Assembly (NCBI GenBank): GCA_902618175.1 | Contig: CACMZN010000002.1 | Span: forward strand, 1 to 64,000 | Origin: an uncultured Verrucomicrobiota bacterium | GTDB lineage: Bacteria; Verrucomicrobiota; Verrucomicrobiia; Opitutales; Seribacteraceae | Length of the DNA: 64,000 nucleotides | Reading direction: 5' to 3' | Part shown: positions 1-64,000 of the stretch, in pieces | Layout of the letters: each line of letters opens with the position of its first letter | Numbering within the stretch: position 1 is the first letter of the stretch | Made by a program: the position numbers and the translations under genes | The notes under the pieces: generated by a model | Database searches by the model: none | The model's input: only the letters and a program-made list of their open reading frames with translations | Told to the model about the DNA's origin: nothing

Positions 1-670
1 CGGGTAGGATTTTTCCGAAATAAGTCGGAAGAATCGTAAGAAAGGAAAGGAAGGAAATACCGGCTTGCCCAAGGGCCGGAAGAAAGACATACAGTCCGAG
101 CACTGCTATGCGGGAGACCCAGGACGCGGCCATCGGCTTAGGGACAACCAACCCGATGACGTGGGCGGTCAGATGGTAAAAGAGGACAGTTGAGAAAAAG
201 ACGGCGTAAAGCTCAAAAATTCCTAGCAAAGGGAGCTGACCCACGAGAATGCAATGCAATAGAAAAGGAAGGGTTAACAGAAACATGAAATATTCTCGGG
301 ATGGCAGACCAAAGATGTAACCAACGATCTTCGGTAAGGGATTCATGGGGGTCATACGCTGGTAGTCAAGAAGACCGGATTCCTTTTCTTCCGCGGTCAC
401 TGATGCCACTCGCCCGGTTCCGAGAAACATGAGCAAAAAGCCTTGGAAAGCCAGCAACTTGGTAAAAGCTTCTCGAGCACCATTGGCAGGAATTCCTTCT
501 GATAATTGGTAGGTCTGGGTTTCAGCGTCAAAGATTTCTTGGTCGCCTGCTCCGTAGAGATAGAATGATAAGTAAATCGTAGAGCAAAGGATGAGAGAAA
601 AGAGACCTGAGGCAATAAGGTGTTTGGTACGGAGACGCTCCCGAATTCCTTTTTGAATCAAGGGGTTCAC
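1..670 (-). CDS. ABC transporter permease subunit (ABC-2 like), 3' end outside window
   Basis: Missed by the ORF track because of a GTG start at 670. Reverse strand reads VNPLIQKGIRERLRTKHLIASGLFSLILCSTIYLSFYLYGAGDQEIFD...EEKESGLLDYQRMTPMNPLPKIVGYIFGLPSREYFMFLLTLPFLLHCILVGQLPLLGIFELY; hydrophobic. GTGA overlap with the stop of the upstream ATPase gene. Confidence 0.8.
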   Translation of the reverse strand, partial: MNPLIQKGIRERLRTKHLIASGLFSLILCSTIYLSFYLYGAGDQEIFDAETQTYQLSEGIPANGAREAFTKLLAFQGFLLMFLGTGRVASVTAEEKESGLLDYQRMTPMNPLPKIVGYIFGLPSREYFMFLLTLPFLLHCILVGQLPLLGIFELYAVFFSTVLFYHLTAHVIGLVVPKPMAASWVSRIAVLGLYVFLPALGQAGISFLSFLTILPTYFGKILP

Positions 671-1617
671 GAGTCTGTGTCCCCAAGGATTTGATTCGAT
701 TCGAGTCCAAGAAACAAATCTTCCATCTTTGACTTCATGAGTTGGAATCCGCAAATTTTTGCTCCGGCTCCGGTCAGAGCAGTCAGCAGGGCGGCAGCCT
801 GTGTCTTATCTCCGAGGTGAGTGATTTCAAAAATCCGCTCTTCATTCTCCGGCGATTTGACTTGGGAAACGGAAGGGTATTCCAGCAGGATACTCTTCAG
901 GCTTGGGAATGGATGAGTAAGCTCAAGTCGGATGACTACCGAAGTGGAAGCGGAGACTGTGATTTCTTCGAGAGAACCGGAATGTGTCATGCTTCCTTTT
1001 TTCATGATTCCAATGGAGTCACACAAGCCCTCCAGTTCACTCAAAATGTGGGAGGATATCAAAACGGTCTTGCCGGAAGAGGCAAGTCGTCGAAGCAGGG
1101 TGCGTAAATCGAACCGACCCTTGGGATCAAGGTTAGCAGCCGGTTCGTCCAGCAAAAGCACCGATGGTTCATGAACCAGAGTCTTAGCCAGAAGAGCACG
1201 CTGTTTCATTCCCCTAGAAAGGGTTTTGCAAAAAGCCCTTCGCTTCTCCAGCAAGTTGGTCAGGCGGAGACACTCATCCACCTTTTTGGATCTTGCATCT
1301 CTCTGCAGGCCATACGCATGAGCAAAGAGATCACAAAACTCCTCGATTCTCAGATCCTCGTAGACTGGTGGAAAATCAGGCATGTATCCAATGATTTTTC
1401 GGGCTTTCTCGGGTTGATGGAGCACAGATATCTCGTCGACGAAAATTTCTCCATAAGTCGGTTCGATGAGAGTGGCAATCGCCTTCATGGTGGTAGTCTT
1501 ACCCGCGCCGTTTGGTCCGATCAGCCCATAAACCGAACCTTTTTCCACTTCAAAGGAAAGTGAATTGACGGCAACCTGATCGCCGTAGTGAATCATGAGA
1601 TCCTTACATTTTATCAT
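667..1617 (-). CDS. ABC transporter ATP-binding protein
   Basis: Walker A GPNGAGKTTTMK, signature LSRGMKQR, Walker B VLLLDEPAANLDP. Confidence 0.95.
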   Translation of the reverse strand: MIKCKDLMIHYGDQVAVNSLSFEVEKGSVYGLIGPNGAGKTTTMKAIATLIEPTYGEIFVDEISVLHQPEKARKIIGYMPDFPPVYEDLRIEEFCDLFAHAYGLQRDARSKKVDECLRLTNLLEKRRAFCKTLSRGMKQRALLAKTLVHEPSVLLLDEPAANLDPKGRFDLRTLLRRLASSGKTVLISSHILSELEGLCDSIGIMKKGSMTHSGSLEEITVSASTSVVIRLELTHPFPSLKSILLEYPSVSQVKSPENEERIFEITHLGDKTQAAALLTALTGAGAKICGFQLMKSKMEDLFLGLESNQILGDTDS

Positions 1618-1726
1618 GGCAAAGGCACAGTGAACCTGTTGCTTGCATTTCGGACAAAATCACGCAAAGGGTCAACTTTTCCTTGCCTTAACTGAAAGAT
1701 ACAGGAAATTGAAAACTCTAAAATTC

Positions 1727-2407
1727 ATGAAGTTCGATTTTATTATGTTATTATCTTTTTCTTCCCTGATCTGGGCTGAGTCCAGAAAAAGTCTATTTGA
1801 TGGCGAAAGCCTGAAGGGCTGGGACGGCAATCCCAATTACTGGCGTGTCCAGGAGGGAGCGATTCTTGGGGAAAACACCAAGGAAATGCCAACAAAAGGA
1901 AATACTTTTCTCATCTGGAAGGGTGGAACTCTTAGGGACTTTGATTTGACTTTGGAGTACAAAATTGAGGCTGGAAACAGCGGAATTCAATACCGCAGTT
2001 TCATCAAGCCTGGAAAGCATGACGGATGGAGGGTCGGGGGATACCAAGCGGATTTCGAAGCCGGAGACCGTTTTTCTGGAATTTGCTATGGTGAGGCTTT
2101 TCGGGGAATTCTTTCTATGCGTGGGGACAAGACAACCTTGACTTTGGATGATAAGGGAAAATTGCAAAAGAAAAAGGAAAACTTTGGAGATCCCAAGATA
2201 ATTGGAAAGGTGGTCAAAAAAGGAGAGTGGAATACCTATCGCATCACCGCCGAAGGTTTTCATTTCACTCATTACATCAACGGTGTGAAAACGACCGAGT
2301 TAATCGACGAAGATAAGAATAAACGGCGTGGGGATGGTTTGCTTGCTTTGCAACTTCATTCTGGGCCGCCAATGAAAGTCTATTTCAAGAATATTCTTCT
2401 GAAATAG
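1727..2407 (+). CDS. DUF1080 (3-keto-disaccharide hydrolase-like) secreted protein
   Basis: SLFDGESLKGWDG...WRVQEGAILGEN...DFDLTLEYKIEAGNSGIQYRS; signal peptide favours internal ATG at 1727 over the ORF start at 1643. Confidence 0.85.
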   Translation: MKFDFIMLLSFSSLIWAESRKSLFDGESLKGWDGNPNYWRVQEGAILGENTKEMPTKGNTFLIWKGGTLRDFDLTLEYKIEAGNSGIQYRSFIKPGKHDGWRVGGYQADFEAGDRFSGICYGEAFRGILSMRGDKTTLTLDDKGKLQKKKENFGDPKIIGKVVKKGEWNTYRITAEGFHFTHYINGVKTTELIDEDKNKRRGDGLLALQLHSGPPMKVYFKNILLK

Positions 2408-2411
2408 TTTC

Positions 2412-3473
2412 TTGGTGAAGGATTTTCGTTTGAAGCGAGTTGATCTGCGGAGTGATACCGTCACTAAGCCCTGTCAGGATATGAGAAGAGCCATGGTGTC
2501 GGCAAAAGTTGGAGATGATGTGAATGGCGATGATCCTACGGTTTTGCTTCTACAGCAGAAAGTAGCCAAATTGCTTGGAAAGGAAGCAGGACTCTTCTTA
2601 CCAAGTGGAACCATGTCGAATGCAGTTGCGGTACGAACTCACACGCAACCGGGAGATGAGATCATAACGGAAGAGCAAAGCCATCTATATCTTTACGAGG
2701 GAGGAGGATATGCAGCCTTGTCCGGGTGCTCGGTCGCACTGGTGCCGGGCAAGCGTGGAATTATGTGTCCCGAAGATGTCGAAAGGCGAATTCGCAGGGC
2801 GGAGGGGAGTCGAGGCCACTATCCGAATGGTCGCTTGGTATGTTTGGAAAACACCTCAAACCGAGGAGGGGGCACTTGTTATCCAAGATACATTGTGGAT
2901 GCCATTTCGCAGATTGCTCATTCGAAGGATTGCAGATTGCACTTGGATGGGGCTCGTCTCTTCAACGCGGCGATCGCGACAAAGGAAAAGCCAGCCCGAA
3001 TGGTTCGTGATTGTGATTCCATTTCAATATGTTTGTCGAAGGGTCTGGGAGCACCGGTTGGGAGCGTGCTTGTGGGAACGAAATCATTCATCGAGCAGGC
3101 TCATCGATGGCGTAAGATGTTGGGTGGTGGAATGCGCCAATCTGGTATCTTGGCAGCTGGTGGAATTTTTGCACTCGAATCCAATTTGAATCGTTTGGAA
3201 GAAGATCATCGCAGAGCTCGCCTGTTGGGGGAGAGTTTGGCTGAGATCGGTGGACTTTCGATTGAATTGGATTCGATCGAAACCAACATGGTTTACGTTG
3301 AAACCGTGAAGCCGGCTTCGAGTTGGGTAGAGGCGTTGTTTGGGAAAGGAATTGATTGCTTCCCCTTGGGAGAAAAGCATTTGAGGTTAGTGACGCATTT
3401 GCATCTTGAAGATGAAGATATTGCCAGAGCAGTGATAGCATTCGAAGAGATTTCAATTCAGATGAATCAATGA
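2412..3473 (+). CDS. ltaE: low-specificity L-threonine aldolase (PLP, beta-eliminating lyase family)
   Basis: VDLRSDTVTKPCQDMRRAM..VGDDVNGDDPTV..LLGKEAGLFLPSGTMSNAVAV; TTG/GTG start. Confidence 0.88.
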   Translation: MVKDFRLKRVDLRSDTVTKPCQDMRRAMVSAKVGDDVNGDDPTVLLLQQKVAKLLGKEAGLFLPSGTMSNAVAVRTHTQPGDEIITEEQSHLYLYEGGGYAALSGCSVALVPGKRGIMCPEDVERRIRRAEGSRGHYPNGRLVCLENTSNRGGGTCYPRYIVDAISQIAHSKDCRLHLDGARLFNAAIATKEKPARMVRDCDSISICLSKGLGAPVGSVLVGTKSFIEQAHRWRKMLGGGMRQSGILAAGGIFALESNLNRLEEDHRRARLLGESLAEIGGLSIELDSIETNMVYVETVKPASSWVEALFGKGIDCFPLGEKHLRLVTHLHLEDEDIARAVIAFEEISIQMNQ

Positions 3474-4393
3474 AAAAAATCGTCATTGCAGGTGGTTCGG
3501 GATTTCTCGGACAAATCTTGGTTAGATTATTCCCCAAGTCAGAAGCAGAGTTTGTGATCTTGAGCCGAAGATCATCCAATAAAAAAGATCTCGGCAGATT
3601 TGTATTCTGGGATGCTTGCAACATGGGAGATTGGATAAAGGAATTGAAAGGAGCGGAAGCATTGATCAATCTGACTGGATATTCCATTGATTGTCGACAT
3701 TCTGAGAAGAACCGTCAGATGATACTGAGCTCGCGTCTTGAATCCACACGTGTCTTAGGAGAAGCAATTCGAAGTCTTACTTCTCCTCCGAAAGTGTGGT
3801 TGAATGCCAGTACTGTTGCCTTATACCTTGAACTTCCTGATGCCGACATCTCCAAGAATGAGGAAAGCAAGGAGATGGCAAAGGGATTTTTAGCGGATGT
3901 TGGAAGAGCCTGGGAAGAGGTCTTTTTCAGTGCAAGAAGGGAAAACTTCAGGCAAGTAGCGATGAGAATTGGCATTGTTTTGGGTAAAGAAGGCGGTGCG
4001 TATCCGGTCATGAAAAAGTTCACCAGCCTTGGTTTGGGAGGAACCCAGGGGACGGGACGACAATGGATGAGTTGGCTCCATGCTGATGATTGGGTTGAAA
4101 TCGTTCGCTTTCTGATACAAGAGGAATCCATTAGCGGAAAGGTGAATCTTGTTTCTCCCAATCCGATTACCAACGCCGATTTCATGTCAGAAATGAGAAG
4201 ACTTCATTCTCCTTTCGGGCTTGGTCTCCCTGCACCTACTCCCTTGGTGTATCTGGGAGGATTCTTATTGGACACAGCTCCGGAATTGATTCTGAAAAGC
4301 CAAAAAGTGATTTCCAAGGTACTGAAAGACAGCAAATACCGCTTTCAACATATAAAAATTGCTACAGCTTTAGACGCGTTATCAAAGGATTGA
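3470..4393 (+). CDS. TIGR01777-like NAD-dependent epimerase (SDR39U1/YfcH type)
   Basis: IVIAGGSGFLGQILVRLF.., ALINLTGYSID, LHADDWVEIVRFL; ATGA overlap with the preceding gene. Confidence 0.88.
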   Translation: MKKIVIAGGSGFLGQILVRLFPKSEAEFVILSRRSSNKKDLGRFVFWDACNMGDWIKELKGAEALINLTGYSIDCRHSEKNRQMILSSRLESTRVLGEAIRSLTSPPKVWLNASTVALYLELPDADISKNEESKEMAKGFLADVGRAWEEVFFSARRENFRQVAMRIGIVLGKEGGAYPVMKKFTSLGLGGTQGTGRQWMSWLHADDWVEIVRFLIQEESISGKVNLVSPNPITNADFMSEMRRLHSPFGLGLPAPTPLVYLGGFLLDTAPELILKSQKVISKVLKDSKYRFQHIKIATALDALSKD

Positions 4394-4479
4394 TTTTTGT
4401 ACATACATTCATTGCATGAAATGTATTTAAATGTGATGTCTGAAGGAGGATAAGCCCAAATTATTAACATGACATCTTT

Positions 4480-6642
4480 GTGATTGAACATTTTGAGTTC
4501 AAGATCATCAATATACTCGTATTTTCTCTATTTGTGATTCGTGCGATTTCGATTCTTTTTTTTCTTTCCCACGCTTTTCATTTTGCGATGGGACAAAAGA
4601 GATCAACTCACGATGTAGTCATTTATGGGGGAACTTCCGCTGCTCTTAGTGCGGCGATTCAGGTAAAACGGATGGGTAAAACCGTGGTAGTGGTTTCTCC
4701 CGACCTTCATCTCGGAGGTCTGACCAGCAGTGGATTAGGTTGGACGGATAGTGGAAGTAAAGAAGCAATTGGTGGAATTGCCAGAAATTTTTATCATCGT
4801 GTTTGGAGATATTATCAAAGTGTTGATTCTTGGAAGTGGCAAAAGATGGAGGATTTTGGAAATCGAGGCCAAGGGTCACCTGCCGTGGACGGCGAGAAAC
4901 GAACGATGTGGATTTTCGAACCCCATGTGGCTGAATTAATCTTTGATTCTTGGGTGGCTGAAAACGAATTGGAAGTGTACCGCGACGAATGGCTTGACCG
5001 AGAAGAGGGAGTTGAAAAAAAGGGTGAATTGATAAAGTCGATCACTACCCTTGCAGGAAATACCTATGAAGGAAAAATGTTTCTTGATTGCACCTATGAA
5101 GGAGACTTAATGGCAAGTTCTGGTATTTCTTATTTCGTCGGACGAGAATCCAATTCCGCATATGGAGAATCTCTGGGTGGAGTCCAAATAAAAAATGCCC
5201 GTCATCATCAGTTTGCCGGCAAGGTGGACCCGTTTATTGTGGAAGGAGATCCAAAAAGTGGTTTGCTGGCTAGAATTAGCGGACAGTCGCCCGGACAGGA
5301 GGGCGAAGGAGATTCTAAAATGCAGGCTTATAATTTTCGTCTGTGCCTTACCCAAGTGGAAGAAAATCGACTGCCTTTTTCAAAACCTGACTCCTATGAT
5401 CCTTCTCAATACGAATTGCTACTGAGAACGCTTTTACAAGGCCAAAGAACAATTTTCGGTAAATTTGACCCAATACCCAACAATAAGACGGACACCAACA
5501 ATTGTGGTCCATTCAGTACGGACAACATTGGGATGAATTATCTATATCCCGAAGCAAATTATGAAAAGCGCGAAGAAATAATCCTTGAGCATGAAAGATA
5601 TCAGAAAGGATATTTTTATTTTCTCTGCAATGATCCGCGAGTTCCTGAAGAAATAAGAACCAAAATGAGCAGTTGGGGTCTCGCTCGAGACGAATTCAAG
5701 GATAATGACAACTGGCCTCACCAAATTTATGTTCGGGAAGCTCGTCGGATGGTTAGTGATTTCGTCATCAATGAACTTCATTTGAGGGGTATCAAAGAAA
5801 TTTTCCGTTCTGTGGGCATGGGTTCCTACAACATAGACTCGCACAATGTGCAGAGATATGTTGAAAAGGATGAAGATGGAAGATCCTTTGTCCAGAACGA
5901 AGGAGATATTCAGGTCAATCCAGGTGGACCTTATCAGATATCCTATGATTCGCTTGTTCCGAAGACTAAGGAATGCAAGAATTTATTGGTTCCAGTATGC
6001 TTATCTTCTTCGCACGTTGCCTTTGGATCCATTAGAATGGAACCGGTGTTTATGATTCTGGCTCAATCAGCTGCGACTGCCGCCGTTTTGGCCATTGAAG
6101 CGGGAGTTGCCGTTCAAGAGGTGGAGTATGCAAGACTCAGGGAGCGCCTTACTTCAGATGGACAAGTTTTAGAAATCAAAAAACAAATTCGACAAACTCG
6201 TGGAAAGGGTATCTCTGTTGCTGACTTGGATGGGGTAGTGATTGATGGTCAGAAAGTCCAGTTTCAAGGTCAATGGCAAGAAAGCAGCTCCCTACGTCCA
6301 TTTGTTGGACACTCTTATTGGCATGATGGAAATGGAGGCAAGGGAGTGAGATCGGTCAAATTTCCCTTTACGGCTCCTAACGAAGGATTGCATGAAGTGA
6401 AAGTGAGTTTCGTCGCTTCGGGTAACCGAGCGGGCAAGGTTCGTTACGAAATCGAGGACGAAATTGGTAACAACAAACTCTTCGTCGATCAAAGAAAAAA
6501 GGGGAGCAAGGATTCAATTTGGCATTCCCTGGGATCTTTCATTTTCAAAAAAGGACATAAATATGCAGTCACTCTTCATAATCAGGATACGGAGGGATTT
6601 GTAATTGCGGATGCGGCACAAATCATTCCCCTTAATCCCTAA
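4480..6642 (+). CDS. FAD-dependent oxidoreductase (FAD_oxidored, xanthan-lyase-like) with C-terminal beta-rich domain
   Basis: DVVIYGGTSAALSAAIQVKRMGKTVVVVSPDLHLGGLTSSGLGWTDSG; C-terminal VGHSYWHDGNGGKGVRSVKFPF. Confidence 0.85.
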   Translation: MIEHFEFKIINILVFSLFVIRAISILFFLSHAFHFAMGQKRSTHDVVIYGGTSAALSAAIQVKRMGKTVVVVSPDLHLGGLTSSGLGWTDSGSKEAIGGIARNFYHRVWRYYQSVDSWKWQKMEDFGNRGQGSPAVDGEKRTMWIFEPHVAELIFDSWVAENELEVYRDEWLDREEGVEKKGELIKSITTLAGNTYEGKMFLDCTYEGDLMASSGISYFVGRESNSAYGESLGGVQIKNARHHQFAGKVDPFIVEGDPKSGLLARISGQSPGQEGEGDSKMQAYNFRLCLTQVEENRLPFSKPDSYDPSQYELLLRTLLQGQRTIFGKFDPIPNNKTDTNNCGPFSTDNIGMNYLYPEANYEKREEIILEHERYQKGYFYFLCNDPRVPEEIRTKMSSWGLARDEFKDNDNWPHQIYVREARRMVSDFVINELHLRGIKEIFRSVGMGSYNIDSHNVQRYVEKDEDGRSFVQNEGDIQVNPGGPYQISYDSLVPKTKECKNLLVPVCLSSSHVAFGSIRMEPVFMILAQSAATAAVLAIEAGVAVQEVEYARLRERLTSDGQVLEIKKQIRQTRGKGISVADLDGVVIDGQKVQFQGQWQESSSLRPFVGHSYWHDGNGGKGVRSVKFPFTAPNEGLHEVKVSFVASGNRAGKVRYEIEDEIGNNKLFVDQRKKGSKDSIWHSLGSFIFKKGHKYAVTLHNQDTEGFVIADAAQIIPLNP

Positions 6643-6715
6643 ACAACCTCATGCTTGAAAGGCCCTCGTGCTAGCTATCAGAGCCAAAGTCTTTAGTTCA
6701 AAATAGTCTCTTTAG

Positions 6716-8179
6716 TTGGAATTTTCTTGCTATCATCTTTACGCTTACTTTTGGATTAGTAAAAATATGAAAGTAATCTCAAATAAACACAGTAAGACGA
6801 CTTACCATTATTCACGACGTGGATTTATTCAGGCTGCTTCCTCTTCAGCGTTTGCCTTTTCCTTTTTGCCTTCGAGAGTTTTCGGAGCGAACGAACGCTT
6901 GCAAGTTGCAGGAATCGGCGTTGGCGGCAAGGGAAAAGGTGATTTTGATGGATTGGCGATGCATGGAGAAGTGGTCGCTGCTTGCGACATAGACTCTCGT
7001 CGCCTCGACGTTGCAGTCAGAAAACATCCGAATGCCGCAAAATTCACTGATTTTCGCGAGATGATTAGTCAATTGGGTGACAAAATCGACGTTATGACAG
7101 TCAGCACTGCCGATCATACGCATGCTCCGGCAACGATGATGGCGATGCGATGGGGAATTCACGTCTACGTACAAAAACCCTTGACGCATACGGTGTGGGA
7201 AGCTCGCCAGATGTCTCTTCTTGCTAAAAAGAACAACATTTGCACCCAAATGGGAAACCAAGGCACTGCTACTGATGGTATCCGAGAAGGAGCAGAATTC
7301 ATTTCCTCTGGAGGCATAGGTGATGTTAAGGAAATTCATGCTTGGACCAACAGACCAGTATGGCCCCAAGCACCTACGATCACTGCGCGTCCCAATGAAA
7401 CAATGGAAATTCCAGATCACTTGGATTGGAATTCCTTTATCGGTCCTGCTCCGATGAGACCCTATCATTCCTGTTACACTCCTTTCAAGTGGCGTGGTTG
7501 GTGGGACTATGGAACTGGTGCCTTGGGTGACATGGCTTGCCATACGACCAATCTTGCGTTCATGTCTTGTGGCCTAACTCAGCCAACTAGAGTCGAGTCC
7601 GTCAATACCGGTCCGATTAATGATGAAACCTTCCCCTCTTGGGCGACCATTGATATGGACTTTCCCGGAACAGAACGAAGAGGACCTATTAAATTTCATT
7701 GGTATGAAGGGAAAGTCGGAAATGATGGGAAGAATAACAAGGGAGAGAAAAACCTTCCACCCATAGATTTTTTTCATGGTCAAACTCCCAAAAACAGTGG
7801 ACTTTTGCTCATCGGAACAAACGGAATAGTCTATTCGCCCAACGATTATGGGGCAGATTGGAAAGTCTACCAAAATGGAAAATGGACGGACCGGAAGGAA
7901 ATCGATCTTCCTTCTCCTACACTTCCTAGAAATGGTCGTGGCGACAATGGCATGAAGGAGGAACTGATTAAAGCAATTCGAGAAGGAAATCCCAAGATAG
8001 CAATGTCCAACTTTGACTATGCCGGAAACTTGACTGAAGCCATTTTACTAGGCAATGTAGCGATGAGAGCAGGGGGCGAATTTACCTGGGATGCCAAGAA
8101 ATTGAAAACCAACCGCGAGAGCGCTGATAAGTTGATAAGTAAGATTTACCGTGCCGGATGGGAAGTAGATCCAGCTTAA
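6716..8179 (+). CDS. Gfo/Idh/MocA family oxidoreductase with N-terminal TAT-like signal
   Basis: SRRGFIQAASSSAFAFSFLP; VAGIGVGGKGKGD...VQKPLTHTVWEARQM; true start possibly ATG at 6767. Confidence 0.88.
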   Translation: MEFSCYHLYAYFWISKNMKVISNKHSKTTYHYSRRGFIQAASSSAFAFSFLPSRVFGANERLQVAGIGVGGKGKGDFDGLAMHGEVVAACDIDSRRLDVAVRKHPNAAKFTDFREMISQLGDKIDVMTVSTADHTHAPATMMAMRWGIHVYVQKPLTHTVWEARQMSLLAKKNNICTQMGNQGTATDGIREGAEFISSGGIGDVKEIHAWTNRPVWPQAPTITARPNETMEIPDHLDWNSFIGPAPMRPYHSCYTPFKWRGWWDYGTGALGDMACHTTNLAFMSCGLTQPTRVESVNTGPINDETFPSWATIDMDFPGTERRGPIKFHWYEGKVGNDGKNNKGEKNLPPIDFFHGQTPKNSGLLLIGTNGIVYSPNDYGADWKVYQNGKWTDRKEIDLPSPTLPRNGRGDNGMKEELIKAIREGNPKIAMSNFDYAGNLTEAILLGNVAMRAGGEFTWDAKKLKTNRESADKLISKIYRAGWEVDPA

Positions 8180-8337
8180 GAAAATTCTCAAACCGATTTC
8201 CTGTCTTCTTTCGGGGTAGTGAAGCAGCAACAATTTTCTCGATTATTTCCCTTATGAATTTCGCAAAATAGGATTTAGGATTTAATGGGTTTGCGAGTTG
8301 ATGGTACCAAATCAATCAACAAGTTGGTTATATCTGC

Positions 8338-9135
8338 ATGAATTTTCCTTTTTTTTTCGTCAACACATTTTGCAAAGGAACAAATTCAGGTAATCCTTCG
8401 GGAGTATGCATTCTCGAAAAATGGCCTTCTACCGATGAACTCCAGAATATGGCTTCTCAGGTCTGTTTGCCTGAAACCGCCTTTCTTTTTCGGAGTGAGA
8501 AAGAAGTGTGGTCAATTCGGTGTTTTTCACCAAAGGAAGAAATGGAATTTTGCGGACATTCCTCTTTAGCGGTAATTCATGTCTTGTTTCAGCAAGGTTT
8601 GGCCACAGAAAATCGTCGTATTAAATTCGTTAGTAAAAGGGGAGTCTTGTGGATGCAAGCATTGGGCGAAAACAGATATTGCATTGATTTTCATACTCTA
8701 AAAAATCGCCCGACGCGAATTACTCCAAATTTGATTGAGGTACTGGGTGCCTATCCAGACGAAGTTTTGATGGGATTAAATTTGGTTTGTATTTTCAAAG
8801 ATGAAGAAATTATTTCAGAACTGCAACCGGACTTCCGAATTTTTTCAGGTTTTTCTTCATGCCAAGGAGTTATCGTAACTTCGGAAACTTCGAAGACAGG
8901 TTTTGATTTTATATCTCGTTGTTTTGCCTCTGGCATGAGATTCCAAGAAGACCATGGAACTGTCTCTGCACATCGCCAGCTTGCGCATTACTGGTCAAAA
9001 AAACTTGGCAAGGAAAAACTCGTCGGGTATCAATCCTCACTACGCGGGGCAGAGATTCGCTGTCAAATAAGCAGTGATCATGTAATCATCGAAGGAAAAG
9101 CGGAAACCTTTATCTCTGGAAGTACAAATCTCTAA
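8338..9135 (+). CDS. PhzF family isomerase
   Basis: FVNTFCKGTNSGNPSGVCIL, LPETAFLF, FCGHSSLAVIHVL, QEDHGTVSAHRQLAHYW. Confidence 0.85.
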   Translation: MNFPFFFVNTFCKGTNSGNPSGVCILEKWPSTDELQNMASQVCLPETAFLFRSEKEVWSIRCFSPKEEMEFCGHSSLAVIHVLFQQGLATENRRIKFVSKRGVLWMQALGENRYCIDFHTLKNRPTRITPNLIEVLGAYPDEVLMGLNLVCIFKDEEIISELQPDFRIFSGFSSCQGVIVTSETSKTGFDFISRCFASGMRFQEDHGTVSAHRQLAHYWSKKLGKEKLVGYQSSLRGAEIRCQISSDHVIIEGKAETFISGSTNL

Positions 9136-9215
9136 GTTCGTGGTGAAAAGAATACTTGCATAGGACAAAATCATATACTTGAAATATTCGTACTTAGTTG
9201 AAACGAAAACTCTCA

Positions 9216-10619
9216 CTAGGTGTGGATTGGAAACCCCTGTTTGCATAATGGTCGAACAAATCTTTTATAAGCTTCTCTCCCAATAGAAGTGTATCGAGAG
9301 TCTGTGGTTGCGGGCCAAGGACCACCGTGATGGGTAGCAGGTCCTGAAATTACTCCGGGTGGGAAGCCATTCCACAATAATCGACCAACTTTTGATTCCA
9401 GTATTGGAATCAGTTTACTCCTGAAATTCTTCTCCTCTGAGAAACAATGCAGACTGGCGGTTAAGCTTCCTTCCAATGAGTTTATGGATTCGAGGAGCTC
9501 ATGCTCGTTTTTGCAAAGAACCAGCATGGAGGTGGGTCCAAAAGCTTCGACTCGCAGTTCTGGTTTTTTTAAGAATTGCTTGGCCTCCAACTTAAAGATT
9601 CGACAAAAAGCTGGGTAATGATGTTCCGTATGCACTTGCTCGTTGGTGGCAAGGAGCGAAGTTTCTTTCTCCATTATACGGATGCTTTCCTCATAACTGC
9701 GATGAACCTCCGAATTAAGCATGGGAAGAATTCGCTCTTGTAAAACTGCCCGTCTGACGCACTCGATAAAAGATGAAAAATTCAGATAACTAAGAAAAAA
9801 AAGAATGCCTGGCTTGGTACACATTTGTCCTGCGTAAAGATTAACCGCGCGCACATAGTCGAAGGCAATCTGCTCGGTCTCCTGTAAGATCTTTTTTGGA
9901 GAGAGAATTACTGGATTCAGGCTACCCATTTCCGCATGAAAAGGAATTGGTATTTGTCTTCGAGAAGCAATTTTAGCCAGTTCTCTTCCTCCTTTGAACG
10001 AGCCCGTGAACGCGACGCAAGAGGTCTTCGGATGAAGCACTAATTTTTTAGTAATTTCATGGTTCTTACCATGGAGAAGTTGAAAAGCTCCAGGTGCAAT
10101 GCCAGTGGTTTCCATTGCAAAGCAGACAAGATCCGCAAGTAATTGACAAGTAGCTGCATGGGCAGGGTGGGACTTCACGATGACCGGACAACCCACCGCC
10201 AAGGCAGAAGCCGTGTCTGTTCCAACTACTGAAATAGCCAGAGGGAAATTGCATGCTCCAATGACCACTACAATTCCAATCGGCAAGTTGATTTTGGAAA
10301 AAGTTGTTCCGATTGCGGAGTCTTCTTTTGGGTTTTCCATGCTTTCATTTTGCCATTTTTCGTTTTCTGCCAGCTGAGCAAATATTTTCAAAGTGGCTAC
10401 AGTTCGAACTAACTCCATTTCCAAGCGAGGCTTTCCAAGACTGGTCTCCTCGTTAGCAAGCTTTACTATTTTCCCTCCTTTTTTTTCTAGGAGTGAGGAA
10501 ATTTGATTCAAAAAGGTAGCTCTCTTCGATCCTGGCATAGTCCTGAATTCATCATAGTAACCACTTGCTCTTGCAAGGGACTGATCGATGTCGGCGTAAG
10601 TTGCGTCAGGAAAAAACAC
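9216..10619 (-). CDS. aldehyde dehydrogenase (NADP+-type, ketoglutarate-semialdehyde DH-like)
   Basis: GACNFPLAISVVGTDTASALAVGCPVIVKSHPAHAAT, CVAFTGSFKGGREL, YAGQMCTKPGI. Confidence 0.87.
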   Translation of the reverse strand: MFFPDATYADIDQSLARASGYYDEFRTMPGSKRATFLNQISSLLEKKGGKIVKLANEETSLGKPRLEMELVRTVATLKIFAQLAENEKWQNESMENPKEDSAIGTTFSKINLPIGIVVVIGACNFPLAISVVGTDTASALAVGCPVIVKSHPAHAATCQLLADLVCFAMETTGIAPGAFQLLHGKNHEITKKLVLHPKTSCVAFTGSFKGGRELAKIASRRQIPIPFHAEMGSLNPVILSPKKILQETEQIAFDYVRAVNLYAGQMCTKPGILFFLSYLNFSSFIECVRRAVLQERILPMLNSEVHRSYEESIRIMEKETSLLATNEQVHTEHHYPAFCRIFKLEAKQFLKKPELRVEAFGPTSMLVLCKNEHELLESINSLEGSLTASLHCFSEEKNFRSKLIPILESKVGRLLWNGFPPGVISGPATHHGGPWPATTDSRYTSIGREAYKRFVRPLCKQGFPIHT

Positions 10620-10630
10620 GCGAGCTTAAA

Positions 10631-12046
10631 TTACAGATACATACTTTCGTAGATATCAGCGATTTTCTTAATCGCCAGAGCATAGGCAGCAGTTCTTCGG
10701 TCAGTGATCTTGGCGTTGGAATGATGCTGCTCTTTTATTTCATTATAAGAGACTCGCATGGTGTCTTCCAGACCCGATCTGATAAGATTAATTTCACTCG
10801 GACCTTCAAGTAATTTGTTTTTTGCATCCTGATCAACTTTTTTCCCCAGTGCTTTTTCAATGAGTTCGATCACTCTTTGGTTTTGAGCCTCGGCAAATCG
10901 CCGATCCATTCGACCAAATCCAACATGGGACAGATTCTTTAACCATTCAAAGTAGGATACGGTTACTCCTCCCGCATTAAGATAAGCATCAGGTATGACG
11001 AAAATCCCTTTTTCATTGAGAATACGATCCGCTTCATAGGTTACGGGGCCATTTGCAGCTTCAGCAAGAACCTTACATTTCAAATTTTTTGCATTTTGGT
11101 TTGTAATGACTCCTTCCATAGCCGCAGGAATTAATACGTCACATGGAAATTCAAGCATTTTGTAACCTTGCTTGAAAAATTGAGATTTTGGGAAATCCTC
11201 AACTTTCCCGTTATTTTTCTTATATTGATTAACTTTTTGAACATCTAGGCCGCTTTCAGAAAAGATTGCTCCATCTCGCTCAATAATGCCAACGACCAAA
11301 ACACCATCTTCTTCCTGCAAAAATTTTGCTGCATGATAACCAACGTTGCCAAGACCTTGGACGATAATTCTTTTTCCTTCAAGTCCTCCAGACAAACCGG
11401 CTTCTGCGACATCATCCGCATTGCGGAAAAACTCCTGTAAACCGTATTGTACCCCTCTTCCCGTTGCTTCAACTCTGCCTTCTACCCCACCGAAATGTAC
11501 TGGCTTACCTGTCACACAACCTTGAGCATTTATATCAGACGGATGAAGTTTCTGATATTCGTCAGCGATCCAAGACATCGTTCTTTGTCCCGTTCCCATG
11601 TCTGGAGCGGGTACGTTAAGTCCTGGTCCTAGAAAGCCTCTTTTGTCCAATTCTTGAGCAAATCTGCGCGTAATATGCTCAAGCTCTTCAAGGCTGTATT
11701 TTTTGGGATCTATCTTAAGTGCCCCTTTAGACCCAGCATAGGGAACATTCACGATTGCACATTTGTAAGTCATCAAGGCAGCAAGAGCCTCGACTTCAAG
11801 CTGATCGGAAAAAGGGGCGAACCTGATTCCACCCTTGGCAGGCAAGGCATGCTCACTGTGGGTGGCTCGCCATCCGGTGAATATTTTATAACCACCCCTC
11901 AGTTCGACTCCAAATTTCATTTCACATATCGCGTTGCAGGTGCGAATTTGCTGTGCTAACCCCTTCGGCAATTCCATGGCTTCAGCAGCCCGGTCGAAGC
12001 ATAGATCCACACTTTTGAGAAAGGAGGTAGACTGAATATCATTCAT
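10631..12046 (-). CDS. gdhA: Glu/Leu/Phe/Val (glutamate) dehydrogenase
   Basis: PAKGGIRFAPF, KCAIVNVPYAGSKGALKIDPK, PAPDMGTGQRTMSWIADEY; start ATG at 12046 preferred over 12082. Confidence 0.88.
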   Translation of the reverse strand: MNDIQSTSFLKSVDLCFDRAAEAMELPKGLAQQIRTCNAICEMKFGVELRGGYKIFTGWRATHSEHALPAKGGIRFAPFSDQLEVEALAALMTYKCAIVNVPYAGSKGALKIDPKKYSLEELEHITRRFAQELDKRGFLGPGLNVPAPDMGTGQRTMSWIADEYQKLHPSDINAQGCVTGKPVHFGGVEGRVEATGRGVQYGLQEFFRNADDVAEAGLSGGLEGKRIIVQGLGNVGYHAAKFLQEEDGVLVVGIIERDGAIFSESGLDVQKVNQYKKNNGKVEDFPKSQFFKQGYKMLEFPCDVLIPAAMEGVITNQNAKNLKCKVLAEAANGPVTYEADRILNEKGIFVIPDAYLNAGGVTVSYFEWLKNLSHVGFGRMDRRFAEAQNQRVIELIEKALGKKVDQDAKNKLLEGPSEINLIRSGLEDTMRVSYNEIKEQHHSNAKITDRRTAAYALAIKKIADIYESMYL

Positions 12047-12108
12047 CAATTGTTCCTGACACAAAGTAGTGGGGAAAATCAAACTAGAAACGAATAGTTG
12101 GAATATGG

Positions 12109-12139
12109 AAAAAAAAGCCCGCTAAGGCGGGCTTTTTTT
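12109..12139 (-). terminator. intrinsic terminator (bidirectional geometry) after the RRM gene
   Basis: AAAAAAAA-GCCCGC-TAAG-GCGGGC-TTTTTTT. Confidence 0.85.
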
Positions 12140-12158
12140 GAGTTGTAAAATATTTATC

Positions 12159-12431
12159 TTACCAATTGGACTGGCGAGGAGGCCGATCTTCGCGTGGACG
12201 AGCCTCGTTTACCTTTAAGGCTCTGCCGCCAAAATCGGTTCCGTTCATGCCCTCAATTGCCTTGTTGGCTTCATCTGAATCGTTCATTGTAACAAATCCG
12301 AACCCTTTGGATCTTCCGGAATTACGATCCGTTATGATGGAGGCCTTTTCAACGCTACCGTAAGCGCCAAAAGCATCCGCTAAATCCTGGTCACTTGTGG
12401 ACCAGGGGAGATTACCCACATATATTTCCAT
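12159..12431 (-). CDS. RRM-domain RNA-binding protein
   Basis: RNP2 IYVGNLPW and RNP1 KGFGFVTM motifs, basic C-terminus. Confidence 0.95.
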   Translation of the reverse strand: MEIYVGNLPWSTSDQDLADAFGAYGSVEKASIITDRNSGRSKGFGFVTMNDSDEANKAIEGMNGTDFGGRALKVNEARPREDRPPRQSNW

Positions 12432-12894
12432 TTTTATTGTATTACATTTTATTTAGATACCTCGTCATGAAACATTTAGGACATGCAAACTAAGTTTAGG
12501 TTCGTAGTATCTTAAATGAATAACTGACGAGAAAGGGATATATTGGCTAATCTTAACTGAAAAATCAACGAGAAAGGAAGATGAAAACTTGATTTTTAGA
12601 AACGATGCGCTTTTTCACAGAGTAGCTACGGAAATCCATTATGTTAGTTTGAGTTTTCTTTTGGGAATACCTTTTAAGTTTTTCCGGACTTCATTGAGAA
12701 TGTGTATATTTAATTTGTTGCAAAAGAATTCGAAAATGAAAAAGGCAGTTTCAATATGTGAAAAGATCAGTGTGAGATTAAGTGTTTTCAACTGCAATAA
12801 AATTGCATTTGTTACCAAATCTTTGCATAAATAAATATTTAATTTAACACAATTAATTCATATTAGTAAGCGTATGGGTAATACATTGAGTTTA

Positions 12895-12980
12895 TATAAT
12901 TGAGTTAAATTGCAACTTATTCAATCCTCTGTAAGCTCTTTTAGAGGCGTGCGGTTCGGGCAAACCGCATGCCTTTTTTT
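12895..12980 (+). ncRNA. candidate small RNA (TATAAT -10 box to intrinsic terminator)
   Basis: TATAAT at 12895-12900 and a strong terminator at 12946-12980, in an intergenic region without a convincing ORF. Confidence 0.3.
12946..12980 (+). terminator. intrinsic terminator
   Basis: GGCGTGCGGTT-CGGGCA-AACCGCATGCC-TTTTTTT (11 bp with one G.U). Confidence 0.85.
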
Positions 12981-13437
12981 ATTGTAAGCTTTAAAGAAAG
13001 TATAATGGTAAGGGAGTTATTCATTACTGGTTTTTTGTGTGAATTCTTAAAATTAAACTTTCTTTGCAAAATTGATCTGACGAAGTCTTTGGCAGTGGTA
13101 TTTATAAAGATTTCTCGAGCCAAGAACCGGACATGATTATAAAATGTGCAATTCAGTGGCTGCGAAGGGTGACTCTTCTCTTTTTTTGTACTTTTATTCA
13201 ACAATCGGAATTTCATCCGTGAAGTGAAATTCTTTGTTCTCCAAAAAAGAAATATCCAAGGGAAACAATATTAATCTTCGGAACGCAAAAGGATATTTCA
13301 ATTCTGAAATTGTGATGAGATAACAGATTTATTCTATCGGAAAATCGCTAAAATTTTTCAAACAAAGAACCAAGTCCAAAGAAAAGATAAACTTTTTTTT
13401 GGTTGGGAGGATTTAGTTCGCGCTTCATAATTACAAG

Positions 13438-13869
13438 ATGGTTGAAGTGAAAGAAGTCAAAGTTGCTGATAAGATAAATTTGTCTGCGGTAAACGAACTG
13501 TTGCCGCAATTATCGAAATCTTCAAAACCCATGAAACTCTATAATTTGGACAACTTGGTCAAAAGCAACAGCACATTTATCTACTTTGCTTTTAATGAAA
13601 AGGAAGTTGTGGGAATGTTGAGTCTAGTGGTTGTGAGAATCCCAACTGGAACCAAAGTATGGATTGAGGATGTAGTTGTAGACGAAAATTCACGTGGCAA
13701 AGGCATAGGAAGATCATTAATGAATCATGCCTTGGAAGAAGCAGGAAACCTGAGTGCAAAATGTGTAGATTTGACTTCAAGACCAAATCGTGTGGCAGCA
13801 AATAGACTTTATCAGTCAATTGGATTTAAAAAACGTGAAACAAATATTTACAGATTTGATTTATCTTGA
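13438..13869 (+). CDS. GNAT family N-acetyltransferase
   Basis: VWIEDVVVDENSRGKGIGRSLMNHALEEA, NRVAANRLYQSIGFKKRETN. Confidence 0.9.
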   Translation: MVEVKEVKVADKINLSAVNELLPQLSKSSKPMKLYNLDNLVKSNSTFIYFAFNEKEVVGMLSLVVVRIPTGTKVWIEDVVVDENSRGKGIGRSLMNHALEEAGNLSAKCVDLTSRPNRVAANRLYQSIGFKKRETNIYRFDLS

Positions 13870-13906
13870 ACACTTTAATCATATCAAACCAATATTTACA
13901 AACCAA

Positions 13907-15364
13907 ATGAGTACTGACTTTTTATTTCCTTTCCTAATGATTTTTCAAGTTCAATTTGAACCCATCCGTCAAAGTGGAATTTATCAAATGATGGAAGAGG
14001 GGTATCCCCAAATTTGGAAAAGTATTGATGAAATCAATTCTGATAATGAGTTAGGAGAAATTCTAAAATTTACGGGATTGTCCTTTGACCAAATTGATAG
14101 TCTCAATCTGTATCTTGAAGGAGCGAAAGGCATATCAAAAGTAAGAAGCCTTGGTCAAGAACCACGAATTGGAGAAGAAATCATTCCTCTTATGAGTGCA
14201 AAGTTCAATGGCGTAATCGAGCAGAAGAAATTAATTACATTCCTGCTTGACGAGTTGGCGAAGGAAAAAGGGAATGAAAGTAGGGATTTGATTGAGCAAA
14301 CTCTAAAGGAGGAAGCAAACACCACATACCTCACGATACCCAAAGAGGTGATTGGGAAAAAGGCAAGCTCATCGGATTTGCTATTCACAATCATGCAAAG
14401 TAAAAGTATTGCGGAATTGATGCTTGGTATTCCCGAAAAAGTGAAATTGGCATTGGCTGGAAAATCCATTCACGGACCACTTGCTTCTCTGAATGAAATG
14501 CAGGAAAATCATCAAGTCAGTTTTATAATAAAGGTTGATCCTTCTATATGGTCACGACCAGAATTTGAAGCCAATCCTCAGAATCCTTTGTTTGCTGGTC
14601 TTGCAAATTCCGTCAAAGGTATTCGAGAAGTAGGCTTTTCCTTGTGTTTTCTTGAAGAGTCAATTGATTTTGAAGTGTGTGTGAACTGTGAAGATGCGGA
14701 ATCCGCACTTGGACTATGGACACTTGCTCAAGGGGGTTTGGGAATGGCTCAGTTGGCAATGGCTCAGGAAGGTTCGCAAATCCCCGCGATATTGAATCGG
14801 ATCGAGACAAAAGCAGTTGCCAATAATGTTTTCATTCGTACGGATGTGTTGCCTTCGGACATCAAGGCAATTGGTTCTCAATTGATTCCATCCGACAATT
14901 CTGACAAACGTTCACCGAAGGTTGGTCACGAAACCTTACAAGGCAAAAAAGCTCCTTTTTTTCGATTACCATTGCTTGGTGGTGGAGAATTCAATCTTCC
15001 TGATCAAATTGGAAAGGTGATCATTCTTGACTTTTGGGCAAGTTGGTGCAGTCCCTGCATTAAGGGTCTTCCCAAGTTGCATAGCATCGCTTCTGCCTTT
15101 GGAGCAGATAAAGTTCAGTTTTTAGCTATCAATCAGGGTGAAAGTAAAAAAACCATCAACAAATTCATGAGTTCTTTTAATGTAACCGGGCTTGATGTGG
15201 CTATGGATTCATCAGGTAAAGTTGGTGATTTATTTTTGGTTGAAGGAATACCTCAAACGGTTGTGATTGACCCCAAAGGGATGATTCGCCATGTGCATGT
15301 TGGATACGGTCCAGATTCACCTTCCCAACTACAAAAAGAAATAACTGGACTCTTACTGGAGTAG
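13907..15364 (+). CDS. large protein with C-terminal TlpA-like thioredoxin domain
   Basis: KVIILDFWASWCSPCIKGLPKLHSI..., VEGIPQTVVIDPKGMIRHVHVGYG; N-terminal ~350 aa unassigned; ATG 13907 after the GNAT stop. Confidence 0.8.
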   Translation: MSTDFLFPFLMIFQVQFEPIRQSGIYQMMEEGYPQIWKSIDEINSDNELGEILKFTGLSFDQIDSLNLYLEGAKGISKVRSLGQEPRIGEEIIPLMSAKFNGVIEQKKLITFLLDELAKEKGNESRDLIEQTLKEEANTTYLTIPKEVIGKKASSSDLLFTIMQSKSIAELMLGIPEKVKLALAGKSIHGPLASLNEMQENHQVSFIIKVDPSIWSRPEFEANPQNPLFAGLANSVKGIREVGFSLCFLEESIDFEVCVNCEDAESALGLWTLAQGGLGMAQLAMAQEGSQIPAILNRIETKAVANNVFIRTDVLPSDIKAIGSQLIPSDNSDKRSPKVGHETLQGKKAPFFRLPLLGGGEFNLPDQIGKVIILDFWASWCSPCIKGLPKLHSIASAFGADKVQFLAINQGESKKTINKFMSSFNVTGLDVAMDSSGKVGDLFLVEGIPQTVVIDPKGMIRHVHVGYGPDSPSQLQKEITGLLLE

Positions 15365-15514
15365 CCATTTTCTTGATTTCACTAAGAATGGCAGTTTGAC
15401 TGTCTTTTAAAAACAGGGTGTCTTTATTTGATGTCCTAATGTATCTCACTTTAGGATATGAATAAATAGACAACTTAATAGTTCTTTTTTTAAACGCCAG
15501 CAGGAGTATTCATT

Positions 15515-16144
15515 ATGATGAAAGTCAACGATTTCCAAAAATATGAAATAACCTTGTCAATCCCTTACGATGATTATTTCAAATTGATTTACGAATCCAA
15601 ACATCTATTAGAAACGAGATTGGGTGCGAATCGTACCTTCATTGCCAAGATGCCAATTTACGCAAACAATAGAAAAAATGCCGTCCGGAAGGCTGTACAA
15701 AAATTTAGGAAGGATTTTAAAGGCATCTTGGGACCAGCATCCAAAGTTATGGTTCTCAATGATCCTTTTCAAGAAGTATCATATAATGATGACTTTGCTT
15801 GCAATGATTTAGGCAACAAGTATCTCGACGACTTCACTGTGAAACGCGTTCTTGAACAAGCACATGGAGATTTGACTTTAGACGTGGCAGAAGTTTCCGA
15901 AAATTTTTCTTCCAAAAGCCTTAAACGACTTAAAAGGCGACGCAAAATAAATGTTGAAATCGCTCCAAGACTCTTCAAATCTCCTAATGGTTCGATCTTC
16001 TATAAGATGGTCGAGTTTTCTGACGCAAAAGATAGTCGTCGCAAAACTAAAACCGTGAAGCTTTCATCCAAGAGTTTGCAAAAAGCTCTGCGTGAAGTTA
16101 GGCGAAGGGGCTTGGATATGTCGGATGTTTCGATTGGGAAGTGA
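15515..16144 (+). CDS. hypothetical protein, basic, 209 aa
   Basis: Long ORF, MMKVNDFQKYEITLSIPYDDYFKLIYESKH...; upstream GCAGGAG. Confidence 0.7.
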   Translation: MMKVNDFQKYEITLSIPYDDYFKLIYESKHLLETRLGANRTFIAKMPIYANNRKNAVRKAVQKFRKDFKGILGPASKVMVLNDPFQEVSYNDDFACNDLGNKYLDDFTVKRVLEQAHGDLTLDVAEVSENFSSKSLKRLKRRRKINVEIAPRLFKSPNGSIFYKMVEFSDAKDSRRKTKTVKLSSKSLQKALREVRRRGLDMSDVSIGK

Positions 16145-16200
16145 GACTATTTAGCAATCATCCCTGCTTAGGTTGCCTGAAAACATAGTTCACATTTGCA

Positions 16201-16734
16201 ATGTCTGAAGAATCGAAGGATCGCTCAAAGGAATTGATTCAACTGATGATGAAGCATCAAAGAAGAATTTTTGCTTACATTTATACATTGGTTCCGTCCA
16301 GAAGTGACGCCGAAGACATTCTTCAAGAAACGAGTTTGACGATTTGTGAAAAATTCAATGATTTCAAACAGGGGACGAACTTTTATTCTTGGGCATGTCA
16401 AATCGCTTACTGGAAGATTCGGGCGGCGAGAAAGAAATACGCTACTTCCAAAGTTATTTTCAATCAAGAAGTATTGGACCTGATTGCCGTTACTCAATTC
16501 AAAGTTGAAGAAGAACTTGATCATCGTCATTACGCACTTTCCGAATGTTTGAAAAAATTAAATGATCGAGACCGTCGTATGATTCTTACTAGGTATGAAT
16601 CAGGTAAGAACGTTTCAGCGGCGGCTCATGTTTGCGGCAGAACGGTTCAAGGAGCCTACAAAGCTCTGAATCGCATCCGAAAGGTCCTTTTTGATTGCGT
16701 AACATTTGAACTTTCCATCGAACAGGCTCATTGA
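16201..16734 (+). CDS. ECF-like RNA polymerase sigma-70 factor
   Basis: IYTLVPSRSDAEDILQETSLTICEKF, TNFYSWACQIAYWKIRAARKK, LNDRDRRMILTRYESGKNVSAAA. Confidence 0.92.
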   Translation: MSEESKDRSKELIQLMMKHQRRIFAYIYTLVPSRSDAEDILQETSLTICEKFNDFKQGTNFYSWACQIAYWKIRAARKKYATSKVIFNQEVLDLIAVTQFKVEEELDHRHYALSECLKKLNDRDRRMILTRYESGKNVSAAAHVCGRTVQGAYKALNRIRKVLFDCVTFELSIEQAH

Positions 16735-16736
16735 GA

Positions 16737-18398
16737 ATGTCTTCCGACCAACAAATTATCGAACTTCATGATCTTCTAGATAGATTGGTTGAAAATAACC
16801 TTTCCTTCGAACAGAAGAAAAGACTTAGTTTTCTTTTGGAGCATAATGATGAAGCCCGACTTCATTACGTAAGATTCATGAACATGTCTTCGAGCCTTAT
16901 GCATTATGCTGAGGAGTTGGTAAGCGATGATTTTGGGGAGGATTCCAAAGAAGTGAACAAGACAGGAATCTTCCCTTTTGTTCGTTATCTTATTCCATTG
17001 GCGGCGCTCCTGATTGCTGCTTTTCTTCTATTTTTTCAGTATACGCCGTCCTTGAGTTTGAATGAACAAAAAGGCTGGAGTAAGTCTCTTTCCGCAAATT
17101 CTTCCCCCGAAGTCATCAAGATATCAGATGCTGTGGCTTTATTGACCGAGAAGGTCGGCTTGGAGTGGTCTAAGGATGCAGGATTTCGCCCGGAGCTCGG
17201 AAATGCCTTTGAACCAGGCAGCTTGATTATAGAAAACGGATTGGCCCAAGTTGAGTTTCTTCAAGGCTCAAATGTCATTTTGGAAGGACCCGTGCATTTT
17301 GATGTGGTCGGTCCAAACGAAGGATCTCTGATGGAAGGAAAACTCAGAGCCAATGTGCCTCGCTTGGCTCAGGGTTTTACAGTCAATCTGCCCAAGGGAA
17401 AAATAATTGATCTTGGAACTGAATTTGGACTCAATGTTCATCCGGGCGGATCAACTGAAGTCGTTGTTTATGAAGGTAAGGTTATTTACGAGGGTCAGGC
17501 TGACGAAGATGAATTGGTTTCTCATGAAGTAGCAGGTGGCGAAGCTTTGTTCATCGACCCATACGGTAATCCCAACCGGATGGAGGTACCAAGTCAATCT
17601 TACCTAGGTGCTGCAGATCTTGCTTTCCGATCGATGGAAAAATCTCATATAAGATATTTGGAATGGGTTGAGTTAAGCAAGGAAATTGCAAACGGACCAC
17701 ACACTCTTGCCTATTACAACTTTAATGACCACAATTCATGGACTCGTACGCTGCGTGAAGAAGCTAATAATGGAAATGTTATCGCGGATGGTGCAATTGT
17801 AGGTTGCAAATGGAGCGAGGGTCGTTGGTCAGGTAAAGGTGCGTTGGGCTTTGAAAGAAAAAGCGATTGCGTACGCATGAACTTAGCAAAAAATCTGACT
17901 TCCATGACCTTGTCCGTTTGGATCAAAATCGATTCATTGGACACGAACATAGCTCCTGTTTTATTTTCAAGTTCTTCAACCAGAGGTGCAGTTGGCTGGT
18001 TCATAAACCAGGAAGGTAAAGTTGTTCTACAAGTAAGAAAAAAGAATGGTTATGAAAGGTATGTTTCTGCTGTTGCTTTCAGAAAAGAGCGATTTGGTCG
18101 CTGGACCCATATGGCGACAACTTTCGATTCGACTACCAAGATGATTAGTCACTATGTAAATGGGCGTCCTTTCAGTAGAGAAAAAATCAATACTGTGGGA
18201 AAGCTAAATATTGGAAGCTCTACGCTCGGGCATTCGGCTATTAGTGTGTCGAAGTCATCGGGTAGAGTCGCCTTAAGCGGCAAAATTGATGAATTTGCGC
18301 TCTTTGAAAAATCTTTTGACGAGTTGGAAGTGCGAAGAATTTATGAGATCGGTTGTCCTTACGAAGCAACTAATCTATTTGGTCCGAACTTACCATGA
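16737..18398 (+). CDS. FecR domain plus LamG-like (concanavalin-fold) membrane protein, probable partner of the sigma factor
   Basis: One TM segment (FPFVRYLIPLAALLIAAFLLFF), FecR core (LPKGKIIDLGTEFGLNVHPGGSTEVVVYEGKV), LamG (MTLSVWIKIDSLD..WTHMATTFDSTTKMISHYVNGR). Confidence 0.88.
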   Translation: MSSDQQIIELHDLLDRLVENNLSFEQKKRLSFLLEHNDEARLHYVRFMNMSSSLMHYAEELVSDDFGEDSKEVNKTGIFPFVRYLIPLAALLIAAFLLFFQYTPSLSLNEQKGWSKSLSANSSPEVIKISDAVALLTEKVGLEWSKDAGFRPELGNAFEPGSLIIENGLAQVEFLQGSNVILEGPVHFDVVGPNEGSLMEGKLRANVPRLAQGFTVNLPKGKIIDLGTEFGLNVHPGGSTEVVVYEGKVIYEGQADEDELVSHEVAGGEALFIDPYGNPNRMEVPSQSYLGAADLAFRSMEKSHIRYLEWVELSKEIANGPHTLAYYNFNDHNSWTRTLREEANNGNVIADGAIVGCKWSEGRWSGKGALGFERKSDCVRMNLAKNLTSMTLSVWIKIDSLDTNIAPVLFSSSSTRGAVGWFINQEGKVVLQVRKKNGYERYVSAVAFRKERFGRWTHMATTFDSTTKMISHYVNGRPFSREKINTVGKLNIGSSTLGHSAISVSKSSGRVALSGKIDEFALFEKSFDELEVRRIYEIGCPYEATNLFGPNLP

Positions 18399-18417
18399 CT
18401 TGGAAAGTGCAATGAAC

Positions 18418-19416
18418 CTAGTTTCTTACCCCCCAAAAGGCTTGAAATTTTCTTCCCATGTATTGAGGGAGGATCAATTCTTTCAACTTTTGTATTTTTG
18501 GGTCTAAAGCACTTTTAGATGATTCAAAAGCATTTTTAATAACTTTTGAGGAATATTTTACCAAAAAAGCCTCTTGGCTTTCAACAGTTACTTGGGAGAA
18601 ACCATTTGATATGAGAATCCTCTCAAGCAAATCCCAACACAAATGACAAGTGAGGTCGGATTCCCCCACCTCATGAAGCAAATTATCGATCAGCCGATGA
18701 TGCTGATATGCGCGCGCCGTCCCTTTAGGTTTTTCATGAAATAGGATCTCTTCGAAATAGCCGTAATCAAAGGTCAAGAACAAGCCAACCCAGTTTGAGT
18801 ATTCCAGCACTTTCTGCAGCGCCTTTTGCGAACCACAAGGCCAATCGATCTGATAATTTTCCACTGAAGGAGAAAAATCCTTTATTGCTTCTTCTTCACA
18901 GGGGCCCAAAATGACCTCTCGCAAAGAATCGTTCTCAACTGCAATCCCTAGTTCAATCCACTTTCTCTCTTTGTGCAGATATCGAAAACGTTTGAAAGGT
19001 TGAGCGTCCAACCATTCGTTTGAGAAAACAATTGCTTTTTCGGGTATGGTAATTTGGTCGCCGAGGCGAAGGGTTTGAACATCAGCGAATGGGTGCTCGA
19101 CCTCATGGAGGGTAAATTCGTCATATTCAACTCCTATTTCAACGAAAGTGAAGTCCTCGACTTTCTCTCGCGACAAAATAGATTCACAAGCCGCGACGAT
19201 TAACTCTCCCCACTGACTCCCAATGCTTGCGGAGGTATAGAAATCGCTATGTTGGTTTCGGCCTACTCGTGGTTTTTCCCTACGATAATAGCCAATCTCA
19301 TGAGAATACAATGACCAATCAACAAACTCGTCGAAAGGAACCGCATTCCTAGCTCCAAATTTCTCATTGAAGCAATGTATTACTTCCTTTTTCTGCTTTG
19401 TAATTGGCAAGGTCAT
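18418..19416 (-). CDS. SAM-dependent methyltransferase, MidA/DUF185 family
   Basis: SLYSHEIGYYRREKPRVGRNQHSDFYTSASIGSQWGELI; FVEIGVEYDEF; VFSNEWLDAQPF; LFLTFDYGYF. Confidence 0.82.
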   Translation of the reverse strand: MTLPITKQKKEVIHCFNEKFGARNAVPFDEFVDWSLYSHEIGYYRREKPRVGRNQHSDFYTSASIGSQWGELIVAACESILSREKVEDFTFVEIGVEYDEFTLHEVEHPFADVQTLRLGDQITIPEKAIVFSNEWLDAQPFKRFRYLHKERKWIELGIAVENDSLREVILGPCEEEAIKDFSPSVENYQIDWPCGSQKALQKVLEYSNWVGLFLTFDYGYFEEILFHEKPKGTARAYQHHRLIDNLLHEVGESDLTCHLCWDLLERILISNGFSQVTVESQEAFLVKYSSKVIKNAFESSKSALDPKIQKLKELILPQYMGRKFQAFWGVRN

Positions 19417-19439
19417 AAGCCTTGGATAGAGCGTTAAAT

Positions 19440-20732
19440 GTGAACTTTAGGCGAGTATTGACGGGAAGGGTCTCATTCTTTTGGGTCATAACAATATGGT
19501 CGATTTGTGCATTGAGCGCCTATCTGGTGGTTGGTTTAACTTTGAATCCGACAACCCGCAGTTTGTTCAAATTAGAATACTGGCAATCACTCCTCAAGTT
19601 TGGCGAATCGATGAGACTGGTTCAATCTGAATATGTTGATAAAAATTTATCTAGTTATGAAAATCTAACGAATTTTGCCCTACAAGGAATGGTTGGAAAT
19701 TTGGATCGACATTCAAGCTTTTTCGAACCGAAGGAATACGGGGTTTTCAGAGACGACACACGACGGAGATATGTTGGTATAGGAATTATGATTCGCAAGA
19801 TTGAAAAAGGAATTTTGATAACCAAGGTCTTCTCTTTGGGTCCTGCCGAAAAGGTTGGTCTGCAAGTAGGTGAATTTATTTTAGAAGTTGAGGGTGTTCC
19901 TGTTTCAGATTGGGAGTTGGATGAAGTCAGCAACCGAATAAAGGGAGTGGAAGACACTTCCGTAAAAATTCTCATTCGCACCCTTACTGGTGAAGATAAG
20001 TTAATTTCCATTCCCAGACGACAAATTGAAATTTCCAGCGTTGATGAGTTTTCAGTCGATGAAAATGGAACGGGTCACATGCATCTTATGCATTTTACCA
20101 AACGAACGGGTGAGGAAGTTCGGGAAGCTATATCCCAGATGCTAGAAGAAGGCATGTTACGATTAGTTTTGGATTTGAGAGATAATTCCGGTGGACTGTT
20201 GACCGCTGCTATCGAAGTGGCTGAAATCTTTCTTCCCCGCGATCAGTTGATTGTCTCAATTCGTGGTCGAAAAGGCAGTAAATTTCGAGAATACAAAGCA
20301 GACAGCAAGCTTGAAGTTCATGAATTTTCATTGGTTACGATTATCAACGAGGGAACTGCAAGTGCATCTGAAATCGTAGCAGGGTCGTTGTCTGTCACAG
20401 ATAGGGCACATTTGATTGGAGAGAAAAGCTTTGGCAAAGGTTCAGTACAAACAATTTTCCCACTTCAGGATGACTCGGGAATAAAGCTAACGACGGCGAT
20501 GTATTATCTTCCTGACGGGTCGACGATTCATGAGCGGGGTTTGTCCCCAAACGTCCTAGTGCCTTGTAGTGAGGAAGAAGAAAGAAAACTGAGAATTCAA
20601 CGCAATGGAAAACAAAATGCGGACGCTACTCAATTCGAAGAGTTGTTTGGCTTCCAACCGATTGTTGATTACCAACTTCAAAGAGCCAAGGAATATCTCT
20701 TAATGCAAGATAACTCGAGTATGCTCGAATAA
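19440..20732 (+). CDS. S41 family C-terminal processing peptidase with PDZ
   Basis: SYENLTNFALQGMVGNLDRHSSFF, PDZ GIGIMIRKIEKGILITKVFSLGPAEKVGLQVGE, NEGTASASEIVAGSL, GEKSFGKGSVQ. Confidence 0.92.
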   Translation: MNFRRVLTGRVSFFWVITIWSICALSAYLVVGLTLNPTTRSLFKLEYWQSLLKFGESMRLVQSEYVDKNLSSYENLTNFALQGMVGNLDRHSSFFEPKEYGVFRDDTRRRYVGIGIMIRKIEKGILITKVFSLGPAEKVGLQVGEFILEVEGVPVSDWELDEVSNRIKGVEDTSVKILIRTLTGEDKLISIPRRQIEISSVDEFSVDENGTGHMHLMHFTKRTGEEVREAISQMLEEGMLRLVLDLRDNSGGLLTAAIEVAEIFLPRDQLIVSIRGRKGSKFREYKADSKLEVHEFSLVTIINEGTASASEIVAGSLSVTDRAHLIGEKSFGKGSVQTIFPLQDDSGIKLTTAMYYLPDGSTIHERGLSPNVLVPCSEEEERKLRIQRNGKQNADATQFEELFGFQPIVDYQLQRAKEYLLMQDNSSMLE

Positions 20733-20742
20733 TTTCAAAATA

Positions 20743-21786
20743 ATGATCTTAGCCTTTGAAAGTTCATGCGATGAATCGGCCATAGCCTTGTTCGATGAAA
20801 AGGGTTCTTTGATTAGCGAATGGATTCAGAGTCAAATTTCTCGGCATGCGGAATATGGAGGGGTAGTGCCAGACCTTGCAGTAGGAGAACATCTGCTCAA
20901 CTTTTTTCCCCTTTTGGAATTAGCCGATGAAAAGTATGATTTACAATATCGAGTTTCCAGCATTGCAGTTACTTGCGGACCCGGATTGATCGGATGCTTG
21001 GGCATGGGTTTGTCCATCTCCAAAACCTTAGGGCTTTTGTGGGATATTCCGGTTTGGGGAGTAAATCATCTCAGAGGCCATGCATTCTCCCCTTTTATGG
21101 CGCTGGATTTCGAATCATATTCGGATTGGCAACGCTTTCTTCCTCATCTTGGACTTCTTGCTTCCGGTGGAAACACCATTTTATTCAAACTGACTGAAGA
21201 AAGATATCTGGAAATTTTGGCTCAGACCGTGGACGATGCGGCAGGGGAAGCTTTCGACAAGGGTGCAAAATTAATGGGTATCCCTTATCCAGGTGGAGCA
21301 GAATTGGAAAAACACGCCAAAAATGGAAATCCTAATGCCTTTGCTTTTCCTAGGGCTTTTTCCAATAAGTCCGATATGAAATTCAGTTTTTCCGGCTTAA
21401 AGACTAGTTTACTTTATGCTCTAAAAAATATGAATGAAAAGCAGATTTCGGATTCATTCGACGATTTGTGCGCATCATACCAAGCGGCAGCCGTGGACCA
21501 ACTTTCGGTCAAGACCAGCCAAGCTCTGGAACATGCTCAATATAAAAGCATCGGTTTGTCGGGGGGTGTTGCCAATAACGAGCGTTTACGTGAATCCTTG
21601 GGGGAAATAGCCAAGAAAAATAAAATCTTTTTTTTACCTGCTCCCAAAGCTCATTGCGGAGATAATGCTGCTATGATTGCACATGCTTCACTTGTGGACA
21701 AACAAGGACTTTGGCCCAATCACGAACAAAATCTAACTTTTCAACCGACTTTGAGTCTCGACCAATTGCCCGGAACCTCATTTTAA
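20743..21786 (+). CDS. tsaD: tRNA N6-adenosine threonylcarbamoyltransferase TsaD
   Basis: FESSCDESAIALF, HAEYGGVVPDLA, VNHLRGHAFS, GLSGGVANNERLRE, CGDNAAMIA. Confidence 0.93.
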   Translation: MILAFESSCDESAIALFDEKGSLISEWIQSQISRHAEYGGVVPDLAVGEHLLNFFPLLELADEKYDLQYRVSSIAVTCGPGLIGCLGMGLSISKTLGLLWDIPVWGVNHLRGHAFSPFMALDFESYSDWQRFLPHLGLLASGGNTILFKLTEERYLEILAQTVDDAAGEAFDKGAKLMGIPYPGGAELEKHAKNGNPNAFAFPRAFSNKSDMKFSFSGLKTSLLYALKNMNEKQISDSFDDLCASYQAAAVDQLSVKTSQALEHAQYKSIGLSGGVANNERLRESLGEIAKKNKIFFLPAPKAHCGDNAAMIAHASLVDKQGLWPNHEQNLTFQPTLSLDQLPGTSF

Positions 21787-21888
21787 AAAAATTTTCGTTT
21801 TTCGAGAAGTTATTTTAGTATTCATGACTTTAAACTAAGGGTATTTGTTTGGTTCGTGTGTCTGAAATGTATCTTTTGACAAACCAAC

Positions 21889-21934
21889 CCATCGCACTTC
21901 AGCGTCGCAATCAGACTCTTTCGATGGTTTTTTT
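21889..21934 (+). terminator. possible weak terminator/attenuator between tsaD and cysI
   Basis: CCATCG ... CGATGG followed by TTTTTTT; 6-bp stem, 27-nt loop. Confidence 0.35.
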
Positions 21935-22150
21935 ACAAAATAATGATGAATATTTTGCCCAATAATGTCCCTATTTTTTACCAGTCGTTGGGTTTGGTAA
22001 CTTTATGCGGAAAATCTGTTTTTATAATCAATAAGCATACCCAAGGTCATCGAATACGTAGGGGGAAGCAGGAGGTTGATTTGACTCAACTTTAGAACCT
22101 TATAATTATAAAATCACCAACAATTTATCCCAAAAAAACAAACTTACACG

Positions 22151-23848
22151 ATGACAAATCTTTCACCTAACTCAGCAAAGCTTTCAAAAAACGAGCACAT
22201 TAAAGTCGAAAGTAACTATTTGCGTGGAACCATTGATGAAAGCCTTGCGGATGAATCGACCGGGTCCATCGGTGCGAGCGATGCGCAGTTGACAAAGTTT
22301 CATGGAACATACCTGCAGGACAACCGCGATTTAAGGAAGCAACTTATCAAGGAACGCAAAGAGAAAGCATTCTCCTTTATGATCAGAATTCGAGTTCCTG
22401 GTGGAGTCTGTACTCCCAAACAATGGCTTGGAATTGATCATATTGCCACTAAATACGGTGACGGTTCACTCAAGTTGACTACCCGGCAAGCTTTTCAGTT
22501 GTATGGCGTACTTAAACGCAATCTCAAACAGACCATGAGGGAAATTAACGAAACCCTGCTCGATACCTTGGCTGCTTGCGGAGACGTCAATCGAAATGTT
22601 ATGAGTCCGGCAAATCCATTCGAATCGGAATTACATGGGCAGGCTTTGAGCTTGGCGCAAAATATACATGATCATTTGACCCCACGAACCACAGCATATG
22701 CTGAAATTTGGTTGGATGGGGAGAAAAATCTGGTAATTGGGGAGAAAGTAGAAGAACCCATATACGGAAAAACTTACCTTCCTCGAAAATTCAAAATTGC
22801 TGTAGCCTTACCTCCTCGCAACGATGTCGATGTTTTCTCCAACTGTCTTGGGTTCGTGGGTATAGCAAAAAATGGCAACATTGATGGATACAATGTTCTG
22901 GTGGGTGGAGGTTTGGGAATGACTCATGGGAAAGTCTCAACTTTTCCAAGACTGGCTGATGTGATTGGATTTTGTACCTCAGAAAAAGCCGTTCAAGTTG
23001 CCGAAGAAGTGGTTAAGATCCAACGTGATTTTGGAGATCGTTCCGATCGTAAACACGCTCGGCTCAAGTATACTATAGAAGACAGGGGTGTGGACTGGTT
23101 CAAGAAAGAACTTAACGCGAGACTGGGTTGGGATTTGCATCCCGCTCGAGATTTCACTTTTGAATCTACGACTGATCGGTATGGATGGAACCAAGACGCA
23201 GACGGGTCATGGACTTACGGATTGTTTTTTGAAAGTGGAAGACTGAAGGAAAAACCAAAACTGGCGATGCGTGAGATTGCATCTGGCATTTCATGTGAAT
23301 TCAGACTTACGGCTAATCAAAACTTAGTCATCGCTCGTATTTCCGAACAAGATAAATCAAAAGTAGAAAAGATCTTAGCAAGTAGCGGAGTTAAGTCCGA
23401 ACAACAACTTTCGGGATTAAGACTCAACTCAATCGCCTGCACAGCACTTCCTACTTGTAGCTTGGCGCTTGCCGAAAGCGAGCGGTATCTTCCTTCCCTG
23501 ATTGATGAACTTGATCGAGTCATTGATGATTTGGGATTAAGGAATGAATCCATCGCCATTCGGTCTACGGGGTGCCCCAATGGATGCGGAAGACCTTACC
23601 TTGGTGAAATTGGATTAGTGGGTAAGGCTCCGGGGAAATACAACCTTTATCTGGGGGCGAGTTTGAATGGTATGCGGTTGAATAAACTCTATCGTCAAGC
23701 GATTTCACATGAGCAAATACTATCTGAGCTAATTCCAATTCTTAAGGATTTTGCAGAAAACAAACAAATAGAAGAGCATTTCGGAAATTTTTGTCTTCGT
23801 CGCGGTTATGTCCGCTCGACATCCAAAGGAATTGATTTTCATGATTAG
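22151..23848 (+). CDS. cysI: assimilatory sulfite reductase hemoprotein subunit
   Basis: RIRVPGGVCTPKQW, LTTRQAFQLYGV, CGDVNRNVM, TALPTCSLALAESERYLP, STGCPNGCGRPYLGEIGLVGKAPGKYNLYLG. Confidence 0.9.
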   Translation: MTNLSPNSAKLSKNEHIKVESNYLRGTIDESLADESTGSIGASDAQLTKFHGTYLQDNRDLRKQLIKERKEKAFSFMIRIRVPGGVCTPKQWLGIDHIATKYGDGSLKLTTRQAFQLYGVLKRNLKQTMREINETLLDTLAACGDVNRNVMSPANPFESELHGQALSLAQNIHDHLTPRTTAYAEIWLDGEKNLVIGEKVEEPIYGKTYLPRKFKIAVALPPRNDVDVFSNCLGFVGIAKNGNIDGYNVLVGGGLGMTHGKVSTFPRLADVIGFCTSEKAVQVAEEVVKIQRDFGDRSDRKHARLKYTIEDRGVDWFKKELNARLGWDLHPARDFTFESTTDRYGWNQDADGSWTYGLFFESGRLKEKPKLAMREIASGISCEFRLTANQNLVIARISEQDKSKVEKILASSGVKSEQQLSGLRLNSIACTALPTCSLALAESERYLPSLIDELDRVIDDLGLRNESIAIRSTGCPNGCGRPYLGEIGLVGKAPGKYNLYLGASLNGMRLNKLYRQAISHEQILSELIPILKDFAENKQIEEHFGNFCLRRGYVRSTSKGIDFHD

Positions 23849-23881
23849 CATGAAAAATGGCTTTGATTTCCAAACAACTGT

Positions 23882-24451
23882 ATGGCTCGTCGTTTTTCCA
23901 AGTCCTTAGGTAGAAAAACTTACAGCAATCCTTTGAGTGGCATTTCGTCCTTGGGAGAAGATGATGCCTTGAATTTGTTGGATGAAATGGACGAAATACC
24001 CTTTCTTCTTATTATGGATCAAGTACAGGATCCTAGAAATCTAGGTGCCTGTTTGCGGTCGGCTGACGGTGCTGGTGTTAATTTGGTCGTTATGACGAGT
24101 GAACGCTCGGCAGGATTGACCGAAGTGGTTCGTCATGTCGCGGCAGGAGGAGCAGAATCATTGCCCTTAGCCAGAGCGAAAAATCTTGCTCGTTTTCTAC
24201 TCAAACTCAAAGAGAGGTCCATTCGCTTGGTAGGAACCTGTGACAATGCGAAAACCTCTATATTTGATGCAAACCTGAGAGATTCTTTGGCCATAGTGGT
24301 GGGTGCTGAGGGCACAGGTATTCGCAGACTCACTTCGGATATGTGTGACGAATTGGTTCACATCCCAATGCTTGGAAAAGTTGAGTGCTTGAATGTCTCA
24401 GTAGCAACTGGCGTATGTCTGTTTGAAGCAAGCAGACAAAGACGAGTTTAA
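23882..24451 (+). CDS. TrmH/SpoU family RNA methyltransferase
   Basis: MDQVQDPRNLGACLRSADGAGVNLVV, VVGAEGTGIRRL, IPMLGKVECLNVSVATGVCLFE. Confidence 0.92.
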   Translation: MARRFSKSLGRKTYSNPLSGISSLGEDDALNLLDEMDEIPFLLIMDQVQDPRNLGACLRSADGAGVNLVVMTSERSAGLTEVVRHVAAGGAESLPLARAKNLARFLLKLKERSIRLVGTCDNAKTSIFDANLRDSLAIVVGAEGTGIRRLTSDMCDELVHIPMLGKVECLNVSVATGVCLFEASRQRRV

Positions 24452-25086
24452 TTTCGCGTTTGCTCCTTGTACCTGCGCCCATGAAGTAACAAAGATCTTG
24501 ATTCGCCGGCGATGAAACCCTGAGTGAAGCGAGAAGCCAACCATCCGAGAAGTAATGAGAAAAGCACTGAACTAAGCAGGGAATTTCTAAGGAAAAGATA
24601 AGCAGGCGCATATCCAGTTTCACCTATAAATTGAGCTTGTACGAAGCCAGAAAGATTCTTGGCATAAAACGGGTTTGTCCACCATGCCAGCCCGCAAGTC
24701 AATAAATGGAAAATAAATGCGGATAGAATTCCACCTGCAATCAGTGTTCTAATCCTGGTGGGAGTTTGCCAAAGTTTTCCCAAAAGAAAAATTAGAGCAT
24801 AACTCAAAAAAGTCGCCAACATGAAAGGTTCAAATATTTGGGCACCGTAAGTCGGACTGATGAGAAAGTCCGACAAAAGAACTGCAAGCAAAGGAATCAG
24901 ACAAGAAATCAATCCACGAAAATAAATTCCGGAGACGAAAAACATGGCAAGAACTGGTGAAAAGTTATACAACTCAGGGTGTGAAAGTGGTAGGTGTCTG
25001 GAAAAACCAACCAAGATGAACACCAAGAAGACCACAGGGAACGGTTTGGAATTCAGAGCAGAATTCTCTGTTTTGTTATTTTGCAT
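24448..25086 (-). CDS. DUF6580-like integral membrane protein
   Basis: Multi-TM: RHLPLSHPELYNFSPVLAMFFVSGIYFRG...LLAVLLSDFLISPTYG. Confidence 0.75.
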   Translation of the reverse strand: MQNNKTENSALNSKPFPVVFLVFILVGFSRHLPLSHPELYNFSPVLAMFFVSGIYFRGLISCLIPLLAVLLSDFLISPTYGAQIFEPFMLATFLSYALIFLLGKLWQTPTRIRTLIAGGILSAFIFHLLTCGLAWWTNPFYAKNLSGFVQAQFIGETGYAPAYLFLRNSLLSSVLFSLLLGWLASRFTQGFIAGESRSLLLHGRRYKEQTRN

Positions 25087-25115
25087 ATCATAAAATGTAT
25101 CAAGATGAAGTCTAA

Positions 25116-25607
25116 TTAAGACCGATGAATCCTATCATCATTAATTAGGGAAACAAGTCTTTCAATCAAGGGAAACTGTTCAGAACGAAGTTTTCTCTTA
25201 ACCATTTTTAATCCGCAAAAAATAGCCATGTCGATTTCAGGAAAAGTCCAAAATTTTCCACTTCCTCGAGGATATTCCAATGTGATTTCGTTACATTTTA
25301 GTTTTTTCCCCTCTTCCCACTTACCCTCAAAAGCCCAAGCATGAACAACCTTTCCGTTTTTTTGAGTAATGCTACCTAACTTGATGAAAGGACCTTTGGC
25401 TTCGGTTCCGGTTTCTTCCTTAAATTCTCTTTTTGCTGCATCAAGCATGTCTTCTCCAGATTCTGGTTCTCCTTTTGGAATGCTCCACCAACCATCATCT
25501 CTATTTCTGTAATAAGGACCTCCTGGATGAGCGATCAAAAATTTCAAGCCTTGTTTTGGGTCTTTTCGGTAAAGGATCAATCCTCCGCTTTTCTTGGATT
25601 TCCTCAT
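25116..25607 (-). CDS. NUDIX hydrolase
   Basis: SIPKGEPESGEDMLDAAKREFKEETGTEA (Nudix box). Confidence 0.93.
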   Translation of the reverse strand: MRKSKKSGGLILYRKDPKQGLKFLIAHPGGPYYRNRDDGWWSIPKGEPESGEDMLDAAKREFKEETGTEAKGPFIKLGSITQKNGKVVHAWAFEGKWEEGKKLKCNEITLEYPRGSGKFWTFPEIDMAIFCGLKMVKRKLRSEQFPLIERLVSLINDDRIHRS

Positions 25608-26146
25608 CGTTTTTTTCCATGGGGTAAAATTTTCTTCATTACTGTTACGCTTAAGATTGAAGAATCAAACCTTCTTCGATCAGCTCTGCTTTTAAAGAAC
25701 CTGAAATCCAGAAATTCATAGCATTTTCGTGCCGCCAGATTATTTTCAAAAGTATTTAGGCATATGGAAAGAAAATCCGTTTTATCTCGGTCGAAACGCA
25801 AGATTTCATCGCAGAAGTATTTTCCTATTCCTTGATTACGTAGTTCAGGCTTTATGATTATTCGGCATAGGCAAGCTTGCTTCTTTGTTTTGACCACGAG
25901 TTCTCCATATGCCTTAAGACCAATCAAACATTTTGAATAGGCAAATGCGTAAACATCTGATCGATTATGATGTATTTTGAAAAGATTCATCAAGAGTCCC
26001 TTTGAAAAGGTATTACCCGACCAATGGAGTCTCTCTTCTTCTGACTTGATCCAATCTAGAACATCACATGCATTGCCCAGATCGAAACATCCAAATTCAT
26101 TCTGCTGAAAGGTCCTTTTCTTTCTCTTAGGTATGGAAATAGTCAT
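25604..26146 (-). CDS. GNAT-like N-acetyltransferase
   Basis: ACLCRIIIKPELRNQGIGKYFCDEILRFDRDKTDFLSICLNTFENNLAARKCYEFLDF; ATGA overlap with the NUDIX gene. Confidence 0.8.
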   Translation of the reverse strand: MTISIPKRKKRTFQQNEFGCFDLGNACDVLDWIKSEEERLHWSGNTFSKGLLMNLFKIHHNRSDVYAFAYSKCLIGLKAYGELVVKTKKQACLCRIIIKPELRNQGIGKYFCDEILRFDRDKTDFLSICLNTFENNLAARKCYEFLDFRFFKSRADRRRFDSSILSVTVMKKILPHGKKR

Positions 26147-26293
26147 GATTCTATAAGCACGAGAAAAGAATACATTTTTCGCATAAATTTTTTATTTCTT
26201 TCGTACAAGTGTCTATTTTTGCTTTTCGCCAGTTGCAATGGATGGTTTAACATATGGAATCTTTGTAACTATATGAACGGAAGGAATGGGAAA

Positions 26294-26590
26294 ATGAAAA
26301 AGAATAAATTAAGTGCTGGAGTTTTTATATTAATTGGACTTTTGACGATGGGAGCTTTTTTCAACAAGACGGAAGCGAACTTAGGTGTCATTAAAGCTGG
26401 TGTAGATGAAAAAGGAAATCCAGTTTGCATAAACAAGACACAAATATATCTCTTCAAAAAAAATCAGGCTGAGAACAAGATCATCTTCTTTTATCATGAC
26501 GCACAAAGTGACGATGCATTTGTTGTAAAATCCTTTTCGGATAAGGAAAGTACTGACAATTACTGGGAACAACTCCTTAAGAGTTGGTAG
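26294..26590 (+). CDS. small secreted/membrane hypothetical protein
   Basis: MKKNKLSAGVFILIGLLTMGAFFNKTEA signal/TM then soluble tail. Confidence 0.55.
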   Translation: MKKNKLSAGVFILIGLLTMGAFFNKTEANLGVIKAGVDEKGNPVCINKTQIYLFKKNQAENKIIFFYHDAQSDDAFVVKSFSDKESTDNYWEQLLKSW

Positions 26591-26794
26591 GTTCGGTCAG
26601 TTAAAATTAGCTTATTTGGTTTACGGCCGAAGAAAATTGGTTACCGCGATTCTTTAATTCTTGAAAATGTCACACCACTTAACCCTATTCAGAAAGAACG
26701 AAAAAAAGGGACATAATTTTTGATTTTAAAAACTTGGCATCTTTCATGCAAAACAGGTTGTTGAGGAAAGGGTTTCATGGGTTAGCAACCATGG

Positions 26795-26831
26795 GGTGCG
26801 CGTCAAAGGATGACGCGCACCTTTTTTTTTT
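26795..26831 (+). terminator. strong intrinsic terminator
   Basis: GGTGCGCGTCA-AAGGA-TGACGCGCACC followed by 10 T (11-bp perfect stem). Confidence 0.92.
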
Positions 26832-26960
26832 AACCACCTACTAAAATGATGAGGTTTACCCAATAATAAATGACAACAAAAAGTTGTTATTGAAAAAAAT
26901 TTGTTGTAATTTTTGAAAGAGGTTTGGTTTTAGTGTCGAGAAACCGGCAACCTTGCAAAA

Positions 26961-27404
26961 TTAACCTTCCGATTCCAATAAATTGGCAAAGCTTTCCATA
27001 TATGCCACTACATGATGACGATTGTTTTTTACGAGATGTCGAAAACCTCCTTCAAGGTTCTCCAAAACTCTGTGATCGGATAAATTTTCGAGTTTGACAA
27101 TATCTTCATGCGTCATGCCAAATTTTTCTATGGTTATAAAGATGTCATCCACTTTGCATCCGCTTTTCGAACAATAATCGATCGCGTGCTCTGACCACTC
27201 GTCCAATTTGAAATCAATGGATTTGACTATTTCGAAGCTACTCATTCCAGTGATTGTTTGTATCAGGTGTCCCGCATTACATTGACCCATATGCCCCCAC
27301 TGGTACTCAACGTCATCCATAGATAATCGGCTGGAGGTCTTACGCAGAGCATTGACAAGGAAACTTTTGCTGGTTTGTGCGTTTATGGTGTGTGTTTGTT
27401 GCAT
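26961..27404 (-). CDS. hypothetical protein
   Basis: 147-aa ORF, MQQTHTINAQTSKSFLVNALRKTSSRLSMDDVEYQWGHMGQCNAGHLIQTITG; soluble, protein-like composition. Confidence 0.65.
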   Translation of the reverse strand: MQQTHTINAQTSKSFLVNALRKTSSRLSMDDVEYQWGHMGQCNAGHLIQTITGMSSFEIVKSIDFKLDEWSEHAIDYCSKSGCKVDDIFITIEKFGMTHEDIVKLENLSDHRVLENLEGGFRHLVKNNRHHVVAYMESFANLLESEG

Positions 27405-27563
27405 ACGAAAAATTTATTTTATAATGTCATGAAACCGCAAATGAAAGGGATTTCAACTTTTCCTTTCTGATTTGCACATGAATTTCGATATTTTCAAGTT
27501 TTTATCACGAATTTTCTATGATGGTATATAATCCAGCATCTGGAAATCGTTGGATAATGTGGC

Positions 27564-27637
27564 TGGTGCGGGCACTCGGAATCGAACCGAGGACACCAGC
27601 TTGGAAGGCTGGGGTTTTACCCCTAAACTATGCCCGC
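27564..27637 (-). tRNA. tRNA-Gly (anticodon TCC), CCA encoded
   Basis: GCGGGCATAGTTTAGGGGTAAAACCCCAGCCTTCCAAGCTGGTGTCCTCGGTTCGATTCCGAGTGCCCGCACCA; cloverleaf and T-loop GGTTCGATTCC. Confidence 0.97.
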
Positions 27638-27696
27638 TTTAAGAAAGTCAAAGTAAACGCAAGCAAAGGTTTGGGGTCAAGGGCAATTGCCTCCAG

Positions 27697-28536
27697 CTAG
27701 TTGATGTCCAGTGCCTGACAGACGGATTCATGAAAGATTGGTGATCCCACTCGGAAAGGACACGAGGGCATGGATGGAGTGAAATACTTCATTGGAAAGG
27801 CAGGTTTTCCGAGAAAGTGAAAGGCTGCCCCGGCTCCCTCGCAGATCGGATAACCTGCCGCGCAGTCCCAAGGTTTGGCACGATATTCCAGACATCCGTC
27901 CAACCGACCTGTGGCTACGTTGGAAAGTCCAACTGCTGCCGAGCCAGGACAGCGAATCCGCCAAACCTGAAGAGATTCGCTCAAGGCATCAAGTTGCTCT
28001 CTGGGGATGGGAAAATGCATGCAGAACGTAAGTTTTTCATTCACGAGTCCGGCCGCCGCTTGCACTGATTTGCAACCCTCAATGGAACCGAATTCCTTGC
28101 CGCCCTGAAGAAGATTGTCCCTTCCATAGTCATAGATGAAGCCATAAACCGGTCTACCTTTTCTAAGCAATCCTAGGGAGATACCACATTCGGGAACTCC
28201 CACGGCGTAGTTGTTGGTTCCATCAACTGGATCGAGCACCCATGCAAATTCAGAATAAAGAGTTATGGGTTGCGGTGTTATAATGGACTCTTCCGAACAA
28301 AAGTCGTCATATGGGAAATCCTTTGCAATCACTTCAAAAAGATCTTTGGAAATGGTTTCATCAACCTCCGTGACACGAGTTCCGTCTGCCTTCCATTTGC
28401 TCTTGGCATTGCCGAAGTGCGCCCTGAAGAAATCCACCTGTGCCAAAACGGCATGATGGGCAAGCAGAATTCGATCTTGCAGAGAAGCATCAGCACTAGA
28501 TAAGTCGGGGATTAGGTTGTTTTGGGATCGATCCAT
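27697..28536 (-). CDS. inositol monophosphatase family protein
   Basis: DDFCSEES, WVLDPVDGTNNYAVGVPECGISLGL, PWDCAAGYPICEGAGA. Confidence 0.9.
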   Translation of the reverse strand: MDRSQNNLIPDLSSADASLQDRILLAHHAVLAQVDFFRAHFGNAKSKWKADGTRVTEVDETISKDLFEVIAKDFPYDDFCSEESIITPQPITLYSEFAWVLDPVDGTNNYAVGVPECGISLGLLRKGRPVYGFIYDYGRDNLLQGGKEFGSIEGCKSVQAAAGLVNEKLTFCMHFPIPREQLDALSESLQVWRIRCPGSAAVGLSNVATGRLDGCLEYRAKPWDCAAGYPICEGAGAAFHFLGKPAFPMKYFTPSMPSCPFRVGSPIFHESVCQALDIN

Positions 28537-30557
28537 CTATTCTCTTCTTGTATTAGTTCGATCAAGCGGTCAACTGCTTCAGATTCAGGAATAGCAGATT
28601 TTACCCGCTCTTTACCAACATAGAGATCGATTTTACCCGGTCCGGAGCCAACGTAACCAAAATCGGCGTCTGCCATTTCACCAGGTCCGTTAACGATACA
28701 CCCCATGACCGCTATGGTCACACCTTTAAGATGACCGGTGGCTGCCTTTACTTTTTGAGTTGTGCTCTGCAAATCAAAAAGAGTTCTTCCGCAACTTGGA
28801 CAAGCAATGAATTCAGTCTTGGTTATGCGTGCACGGGCACCTTGCATAAGGTTGTAGACAAGACCGCGGTTACGATTCAAAGAACCAGCATTTTCAACTG
28901 ACACAAGGTCACCTATGCCGTCGCAAAGCAAAGCACCGATTAATATCGAGGCATCCAGCAGTCGACCGGAGAAAAGATCCTCTTGATCTAAAAAACGGGA
29001 TGATTCATGATCACGGATCCATATCGGCAAGCTAAGGTTATAATGGGAAAGGGAAGCGGCGAGGATACGATACCCAGCAACGGGGTTTACACTGGAGTTG
29101 GGATCAAGAGTAAGAATGGGGGCGGTGTAGGCATTGGCAAGAAGGGTTGCGTAAACGTTATTCAAGCGGTCGGCGGGAACAGCCAAGGCAGGTTGGTGAC
29201 CAGCCACTTCGCAAAAAGTAAGAAAGCGCGCGAGACTGGATTCGTCTGAGCAGGCGCGAGGCGAAAACCAGATAAGGGGAACGCATCCTGGTTTGTTAAC
29301 TGGGATCTCATCGCATTCATGATCCTCCCGTTCGTCAAGTACGACCATGAAGGCAACAGCACCAACAATCGAACATGCAAGAGTTTGAAGGCTGCTAAGA
29401 TCGGAAGATTGAGTAATCACAACCATCAAGCCCTCTACCCTGGCGTCTTTTGATTGAACTTGTACACTTGCCAATTCACGAATGATTTCTTGGCAATCAG
29501 AGAGAGGATGGTCTGTGGGTACTAAAGCCGAGGGGGGATTCCTGTCTCCAATGGAAAACTTAGATAAACCGAAGGAAACTTCTTTGGATGATCTGCGGGA
29601 GTAGGAAAAAGGATCGATTTTCTCATCGATCGAGAAACTTTTTTTTGATTTGTTCCTCCACCAAGCATGAGCCCTGCGGACAAGGTCTCGAGCGACGGGA
29701 ATTTCATGAACTGGATCTTCGGTAAGCGAGACTCGAATGGTGTCGCCCAATCCATCAAGAAGAAGGGATCCGATGCCAATGGAGCTTTTGATGCGGGCGT
29801 CCTCACCGTCACCCGCTTCCGTCACACCTAAGTGAAGAGGATAATGCATGTCCTCTTCATTCATCATCGAGACTACTAGGCGATACGCCTGAATCATAAC
29901 CTTTGGATTGCTGGATTTCATGGAAAGAATGATTTGGTGATATCCATGAAAACGGGCTATGCGAAGGAATTCCAAAGCTGATTCCGCCATACCCCGAGGT
30001 GTGTCGCCAAAGCGATTCATAATTCGGTCAGAAAGAGATCCATGGTTGGTTCCGATTCTCAGCGAACGACCCAATTCCATACATCTCAGGACCAATGGAG
30101 AAAAGGATTCGTAAAGTCTATCAAGTTCTTCCTCGTATTGAGATTCGGAATATTCGCGAATTTGGAACTTCTTGCGATCGGCATAGTTCCCTGGATTGAT
30201 TCTGACCTTCTCGACATGCTTGACGGCTTCCATTGCAGCTGAGGGCATGAAGTGAATGTCTGCGACGAGAGGAACCTCAATACCTGCTGAACGAACTTTT
30301 TTGGAGATTTCACCCAGTGCCTCAGCAGCTCTCACATTTGGAGCGGTGATGCGTACGATTTCGCAACCTGCTTCCGCCAATTCTATTGTCTGCTCAACGG
30401 TAGACTTTACGTCAAGAGTATTGGTTGTGGTCATGGATTGGATGCGAACAGGATTTTCTCCACCTGTGGCAATTGATCCTATGTTGACTACACGAGAAAA
30501 TCGACGGATGGAACTGTAACGCGAGGCGCAGTAGGGGGCCGCCTTTCCCAAAATCAT
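28512..30557 (-). CDS. ispG: 4-hydroxy-3-methylbut-2-enyl diphosphate synthase (long form)
   Basis: VRIQSMTTTNTLDVKSTVEQTIELAEAGCEIVRITAPN, VEKVRINPGNYAD, C-terminal VMGCIVNGPGEMADADFGYVGSGPGKIDLYVG; ORF upstream of Met 30557 overlaps rseP and is spurious. Confidence 0.93.
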   Translation of the reverse strand: MILGKAAPYCASRYSSIRRFSRVVNIGSIATGGENPVRIQSMTTTNTLDVKSTVEQTIELAEAGCEIVRITAPNVRAAEALGEISKKVRSAGIEVPLVADIHFMPSAAMEAVKHVEKVRINPGNYADRKKFQIREYSESQYEEELDRLYESFSPLVLRCMELGRSLRIGTNHGSLSDRIMNRFGDTPRGMAESALEFLRIARFHGYHQIILSMKSSNPKVMIQAYRLVVSMMNEEDMHYPLHLGVTEAGDGEDARIKSSIGIGSLLLDGLGDTIRVSLTEDPVHEIPVARDLVRRAHAWWRNKSKKSFSIDEKIDPFSYSRRSSKEVSFGLSKFSIGDRNPPSALVPTDHPLSDCQEIIRELASVQVQSKDARVEGLMVVITQSSDLSSLQTLACSIVGAVAFMVVLDEREDHECDEIPVNKPGCVPLIWFSPRACSDESSLARFLTFCEVAGHQPALAVPADRLNNVYATLLANAYTAPILTLDPNSSVNPVAGYRILAASLSHYNLSLPIWIRDHESSRFLDQEDLFSGRLLDASILIGALLCDGIGDLVSVENAGSLNRNRGLVYNLMQGARARITKTEFIACPSCGRTLFDLQSTTQKVKAATGHLKGVTIAVMGCIVNGPGEMADADFGYVGSGPGKIDLYVGKERVKSAIPESEAVDRLIELIQEENRWIDPKTT

Positions 30558-30561
30558 GGCG

Positions 30562-32031
30562 TCAGTAAGGAAACAGTCGCTGGACGTCAAAAAAAGTGAC
30601 GTAGAGCATAAAGGAAAACAAAAGAACGACGAAGAGCATCTGAGCTCGTTCGAGAAACGCAAGCGGTAGAGGCTGTCCCCGTAATTTCTCGATGGTGGCG
30701 AATACCATGTGCCCGCCATCCAATACGGGAATGGGCAAGAGATTGAGAATGGCGAGATTAACATTGATGAACACAACAAACCAGAGGAGTTTCTTGAATC
30801 CGATCTTGGCAAAAACGCTCAGGTGATTGACGATGCCAACAGGGCCGCTCATGTTGCGTAGTTTAACGTCGGAACGTGGACTAATCAGACCAGTCAAGGT
30901 CAAATACATGTCTTTTACCCTCTTTAGTATGAGGACAAACGGATTCGGGTAGGTGATGACGGATTTTCCAACTGGACGAAAGCCAATCAATTTGCGGGAG
31001 ACAAGACTTGCTCCAACCGCAAGTTCCTTTTCGACTGGGATGAGATCGTAGGTTTTTTCGGGACCGTTTTCGCCTCCTTTACGAACCGTAAATGCAATGG
31101 ATTGGTTGGAATCCGTCTTCTTGAGCAGGTCAATCAACTGAGAGAATGAATGAATGCGTTGACCATCCATGGCATAAGGTTGATCCCCAATTTCAAGGCC
31201 AGCTTTTATCGCAGGCATATCTGGGGTGAGTTCCTCGATGAAAAAAGTTTCTTCTGGACCAATACCGATCACACGCATTTCTTCGCTTCCAAAAACTACA
31301 GGGTAAGCCTCCAATTCCACTTTTTGACCCTTTCGAAGAATTGTCAGATTTACGAGTCGGACACCTTCTGGAGTTTGTTGTTTTCCGGTGATGATTCGGT
31401 TTTGTATGTCCATGAAGCTTTCTACGGAAGAACCATCCACTTCCAAAATCTCATCTCCAACTTGCAGTCCCGCTTTTTTGCCTGGCCCAGATACTTCTTC
31501 TCCTTTTTGAATCAATGGATTCCAACGTTCGACTTTGTCGGCAACATAGCCGATTTTGGTCGTTAGTTGAGCGTCCGAAACTTCGTATCCGAAAAAAGAT
31601 AGGATGCAGGCAAGAAAGAAAGCCAAGAGAATGTTGAAGACCGCACCCATGACTGACACGATCATTTTGTCAGAATAGCCAATTTTTGGTAGAGGGTCCA
31701 TTACCTGACTTTTATCTTTTTTGGCTTCGTTCTCATCCCAGGACTGAAGAGATTCCTTTTCTTCTTGCTCCCTATCCGATCCCTCAATTCTACCCATATC
31801 AACAAGTTGGGGAAGAGCCACATAACCTCCAAAGGGTATTGCAGATAAGCGATACTCAACCCCATTTCTAGTCCAGCCGAAAATCTTTGGACCGAAACCG
31901 ATGGAGAATCTTTTAATCAGCAGTCCCCGCTGCCGGGCAGCGAGGAAATGTCCAAGCTCATGAATGAAAATAGTGAACCCAAGAGCAAAAAGAGCCACCA
32001 ACAAAAAGGTAAAATCGTACAGAATAGACAT
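30562..32031 (-). CDS. rseP: RIP metalloprotease (site-2 protease) with two PDZ domains
   Basis: FTIFIHELGHFLAARQ (HExxH), two PDZ segments, NLLPIPVLDGGHMVFATIE. Confidence 0.93.
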   Translation of the reverse strand: MSILYDFTFLLVALFALGFTIFIHELGHFLAARQRGLLIKRFSIGFGPKIFGWTRNGVEYRLSAIPFGGYVALPQLVDMGRIEGSDREQEEKESLQSWDENEAKKDKSQVMDPLPKIGYSDKMIVSVMGAVFNILLAFFLACILSFFGYEVSDAQLTTKIGYVADKVERWNPLIQKGEEVSGPGKKAGLQVGDEILEVDGSSVESFMDIQNRIITGKQQTPEGVRLVNLTILRKGQKVELEAYPVVFGSEEMRVIGIGPEETFFIEELTPDMPAIKAGLEIGDQPYAMDGQRIHSFSQLIDLLKKTDSNQSIAFTVRKGGENGPEKTYDLIPVEKELAVGASLVSRKLIGFRPVGKSVITYPNPFVLILKRVKDMYLTLTGLISPRSDVKLRNMSGPVGIVNHLSVFAKIGFKKLLWFVVFINVNLAILNLLPIPVLDGGHMVFATIEKLRGQPLPLAFLERAQMLFVVLLFSFMLYVTFFDVQRLFPY

Positions 32032-32036
32032 GTCAG

Positions 32037-33203
32037 CTAAGAAGATGCAAATGAAGAACTACGGATATATTCATGACTCAGTTGCCGGACATTACGGTCC
32101 ATGCTCAGAAGTTCGTCCAAGGTATTTGGTTGAGAATGATCTATGTTGTTCATGACTTCCTCGATAATGTGGGGAATTTGAAGAAAGCCAATTCGATTTA
32201 GTCGAAATGCTTCTACAGCAACTTCATTTGCGGCGTTGAAGACGAGGGGAGCCGAACCTCCTTGTTTTAATGCATCCATTGCATGACGTAGACAAGGAAA
32301 ACGATCGAGTGGGGGAGGATGGAAGGTAAGATCAAGCGGTTGGGCAAAATCAAGAGATGGTTCCACCCCAGGAAAGCGATGGGGATGGAGCAATGCATTC
32401 TGCATTGCAAAAGTCATGGATGGTGGACTCAGTTGAGCAAGACAGCATCCGTCAATAAAACGAACCACTGCATGGATAATGCTTGGCGGGTGGATGACTA
32501 CTTCAAGTTTTGAGGGTGGTATCCCAAACAACCAATGGGCCTCCATGAGTTCGAGTCCTTTGTTAGCCATAGTAGCCGAATCAATGGTAACTTTTGGTCC
32601 CATGGACCAATTTGGGTGCTGCAGGGCAGATTCCAAGGTGACCCCTTTTAGTTCCTCCGCCGTTAAATCTCTGAAAGGACCGCCAGAAGCTGTTAATATA
32701 ATGGAGTCGACGCTTCGATGAGGTTGGTCGGCGATGCATTGGAAAACTGCATTGTGTTCACTGTCGGCCGGTATGATACGGGCTCCGCTGCGTAGAGCAG
32801 TCTCTGTCACTAACTTTCCTCCTACAACCAAGGATTCCTTGTTTGCCAGAACAACGTCTTTTCCTGCTTCAAGGGCTGCTAAAGTAGGGCGCAATCCGGC
32901 GGCGCCCACAATTGCAACTACCACAAATTCCGCTTCCGGATGTGATGCTAACGAAGCAAGAGCATCTTCCCCATGAGACAACCGGGTGCTGGGGTCAAAA
33001 CTCGTTGAGTCTTTGGGTTTTTTCGTCAAATGAGCTAGAGGAACTTTAAATTCGTTTGTGATATCTGAAAGTTTCTCGGTTTGGGAATGGGCCGAAGCAC
33101 CTAGTAAAAAAAGTTTGTCAGGGTGTTTACGGAGAACCTTAAGTGTGCTCTCGCCAATCGAACCAGTAGCCCCGAGCAAAATGAATTTTTTTGGATCACT
33201 CAC
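32037..33203 (-). CDS. dxr: 1-deoxy-D-xylulose-5-phosphate reductoisomerase
   Basis: ILLGATGSIGESTLKVLRKHPD, ALANKESLVVGG-like VLANKESLVVGGKLV, IPADSEHNAVFQC, LTASGGPFRD. Confidence 0.95.
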   Translation of the reverse strand: MSDPKKFILLGATGSIGESTLKVLRKHPDKLFLLGASAHSQTEKLSDITNEFKVPLAHLTKKPKDSTSFDPSTRLSHGEDALASLASHPEAEFVVVAIVGAAGLRPTLAALEAGKDVVLANKESLVVGGKLVTETALRSGARIIPADSEHNAVFQCIADQPHRSVDSIILTASGGPFRDLTAEELKGVTLESALQHPNWSMGPKVTIDSATMANKGLELMEAHWLFGIPPSKLEVVIHPPSIIHAVVRFIDGCCLAQLSPPSMTFAMQNALLHPHRFPGVEPSLDFAQPLDLTFHPPPLDRFPCLRHAMDALKQGGSAPLVFNAANEVAVEAFRLNRIGFLQIPHIIEEVMNNIDHSQPNTLDELLSMDRNVRQLSHEYIRSSSFASS

Positions 33204-34060
33204 GGACCTAGAGTCAAAAGAACGAAGTATCCAGTCGGAGCAGCTAAAATAAGACTGTCGGTCAAATCAAGTAGTCCTCCAATTCCAGGAATTGCTCCTC
33301 CTGAGTCCTTCATTCCTGCCAACCGTTTTAAAACAGAAGCAATCAAGTCTCCGATCACTGAAGTAATCGCAATAAGCAAGCCCCAGAAAGCGCCCTGGTA
33401 AGGAGAAAAAGTCCAATTGCCGAAATTAATCAGATCAGGACTATAATTGATTACCAACCAAGGCAAGAGAGCTCCTAAACCGGACGAGAAAGCAAGACCT
33501 CCTATTAATCCTTCAATGGTTTTGCCGGGACTGATCGAGGGAGCCATTTTTGTACGACCAATTGCCTTTCCGACCAAAAGAGCTCCAATATCACTGAATT
33601 TAGCAACGATCACAACCCAGAGACAGAAAAATAAACCAAAGCCTAAATTTTGAGAATCGCTCGTGACCTCTGATGCTTGTATGATGAGAACGAAGTAATG
33701 AAGTAAAAACGGCACATATAAGAGACCGAAGAAAGTGGGCATCAACCTCTTGACGTACATTCCCCTCTGACCTTGAGAGAAAAGAACGCAGGCGGAGGAA
33801 GTAAGCAGGGCTCCAACTGCAAGAACGTCGGTTCCTGTGCCGGGAAAAAAAAAGGAAATCGGGAGCATGCAGGCACAAGTAATCAAACCAGACAAGCGAT
33901 TGGCAGCATAACCCAAGCGTCCAAGAATGGTGTAGGTCTCGAACAGGGTGAGCGTGGCGCATATGTTAAGTACCCACATAGCTCCGGTTTCCTTCATTGT
34001 ATAGGTGATTCCACCCATTGCTCCCCAAAGAATCGTGGTGGATAGAAAACGGAGAATCAT
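33200..34060 (-). CDS. cdsA: phosphatidate cytidylyltransferase
   Basis: Multi-TM; KFSDIGALLVGKAIGRTKMAPSISPGKTIEGLIGG, GDLIASVLKRLAGMKDSGGAIPGIGGLLDLTDSLI. Confidence 0.93.
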   Translation of the reverse strand: MILRFLSTTILWGAMGGITYTMKETGAMWVLNICATLTLFETYTILGRLGYAANRLSGLITCACMLPISFFFPGTGTDVLAVGALLTSSACVLFSQGQRGMYVKRLMPTFFGLLYVPFLLHYFVLIIQASEVTSDSQNLGFGLFFCLWVVIVAKFSDIGALLVGKAIGRTKMAPSISPGKTIEGLIGGLAFSSGLGALLPWLVINYSPDLINFGNWTFSPYQGAFWGLLIAITSVIGDLIASVLKRLAGMKDSGGAIPGIGGLLDLTDSLILAAPTGYFVLLTLGP

Positions 34061-34821
34061 AAGGAACTTGGACTAGTTTCCAAGGAGATGATCTGTTCGC
34101 TGGTTTTGCCAAATCGACGTTCTCGTCTAATGTAGTGACTAAGGGCATCAAGAAAAGCTTCTCTATTGAAATCCGGCCAATGAAGTGGTGAAACGAACAT
34201 TTCCGCATAGGCGGATTGCAAAAGAAGGAAATTACTTAGTCGATATTCACCCGATGTCCGTATGATAAGATCTGGGTCGGGTAAGTCTTTTGTCTGCAAA
34301 TGCTTTGCAAAATCAGCCCATTTCAGTCGTTTGGTATCAATGTCATTGTCTCTGATGCAAGACTCGACAGCTTGCAAAACTTCCTGGCGGCTTCCGTAAT
34401 TTAGTGCAAGAGTCAAATTCCAATCGTTGTTTTTTTGCGTCTTTTCTATGGTATCTTCCACCGCCTGTCTGGCAAAGTCGGGCAAACCTTTTAGGTCCCC
34501 AATGGCTCTGAGTCGAACACCGTCGCGAAGCATGGACTTCAATTCCTTTTTCAGGAATTCTTTAAGCAACTTCATTAAACCGGATTTTTCGTTCTTTGGT
34601 CGATGCTGATTTTCTTGACTGAAGGCATAAAGAGTGATGAAAGGCACTCCTATTTCACGAGCAGTATGAACAACACTCCGAACATTTTCCACTCCTTTGC
34701 GGTGACCAAACAATCTAGGTTTTCCTCTTGAACGAGCCCATCGACCATTGCCATCCATGATTATGGCAATGTGATTGGGAAGCTTTTCTTTTTCTTCGGG
34801 CTTGAAAACATGCATTTCCAA
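34057..34821 (-). CDS. uppS: isoprenyl (undecaprenyl) diphosphate synthase
   Basis: HIAIIMDGNGRWARSRGKPRLFGHRKGVENVR, LALNYGSRQE, PDLIIRTSGEYRLSNFLLLQSAYAEMFVSPLHWPDF. Confidence 0.95.
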   Translation of the reverse strand: MEMHVFKPEEKEKLPNHIAIIMDGNGRWARSRGKPRLFGHRKGVENVRSVVHTAREIGVPFITLYAFSQENQHRPKNEKSGLMKLLKEFLKKELKSMLRDGVRLRAIGDLKGLPDFARQAVEDTIEKTQKNNDWNLTLALNYGSRQEVLQAVESCIRDNDIDTKRLKWADFAKHLQTKDLPDPDLIIRTSGEYRLSNFLLLQSAYAEMFVSPLHWPDFNREAFLDALSHYIRRERRFGKTSEQIISLETSPSSL

Positions 34822-34888
34822 ACATACTCCAACATTTTAGTGGCGAATTGACAACGAGGAAAGCAATCGATATCGCTCAGTTTTCAAA

Positions 34889-35173
34889 GTGATTATGGAC
34901 AAAAAAGAAATTGAATTGAAATTACAGTCCTTGGATGGATGGATATGGGAGGAAAATAAACTAAGGAAAAAATTTCATTTTTCCTGTTTTAGAGAAGCCA
35001 TGAGTTTTCTGTTGCGTCTATCCTATGAAGCGGAGTATCAAAATCATCATCCGGAGATTTTCAACTGCTTTGACCGAGTCATACTCAGTTTGTCCACTCA
35101 TGATGCAGGGAACAAAGTAACCAATAAAGATTTTGATCTGGCAAAAGCAATCGATGGGTTGGATAAGAAATGA
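34889..35173 (+). CDS. 4a-hydroxytetrahydrobiopterin (pterin-4a-carbinolamine) dehydratase
   Basis: LDGWIWEENKLRKKFHFSCFREAMSFLLRLSYEAEYQNHHPEIFNCFDRVILSLSTHDAGNKVTNKDFDLA. Confidence 0.92.
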   Translation: MIMDKKEIELKLQSLDGWIWEENKLRKKFHFSCFREAMSFLLRLSYEAEYQNHHPEIFNCFDRVILSLSTHDAGNKVTNKDFDLAKAIDGLDKK

Positions 35174-35188
35174 AGTAAAGTTGATTTT

Positions 35189-36703
35189 CTAATCTGTTTT
35201 TTTCTTTTTTGCCTTTTGGATCAGTGGGCGAGTATCTTTTGGGACTTGATATAAACTTCGAAGTCGATTCAACTCGGCTTTCAGTTCTTCGGATATTCGA
35301 GCATAGTCAGGGTCATCATATACAGAATGAAGTTCATGAGGGTCTTTAACCAAGTCGTAGAGTTCCCACCCATCCAGCATATAGAAATAAATCAGTTTAT
35401 GAGTTTCCGTTCTTACGCCATAGTGACGGCGAACACTATGACCACCTGGAAATTCATAGTATTGATAATAAAGCGATTTTCGCCATCTCTTTGGATTTTT
35501 TCCCTTTAGGAGGGGAACAATCGATTGACCTTGCATTTCTGGTGGAGCTTGCACTCCGCATATATCTAAAAAGGTCTCAGCATAGTCTAAATTTTGAACG
35601 AGTTTGGAATTCTTGCTCCCAGGTTTGGTGATGCCGGGCCAGCGAACAAGGAGAGGAGTTCGAAAAGATTCCTCGTACATCCACCGCTTGTCGAACCAAC
35701 CATGCTCTCCAAGATACCAACCTTGATCGGACGAATAAACGACCACTGTGTTATCGGCAAGGCCTGATTCGTCGAGGTAGTCTAATATGCGTCCAACTCC
35801 TTCATCCACTGAGTCTATGCATCGCAAGTAGTCCTTGGCGTAGCGTTGGTATTTCCATTTCAAGAGGGCATCTCCAGATAAGCCGGCATCTTCAAAAGCC
35901 TTGTTTTTAGGACCGTATGCAGCATCCCATGCAGATTTCTGTTCGGTAGTCAGATTCCTGGGAGGATTTAACTTTAGATCATTGTTGGTGAGATGACGGT
36001 CAATGGTCATGGATTGGGTTGATGCAGGAACAAGCCGATTTTGGTAGTCGTCCCTCAGAGTATGTGGTTCAGGAATCACCACACCATCATATTTATTGAG
36101 GTATTGAGGACCGGGTTGCCAGTTCCGGTGTGGTGCCTTGTGCTGGCACATGAGAACAAATGGTTGATCAGGGTCTCTTTTGTGTCGAAGCCAATCTAAA
36201 GTGACTTCGGTAATGATATCCGTAGTATATCCAGTTATTTTATCGACACTTTTGGAAGTCTTCATGGGAGGATTGTAGTAGGGCCCTTGCCCCAGCAAAA
36301 TTTGCCAAAAATCGAATCCGGTGGGATCGCTCTTCAGGTGCCATTTGCCTACTAATGCAGTCTGATATCCATTTTTTTGAAGTAATTTGGGAAATGTTTG
36401 CTGTTCCCCGTCAAAACGCTCTCGATTGGTGAGTTGTCCATTTAAATGACTGTGTTTGCCAGTCAATATGACTGCACGACTCGGAGCGCAAATCGAATTG
36501 GTAACAAATGCCCTTTCAAAAAGCATACCTTCCTTGGCAAGACGATCGATATTAGGAGTATTATTGCGGTTCGAACCATAAGCAGAAATGGCCTGATAAG
36601 CATGATCGTCCGCAAATAGAAAAAGAATGTTTGGATAATTTTCTTCTGCAATGATGGTCAATGGCAAAAGCGAAGAAAAGAGTATGGACAGTTTAATTTT
36701 CAT
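35189..36703 (-). CDS. sulfatase (type I, CxPSR)
   Basis: [78 protein letters not shown]; signal-peptide start at 36703. Confidence 0.93.
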
Positions 36704-36792
36704 AATCGAGAGTGAGGAGCATGTTTTTACCCTTTGCAAATTGAAAAGAATTTAAAGGAGAAATGCCCTTTGGCGGGTTTTATCATCAATAG

Positions 36793-39288
36793 GTGAAGAT
36801 TCGAGGTACAGTCATTGCTTTTCCAAAGATATTGCCTCTTTTGCTTGCCCAGACAATAGGAGCTTTCAATGACAATGTGGTCAGGGCTTTTTTGCCTGCC
36901 ATGATTGCCTTCCAATTCGGAAGGGAAATGATGAATCAGTTGAATTTCATAATTTTAATTCTTCTGTACATTCCTTTTGTCTTGTTTGCTCCTCTGGCTG
37001 GTTGGATGGCGGACAGATTCTCTAAAAGGAAGGTGGTGAGTTGGGTACTCCTTTCACAGCTGATTGGTCTGGCGGTTCTTGCTTTGTCACTTAAGTTGGA
37101 AAGCCTGGTCTTCACCTTGGTCGGTTTTTTCCTTTTATCCACCCAATCCGCTTTCCTTTCTCCTGGAAAAAAGGGAATCTTGAAGGAGATCGTAGGGTTT
37201 GCAAGTCTGGGTAAAGCAGTGGGCTGGATGGAAATGACGACCATGGTTGGTATCTTAGGAGGAACCTTTGTCGGAGCTTGGACCTATGGTCTTTATGAAA
37301 CGGAACTTGGGGGTTGGAAAAGTGGTTTATATCTGACTATTGGCGTTTCATTGATGGCTCTGTTTTCGTGGTTGCTTTTTTTACCTACCAATGAAACTGA
37401 AGCTCAGGACGCCAGACCTTTTCACCCTAGAATTCTTTATGGTCACATGAAGGATCTCAAAATTTTGTTTAGGGACAAGGGTTTGAGATGGGCTGCACTT
37501 GGTGATGCATGGTTCTGGTCCCTTGCGGGATACTTATGGCTAGTTCTAGTCGAACTGGCAGGTGAGATTTCATCGGACGAAAACGGGATAAGTTTCTATT
37601 ATGGAAAATGGTCATTAGTTATAGGAATTGGAATCATGACAGGAAGTCTGTCCTCCGCTTATTTGAATCGTGGGAGAGTGGAATTGGGTCTTACTGCGAT
37701 TGGTGGCTTGGGAATGCCTGTTTTTATTTTCCTCATTTATCTTAGTTCGCCAACTTCTTTGTTTTTTGAAGCAGCATGCTTGGCAACAGGTTTTTTTGGA
37801 GCTTTGTTTTTTGTTCCGTTGAATGGCTCTCTACAAAACAATGCAGAAAACAAAAAACGAGGGAGAGTCCTTTCTGCATCGGTTCTCCTTACCCAGGCAA
37901 GCGGGATTGCAATGAGTCTATTTTATGGAATCCTATCAAACCAATTTGGATTGAATGCAAAGGAAGGAATCTTAGTGGTTGTCATTCCATCGATCGTGAT
38001 TGGCATCCTATCATTTTATTTCTTTTTTGAGGATTTTTTTCGTGCTTGGGTACATCTTGCGTTGAAGATCTTCTACAGGATCAGACTGGTGGGTATCGAT
38101 AATTTACCAGAAAGCGGAGGCGTTCTTTTGGTATGCAATCATTTATCGTATGCGGATCCTGTTTTCATTGGCGCTGCCTTCCCTAGAAAAGTAAGATATC
38201 TGGCGCATTCATCGCTCACCCGATCCCGTTTTCTCCGTTATCTTTTCAAAGTTACTCAAACCCTGACGGTTTCTTCTGAAAAGTCATTCGACAGCATCAG
38301 AAAATCCTTAAAAAGCTTAAAGGAAGGGACTCCTTTATGCGTATTTGCAGAGGGGGAAATTTCTCGTTTGGGTCTACTGTTGCCTTTCATGGGTGGATCC
38401 ATAATTTTAGCAAAAAAGGGTAAGGTACCCATTTTACCCGTTCATCTCGATGGTGTATGGGGTTCGATCTTCAGTATGGAAAGAGGAGTGTTTTTTCGCA
38501 AAAAACCCCTTCGGATACCGTATCGCGTCACCGTGCGTGCGGGTAATCTCATTGAAAATTCGTGTGCGACTACCCAGTCCATAAGACTCAAGGTTTTGGA
38601 GTTGGGCAGACAATCGTTTGCGGAGAGGATGAAATATGGAGCAGATGCAAAGAAAGCCTTATCCCGTCAAATTCGAGGATCCGAGAAGGCGGTCTTCTTC
38701 TCTTCTAGGGGTGAGAAGGTGGAGGGTAAGGACATAATCCAGGCAATTGGAGCAAAAAACCCAGATTTATCGGAAGAATTTTTGAAATGGGCTGAAGTAA
38801 TATCCGAAAACTTGAAGGGAAGCGAAAGAAATGCAGAAATCATTTATGCAAATTGGGTAAGAATTAGTGAAATGAATTTATGGGATCATGATGTATTCAT
38901 TGTCGAAAAAGGAAAAGGATCTTGGACAAGTCAATGGTTTCCTTGGCTTCCCATGCTCGGATGCAGATCCATGCGAATCTTGGAAAGTGGATTCTTGGTT
39001 GCCAAATCTCCTGAATTCCTTGAGGTGACAGATGCAAAAAGAGTTTTTGGCATGGCGACTGAGAGAAATGGATTGGTTTCCATCAATGGTCCGGATCCCA
39101 TCCTCGGTCCGGGAGATCAGGAAATCATTGAGCAACCAGGCATGAAAGCAGGCACCCTTGGCCGCGTACTTGTTGGATTTTCCATCCGAAATGAAGCAGG
39201 TCGAGTTTATTTGCATGGAACTAAGGAGGAAGAGGAACTAACAATGATCAAACGCGTGGATTCGGGAGGATTTTTGATTCCACGATGA
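36793..39288 (+). CDS. MFS transporter fused to 1-acylglycerol-3-phosphate acyltransferase (PlsC) domain, with extra C-terminal domain
   Basis: LplT-like MFS N-half; PlsC motifs NHLSYADPVFI and FAEGEISRLGLLLPFMGG; GTG start. Confidence 0.9.
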   Translation: MKIRGTVIAFPKILPLLLAQTIGAFNDNVVRAFLPAMIAFQFGREMMNQLNFIILILLYIPFVLFAPLAGWMADRFSKRKVVSWVLLSQLIGLAVLALSLKLESLVFTLVGFFLLSTQSAFLSPGKKGILKEIVGFASLGKAVGWMEMTTMVGILGGTFVGAWTYGLYETELGGWKSGLYLTIGVSLMALFSWLLFLPTNETEAQDARPFHPRILYGHMKDLKILFRDKGLRWAALGDAWFWSLAGYLWLVLVELAGEISSDENGISFYYGKWSLVIGIGIMTGSLSSAYLNRGRVELGLTAIGGLGMPVFIFLIYLSSPTSLFFEAACLATGFFGALFFVPLNGSLQNNAENKKRGRVLSASVLLTQASGIAMSLFYGILSNQFGLNAKEGILVVVIPSIVIGILSFYFFFEDFFRAWVHLALKIFYRIRLVGIDNLPESGGVLLVCNHLSYADPVFIGAAFPRKVRYLAHSSLTRSRFLRYLFKVTQTLTVSSEKSFDSIRKSLKSLKEGTPLCVFAEGEISRLGLLLPFMGGSIILAKKGKVPILPVHLDGVWGSIFSMERGVFFRKKPLRIPYRVTVRAGNLIENSCATTQSIRLKVLELGRQSFAERMKYGADAKKALSRQIRGSEKAVFFSSRGEKVEGKDIIQAIGAKNPDLSEEFLKWAEVISENLKGSERNAEIIYANWVRISEMNLWDHDVFIVEKGKGSWTSQWFPWLPMLGCRSMRILESGFLVAKSPEFLEVTDAKRVFGMATERNGLVSINGPDPILGPGDQEIIEQPGMKAGTLGRVLVGFSIRNEAGRVYLHGTKEEEELTMIKRVDSGGFLIPR

Positions 39289-39360
39289 TTCGGTTCGATG
39301 CTTTTCCAAATTTCTGCTTTATGGTAAAGCAATTAGATTTAACAAATTAAATATCCAATT

Positions 39361-40353
39361 ATGTCCTATTTTCCGGGTGAGTCCGAATCCTTCAAACAAT
39401 TAATCGGTCAACTTTCGAATGAATCTGTTCTTATTCTGGGTCATCGTCGACCGGATGGAGATTGCGTGGGTTCTCAGATTGCCCTTACTCGATTTTTGCT
39501 TTCCCTAGGAATAGACGCCAGAGCAGTGAATCATGATCCTATTCCGAGGACCTTGTCCAGGTTTGTAGCTGATACTCCATTTGCGAGACCTGGGGAAATT
39601 GATGATTCAAACAATTTGGTAATGACTGTGGATTGCGCCGACCACGAGAGAGTGGGGGAAGACTTGGTGAAGACTTTTCCAAAAGTCTTTCTCAACATAG
39701 ATCATCACATTTCTAATACGAAGTTTGCTCGGTACAATCTGATTCTACCTGAGGCCTCAGCCACTGCTGAGATTCTAGCAAAATTCTTTTTTGACGCAGG
39801 ATATGAAATGGACAAAAGGACCGCAGAAGCGCTTTATCTTGGAATTAGTACGGATACCGGTCAGTTTTGTCATTCGGGAACGAATGCATCCGTTTTTGAA
39901 GTTTGCCGAAAATTATGTGATGCAGGAGCCAGTCCTTCTAAAGTTGCTCATGAATTGTATGAAAGGGAGAAACCCGGTAGAATTCAGCTGTTGCAAAAAT
40001 TTCTGTCCACTTTCCAGATGGAATTCGATGGTAAGGTCTGCATTGGTTCCGTTTATGAAGAGTTTTACCTTGAGACAGGTACTCAACCAGAAGACTGTGA
40101 GAATTTCGTAGATTATGCTCGTTCTTTGGAAGGTGTTCAAATCGGAGTCTTGCTTGAAGATCGAAAGGGTGCGCTAAAGGGTAGCTTTCGAGCGAAGAAT
40201 GAAAAATTTCGAGTGGATTTGTTGGCCAAGCATTTTGGGGGTGGTGGACATTCCTGCGCTGCTGGTTTCAATTTTGAGGGAAAAATGTCCGATTTTTATC
40301 CACAATTGATCAATGTCTTGGGCAAACATTTGGAAATCCTCAAGGTAAAGTAA
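39361..40353 (+). CDS. nrnA: DHH/DHHA1 phosphoesterase (bifunctional oligoribonuclease/PAP phosphatase type)
   Basis: ILGHRRPDGDCVGSQIAL, VDCADHERVG, NIDHHISN, GISTDTGQFCHSG, HFGGGGHSCAAGFNF. Confidence 0.92.
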   Translation: MSYFPGESESFKQLIGQLSNESVLILGHRRPDGDCVGSQIALTRFLLSLGIDARAVNHDPIPRTLSRFVADTPFARPGEIDDSNNLVMTVDCADHERVGEDLVKTFPKVFLNIDHHISNTKFARYNLILPEASATAEILAKFFFDAGYEMDKRTAEALYLGISTDTGQFCHSGTNASVFEVCRKLCDAGASPSKVAHELYEREKPGRIQLLQKFLSTFQMEFDGKVCIGSVYEEFYLETGTQPEDCENFVDYARSLEGVQIGVLLEDRKGALKGSFRAKNEKFRVDLLAKHFGGGGHSCAAGFNFEGKMSDFYPQLINVLGKHLEILKVK

Positions 40354-40367
40354 ATTTAATTGATTGA

Positions 40368-41090
40368 ATGAAAGAACCGCCATTTGAGGGAATTCTGTTA
40401 GTCGACAAACCCATCGGCATTACTTCTCACGACATTGTTGATCGTTTGCGAAGAAAATTGAAGATGAAAAAGGTAGGTCATGCTGGAACACTGGATCCCC
40501 TTGCGACCGGTTTGATGATCATGCTGATCGGCAAGGCAACCAAGGTTTCGCAATTTCTGATCAGCTTGGACAAAGGGTATTCAGGTGAATTTCTTTTGGG
40601 AATTGAAAAAGACACCCAAGATTCGGATGGAGAAACAATTTCTGAAAAACCTATTCCCGATTGGATTGATGAGGACCGCATACGGCAAGAAATGGAAAAA
40701 TTCATTGGTGACCAATATCAAACACCTCCGATGTTTTCGGCTAAAAAGGTTGATGGTGTTGCCTTGTATAAGATGGCAAGAAAAGGAAAAATAATAGAAC
40801 GCGAACCTCGCTTCATTCGAATCAGCGATTTGGTTCTGAATGATTGGAGTTCTCCTAAAGGAAAGTTCTCGATGGCATGCAGCAAAGGGACTTATGTGCG
40901 AACCGTTTTTCATGATTTGGGTCAAACTCTGGAATGTGGGGCTCATCTGACTGCTCTGCGCCGTACCAAGATTGACCAGTTCTCCATTGAAGCAGCTAAA
41001 ACACTTGAAGAAATTGAAGATTTAAACCTTGGAAATTTTCAATCTAACTTGATTCCGATTCATAAAGCGGTTCCCTCTCATGCTCTCTAA
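40368..41090 (+). CDS. truB: tRNA pseudouridine(55) synthase
   Basis: [54 protein letters not shown]. Confidence 0.96.
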
Positions 41091-41096
41091 TTAAGG

Positions 41097-42053
41097 ATGG
41101 GGACATTCACCACAATCGAGGAACTCGGCAAGTCAACAAGGGAACCCGTTGTCTTGGCTTTGGGTATGTTTGATGGAGTTCACCTCGGTCATCAAATGGT
41201 TTTAAATTCCGCAGTAAGGCGAGCCGAAGAAATTGATGGTCGACCGATTGCTTTTACCTTTTCCGAACATCCTGCTTCTTTTCTGCGTCCAGAAAAAAAA
41301 CCACCTCTTCTCATGAATCCAGAAAACAAAGCCTCGCAGTTACTTAAATTCGGAATGGAGGATGTCGTTCTTCGAACTTTTGACGCGGAAATTTCGCGGG
41401 TCGAAGCTGCAGTTTTCCCGAAATTCTTAAAAGATCGAATTCCCACTTTGAAAACGCTTTGCATAGGCAGAAATTTCCGTTTTGGAAAGAATCGGCGTGG
41501 AGATGATTCCTATCTCGCAAATCAGTCCAGGTTATCAGAAATTGAAGTAATTGTGGCAGAGTCGAAAGTTTTCGGCGGTTCTCCCATCAGCAGTTCACGT
41601 ATCCGTGAGACATTGGCAATGGGAGACATCGAGACGACTAATGAAATGCTAGGAAGAAATTATTCCGTAAGAGGAGTTGTTCGTTCCGGCAAGGCAATCG
41701 GAAGGACTCTAGGTTTTCCTACCCTTAATTTGCCATGGAACCCACAAGCCAAGCCTGCTTTCGGGGTCTATGCTGGAGTGGTTGAGAATCTCGACAATGG
41801 CCTGCAAAGGAAGGCAGTTGCCAATTACGGACTGCGACCAACCTTGGAAAAGAATGTTTTCGAGCCCTTGCTCGAAATCAACGTGTTGCAAGAATTGGAC
41901 TCTTCGGATTGGAAAGCCGGATCCAAGCTGTCAATGGAACTAAAGTGTTTTCTCAGAAAAGAGAAAAAATTTAATTCCATTGAAGAATTGAAGAAGCAGA
42001 TCACATTAGACAAGAGGGAAGCCCTGGAGTTGTCCAAAGCATTTACAACCTAG
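41097..42053 (+). CDS. ribF: bifunctional riboflavin kinase/FAD synthetase
   Basis: LALGMFDGVHLGHQMVL, SSSRIRETLAMGDI, GRTLGFPTLNL. Confidence 0.94.
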   Translation: MGTFTTIEELGKSTREPVVLALGMFDGVHLGHQMVLNSAVRRAEEIDGRPIAFTFSEHPASFLRPEKKPPLLMNPENKASQLLKFGMEDVVLRTFDAEISRVEAAVFPKFLKDRIPTLKTLCIGRNFRFGKNRRGDDSYLANQSRLSEIEVIVAESKVFGGSPISSSRIRETLAMGDIETTNEMLGRNYSVRGVVRSGKAIGRTLGFPTLNLPWNPQAKPAFGVYAGVVENLDNGLQRKAVANYGLRPTLEKNVFEPLLEINVLQELDSSDWKAGSKLSMELKCFLRKEKKFNSIEELKKQITLDKREALELSKAFTT

Positions 42054-42849
42054 GTTTGCGTTGTAGAGTAGGGGACCAACAACTTGTTCTTCCGCCAATG
42101 GTTTCTCTTCTCAATGGTTTTCCTGTTTCTGGACATAGACCCCCATCTTGCCAGCGGACATGAAAGAGCCAACCACTTGGAGGGTCTTTGCCATGCCGAC
42201 CAATGGTTCTCATTGCCTCATAAGCAACAAAGAGAATTTTTTCGAAAAGCTTGGATCTTTTTCGACTTTTAAGAAGACCACAGGGATGAGCAGGGTGAAT
42301 CCTTGCACGCCACAGAACCTCGTCCGCCATCCAGTTACCCATTCCTTGAAAATATCGCTGATCAAGGAGTAATGCTTTGATCGGACGCTTGGCATGTTTA
42401 CGGAGTGCATCTACGAGTATTTGAAGATCAAACTTTGGGTCCAGCATGGAGAGCGGTAGTTGGGTCCACCAACGAGGCAGATCATTTTCCAAATGTAAAC
42501 GCAAGCGACCGAATTGCCGAGGATCACTAAAGACAAGGCATCGCATCGACTGTCTTAAGACCAGAGCATCAAATTTTGCAGGTTGATAGTCTGTAGACTT
42601 GACCGAGAGACTGCCCGTCATGCCTAGATGCAAGCCTAACCATCGAGAATTGGAAAAACCAAAGAGCATTTGTTTTCCATGACAGCGAGCATCTTCTAAA
42701 ACCACTTCGGAAAGTGCTTTGATGAATTTTGCACGATTGAGGTCTCGATAGACGCGAGAAGTCGGATGTACCAAGACTTCATCAGTTTTTTCTCCAACTC
42801 CTTTAGCCCACACACTGCATGCAAACGCGACTTCAGCAAGTTCTGGCAT
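42043..42849 (-). CDS. Fpg/Nei family DNA glycosylase with degenerate C-terminal zinc finger
   Basis: MPELAEVAFAC N-terminus, LGLHLGMTGSL, YFQGMGNWMADEVLWRARIHPAHP; C-terminal CPETGKPLRRETIGGRTSCWSPTLQRK. Confidence 0.9.
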   Translation of the reverse strand: MPELAEVAFACSVWAKGVGEKTDEVLVHPTSRVYRDLNRAKFIKALSEVVLEDARCHGKQMLFGFSNSRWLGLHLGMTGSLSVKSTDYQPAKFDALVLRQSMRCLVFSDPRQFGRLRLHLENDLPRWWTQLPLSMLDPKFDLQILVDALRKHAKRPIKALLLDQRYFQGMGNWMADEVLWRARIHPAHPCGLLKSRKRSKLFEKILFVAYEAMRTIGRHGKDPPSGWLFHVRWQDGGLCPETGKPLRRETIGGRTSCWSPTLQRKPRL

Positions 42850-42872
42850 TTATCTCAAGCACTTTTTCAGTT

Positions 42873-44558
42873 TCATGAATTGATCGACAAGAGTCGGTTC
42901 CTTATTTCTTTGTCTTTTCTTGAATTGCATAAAAGTTCAACGATTCGTATGCCAACTGTGATCGGTTTTTCAATCAAACTAATGATTTTCTTCCAATTAT
43001 TGGTTTGAATGAATTCGATTTGGTGTGATTTGTAGAGAATTTGCAGATTGCACGATTGTGGAGTTGCAAAGCATTTTTCGAATTCCGGTTCGTTGGTTAC
43101 AGAAAGGTTTTGAAAGATTCCTCCCCCTTGGTTGTTCACCACAAAGACGGTTAGGCTCCCTTGAAATTGTTGCGAAAAAAGAAGAGCGTTTGAGTCATGA
43201 AGAAAGGCAAGGTCACCTGTAAGCAAATAGGTTGGGAAATCCGCTTGGTGTGCAATTCCGATAGCTGTGCCCAAGGTTCCGTCAATACCATTCGTGCCTC
43301 GGTTGCCGAACAATCTTCTATGTTTGGAACTTGGTTTCCAAAACCATTCTACGTCTCTCATCGGCATGCTGTTGGCGATATGAATCAGAGTATCATCAGG
43401 TGAATGAATGGAAAGCAAACGAGCTAACTTTCCTTCGAACAAAGGGAGTTCCTTTGCAAAAGCTCGTTCCATTTTGAGTTCTATCTTCTGTTCGGCCTGA
43501 AGCCAGGAATTTAGCCACGCGTCTTCAATCAAAGGAAACGGGATTTCATGAACGCACTGATATGGAATTTGAAAAGAGGTGCTAGGACTCGTCAAGGGAT
43601 CGACAGGTTTGCCTCGAGGTTCGATTACAATGCGTTTAGCATTTGAAGAATCAATCCATTGACGAAGAATTTTCGAAGTGGGAAGAGGTCCAAGTACAAT
43701 AACCAGATCAGGCAGGTTCATCTGGCTGAAAATTGGATCTCGGATTAAATTTTCATATCGGAGAATACGGTTGGGCAAAGGTTTTTCGCGTAGGGGCGAT
43801 AGGGAATCACAAAGAATAGGTATCCGTAATTGTCCTATTTCATGATGGATGGAATCATTAAAAGCATATTGCCCGGCAATCATGAGTACACGAGAATATC
43901 CTTTTATTGCCTGACCAACAGACTTGAGGTTGATTTTTTGAGGGATCGTAGATTCGACTATCGTTTCGAGGGAATGAAGATTAGAAGGGGGAGTTATGAA
44001 TTTAGGGACAAATGGTTCGCGAAAGGGAAAATTCAAGTGAACCGGACCGGGATCAGATCCGATGGCTTTTTGGAAAGCCTGTGTTAAAGTAAGTCGAAGC
44101 TGTTGGACATCCGAAGACTCGCTGGTTGGAAGAGGAAGTTGATGAAACGCTCTGGGATAGGATCCGAATAATTCTTCTTGATCAATGGTTTGGTCTGCTC
44201 CGCAGTTCTGAAGTTCGGGAGGTCGATCAGCAGAGACCAGCAGGAGAGGAATGCTCGAGTGCGATGCCTCCACAACAGCAGGAAACCAATTACAGACTGC
44301 GGACCCTGAAGTGCATAGTAGAACCGTCGGGATTTGAGTACGCTTGCTTGTTCCCAGTGCTAAGAATGAGGCTGATCTTTCGTCTAGTACTGCAAAGCAT
44401 TCGATTCGCGGATGTCTCTCGAAAGCTAAAACAAGGGAAGTGGATCGCGAACCGGGAGAAAAATAAACCTTATTCACGCCTAAAATGGAAAGGGTATGCG
44501 CGGTGATCTCTCCCCAAGCATAGTTGGCTTGAGCGATTGACTCTTCAAACTCAGTCAT
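42873..44558 (-). CDS. menD: 2-succinyl-5-enolpyruvyl-6-hydroxy-3-cyclohexene-1-carboxylate synthase
   Basis: VYFSPGSRSTSLVLAFERHP, TSGSAVCNWFPAVVEASHSSIPLLLVSADRPPELQNCGADQTIDQ, LLTGDLAFLHDSNALL. Confidence 0.95.
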   Translation of the reverse strand: MTEFEESIAQANYAWGEITAHTLSILGVNKVYFSPGSRSTSLVLAFERHPRIECFAVLDERSASFLALGTSKRTQIPTVLLCTSGSAVCNWFPAVVEASHSSIPLLLVSADRPPELQNCGADQTIDQEELFGSYPRAFHQLPLPTSESSDVQQLRLTLTQAFQKAIGSDPGPVHLNFPFREPFVPKFITPPSNLHSLETIVESTIPQKINLKSVGQAIKGYSRVLMIAGQYAFNDSIHHEIGQLRIPILCDSLSPLREKPLPNRILRYENLIRDPIFSQMNLPDLVIVLGPLPTSKILRQWIDSSNAKRIVIEPRGKPVDPLTSPSTSFQIPYQCVHEIPFPLIEDAWLNSWLQAEQKIELKMERAFAKELPLFEGKLARLLSIHSPDDTLIHIANSMPMRDVEWFWKPSSKHRRLFGNRGTNGIDGTLGTAIGIAHQADFPTYLLTGDLAFLHDSNALLFSQQFQGSLTVFVVNNQGGGIFQNLSVTNEPEFEKCFATPQSCNLQILYKSHQIEFIQTNNWKKIISLIEKPITVGIRIVELLCNSRKDKEIRNRLLSINS

Positions 44559-45997
44559 TCACCAATCAAGTTGGTTCTTCCAGTGATGACTTCAAGCATT
44601 GCCTCCAGTTTCCAATCGGTCTCGATTTTCTCTTGTTCCGGGACCGAGCCATCCACGACACCAGCCCCTGCATAAAGAGTTAAATTGGATGGCGTGATTT
44701 TCCCGCAACGAATTGGAACAATAAATTCTCCATGACCTCGACCATCCATCCATCCGGCTACTCCTGAATACCATCCTCTGGAGGTTTTTTCCAATTTTCG
44801 AATCAAGGGTATGGCCTCTTCTCTGGGTGTTCCTCCCATAGCTGGAGTTGGATGAAGTGCATCGAGGGCATCAAAAGGGTGAATCCCATTGGCCAATTTC
44901 GCCCGAATGGGAGTTCGCATATGTTGAAGGTTTGCCAACCGTAAAAGCCGTGTCTTGCACTCCATGGAGTTAGTCAAGCCGATCGAAGCGAGTCGACGAA
45001 TTATGCTTTCAATAACCAGACGATGTTCGTGTATTGCTTTTTCCTGACCTAGAAGTGTTTTTCCCCACAAGGCATCTCTTCCTGCAGAAGGACCCCGTGG
45101 AGCCGAGCCGGCAATGGCTTCGGTTTCGAGATTGGAACCGGATACTCTTAGCAAGGTTTCAGGAGTAGCTCCGACCATGGTTCCCTTGTTTGGAGTGGAG
45201 AGACAAAAAGTGAAGCAGTCCGGGTATCGATCTCGTAATAAATGAGCAATTGAAAAAGAAGAAATTTCACATTTGGTGTCGTAATGCAGCTGCCTGGCAA
45301 GAACGATTTTAGAAAGTTTGCCGGAATGAATTTCACAAAGCGCTTTGCGAACCGCATCGAGATAGTTGAGGTTTTCCATGGGAGAATCAAATTTCGTTGA
45401 ATTGATAATGGACGAGCGTGGTTGCTCATAACGCATTCCCTTTATTTGGCAAATAGATTCGTCTAATTCTTCTTTAAGTTTGGAAGGAGACGAAAACGGA
45501 TTGATTTCAGCGTTTACCGTCAGAAGATGCACGCCACCTTTGCGAAGGACCTGCCAGCGAGGAAAAAAAATGTGGAGGGGATCTGGACTGTCATCACTCC
45601 GCTTCTCCGTTTCGAAAGTGGCGGACAGAAAGTGAGTGGGACCGCTGCCTGAAAGAGCAAGTTTCCCGGCATTTCTCGTATGCATAAGCAATTCGTCAGA
45701 CCAGATTCGAGCTTTTGTAAAGCGATCAGATCCAGAGAAACTGGCTTTGGCAACCGATTCTCCGCAAGCGATGGAGAATTCATCTGCCGGTTTCTCCATG
45801 TAGCAATTGGAATCCCTTGGATTGTTAATGCCTTCCAATATCGCCAAAGGGTCGAAATATCCAGTTTCCAAAGTGACTGAGCAATAAAGTCTTTTTCTTT
45901 TGGACTTGGACTCCAAAACGATTTGCTGCAGAAAGGGCAGAAGATCCTCAGATGGGTCGCAAAGAGAAATATCGGGCAAGACGTTCTTAGAACTCAT
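44555..45997 (-). CDS. menF: isochorismate synthase
   Basis: KIVLARQLHYD, PDCFTFCLSTPNKGTMVGATPETLL, IAGSAPRG, LHPTPAMGGTPREEA, GWYSGVAGWMDGRGHGEFIVPIR. Confidence 0.93.
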   Translation of the reverse strand: MSSKNVLPDISLCDPSEDLLPFLQQIVLESKSKRKRLYCSVTLETGYFDPLAILEGINNPRDSNCYMEKPADEFSIACGESVAKASFSGSDRFTKARIWSDELLMHTRNAGKLALSGSGPTHFLSATFETEKRSDDSPDPLHIFFPRWQVLRKGGVHLLTVNAEINPFSSPSKLKEELDESICQIKGMRYEQPRSSIINSTKFDSPMENLNYLDAVRKALCEIHSGKLSKIVLARQLHYDTKCEISSFSIAHLLRDRYPDCFTFCLSTPNKGTMVGATPETLLRVSGSNLETEAIAGSAPRGPSAGRDALWGKTLLGQEKAIHEHRLVIESIIRRLASIGLTNSMECKTRLLRLANLQHMRTPIRAKLANGIHPFDALDALHPTPAMGGTPREEAIPLIRKLEKTSRGWYSGVAGWMDGRGHGEFIVPIRCGKITPSNLTLYAGAGVVDGSVPEQEKIETDWKLEAMLEVITGRTNLIGE

Positions 45998-46015
45998 TTG
46001 TCTGACTCGGCTGTG

Positions 46016-46288
46016 CTAGTTTCCATCTTTCGAATGCACGGGGTCGTAACCTCCATCATTCATTGGATTACACTTGCAGATCCGTGCGATTGATTTTCTC
46101 AAGGCCGTTAGAAAAGGCAGGACTCGAAAGCATTCCAAGGCGTATTGAGAACAAGTCGGATGAAACTTACAACGAGCATAGGGACCCAAAAGCAACTGTT
46201 TGACAGGAGAGAAAAGTCGGTAAGAAAGAATAGCCAATACGAATAAGGCAGAAATCGGATTATTCGGCAGATTTACAAATTTTTTCAA
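46016..46288 (-). CDS. yidD: membrane protein insertion efficiency factor YidD
   Basis: LLGPYARCKFHPTCSQYALECF...RICKCNPMNDGGYDPV. Confidence 0.95.
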   Translation of the reverse strand: MKKFVNLPNNPISALFVLAILSYRLFSPVKQLLLGPYARCKFHPTCSQYALECFRVLPFLTALRKSIARICKCNPMNDGGYDPVHSKDGN

Positions 46289-46372
46289 AACTAATCCATC
46301 CCTATTTCCTCTGGCTCCACACGCAAAACTTTGCTTGAACTCTTTGTCTGTGTTTCAAACGAGCCAAAAAAT

Positions 46373-48208
46373 TTAAAATCTCTTTTTAGGAAGAGCTTTT
46401 GTTCGAATGTCTTCAGAAATTTTGGATATACTTTCTTCGATACACCAAGTACCATCGAATGTAGGATTATTTCTAGAGCGAATGGAGACTTTTTTTTCTT
46501 CCGCCTCTCTTTTTCCAATGATGATCATATGAGGAATTTTGTCGGTTTCCGCTTTTCTAATCTTTGCTCCCAGTTTTCCTGACTGGTGATCTAAAGTGGA
46601 TCTAATTCCATGCTTTCTGAATTTTAGATTGCACTCCTCCGCTTGTCCAATGAGGTCATCATTCATTGGGAGAACTCGAACCTGTTCCGGAGCAAGCCAA
46701 GTAGGAAAGCTTCCCGCAAAATGCTCGATCAGAACACCGCAAAACCTTTCCATGGAACCGAAGGGAGCTCGATGAATCATGACTGGTCGGTGGTTTTGAT
46801 TGTCGACCCCCACATAACTCAAGTCGAAGCGTTCTGGCAGGTTGTAGTCAACTTGTACGGTTCCCAACTGCCATTCCCTGCCCAAGACGTCCTTGACGAC
46901 GAAGTCAATCTTAGGACCATAGAAAGCGGCCTCCCCGATTTCTTCCTGATACTCAATCTTCAAGGTTCGAATCGCATCTCGAAGAGCTTTTTCAGCTTTT
47001 TCCCAAGCTGTCGAGCTTCCCACGTATTTGTCTGAATCCGGATCTCGAAGACTTACCCGCACCCTATATTCGTTCATTCCAAGGGTTGAAAAAACTTGTT
47101 TGACAAGATCAAGACAACCTTGAATTTCATCTTGCAGTTGATCTTCTCGCAGAAAGAGATGAGCATCATCCTGAGTGAAGCCCCGTACTCTTGTCATTCC
47201 GCTCAATTCGCCCGATTGTTCCCAACGGTAAACGGTTCCGAATTCTGCAAGTCTGATGGGTAGGTCACGATAGGAATGCTGTTCGGACTTGAAGATGCGT
47301 ATGTGCATAGGACAGTTCATCGGTTTGAGCAGATAACCCTCAATTGCACCTTCTTCCAACTTATTTGATAATTCCGAACAACTACAACCCTCCTCCGCTA
47401 ACTTACTTAGAGAATCTCGATGAATGATGGGAGGAAACTGAGAGTCTCTGTAATAGGGGAAATGGCCGGAGGTACGATATAAATCAAGTTTGCCAAGATG
47501 TGGGGTGTAGACTTGGGAGTATCCCTGCTTGGCCAATTCTTGTGAAATAAAACTTTCCAACTCCTGTCTGATAACGGCTCCGTTTGGTTTCCAAAGCACC
47601 AGTCCTTGACCGACCATTTCATCAATATGAAACAGTCCAAGTTCACGTCCAAGGTTTCGATGATCTCTTTTTTTGGCTTCCTCGATTTTTTCCAAATGTT
47701 CTTCAAGTTCTAATTTTGTGGCGAAAGCCGTACCATAAATCCGTTGAAGCTGTTTGTTTGCAACTTTGCCTCGGTGATAGGATCCGGCCACCTGAAGCAA
47801 TTTGAAGGCTTTGATTTTCTTAGTGTAAGAAACATGGCTGCCGGCGCAAAGATCAATGAATTCTCCATTGCGATAAAAAGTAATTGGATCTTCTGGGGGG
47901 ATGTCTTCCAAACGACCCATTTTATAAACACCCTGTCCCATTTCAGAGATGATTATTTTCGCTTCTTCTCTACTCACTTCGATGCGTTCGAATCTTTGGT
48001 TTTCCTTAATGATGGTTTTCATTTCAGATTCGATTCGTTCAATGACATCCGGAGTAAAGGGAAGCTCGGAATCGAAATCGTAGTAAAAACCTGATGCAGT
48101 AGGTGGGCCGATATCTAACTTCGTGTTCGGATACAAACGAAGAACCGCAGCAGCAAGAACATGCGAAGCGGAGTGACGAAGTTCGTCCAATGGCGTCATT
48201 TCCTTCAT
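46373..48208 (-). CDS. thrS: threonyl-tRNA synthetase lacking N-terminal TGS domain
   Basis: N2 editing-like motifs HSASH and CAGSH; class II motifs GMTRVRGFTQDDAHLF, VMIHRAPFGSMERF; only ~15 codons upstream before metH. Confidence 0.94.
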   Translation of the reverse strand: MKEMTPLDELRHSASHVLAAAVLRLYPNTKLDIGPPTASGFYYDFDSELPFTPDVIERIESEMKTIIKENQRFERIEVSREEAKIIISEMGQGVYKMGRLEDIPPEDPITFYRNGEFIDLCAGSHVSYTKKIKAFKLLQVAGSYHRGKVANKQLQRIYGTAFATKLELEEHLEKIEEAKKRDHRNLGRELGLFHIDEMVGQGLVLWKPNGAVIRQELESFISQELAKQGYSQVYTPHLGKLDLYRTSGHFPYYRDSQFPPIIHRDSLSKLAEEGCSCSELSNKLEEGAIEGYLLKPMNCPMHIRIFKSEQHSYRDLPIRLAEFGTVYRWEQSGELSGMTRVRGFTQDDAHLFLREDQLQDEIQGCLDLVKQVFSTLGMNEYRVRVSLRDPDSDKYVGSSTAWEKAEKALRDAIRTLKIEYQEEIGEAAFYGPKIDFVVKDVLGREWQLGTVQVDYNLPERFDLSYVGVDNQNHRPVMIHRAPFGSMERFCGVLIEHFAGSFPTWLAPEQVRVLPMNDDLIGQAEECNLKFRKHGIRSTLDHQSGKLGAKIRKAETDKIPHMIIIGKREAEEKKVSIRSRNNPTFDGTWCIEESISKISEDIRTKALPKKRF

Positions 48209-48265
48209 GATACTCAAAAATCTACTTCCGCACTGACCACTCTGCAATGCCAAAGGTTTTGAGGC

Positions 48266-51200
48266 TTATGCGTCAAAACCCAAATTTGGACGCAGCCATT
48301 TTAGACTCTCTTCCCAAGTCCATCCCTTGCGTTCAGCATAATTCTCCACTTGGTCACGGCCCAGACTACCAACATTGAAATACTTAGCTTGGGGGTGCGA
48401 AAAGTAAAGACCCGACACAGAGCAACCTGGGTACATGGCACGAGACTCAGTAAGCTTTAATCCGATCCTTTCCTCCACAGATAGAAGCTTCCAAATCAAG
48501 TCTTTTTCGGTATGGTCAGGTTGACTGGGATATCCGGATGCTGGACGTATTCCTCGGTACTCTTCATCTATGAGAGCTTCGTTACTGAGGTTTTCACTCA
48601 TTCCGTAGGTCCACCATTCGCGCGTAATTTTGTGAGAATATTCAGCCATTGCCTCAGCAAAACGGTCTCCCAAAGCTTTGACCATTATGGAATTGTAGTC
48701 ATCATTATCTCGCTCGTATTCAAGAGCAAGGGTCTCGACCCCTGAGCCTGCAGATACTGCAAAAGCTCCAAGATAGTCAATTCGACCTGATTCTTTAGGA
48801 GCAACAAAGTCGGAGAGACAATAATGAGGATGATTGGGAATGGATTGCTGGCGTCTGATAAAGTGAAATGTCCCGAGATGTTTGGTCTTCTTCAAGTCAT
48901 CAAAAACTTCGACGTCGTCTCCGACTGCGTGAGCAGGCCATAAGCCAATCACCGCTTGGCAGCGAAACAAATCTTCTTCTATAATCTTTTTAAGAAGTGC
49001 TTGGGCCTGATCATAAAGTTTTTGAGCTTCCTCACCCACATTCTTTCGATTGAAGATTTCAGGATATTTTCCTTTCAATTCCCATGACCAAAAAAAAGGC
49101 GACCAGTCAAAAAAGGCGAGAACTTCCTTCAATTCAACATCCAATAAATGTGTGCCAAGCCTGTCGGGGAAGGGCACGGCAATATCCTGTTTTTCCCAAT
49201 CGAACGAAGTACCTCTTTTTTGAGCTTGATTAAGTGGAACAAGAGTTTTTTCTCCTCTGCTTTCGTGTTCAAGTCGTAGTTTCTCCTGTTTTTTCTTAAG
49301 TTGAGATACAAAGGTATCGCGTTTTTCAGAATGTGTGAGTTCATTACATACGTTGACAACCAGGGAGGCATCTGCGACTTGAACTACAGGTTCCCGGTAA
49401 TGCGGAGCTATTTTGATGGCTGTATGAGCTTTACTTGTGGTGGCTCCTCCTATGAGTAAGGGAATGTTCAAGCCCGCGTCTTGCATTTCCTTTGCGTTAT
49501 GTATCATTTCGTCCAAGGACGGAGTAATTAAACCACTCAAACCAAGGATGTCTGCATTATGCTTGCGAACCGCCTGCAAAATCTTATCGCACGATACCAT
49601 CACTCCCAGATCAATAACCTCCCAGTTATTGCAAGCCAATACTACCCCAACGATGTTTTTGCCTATGTCATGCACATCACCTTTGACTGTTGCGATAACC
49701 ATGGTTCCTCTTTTGCCGGCAATGGACCCATTTTTCTCTGATTCCATGAATGGTTCCAGATAAGCCACGGCTTTTTTCATGACTCGAGCACTTTTTACGA
49801 CTTGAGGAAGAAACATTTTCCCATCTCCAAAAAGATTTCCGACGACTTTCATTCCATCCATCAGAGGACCTTCAATTACTTCAAGAGGTCTTCCCAAAAC
49901 TTGCCGGGCCTCTTCAGCATCAACTTCGGCATAGTCACCAATTCCTTTAACGAGGGCATGAGAAAGTCGCTCGGCAACCGGTTTTTTTCGCCAAGACAAG
50001 TCTGGTCCTTCAGTTTTTCGGTTCTCTTTCTTGTCTTTTACTTTTTCCGCGAAATCGAGGAGTTCTTCACCTGCCTTCGGGCTTTCGTTGAAGATCACCG
50101 CCTCGACCCTGGACCGAAGTTCTGGTTCAATTTCATCATATACCTCGAGCATGCCTGCATTTACAATTCCCATGTCAAGACCTGCCTGGCACGCATGATA
50201 GAGAAAACAAGCGTGCATCGCTTCCCTTACGAAATTGTTTCCACGAAACGAAAAGGAAACATTGCTTATTCCACCACTGGTGCGTACGCCGGGACAACGG
50301 CTCTTGATTTCTCGAATGGCTTCGATGTAATCAATGCCATAGGCATTGTGTTCCTCCATACCTGTCGCCAAAGTCAATACGTTGGGATCAAAAATAATGT
50401 CGGTTGCAGGGAATCGCACTTCATTCACCAGTATGCGGTATGCTCGCTCGCAAATGCGTACTTTATCTTCAAGAGTTGCGGCTTGTCCATTTTCATCAAA
50501 GGCCATAACCACGATTGCGGCACCATATCTCATTCCTAATCGAGCCTGTTTTTTGAAGACCTCCTCACCTTCTTTAAGACTGATTGAGTTAATGATGCAT
50601 TTGCCTTGGATAACCTTGAGTCCAGCTTCGATGACTGACCATTTGGAACTGTCGATCATTATGGGAACAACTGAGATATCTGGCTCGGATACCACTAAGT
50701 TGAGAAACTTCGTCATGCATGATTCTCCATCCAAGAGGGCAGCATCGAAATTTACGTCCAGAACATTTGCTCCATTTTCAACTTGTTGCTTGGCTATTTT
50801 TAAAGCCGCTTCGTAGTTATTTGATTCGATAAGTTTACGGAATTTAGGGGAGCCCGTTACGTTTGTGCGTTCTCCTACCATCATCAAAGAAGTGGGCTGA
50901 CCTTTGAGTTCAAAAGGTTCAAGACCACTCAATCGAAGAGCCGGATCGATCAAAGGAATCTCGCGGGGTTGGGATTGACTGATTTTTTCAGCTATCGCGT
51001 TTATGTGTTCAGGAGTTGTACCGCAACATCCACCTGCCATGTTAAGCAGACCTTGATCTGCAAAGGTGAAAAGAGACTCTGCGGTATCTTCAGGATTCTC
51101 GTCATATCCTGTGGGTGCGAGCGGGTTGGGCAAGCCAGCGTTTGGGTAACAATGGAGGAAGCAGTCAGCACTTTTTGACAATGCCTGCAAATAAGGTCTC

Positions 51201-51979
51201 ATCGCGTCGGCACCCATGGCGCAGTTCAATCCCACGCCGAGGGGCTTCGCATGAGCTATTGAATTCCAGCATGCCTCCGCCGTTTGGCCAGAGAGAGTTC
51301 TACCGGATGCATCCGTGATTGTGATTGAAATGATCAGGGGTAATCTTTTGCCGGAGCTTTCGAAGAAATTTTCAATTGCAACGATTGCAGCCTTGAGATT
51401 GAGCGTATCAAAAGTGGTTTCAGGTAGCAAAACATCGACGCCACCCTCTACCAAGGCTTGCGTTTGTTCATAGTATGCTTTCACGAGCTCGTCGAATGTA
51501 ACGTTTCTAAGTGAGGGGTCATTAACGTCGGGTGATAATGAAGCGGTTCGATTTGTCGGACCGATTGCACCCGCAACAAACCGAGGACGCGTAGGATCCT
51601 TAAGCATTGCCTCATCTGCTGCTTCTCGAGCTAATCGAGCAGAGGCGAGGTTCAGATCATAAACGATCTCTTGGAGATTGTAATCCGCCATTGCAATGCT
51701 GGTGGAGCTGAAAGTATTCGTTTCCACCATGTCGCTGCCAGCTTCAAAATAAGCGGAGTGTATTTTATGTATTACATCCGGTCTTGTCAGGCTGAGCAAG
51801 TCATTGTTACCTTTCAGTTCACTTTTGTGATTTGCAAAGACTTCGCCTCTGAAATCGTATTCTACAAGCTTTTCCTGCTGAATCATAGTTCCCATAGCAC
51901 CATCCAACATGATTATACGCTCTTTCATAAGAGCTTCTAAATCATGTTTTCCTGGTTTGGTCACTGAAAAGCTTTTCAT
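48266..51979 (-). CDS. metH: cobalamin-dependent methionine synthase (full length)
   Basis: [68 protein letters not shown]-terminal activation domain; start may be internal ATG 51928. Confidence 0.96.
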
Positions 51980-51985
51980 ATACGC

Positions 51986-52009
51986 ATCAACACATCATGA
52001 TGCGTTGAT
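51986..52009. promoter_or_regulatory. 24-bp near-perfect palindrome upstream of metH (candidate operator)
   Basis: ATCAACACATCATGATGCGTTGAT, 11 of 12 symmetric positions match. Confidence 0.5.
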
Positions 52010-52090
52010 ATGTAACTGCAATCTCAAAAAGAGCAAAAGAATCAGTGTAGATAATTTCAATTGTTTTCCTTTGCCATCCAAGCATATTGT

Positions 52091-52202
52091 CTTAAAAATT
52101 GGTTGTATTATGGTACGGGACGTAGCGTAGTCTGGTCAGCGCGCCTGCTTTGGGAGCAGGAGGCCGTGAGTTCGAATCTCACCGTCCCGACCAATTTTTA
52201 AG
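52091..52202. repeat. 13-bp perfect inverted repeat flanking tRNA-Pro
   Basis: CTTAAAAATTGGT (52091-52103) and ACCAATTTTTAAG (52190-52202). Confidence 0.9.
52116..52193 (+). tRNA. tRNA-Pro (anticodon TGG), CCA encoded
   Basis: CGGGACGTAGCGTAGTCTGGTCAGCGCGCCTGCTTTGGGAGCAGGAGGCCGTGAGTTCGAATCTCACCGTCCCGACCA. Confidence 0.97.
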
Positions 52203-52296
52203 CCAATGAATTCATCGCAAGGTTGTTTCTTCCTAAGTAGACTCGAGCTCTTTTTTTTAATGACAACCACCCTTGTGGTCCAATTTTAAATTTCCC

Positions 52297-52791
52297 ATGA
52301 AATCAGATGATCTAATACAAAATCTGAAATTAATCCCACATCCGGAAGGTGGTTGGTTCAGGCGAACCTTTTCATCACAACATACGATTGACTTGGAAAG
52401 AGGGAAACGATCTTGCAGCACTTCGATTTTGTATTTCCTCAAGCCTGGTGAATTCTCGAGGTTGCATTGCTTAGCCTCGGATGAAATTTGGTATTTCCAT
52501 TATGGAAGTCCACTTAAAATGCATCTTTTTCATCGGGATGCCTACGAGACTATTACACTCGGCAATGACGTTTCCGAGGGACAAATTGTTCAAAAGATCA
52601 TAAATGCAGATACTGTATTTGGAGCGGAAGTATCGGTGTGCCAAAACCAAAATGGATCCCTGCTTAGCTGTTCGGTCACTCCTGGGTATGATAATCTTGA
52701 TTTCAGATGGGCTGATCTGAATCTCATGTTGGTGAAATATCCTAAACAAGCTTCCATCATTCGTAGACTTGCCCCGTGTGTGTCGTCATGA
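52297..52791 (+). CDS. cupin domain protein (DUF985-like)
   Basis: LIQNLKLIPHPEGGWFRRTFSS, CSTSILYFLKPGEFSRLHCLASDEIWYFHYGSPL, FGAEV, CSVTPGYDNLDFRWAD. Confidence 0.88.
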   Translation: MKSDDLIQNLKLIPHPEGGWFRRTFSSQHTIDLERGKRSCSTSILYFLKPGEFSRLHCLASDEIWYFHYGSPLKMHLFHRDAYETITLGNDVSEGQIVQKIINADTVFGAEVSVCQNQNGSLLSCSVTPGYDNLDFRWADLNLMLVKYPKQASIIRRLAPCVSS

Positions 52792-53375
52792 AGCCTTGCA
52801 AACATAAGGAAATTCAATTTGGGAAAAACACAATATTGCTTGCTGATGTTCCTGATTTTGAAGTTTGGATACCTAGACTGCTTCAAGAGATGAATGCACA
52901 TCGAGCTGCGTTCGATACTTCCCACATGATTAACGGACGTTGGGAAAATTCTTACTTAAGTGTGGATTTGGTTCCTCATATTCGAATTCCCATGAGATTT
53001 GCACGAAATCTGGGCAAGGAAATCATGAAGATTCAATCCATGATTCTTTTTGAATCTCCAACAGGCTCCAATAATCCTCATCCACCCTTTTGGTTTAATT
53101 TGGCAAAACCCGGTGAGATCACTGGTTTGCATAACCACGCCCATTATTCAGCTCTTTCAGTGGTTACTTATTTGCAGGCCGAGTTGGATGCTGGTTCTTT
53201 ATACTTTCATCTCGAAGGAGAAGGACAGATCGAAATTGAACCCGCGCTTGGTCGAATGGTCATGTTTCCACCAAGCCTTCATCATGGAGTTCGGGTGAAC
53301 CGATCGACTACAGAAAGGATTTCCCTAGCCTTCAATTTGTTCTCTTTTCCTTTTAATTGTGATGAACTATGGTAA
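52776..53375 (+). CDS. putative 2OG-Fe(II) oxygenase-like double-stranded beta-helix protein
   Basis: FWFNLAKPGEITGLHNHAHYSALSVVTYL...GSLYFH...GRMVMFPPSLHHGVRVNRSTTERISLAFNLF. Confidence 0.65.
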   Translation: MCVVMKPCKHKEIQFGKNTILLADVPDFEVWIPRLLQEMNAHRAAFDTSHMINGRWENSYLSVDLVPHIRIPMRFARNLGKEIMKIQSMILFESPTGSNNPHPPFWFNLAKPGEITGLHNHAHYSALSVVTYLQAELDAGSLYFHLEGEGQIEIEPALGRMVMFPPSLHHGVRVNRSTTERISLAFNLFSFPFNCDELW

Positions 53376-53506
53376 TCAATTTAATCTTTATATATTATTG
53401 GACGATACGACAATCCGCGTTCATTTATAAAATTTCTTTGATTCGCCTACTGTCGAAACCATGATATGATTAAATTATATAAACTTTACCCGTACACATC
53501 TTCCTC

Positions 53507-55348
53507 ATGAAAACATCCGCTGACCTTTTCGAAGAAATCGAATCTGCCGTAGTACGCTTTGCTGGAGATTCTGGAGATGGAATGCAAACCATTGGAGAAC
53601 GCTTTACAGATTCGAGCGCGTTTGCAGGAAATGACATTGCCACTCTACCTGACTATCCAGCTGAAATCCGTGCACCTGCTGGTACTTTGGCTGGTGTTTC
53701 AGGTTTTCAACTGCAATTTGGTAACAGACGTATTCTTACTCCCGGCGATCAACCAGATGCTTTGGTGGCAATGAATCCTGCCGCTTTGAAAGCGAATATT
53801 GCTGATTTGCCCGAAGGTGGCATGTTGGTCATTAACGTTGATTCATTCAAAAAGATGAATCTCTCTAAGGCAGGGTATTCTTCAAACCCACTTGAAGATA
53901 TTGATTTTCGTAAAAAATATCATTTGATCGAATTGGATTTAACCAGTTTGACCAAAGAAGCTCTTTCCGACACAGCTCTCAAACCTTCTGAAAAAGTAAG
54001 GTGCAAGAACTTCTTCGCATTGGGATTCATGTATTTTGTATATGGTCGTCCTTTAGAACCTACTTTAAAGTTTTTTAAGGAAAAATGGGCCAAATGCATG
54101 CCCCAATTGGCGGAAGCCAACAGCATAGTTCTCAAGGCTGGTTATCATTTGGGGGACACTATGGAAACGGCTCGTAATCGTTACCAAATCTCCAAAGCCC
54201 CTGTGAAATCTGGTTTGTATCGTAAAATTTCAGGAAACGAAGCAATGGTTTATGGTCTAGTTGCAGCGGCCAGTCGGGCAAAAAGAAATCTGCTCTACGC
54301 AGGCTACCCCATCACCCCAGCATCGCCTATTCTGGAGGGTTTGTCAGTCCTTAAGAAACATGGGGTAAAAACCTTGCAAGCAGAGGATGAAATTTCCGCT
54401 ATGGGAATGGCATTGGGGGCAAGTTTTGCAGGAGATTTAGCTGTCGTAGCTACAAGTGGTCCTGGTATGTGTCTGAAAAGTGAATTCATCGGTCTCGCAT
54501 CAATAACCGAGTTGCCAGTGGTGATCGTAGATGTGCAAAGAGGTGGACCAAGCACTGGTTTGCCAACAAAAACTGAACAAAGTGATCTCCTACAAAGTTT
54601 ATATTCACGTCATGGAGATTGCCCCTTGCCGGTCATTGCGGCACATTCTCCCTCCGATTGTTTTGATTGCGCTCTGGAAGCCGTCCGATTAGCTCTGACC
54701 TATATGACTCCCGTTATTCTTTTAAGCGACCTGTATATAGCAAACGGGTCGGAACCATGGAAGATTCCCAATGTGTGTGAAATTCCGGAGATCGAAAATA
54801 GTTTTGCAGACACTGAAGAAGAGTTTGTGGTCTATCGGAGAAATCCTGAAACTCTTGCAAGGAAACAGGCAATTCCAGGTCAAATTGGTTTGGAGCATAG
54901 AATAGGCGGGCTTGAAAAGGATGAGGATGGGGAAGTCAGTTACGACCCAGAAAATCACGAAAAAATGACGCAGTTAAGGGCTAGTAAAATCAACGGCATA
55001 TCCAAATCCCTACCTTCGATTAACCTGGAGGGTCCGTGTCATGGAGATTTATTGGTCATCGGATGGGGAGGAACCTATGGTGCGATTTGTTCAGCGATCA
55101 AAAATATGCGGGAAGAGGGCTTCTCCATATCCAGTCTTCATCTTCGTCACCTAAACCCTTTTCCGAAGGATTTGGAAAAAGTCATGAATGGTTTCGATAA
55201 AATTATTGTGCCCGAATTGAATTTGGGCCAACTCAGCACAGTACTGCAATCTACATTTTCGAAAAAAGTAATTTCCTATTCCAAGATTCAAGGAAAGCCC
55301 TTTAAGGTGTCCGAGTTGAAAGAAGAATTCCTCAAACATCTCCCCTGA
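53507..55348 (+). CDS. korA: 2-oxoacid:acceptor oxidoreductase, fused gamma-alpha subunit
   Basis: VVRFAGDSGDGMQTIGERF, LLYAGYPITPASPILEGL, ATSGPGMCLKSEFIGLASITELPVVIVDVQRGGPSTGLPTKTEQSDLLQSLYSRHGDCP. Confidence 0.93.
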   Translation: MKTSADLFEEIESAVVRFAGDSGDGMQTIGERFTDSSAFAGNDIATLPDYPAEIRAPAGTLAGVSGFQLQFGNRRILTPGDQPDALVAMNPAALKANIADLPEGGMLVINVDSFKKMNLSKAGYSSNPLEDIDFRKKYHLIELDLTSLTKEALSDTALKPSEKVRCKNFFALGFMYFVYGRPLEPTLKFFKEKWAKCMPQLAEANSIVLKAGYHLGDTMETARNRYQISKAPVKSGLYRKISGNEAMVYGLVAAASRAKRNLLYAGYPITPASPILEGLSVLKKHGVKTLQAEDEISAMGMALGASFAGDLAVVATSGPGMCLKSEFIGLASITELPVVIVDVQRGGPSTGLPTKTEQSDLLQSLYSRHGDCPLPVIAAHSPSDCFDCALEAVRLALTYMTPVILLSDLYIANGSEPWKIPNVCEIPEIENSFADTEEEFVVYRRNPETLARKQAIPGQIGLEHRIGGLEKDEDGEVSYDPENHEKMTQLRASKINGISKSLPSINLEGPCHGDLLVIGWGGTYGAICSAIKNMREEGFSISSLHLRHLNPFPKDLEKVMNGFDKIIVPELNLGQLSTVLQSTFSKKVISYSKIQGKPFKVSELKEEFLKHLP

Positions 55349-55363
55349 AATCTTTCACACAAA

Positions 55364-56392
55364 ATGATCACCACAAAGACAGAAGAAAGCAATTTAACCA
55401 AGAAAGACTTTGTTACGACAAACGACGTGCGCTGGTGTCCTGGTTGCGGAGATTACGCCATACTTAATGCAGTTCAGCGAACTATGCCTGAATTAGGTAT
55501 TGCAAAGGAAAAATTCGTCATAGTCAGTGGAATCGGATGCTCCAGTCGATTTCCCTATTATATGAATACCTACGGATTTCACACCATTCATGGTCGAGCA
55601 CCTGCAGTGGCGACGGGAGTAAAAGTGGCCAATCCTGAACTTTCCGTCTGGTTGATAACAGGCGATGGTGATGGCTTGTCGATTGGAGGAAATCATTTAT
55701 TGCATCTTTTGAGAAGAAACTTGGACATCAACGTACTTCTTTTCAATAATCAAATCTATGGTTTGACGAAAGGTCAGTACAGCCCAACTTCAGAAGTTGG
55801 TAAAAAGACCAAAAGCACTCCCTCAGGTTCAGTTGATTATCCGGTTAATCCAATACTTTTTGCCTTGGGTGCGGAGGCCACTTTTGTAGCTAGAACGGTT
55901 GACTCGGATCAGAAGCATATGATTGAAACATTTAAGGCAGCGCAAGCGCACAAGGGAACCTCATTTGTTGAAGTCTTACAAAACTGTGTGATTTTCAACA
56001 ACAAGACTTTTGATCCTATCACAAATAGGGAAAATAAAGTTGATCAATTACTGTATTTGCAGGAGGGCAAGTCCCTGGTTTTTGGCCAAAATTCAGATAA
56101 AGGGATTCGATTGAATGGACTTGATGTGGAAATCGTAGAATCGACCAAGGGGACCAACGGAAGTGAGCTTCTCATTCATCAACCCCGAAATTCCAACCCA
56201 GCTTATGCCACCTTGCTTTCTCAGATGACTTATCCAAATTTTCCCACACCTATGGGAATATTTAGGCAATTGGAGGGAAAAGAAACCTATGAGGACTCCA
56301 TTGTAGAACAAATCGAGACTTCTCAAAAGAATGGAGAAGGTTCGCTGCAGGAGTTGCTCACAGGGAAGAATTCCTGGCTTGTAGAAGATTGA
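55364..56392 (+). CDS. korB: 2-oxoacid:ferredoxin oxidoreductase beta subunit
   Basis: WCPGCGDYAILNAVQRTM, SGIGCSSRFPYYMNTYGFHTIHGRAPAVATGVK, ITGDGDGLSIGGNHLLHLLRRN, NNQIYGLTKGQYSPTS. Confidence 0.95.
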   Translation: MITTKTEESNLTKKDFVTTNDVRWCPGCGDYAILNAVQRTMPELGIAKEKFVIVSGIGCSSRFPYYMNTYGFHTIHGRAPAVATGVKVANPELSVWLITGDGDGLSIGGNHLLHLLRRNLDINVLLFNNQIYGLTKGQYSPTSEVGKKTKSTPSGSVDYPVNPILFALGAEATFVARTVDSDQKHMIETFKAAQAHKGTSFVEVLQNCVIFNNKTFDPITNRENKVDQLLYLQEGKSLVFGQNSDKGIRLNGLDVEIVESTKGTNGSELLIHQPRNSNPAYATLLSQMTYPNFPTPMGIFRQLEGKETYEDSIVEQIETSQKNGEGSLQELLTGKNSWLVED

Positions 56393-56437
56393 TTTTTAAG
56401 AAATTGACCTTGATCAAATATTCTTTTTTCTAGGTTG

Positions 56438-56605
56438 ATGGAATTCATAGATGATCCACAGTTCGGTCACAAGAAAAACAAACTTCCGGTATTTCTCGTA
56501 CCCATCATTATGTTTGCCATTCTACTTATCGGGATCTTGGTTTCGAAATTGTATGTAAGCAGTGTTCTTGATCAACCATCAGATGAAATCGAAGCATTCG
56601 AGTAA
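56438..56605 (+). CDS. small single-pass membrane protein (55 aa), below ORF-track cutoff
   Basis: MEFIDDPQFGHKKNKLPVFLVPIIMFAILLIGILVSKLYVSSVLDQPSDEIEAFE; directly after korB. Confidence 0.55.
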   Translation: MEFIDDPQFGHKKNKLPVFLVPIIMFAILLIGILVSKLYVSSVLDQPSDEIEAFE

Positions 56606-56675
56606 TCGGGCTTCATTTTACGTATCGTTTGGTTTTCTAAAACGCTTTGCTTCTGATCTTTGCCAATCTCGTCAA

Positions 56676-57488
56676 TTAATTGCTTTCTGACCTGTGCGAC
56701 ATTAAGGCAGGATTTCCCATAATCCACAACCCTTGGAATGAGACCCTTCCTTTGTGATCGAAGGATATGCCAAAGCCATTTTCATTACCGGTTTTGAAAT
56801 TACCCAGATAAACTTCTCCTGAACGCAGAGTTTTTTTTCCGTAACCATTAGGTTTCCCTCCTTTGATTTGGCCATGGTATTTGGAACCATCGGCTAAAGT
56901 TATCCTGCAATATTCTCGTTCCTTTGGTAAAACGATTGAGTTGGTTGCAAATATGGAAACAATTGAAATTTCCTTTCTTAAGGAAGAAACCTTTGATGAG
57001 AGGGCATCTTTTTCCACCAAAGTTAATCGTTCTTTCATGCTTTTTACTTTCCTTACCAAATTACGATCCGAATTTTTTATCACGGCAAGGGATAAATACG
57101 CACAGGCACTCAATAAATCGTCTTTTTTTTGGTGAAGAATGGAAAGATACTCGAGTGATTTGCCATCATCCAACCTTGCCCCTTTCAAAAGCCACTCTCT
57201 TGCTCTTTCCAAATTAATTGGCATGCCTAGACCATAAAGAAAGGATCGTCCGATGAATCTACAAGCTTGAGGATGGTTTTGCTTTGCTGCCCTTTTCATC
57301 CAATACAAGGCTTTCGTTTGATTTTTTTGAAGACCGTAAGCAAATTTGGACCCTTGTATGAATTGATATTTTCCACTTTCTTCCCACGTCAAATCATGAG
57401 GTTGGCTTTTTCCATAGTTGTAAGTGAACAAAAAGACGGCAGGGATACCCCACAGACCAAAGAAAATTCCTGGAAACGAAGAAATCAT
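56676..57488 (-). CDS. Sel1-repeat plus MORN-repeat protein with N-terminal TM/signal
   Basis: TKALYWMKRAAKQNHPQACRFIGRSFLYGLGMPINLERAREWLLKGARL (Sel1); KYHGQIKGGKPNGYGKKTLRSGEVYLGNFKTGNENGFGI (MORN). Confidence 0.8.
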   Translation of the reverse strand: MISSFPGIFFGLWGIPAVFLFTYNYGKSQPHDLTWEESGKYQFIQGSKFAYGLQKNQTKALYWMKRAAKQNHPQACRFIGRSFLYGLGMPINLERAREWLLKGARLDDGKSLEYLSILHQKKDDLLSACAYLSLAVIKNSDRNLVRKVKSMKERLTLVEKDALSSKVSSLRKEISIVSIFATNSIVLPKEREYCRITLADGSKYHGQIKGGKPNGYGKKTLRSGEVYLGNFKTGNENGFGISFDHKGRVSFQGLWIMGNPALMSHRSESN

Positions 57489-57493
57489 AACTT

Positions 57494-58315
57494 TTACTTG
57501 GATCCCAATATTCGACGGAGAAAGCTTCTTTTTGGTGAGACTGAAGGAGAATTTTCGCGTTTTGATTTTCGACCATCGGGCTTAGGTCCAAATTTCCACA
57601 TTTGCAGGTTTTCATTTGTCGTGGCGTCTCCAATCAATGCATCATATTTTCCCTTCATCTTGAGTTCTTGTACATACACTGAAAGCCCAATTTGATCAAA
57701 ACTCGGCAATATGGAGGGATAGGCATTAATCAGACGACTGGATTTCAAAAGAAGCATCAGATCAATATCGAATGCATTTCCAAAATAGGTAGGATTCCCA
57801 ATCACAAGCAGCATCCTTCCTCCCAGGGTCTCATGGTCACCTCCAGCAACAGTTGAAATCCTTCCGTCTGCTTCAACGGGAATAAATTTAAATCCACCAT
57901 TCTTCGTAGCTTCTATGATTATGGTACCCTTTCCCTCAAAGGTCGCATTCGAATCAAAGCTGGAAAAGTTTATTTTGGTAGGTTCTTTTGTACAGAAGAG
58001 GGCACTGCCCGAATGCAACCAAAAATCCGTCGAGGAAAACCAACGACAAACACTTTGGCTACCCAATCTCCAAATATTAGAATCTTGAATAACCTCAGTC
58101 CGGGATCCTTTACCAGTGGTTATAACGTTATGAGAAAGTATGGAAGCATTTACTTCCAGATCATCAAGAGCATCCGTTCCTTTCTTATGAATGTTGATCA
58201 GATCTACTTTTCCATTCACATAGGAAACAACCAGTGGATTTTCGCCCAACAAAAAAATCGCCGCTGAAAAAACAGCGGCGATTATGAAAAAGTAGAATTT
58301 TTTAGAAGCCAGCAA
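57494..58315 (-). CDS. FecR-like secreted/anchored protein
   Basis: N-terminal signal; VVSYVNGKVDLINIHKKG...VITTGKGSRTEVIQDSNIWRLGSQSVCRW (FecR-like). Confidence 0.65.
   Translation of the reverse strand: MLASKKFYFFIIAAVFSAAIFLLGENPLVVSYVNGKVDLINIHKKGTDALDDLEVNASILSHNVITTGKGSRTEVIQDSNIWRLGSQSVCRWFSSTDFWLHSGSALFCTKEPTKINFSSFDSNATFEGKGTIIIEATKNGGFKFIPVEADGRISTVAGGDHETLGGRMLLVIGNPTYFGNAFDIDLMLLLKSSRLINAYPSILPSFDQIGLSVYVQELKMKGKYDALIGDATTNENLQMWKFGPKPDGRKSKRENSPSVSPKRSFLRRILGSK
58251..58283 (-). terminator. intrinsic terminator-like hairpin inside the 5' coding region of the FecR-like gene
   Basis: On minus strand AATCGCCGCTG-TTTTTT-CAGCGGCGATT-TTTTT; 11-bp perfect stem with T-run. Confidence 0.7.
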
Positions 58316-58318
58316 TCT

Positions 58319-59353
58319 TTAAAAACGACTGTTCAGGCCAATCCCTGCACCCACATCCCAGTTCTTGTAATCATAGTCGTCGCCATGCTCGCCACCATCT
58401 TTGTTTTGGCCGCTAACATCACGTTTGGTGTAACCGGTGTAGAGACTGAGTTTAAGTGAATCTGCGATCAGGTAGTCAATTTTGAAAGAAAAGACATGCG
58501 AGATATCAGATCTGCCAATATTGTCTCCCTCATCATAATCTTTGTAAATAATCTTGTATTTCGGACTCAACTTGGCCTTACCGTAATCATACGAGACCCC
58601 GTAAGATGCAGTAACTTCGAGATTACTGAGAGCATCTTCCGTATCTCCTTCAAATACAGGTTCCGTTTCAGAAGAATGAAACCCAAGGGATGCATCGAAT
58701 ACACCAGTGGTATCTTCATTAATCGAGTAGGCTCGAAGAACTCCAACATTTGGAAATACATCCTTGAAATCCTCGGTGTCAAACTTGGTACTACGGTCTA
58801 TAAGATAGTTGACACCGATACGTGCTGACCATCCATTGGCGAATTGATTAAGAAGAAGGGCATATGCTCCGGTTGAATTGTAATTAAAATCTCCAAGATC
58901 ACCTTCCAAATAGTCGTTAATGGTCCAATTTGCACCAATATAGGGTGTCAATATGGACTCACCCATGTCAAAAACACCAAGCCCAGCACCAGTGTAAAAA
59001 GTATTGGTCCACATTGCGGTTGCTGACTGTCGGAGGGGTCCATTCGTAGACAGTGGGTTGGATCTGTAAAAATATTTGCTGTCATAACCAAAAAAAGCTG
59101 AAATTCCATCCTTATTGAGTTGGACTGGTCTTTGAGCACCCGTGTCGCTTTCGGAAAGTTCGCCATCAGAGGAATCCTCACCGGTTTGCGTTATTGCGCT
59201 GGGAAGGAGAGCATCGCTTCGATCAGTACCCTCAATGCGAGACCTTACATCTGTGTTGCTAGCTTGAGACCACAAAAGGGAAGAAGAAAGCAACAACGCA
59301 ATAAGTTTGAATTTGATGTTCATGATTGATGGTATCCGAGTAATTAATTTCAT
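58319..59353 (-). CDS. outer-membrane beta-barrel-like protein
   Basis: Signal peptide MNIKFKLIALLLSSSLLWSQA; alternating amphipathic beta-strands, C-terminal ...WDVGAGIGLNSRF ending in aromatic residue; start may be 59323. Confidence 0.75.
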   Translation of the reverse strand: MKLITRIPSIMNIKFKLIALLLSSSLLWSQASNTDVRSRIEGTDRSDALLPSAITQTGEDSSDGELSESDTGAQRPVQLNKDGISAFFGYDSKYFYRSNPLSTNGPLRQSATAMWTNTFYTGAGLGVFDMGESILTPYIGANWTINDYLEGDLGDFNYNSTGAYALLLNQFANGWSARIGVNYLIDRSTKFDTEDFKDVFPNVGVLRAYSINEDTTGVFDASLGFHSSETEPVFEGDTEDALSNLEVTASYGVSYDYGKAKLSPKYKIIYKDYDEGDNIGRSDISHVFSFKIDYLIADSLKLSLYTGYTKRDVSGQNKDGGEHGDDYDYKNWDVGAGIGLNSRF

Positions 59354-60480
59354 TGGCCACGAATTTTGACAGCGGGTGTGCCGTTAGGCAATACGATGGT
59401 GGAGTCGATGTGTCCAGCAGGTCCGTTATCAAAATGATCTCTTGCCAAGGTGGTACCTCCATGTGAGACATTTGTAAGGTTGACACCACCAACGACTTTG
59501 TTCGCGTATGTGTCAAAATGTAAGGTACCGTCTCTAGATCTGAGCATAACATCAGCAGTAGAAGGGAAGGCGACGTTGTTGAGGTTGATGGTGATCGCTT
59601 CCATGTAAACGTCGTCCAATCTGCTGCCGGAAAAATTTAGACCATTCACTTGTATGAGGTCACTTGCGTAAAGATAAACATTATCCGGGTCGGAGTTACT
59701 GCCCCCGTTCCCAACCATAAAATTGGCGTTGGATATATTAAGTGTACCAAGTGTTCCAGCCGCTAAGTTTCCGCCCGCGGTAATGGTGGTATTCACCAGA
59801 TACATGCTGTCAGAATCAGTTCCCCCAGCTCCTAATGCAAGATTCGAACCTGTGTAGGACAAAGATTTTCCATCCATAATCAAATCATCCGCAGAACCAA
59901 TTACGAGCGCATGATCCTCCACATCATTCGAATTGGTGAAAGTTGTATCACCTGCGAATCCAATGTCCTTGGCAGCCCCAATAACTAAGATCTTCCTGTC
60001 CTCATTGGAGTGAGCTTCGGGTAAGTAATTGGACACATCCACCGAAGAAACTTCCGAGGAGTCACCGATGGTAATGGTTGATCCAGGTATAAGAGTTATG
60101 TTGTCAGTGGACACGTCAAATACACTTGAAGTGGAATCCTCATCGGAAAAAGTTCTCGAACCCGTCAAATCGGAGAGGAACTGCATATAGTCTGCGGTTG
60201 ATCCCATTATGGTGAGAATACCTCCTTCGCCTTCGGCATAGCCTGATCCGAGCACTGCATCGGCAAGGGCGGATCCATTTGAACCAATCGCCCCGTAGGC
60301 AACGAGAATTCGGGCTAATTCGTAAGTGTATGCACTTGAGATGCCTGCTTTGGAAACAGGATTGGTCAAATCAGTAGATGATTTGATAACCTTGTCGGTG
60401 AGGAGCGTGTCGGCCAATTGCGCGGCATTGACAAGAGCGGTGTTGAAGGAGTCATCTTGTACCAAAGAATTGTCGAACAC
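59350..60480 (-). CDS. C-terminal part of frameshifted repeat-containing surface protein
   Basis: Same frame is open upstream through the 39-bp repeats (DDTTDDATDDTV...VVVTDPIYAYPAELLDIDNPDVIAAAELVFDN); GTG at 60480 is probably not the real start. Confidence 0.7.
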   Translation of the reverse strand: MFDNSLVQDDSFNTALVNAAQLADTLLTDKVIKSSTDLTNPVSKAGISSAYTYELARILVAYGAIGSNGSALADAVLGSGYAEGEGGILTIMGSTADYMQFLSDLTGSRTFSDEDSTSSVFDVSTDNITLIPGSTITIGDSSEVSSVDVSNYLPEAHSNEDRKILVIGAAKDIGFAGDTTFTNSNDVEDHALVIGSADDLIMDGKSLSYTGSNLALGAGGTDSDSMYLVNTTITAGGNLAAGTLGTLNISNANFMVGNGGSNSDPDNVYLYASDLIQVNGLNFSGSRLDDVYMEAITINLNNVAFPSTADVMLRSRDGTLHFDTYANKVVGGVNLTNVSHGGTTLARDHFDNGPAGHIDSTIVLPNGTPAVKIRGQ

Positions 60481-60512
60481 GAGTTCTGCTGCTGCAATAA
60501 CGTCCGGATTAT

Positions 60513-61985
60513 CTATATCAAGAAGTTCTGCTGGATATGCGTAGATGGGATCGGTGACAACGACATCGTCATCAACAACCGTGTCGTCGGTGGCGTCGTC
60601 CGTGGTGTCGTCAGCGACCGTGTCGTCGGTTGCGTCGTCGGTGGTGTCGTCAGCGACCGTGCCGTCGGTGCGTCGTCGGTGGTGTCGTCAGCGACCGTGT
60701 CGTCGGTGGTGTCGTCCGAGACCGTGTCGTCGGTATCATCGACAGGATCACTGATGACTACTTCAGTCACACTTTCCTCAATCTCATCAGCCGTAGCACC
60801 GGATTCAACCAACTCAACGACCTCAGTCAAATCCTCACTGCTGGCACCCGATTCAACCAGATCGATGACGCTCGTCAATTGATCTATGGAGGTGTCTTCA
60901 TCAATCAAACCAACAACATCAGCAACTGCATCTATATCAATGACATCTGAAGTTGCTACAAGTGCAGTTATTGTAGATAAGGCAGTTTTGTCGGAGACAA
61001 GGGTTGTTAGAGCCGTTGTGTCAAGCCCAGCTGCGGAGAGAGCCGTAATGTCGGTTCTTGCATCTGCGTCGGCGACCAAGGCGGACAAATCAGTCACGGC
61101 AAGCCCAGCTGTGGAGAGAGCCGTAATGTCGGTTCTTGCATCTGAGTCGGCGACAAAGGCGGTCAAATCAGTCACTGCTAGCCCAGCTGTGGAGAGAGCC
61201 GGAATGTCGGTTCTTGCATCTGTGTCGGCGACTAAGGAGGTCAGGTCAGTTGCGGCAAGTCCGGCAGTGGCAAGGGACTTGATGTCAGTTCTTGCGGTGT
61301 CGTCCGCAACCAGAGTGGTAACGTCGTCCAACGCAAGTTCATCAATGGAGACTCCAGCAGCCACAATAGTACTCAAATCGCTGATGGCAGTAGTGTCGGT
61401 GGCGAGACTGTCGATATTAGTAACGGAAACGCCTTTGTCTGCCACGTCGCTTACAAGTGAAATGGAATCGGAGTCCAAAACGGCTAGAGATTTAACGGAG
61501 TCCGTGGTGACACCTTTGCTTACGACAGAAGAGAAATCAGTGAAAGTTTCGGTATTCATATCCTTCATTCCAGTGACCGCATCGGTGTCTTGGGCAATGG
61601 TTACGAATCCTGCCGCACCCTCGCTTACAGCTGAGGAAAGAGAAACGATCTTAGTGGCTTCCAAATCTTCGATGTTTGCCCGTACCGTGGTGTCGGCAAC
61701 AACGGTTTTGAATCCGGTTCTTCCAAAAGAAGCAACCGCTTTCAAGGTGGTCCTGTCATATGATAGTGCCTCAGCACCGAAGGTTGCGAACCCAACGGCA
61801 ACTTCGTTGCTTTCAAGAGCTTCAACCGGTTTAAGGGCAGGTTGAGAAGCTGATCCGGTTACGGAAGCTTCGGCAGCTGATTCACCGCCTCCACCACCAC
61901 CAGAATCGGGCTGGCCCAGTAGGGTTGTGTATGAGAATGCCAGGCACGACAAAGCCTTCAAAGAGTAAATATAGATGTTTTTCAT
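60513..61985 (-). CDS. N-terminal part of frameshifted repeat-containing surface protein
   Basis: Signal peptide MKNIYIYSLKALSCLAFSYTTLLGQ; Ser/Thr/Asp/Ala-rich 26-aa repeats; C-terminal ~45 aa after DDTTDDA (PTARSLTTPPTTQPTTRSL...) are out of frame. Confidence 0.7.
   Translation of the reverse strand: MKNIYIYSLKALSCLAFSYTTLLGQPDSGGGGGGESAAEASVTGSASQPALKPVEALESNEVAVGFATFGAEALSYDRTTLKAVASFGRTGFKTVVADTTVRANIEDLEATKIVSLSSAVSEGAAGFVTIAQDTDAVTGMKDMNTETFTDFSSVVSKGVTTDSVKSLAVLDSDSISLVSDVADKGVSVTNIDSLATDTTAISDLSTIVAAGVSIDELALDDVTTLVADDTARTDIKSLATAGLAATDLTSLVADTDARTDIPALSTAGLAVTDLTAFVADSDARTDITALSTAGLAVTDLSALVADADARTDITALSAAGLDTTALTTLVSDKTALSTITALVATSDVIDIDAVADVVGLIDEDTSIDQLTSVIDLVESGASSEDLTEVVELVESGATADEIEESVTEVVISDPVDDTDDTVSDDTTDDTVADDTTDDAPTARSLTTPPTTQPTTRSLTTPRTTPPTTRLLMTMSLSPIPSTHIQQNFLI
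60578..60735. repeat. 39-bp tandem repeats (3 copies plus partial), encoding A-D-D-T-T-D-D-A-T-D-D-T-V
   Basis: Copies 60578-60616, 60617-60655, 60656-60693 (38 nt: one base missing), degenerate copies beyond. Confidence 0.9.
61024..61320. repeat. 78-bp tandem repeats (3 near-identical copies plus a diverged one), encoding 26-aa units
   Basis: AGCCCAGCTG... starts at 61024, 61102, 61180 and diverged at 61258; exact 78-nt spacing; protein STAGLAVTDLTAFVADSDARTDITAL. Confidence 0.92.
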
Positions 61986-62090
61986 TTGAAATCAGTTAAA
62001 GTTACCTTAACTCATGCCATGGACAACTTATTGAGCAAGCTTTTTTTGAATTAATATCAGACAAATTTTGAACTTTCTTCGTATTTGAAT

Positions 62091-62174
62091 TGCCGAGGGC
62101 GAGATTCGAACTCGCACATCCTATCGAATACTAGAACCTGAATCTAGCGCGTCTACCAATTCCGCCACCCCGGC
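62091..62174 (-). tRNA. tRNA-Leu (anticodon CAG), CCA not encoded
   Basis: GCCGGGGTGGCGGAATTGGTAGACGCGCTAGATTCAGGTTCTAGTATTCGATAGGATGTGCGAGTTCGAATCTCGCCCTCGGCA; long variable arm. Confidence 0.96.
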
Positions 62175-62231
62175 GAATATGAAAAGTTCACAAAACTATC
62201 AGGTTAAGTCGAGACAAATTTATCTCATTTT

Positions 62232-62945
62232 TCAACCGTTTGAAAATGGCAAGGGTATAATGCGAGCTCGTTCACCACTTGCCTTTCGAGTGAGATAAAA
62301 GTCTGAATCAGGAGAGTCTTCGGGATCCAGAAGATCGACCGGATCAAAAACGTGAGAAATACGTCGAGCGGTGGGAGAAAGAATTTGTGACAGTGGAGCA
62401 GGCTTTTTTGAGCTTAAAATATAAGTTTCGAGAGGATATCGGAGGGATTTGTATCTTTCGACGTATTCCGATATTAAAAATCCGTTTCCATTCGTTCGAT
62501 TGGTGAAACAAATTGCATCCGAAAAATGGGCAATGGCATCCATCCAGGGTTTTACGATCTTTTCCTCCCTCAGGTATTCCGCGTTGACAAAAGAAATAAA
62601 CCTTCCGACATGCAAAAGGGAATTCCCTGCAAGCATCGATAGGATAGCCTCAATCTGTTCGGGTAAGTTTATTTGATTTGATAAAAACAAGAACCATTCC
62701 TCTTCTCTTTCCGTATGGGGTGGATTCATTTCAAAGGAGTTGTTGGCCAGTTCCCATACCGTGGAATCGGGGAGCATTTGTTTGGTTTCAGCAGGAACCA
62801 AAAAGAAAGAGTGGTTGATGCTGGAGTTTGTCTCGAATGCTTGAGACAGGATTGAAATGCTTTTTGATTTCGGAGTTTCCAGAACAACATGAAGGATTCC
62901 CTTCATTTGACTAATCTTCAAAGAAGAAGGATTTGCATTGGGCAT
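62232..62945 (-). CDS. hypothetical protein (possibly degenerate CobW/GTPase-like)
   Basis: 237-aa [55 protein letters not shown]; no P-loop seen. Confidence 0.55.
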
Positions 62946-64000
62946 TATGAATCATCCTATGATTCAAGAGAACAAGAGCGGCCATGGCTTCTACAATGGG
63001 AACTGCTCTTGGCAAAACGCATGGATCATGCCTACCACGACCCATCAATTCCGTTTCTTTTCCTTCATCATTGACCGTGTTTTGGACTTTTAAGACGGTG
63101 GCAGTAGGTTTGAAGGCTACTCGGAAATACAATTCCTCGCCGTTGGTGATCCCACCTTGAACGCCACCCGAATTGTTGGTTTTTGTTCTTGTGATTCCAT
63201 CACGAATTTCGAAGGAATCATTATGCTCAGAACCTTTCAGAAAAGTTCCCTTGAACCCGCTGCCTATTTCAAATGCCTTGGTCGCCGGTATGGAAAGAGC
63301 TGCCTTGGCCAAGTCCGCTTCCATTCTGTCGAAGACCGGAGCTCCCCAACCTACGGGCAAGCCAGTGGTTCGGCAAATGATGCTCCCACCCACGGAATCA
63401 CCAGCTTTTTTGGCCTCCAATATTCGTTTTTCCATTTTTTCTGCAGTATTGGGGTCCGGGCATCTAGTTGGGGACGCCTCTACTTCCTGAAGAGTAGGAA
63501 ATCCGCTTTTCGCCGGCATCTCGATGTTGTGAATTCTTTCGACGTAAGTGGAAATGTTGATTCCCTCAAAAGATAGGATTTTTTGAGCAATTGCACCTGC
63601 CGCAACTCTGGAGATGGTTTCACGAGCGGAAGATCTTCCTCCCCCTTCATGGTTACGAATGCCAAATTTCATCTGATAAGTGTAATCTGCATGAGAAGGA
63701 CGAAATTTTGTCTTCATTTCATCATAGGCTTGAGGACGGGCATCTTTGTTCCTTACCAGCATGGCTATGGGTGTCCCCAAAGTCTTTCCTTCATACACTC
63801 CCGAAAGAATTTCAATCTTGTCTGCTTCCTCTCGAGGGGTGGTGATTTTGCTCTGTCCAGGTCGTCTTCTGTCCAAAAAGGGTTGAATATCGTTTTCACA
63901 AAGTGGCAACAGGGGAGGGCATCCATCAACGACAACGCCAATTCCACCGCCATGGCTTTCTCCCCACGAGGAAACTTCAAAGAGTTTTCCAAACGAATTT
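62911..64000 (-). CDS. aroC: chorismate synthase, 5' end outside window
   Basis: Frame continues past the track ORF start to the window edge: [90 protein letters not shown]. Confidence 0.95.

Follow-up and report, generated by a model that had tools for sequence, protein, structure and literature searches.

A single gene for a repeat-rich, putative surface protein is split into two open reading frames (ORFs) on the minus strand of the window, which is the whole 64,000-nucleotide stretch analysed here and belongs to the draft genome of a marine Opitutia (Verrucomicrobiota-type). Its reading frame is broken by a deficit of one base in one copy of a tandem repeat whose regular unit of 39 bp keeps the frame. 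This isolated deficit is very probably a one-off event and not a switch. Both ORFs were present in the ORF list as the sequence-only reading had claimed (Table 1), and its view that they form one gene was borne out by related genomes, in which the gene is a single ORF in 19 cases, and by a sharp switch of the coding frame.

The N-terminal ORF encodes, in order, a signal peptide, a Gly/acidic stretch, an AAEASVTGSASxP motif, and 78-bp (26-aa) and other degenerate repeats. When the C-terminal ORF was used as a query against 57 related genomes, strong matches were obtained in the same genus and family. In at least 19 related genomes or contigs (L003-L014, L017, L019, L032, L040, G013, G058 and G035:C28), one ORF of ~470-1,400 aa holds both this signal-peptide start and this C-terminal domain, and its conserved ends enclose a repeat-built middle of very variable length. 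The ORF of these 19 opens with a signal peptide and then a motif close to AAEASVTGSASxP...ESNP, as does the N-terminal ORF here; the N-terminal alignment took in 14 relatives. The gene order in most relatives is aroC, a gene of 237 aa, tRNA-Leu(CAG), the surface-protein gene, a barrel gene, a FecR-like gene, a Sel1 gene and porB/porA. Since both conserved ends lie in one ORF in the relatives and the neighbourhood is shared, the two ORFs are one gene. The nearest relative is ~63% identical in the C-terminal domain. A search of genome contigs for same-species or near-identical sequence returned 10 loci, the best at 61-62% identity, and no such sequence was found among viral contigs or plasmids. 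One of the contigs with an intact gene (L032, NZLM01000110.1) is filed under a Euryarchaeota MAG and carries the aroC, 237-aa, surface-protein and barrel genes of Opitutia; it is probably a contaminant of that MAG.

Table 1. Features of the split gene and its neighbourhood (positions within the window)
Feature	Position	Strand	Evidence
tRNA-Leu (CAG), conserved upstream neighbour of the cassette	62091..62174	minus	L001 4242-4325
N-terminal part of surface-protein gene (ATG start, 490 aa)	60513..61985	minus	ORF list, repeats, 14-relative N-terminal alignment, frame scores
In-frame 78-bp repeats of the N-terminal part (TDLTxLVADxDARTDIxALSTAGLAV)	61022..61351	minus	Tandem Repeats Finder
39-bp tandem array, Asp/Thr-rich linker (DDTVADDTTDDAT)	60578..60718	minus	Tandem Repeats Finder, unit listing
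38-nt copy with the frame break, one base short between 60670 and 60669	60664..60701	minus	Unit listing, frame scores
C-terminal part of surface-protein gene, conserved domain (ORF proper 59350..60480, GTG start, 376 aa)	59350..60561	minus	ORF list, relatives' matches, structure model
Outer-membrane beta-barrel gene, 344 aa, ends ...NSRF	58319..59353	minus	Relatives' alignment, structure model, PDB matches
FecR-like protein gene, same cassette	57494..58315	minus	FecR domain fusion in L018
Sel1/MORN-repeat protein gene adjoining the cassette	56676..57488	minus	Domain search, neighbourhood comparison

The 39-bp array is 141 bp long with near-identical units, and it is far from chance (Tandem Repeats Finder: period 39, 3.6 copies, 92% matches, 1% indels, score 240). 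In minus-strand order, it consists of a partial unit of 27 nt (60728-60702), the 38-nt unit, two units of 39 nt (60663-60625 and 60624-60586) and a diverged end. The unit listing thus placed the missing base where the sequence-only reading had seen one copy fall short, near 60669. The unit after the short copy starts with the triplet GGC where the others have GAC, and this second private difference in the array is compatible both with mutation of the array and with a poor consensus. As had been described, frame 0 reads DDTTDDA, leaves the frame at ~60669, and continues as PTARSLTTPPTTQPTTRS to a stop at 60515-60513, while the -1 frame reads DGTVADDTTDDATDDTV...DPIYAYPAELLDIDNPD and runs into the C-terminal ORF. 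Codon usage was scored in steps of 120 nt after training on seven neighbouring genes; frame 0 was preferred in every scoring window as far as 60666 and frame -1 in every one from 60665, indicating that the frame break is sharp and located in the 38-nt unit. Both frames are open together over a long overlap, from 60690 to 60515. The regular unit equals 13 codons, so the reading frame is kept when whole units are gained or lost. No other copy of the DDTTDDATDDTVA array was found in the same genome and no convincing copy among 26 congeners; one relative (L009) has a different Asp-rich/acidic linker at the same place, in frame. Homopolymers of at least 4 nt are absent from the overlap of the two frames and those of at least 6 nt from the whole gene, and the overlap contains neither an X XXY YYZ slippery heptamer nor a poly-A/T tract.

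Three other readings of the split were considered. One possibility raised in the sequence-only reading was slippage-based phase variation, in which case the array would be an ON/OFF switch caught in the OFF position; changes of whole 39-nt units could not work it, but the frame would shift if recombination removed or multiplied the 38-nt unit. A tandem repeat in a surface protein, with one copy whose length is not a multiple of three, agrees with this, but the regular unit is 39 nt, there is no short-unit or homopolymer tract, and the array was found in this genome alone. Slipped-strand phase-variable genes are recognized by a frame-altering unit or homopolymer and by a tract that is conserved or recurrent in relatives; here neither was found, and frame-changing arrays are absent from this place in the relatives. 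Recombination through the 38-nt unit is a theoretical route, and we consider phase variation very unlikely. Programmed ribosomal or transcriptional frameshifting could in principle join the halves, given the long overlap and the -1 shift that joining needs, but the transition has no slippery site that could be conserved, and the relatives are single-frame; this reading is extremely unlikely. Taken together, the 13-codon unit, the missing homopolymers and slippery sites, and the absence of the array from close relatives leave both phase variation and programmed frameshifting unsupported. That the ORFs are two independent genes is suggested by the mechanical ORF list, but the second ORF lacks a signal peptide, and its GTG start is not matched in the relatives. 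Relatives encoding two separate proteins, which would have spoken for this reading, were looked for; all of them join both parts in one ORF, and the probability of two genes is practically negligible.

The whole contig was scanned for frame breaks against the relatives' ORFs, covering 86.8 kb and 89 of the 102 ORFs. Three further places were flagged, of which only dnaX was credible as a frame break. The signal at 34964-35577 was an antisense shadow, and birA/coaX at 98.78 kb are two overlapping genes here that are fused in one relative. The dnaX gene (contig C2 64336-65813, L087), just beyond the right end of the window, is a known recoding gene. Its frame breaks at a poly-A run, which is A11 here (around 65435-65445), and the C-terminal part of tau continues in another frame, whereas seven relatives have an A10 run within one open frame. 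Transcriptional slippage and a homopolymer error are both possible. With one other credible break over 86.8 kb, the sequence appears good in general.

What remains is one gene with a one-off break, and the cause would be either a consensus error in the repeat or an indel that recently inactivated a dispensable gene, at about equal odds; these correspond to the other two possibilities of the sequence-only reading, a sequencing or assembly error and a recent pseudogene. If the consensus or assembly is at fault, the copy is regular and the gene intact in the living organism, and it is the draft that miscounts the bases in the repeat; we give this close to an even chance. The genome is a draft (94 contigs, 67% complete), the lesion lies inside the array of near-identical units, and the one further break that the contig shows, which could likewise be an error, sits at a homopolymer in dnaX, an essential gene. 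Misassembly of repeats usually alters whole units rather than single bases, which argues against an error, as does the lack of indels over the scanned 86.8 kb besides the dnaX run. At columns that are invariant otherwise, the C-terminal half has 4 private changes, compared with 1-3 in most relatives, and its end branch is 0.40 against a median of 0.35. This is no relaxed constraint, and it agrees with an error. For frameshifts that are validated by homology and occur in one genome only, sequencing error is moreover the expected cause in most cases (Antonov et al. 2013, PMC3711429).

The other cause, a real deletion that recently turned the gene of this strain or species into a young pseudogene, has a considerable, though less than even, chance. 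The surface-barrel-FecR cassette is cleanly absent in the congeners G015 and G017, where the tRNA-Leu and Sel1 genes lie side by side; loss of the surface-protein gene is thus tolerated, and the gene seems dispensable. The remaining contig, which looks accurately sequenced, also favours a real deletion. Two other loci are frame-broken in the cassette and point weakly the same way. One is in G060, whose contig C2 (L060) is 97.4% identical to the intact G058:C12 (L059). The 12.7 kb compared contain 26 gap openings, which cluster in the surface-protein, FecR-like and Sel1 genes and are absent from aroC, porB and porA; these indels may be either gene decay or a locally poor consensus. The other, G016:C8/L041, has several breaks in the surface-protein and barrel genes. 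However, both loci have many clustered indels and may belong to error-prone contigs. Against a pseudogene also stands the state of the locus itself, as the gene shows no further stop or indel beyond the frame break and the barrel and FecR-like genes are intact in this assembly. The gene is truncated here while its homologues in the 19 relatives are intact, as in a pseudogene, but relaxed constraint and further lesions were not seen. As the C-terminal half is free of decay, the lesion is either young or artefactual; a mutation of very recent date would also leave this half undecayed.

If translated as assembled, the gene would yield an exported N-terminal fragment with an out-of-frame tail of 51 residues rich in Pro, Thr and Arg and with no conserved domain, while the C-terminal domain would have neither a signal peptide nor a credible start. 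Gene callers will accordingly list two hypothetical proteins where relatives carry one, and the short copy should not be taken as phase variation.

The downstream genes give a hint of what the intact protein may do. The barrel protein has a C-terminal phenylalanine in every aligned relative, and the relatives suggest a start of its gene at 59323. Its model has ~12 strands, with autotransporter translocators as the best PDB matches (TM 0.45-0.5) and CymA-type porins close behind. The adjoining FecR-like protein had no match in Pfam, including the FecR domain (PF04773). In one relative (L018, G035:C2), a single protein combines a FecR domain (PF04773) with the C-terminal domain of the surface protein, which ties the FecR-like gene to the surface protein. 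Within this family the cassette keeps its place beside the tRNA-Leu, except for its absence in G015 and G017; in G021, a FecR-like gene is on the opposite strand at a contig end. Scans for promoters and terminators gave results at chance level. The C-terminal domain of the surface protein was modelled as a beta-strand-rich, solenoid-like fold, confident from ~residue 155 (mean pLDDT 78). It had no match in the PDB by sequence and no significant one by fold, no significant match in a viral fold library was obtained, and no Pfam or NCBIfam model matched the protein family.

The intact product is best described by its parts: a signal peptide, a repeat stalk of variable length, an acidic linker and a conserved beta-rich C-terminal domain, which together would make an exported repeat-rich surface protein that probably works with the outer-membrane barrel encoded directly downstream. 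The simplest reading is a stalk-and-head protein displayed at the surface and held or exported by the barrel. The designation as a surface protein in the sequence-only reading stands as far as the signal peptide and the adjoining gene for an outer-membrane-type barrel carry it; surface location itself is conjectural. A bolder proposal is that the cassette of a repeat-stalked beta-solenoid protein, a 12-strand barrel and a FecR-like protein forms a split system for secretion or display in marine Opitutia that has not been described before, with the 38-nt unit as an OFF state reversible by recombination that drops this unit; we regard this as highly improbable. A protein family without a Pfam or NCBIfam model, in a conserved but losable cassette, is a modest lead on the cell surface of marine Opitutia.

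Frame transitions in single genomes, when validated by homology, are expected to be sequencing errors or recent indels (Antonov et al. 2013, GeneTack; PMC3711429). The case described here resembles these singletons in that the break occurs in one genome only and the relatives are intact and single-frame, but differs in that it lies inside a coding tandem repeat; the repeat-associated class therefore had to be excluded, by unit length. With slipped-strand phase-variable surface proteins of the Neisseria and Haemophilus type it shares a tandem repeat inside the reading frame of a surface protein, but the unit is a multiple of three, and there is neither a short-unit tract nor a conserved frame-changing repeat. 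Surface proteins with in-frame, length-variable coding minisatellites are similar in that the 39- and 78-bp units both keep the frame and the length of stalk and linker differs strongly among relatives; the one unit that is off by a base sets the present gene apart. The ~12-strand modelled barrel next door and the beta-rich C-terminal domain recall autotransporters of classical type V secretion, such as the beta-domains of Hbp, EspP and NalP, but the structural likeness is partial (TM about 0.5, with CymA-type porins alike), and the passenger-like protein and the barrel are encoded here by separate genes.
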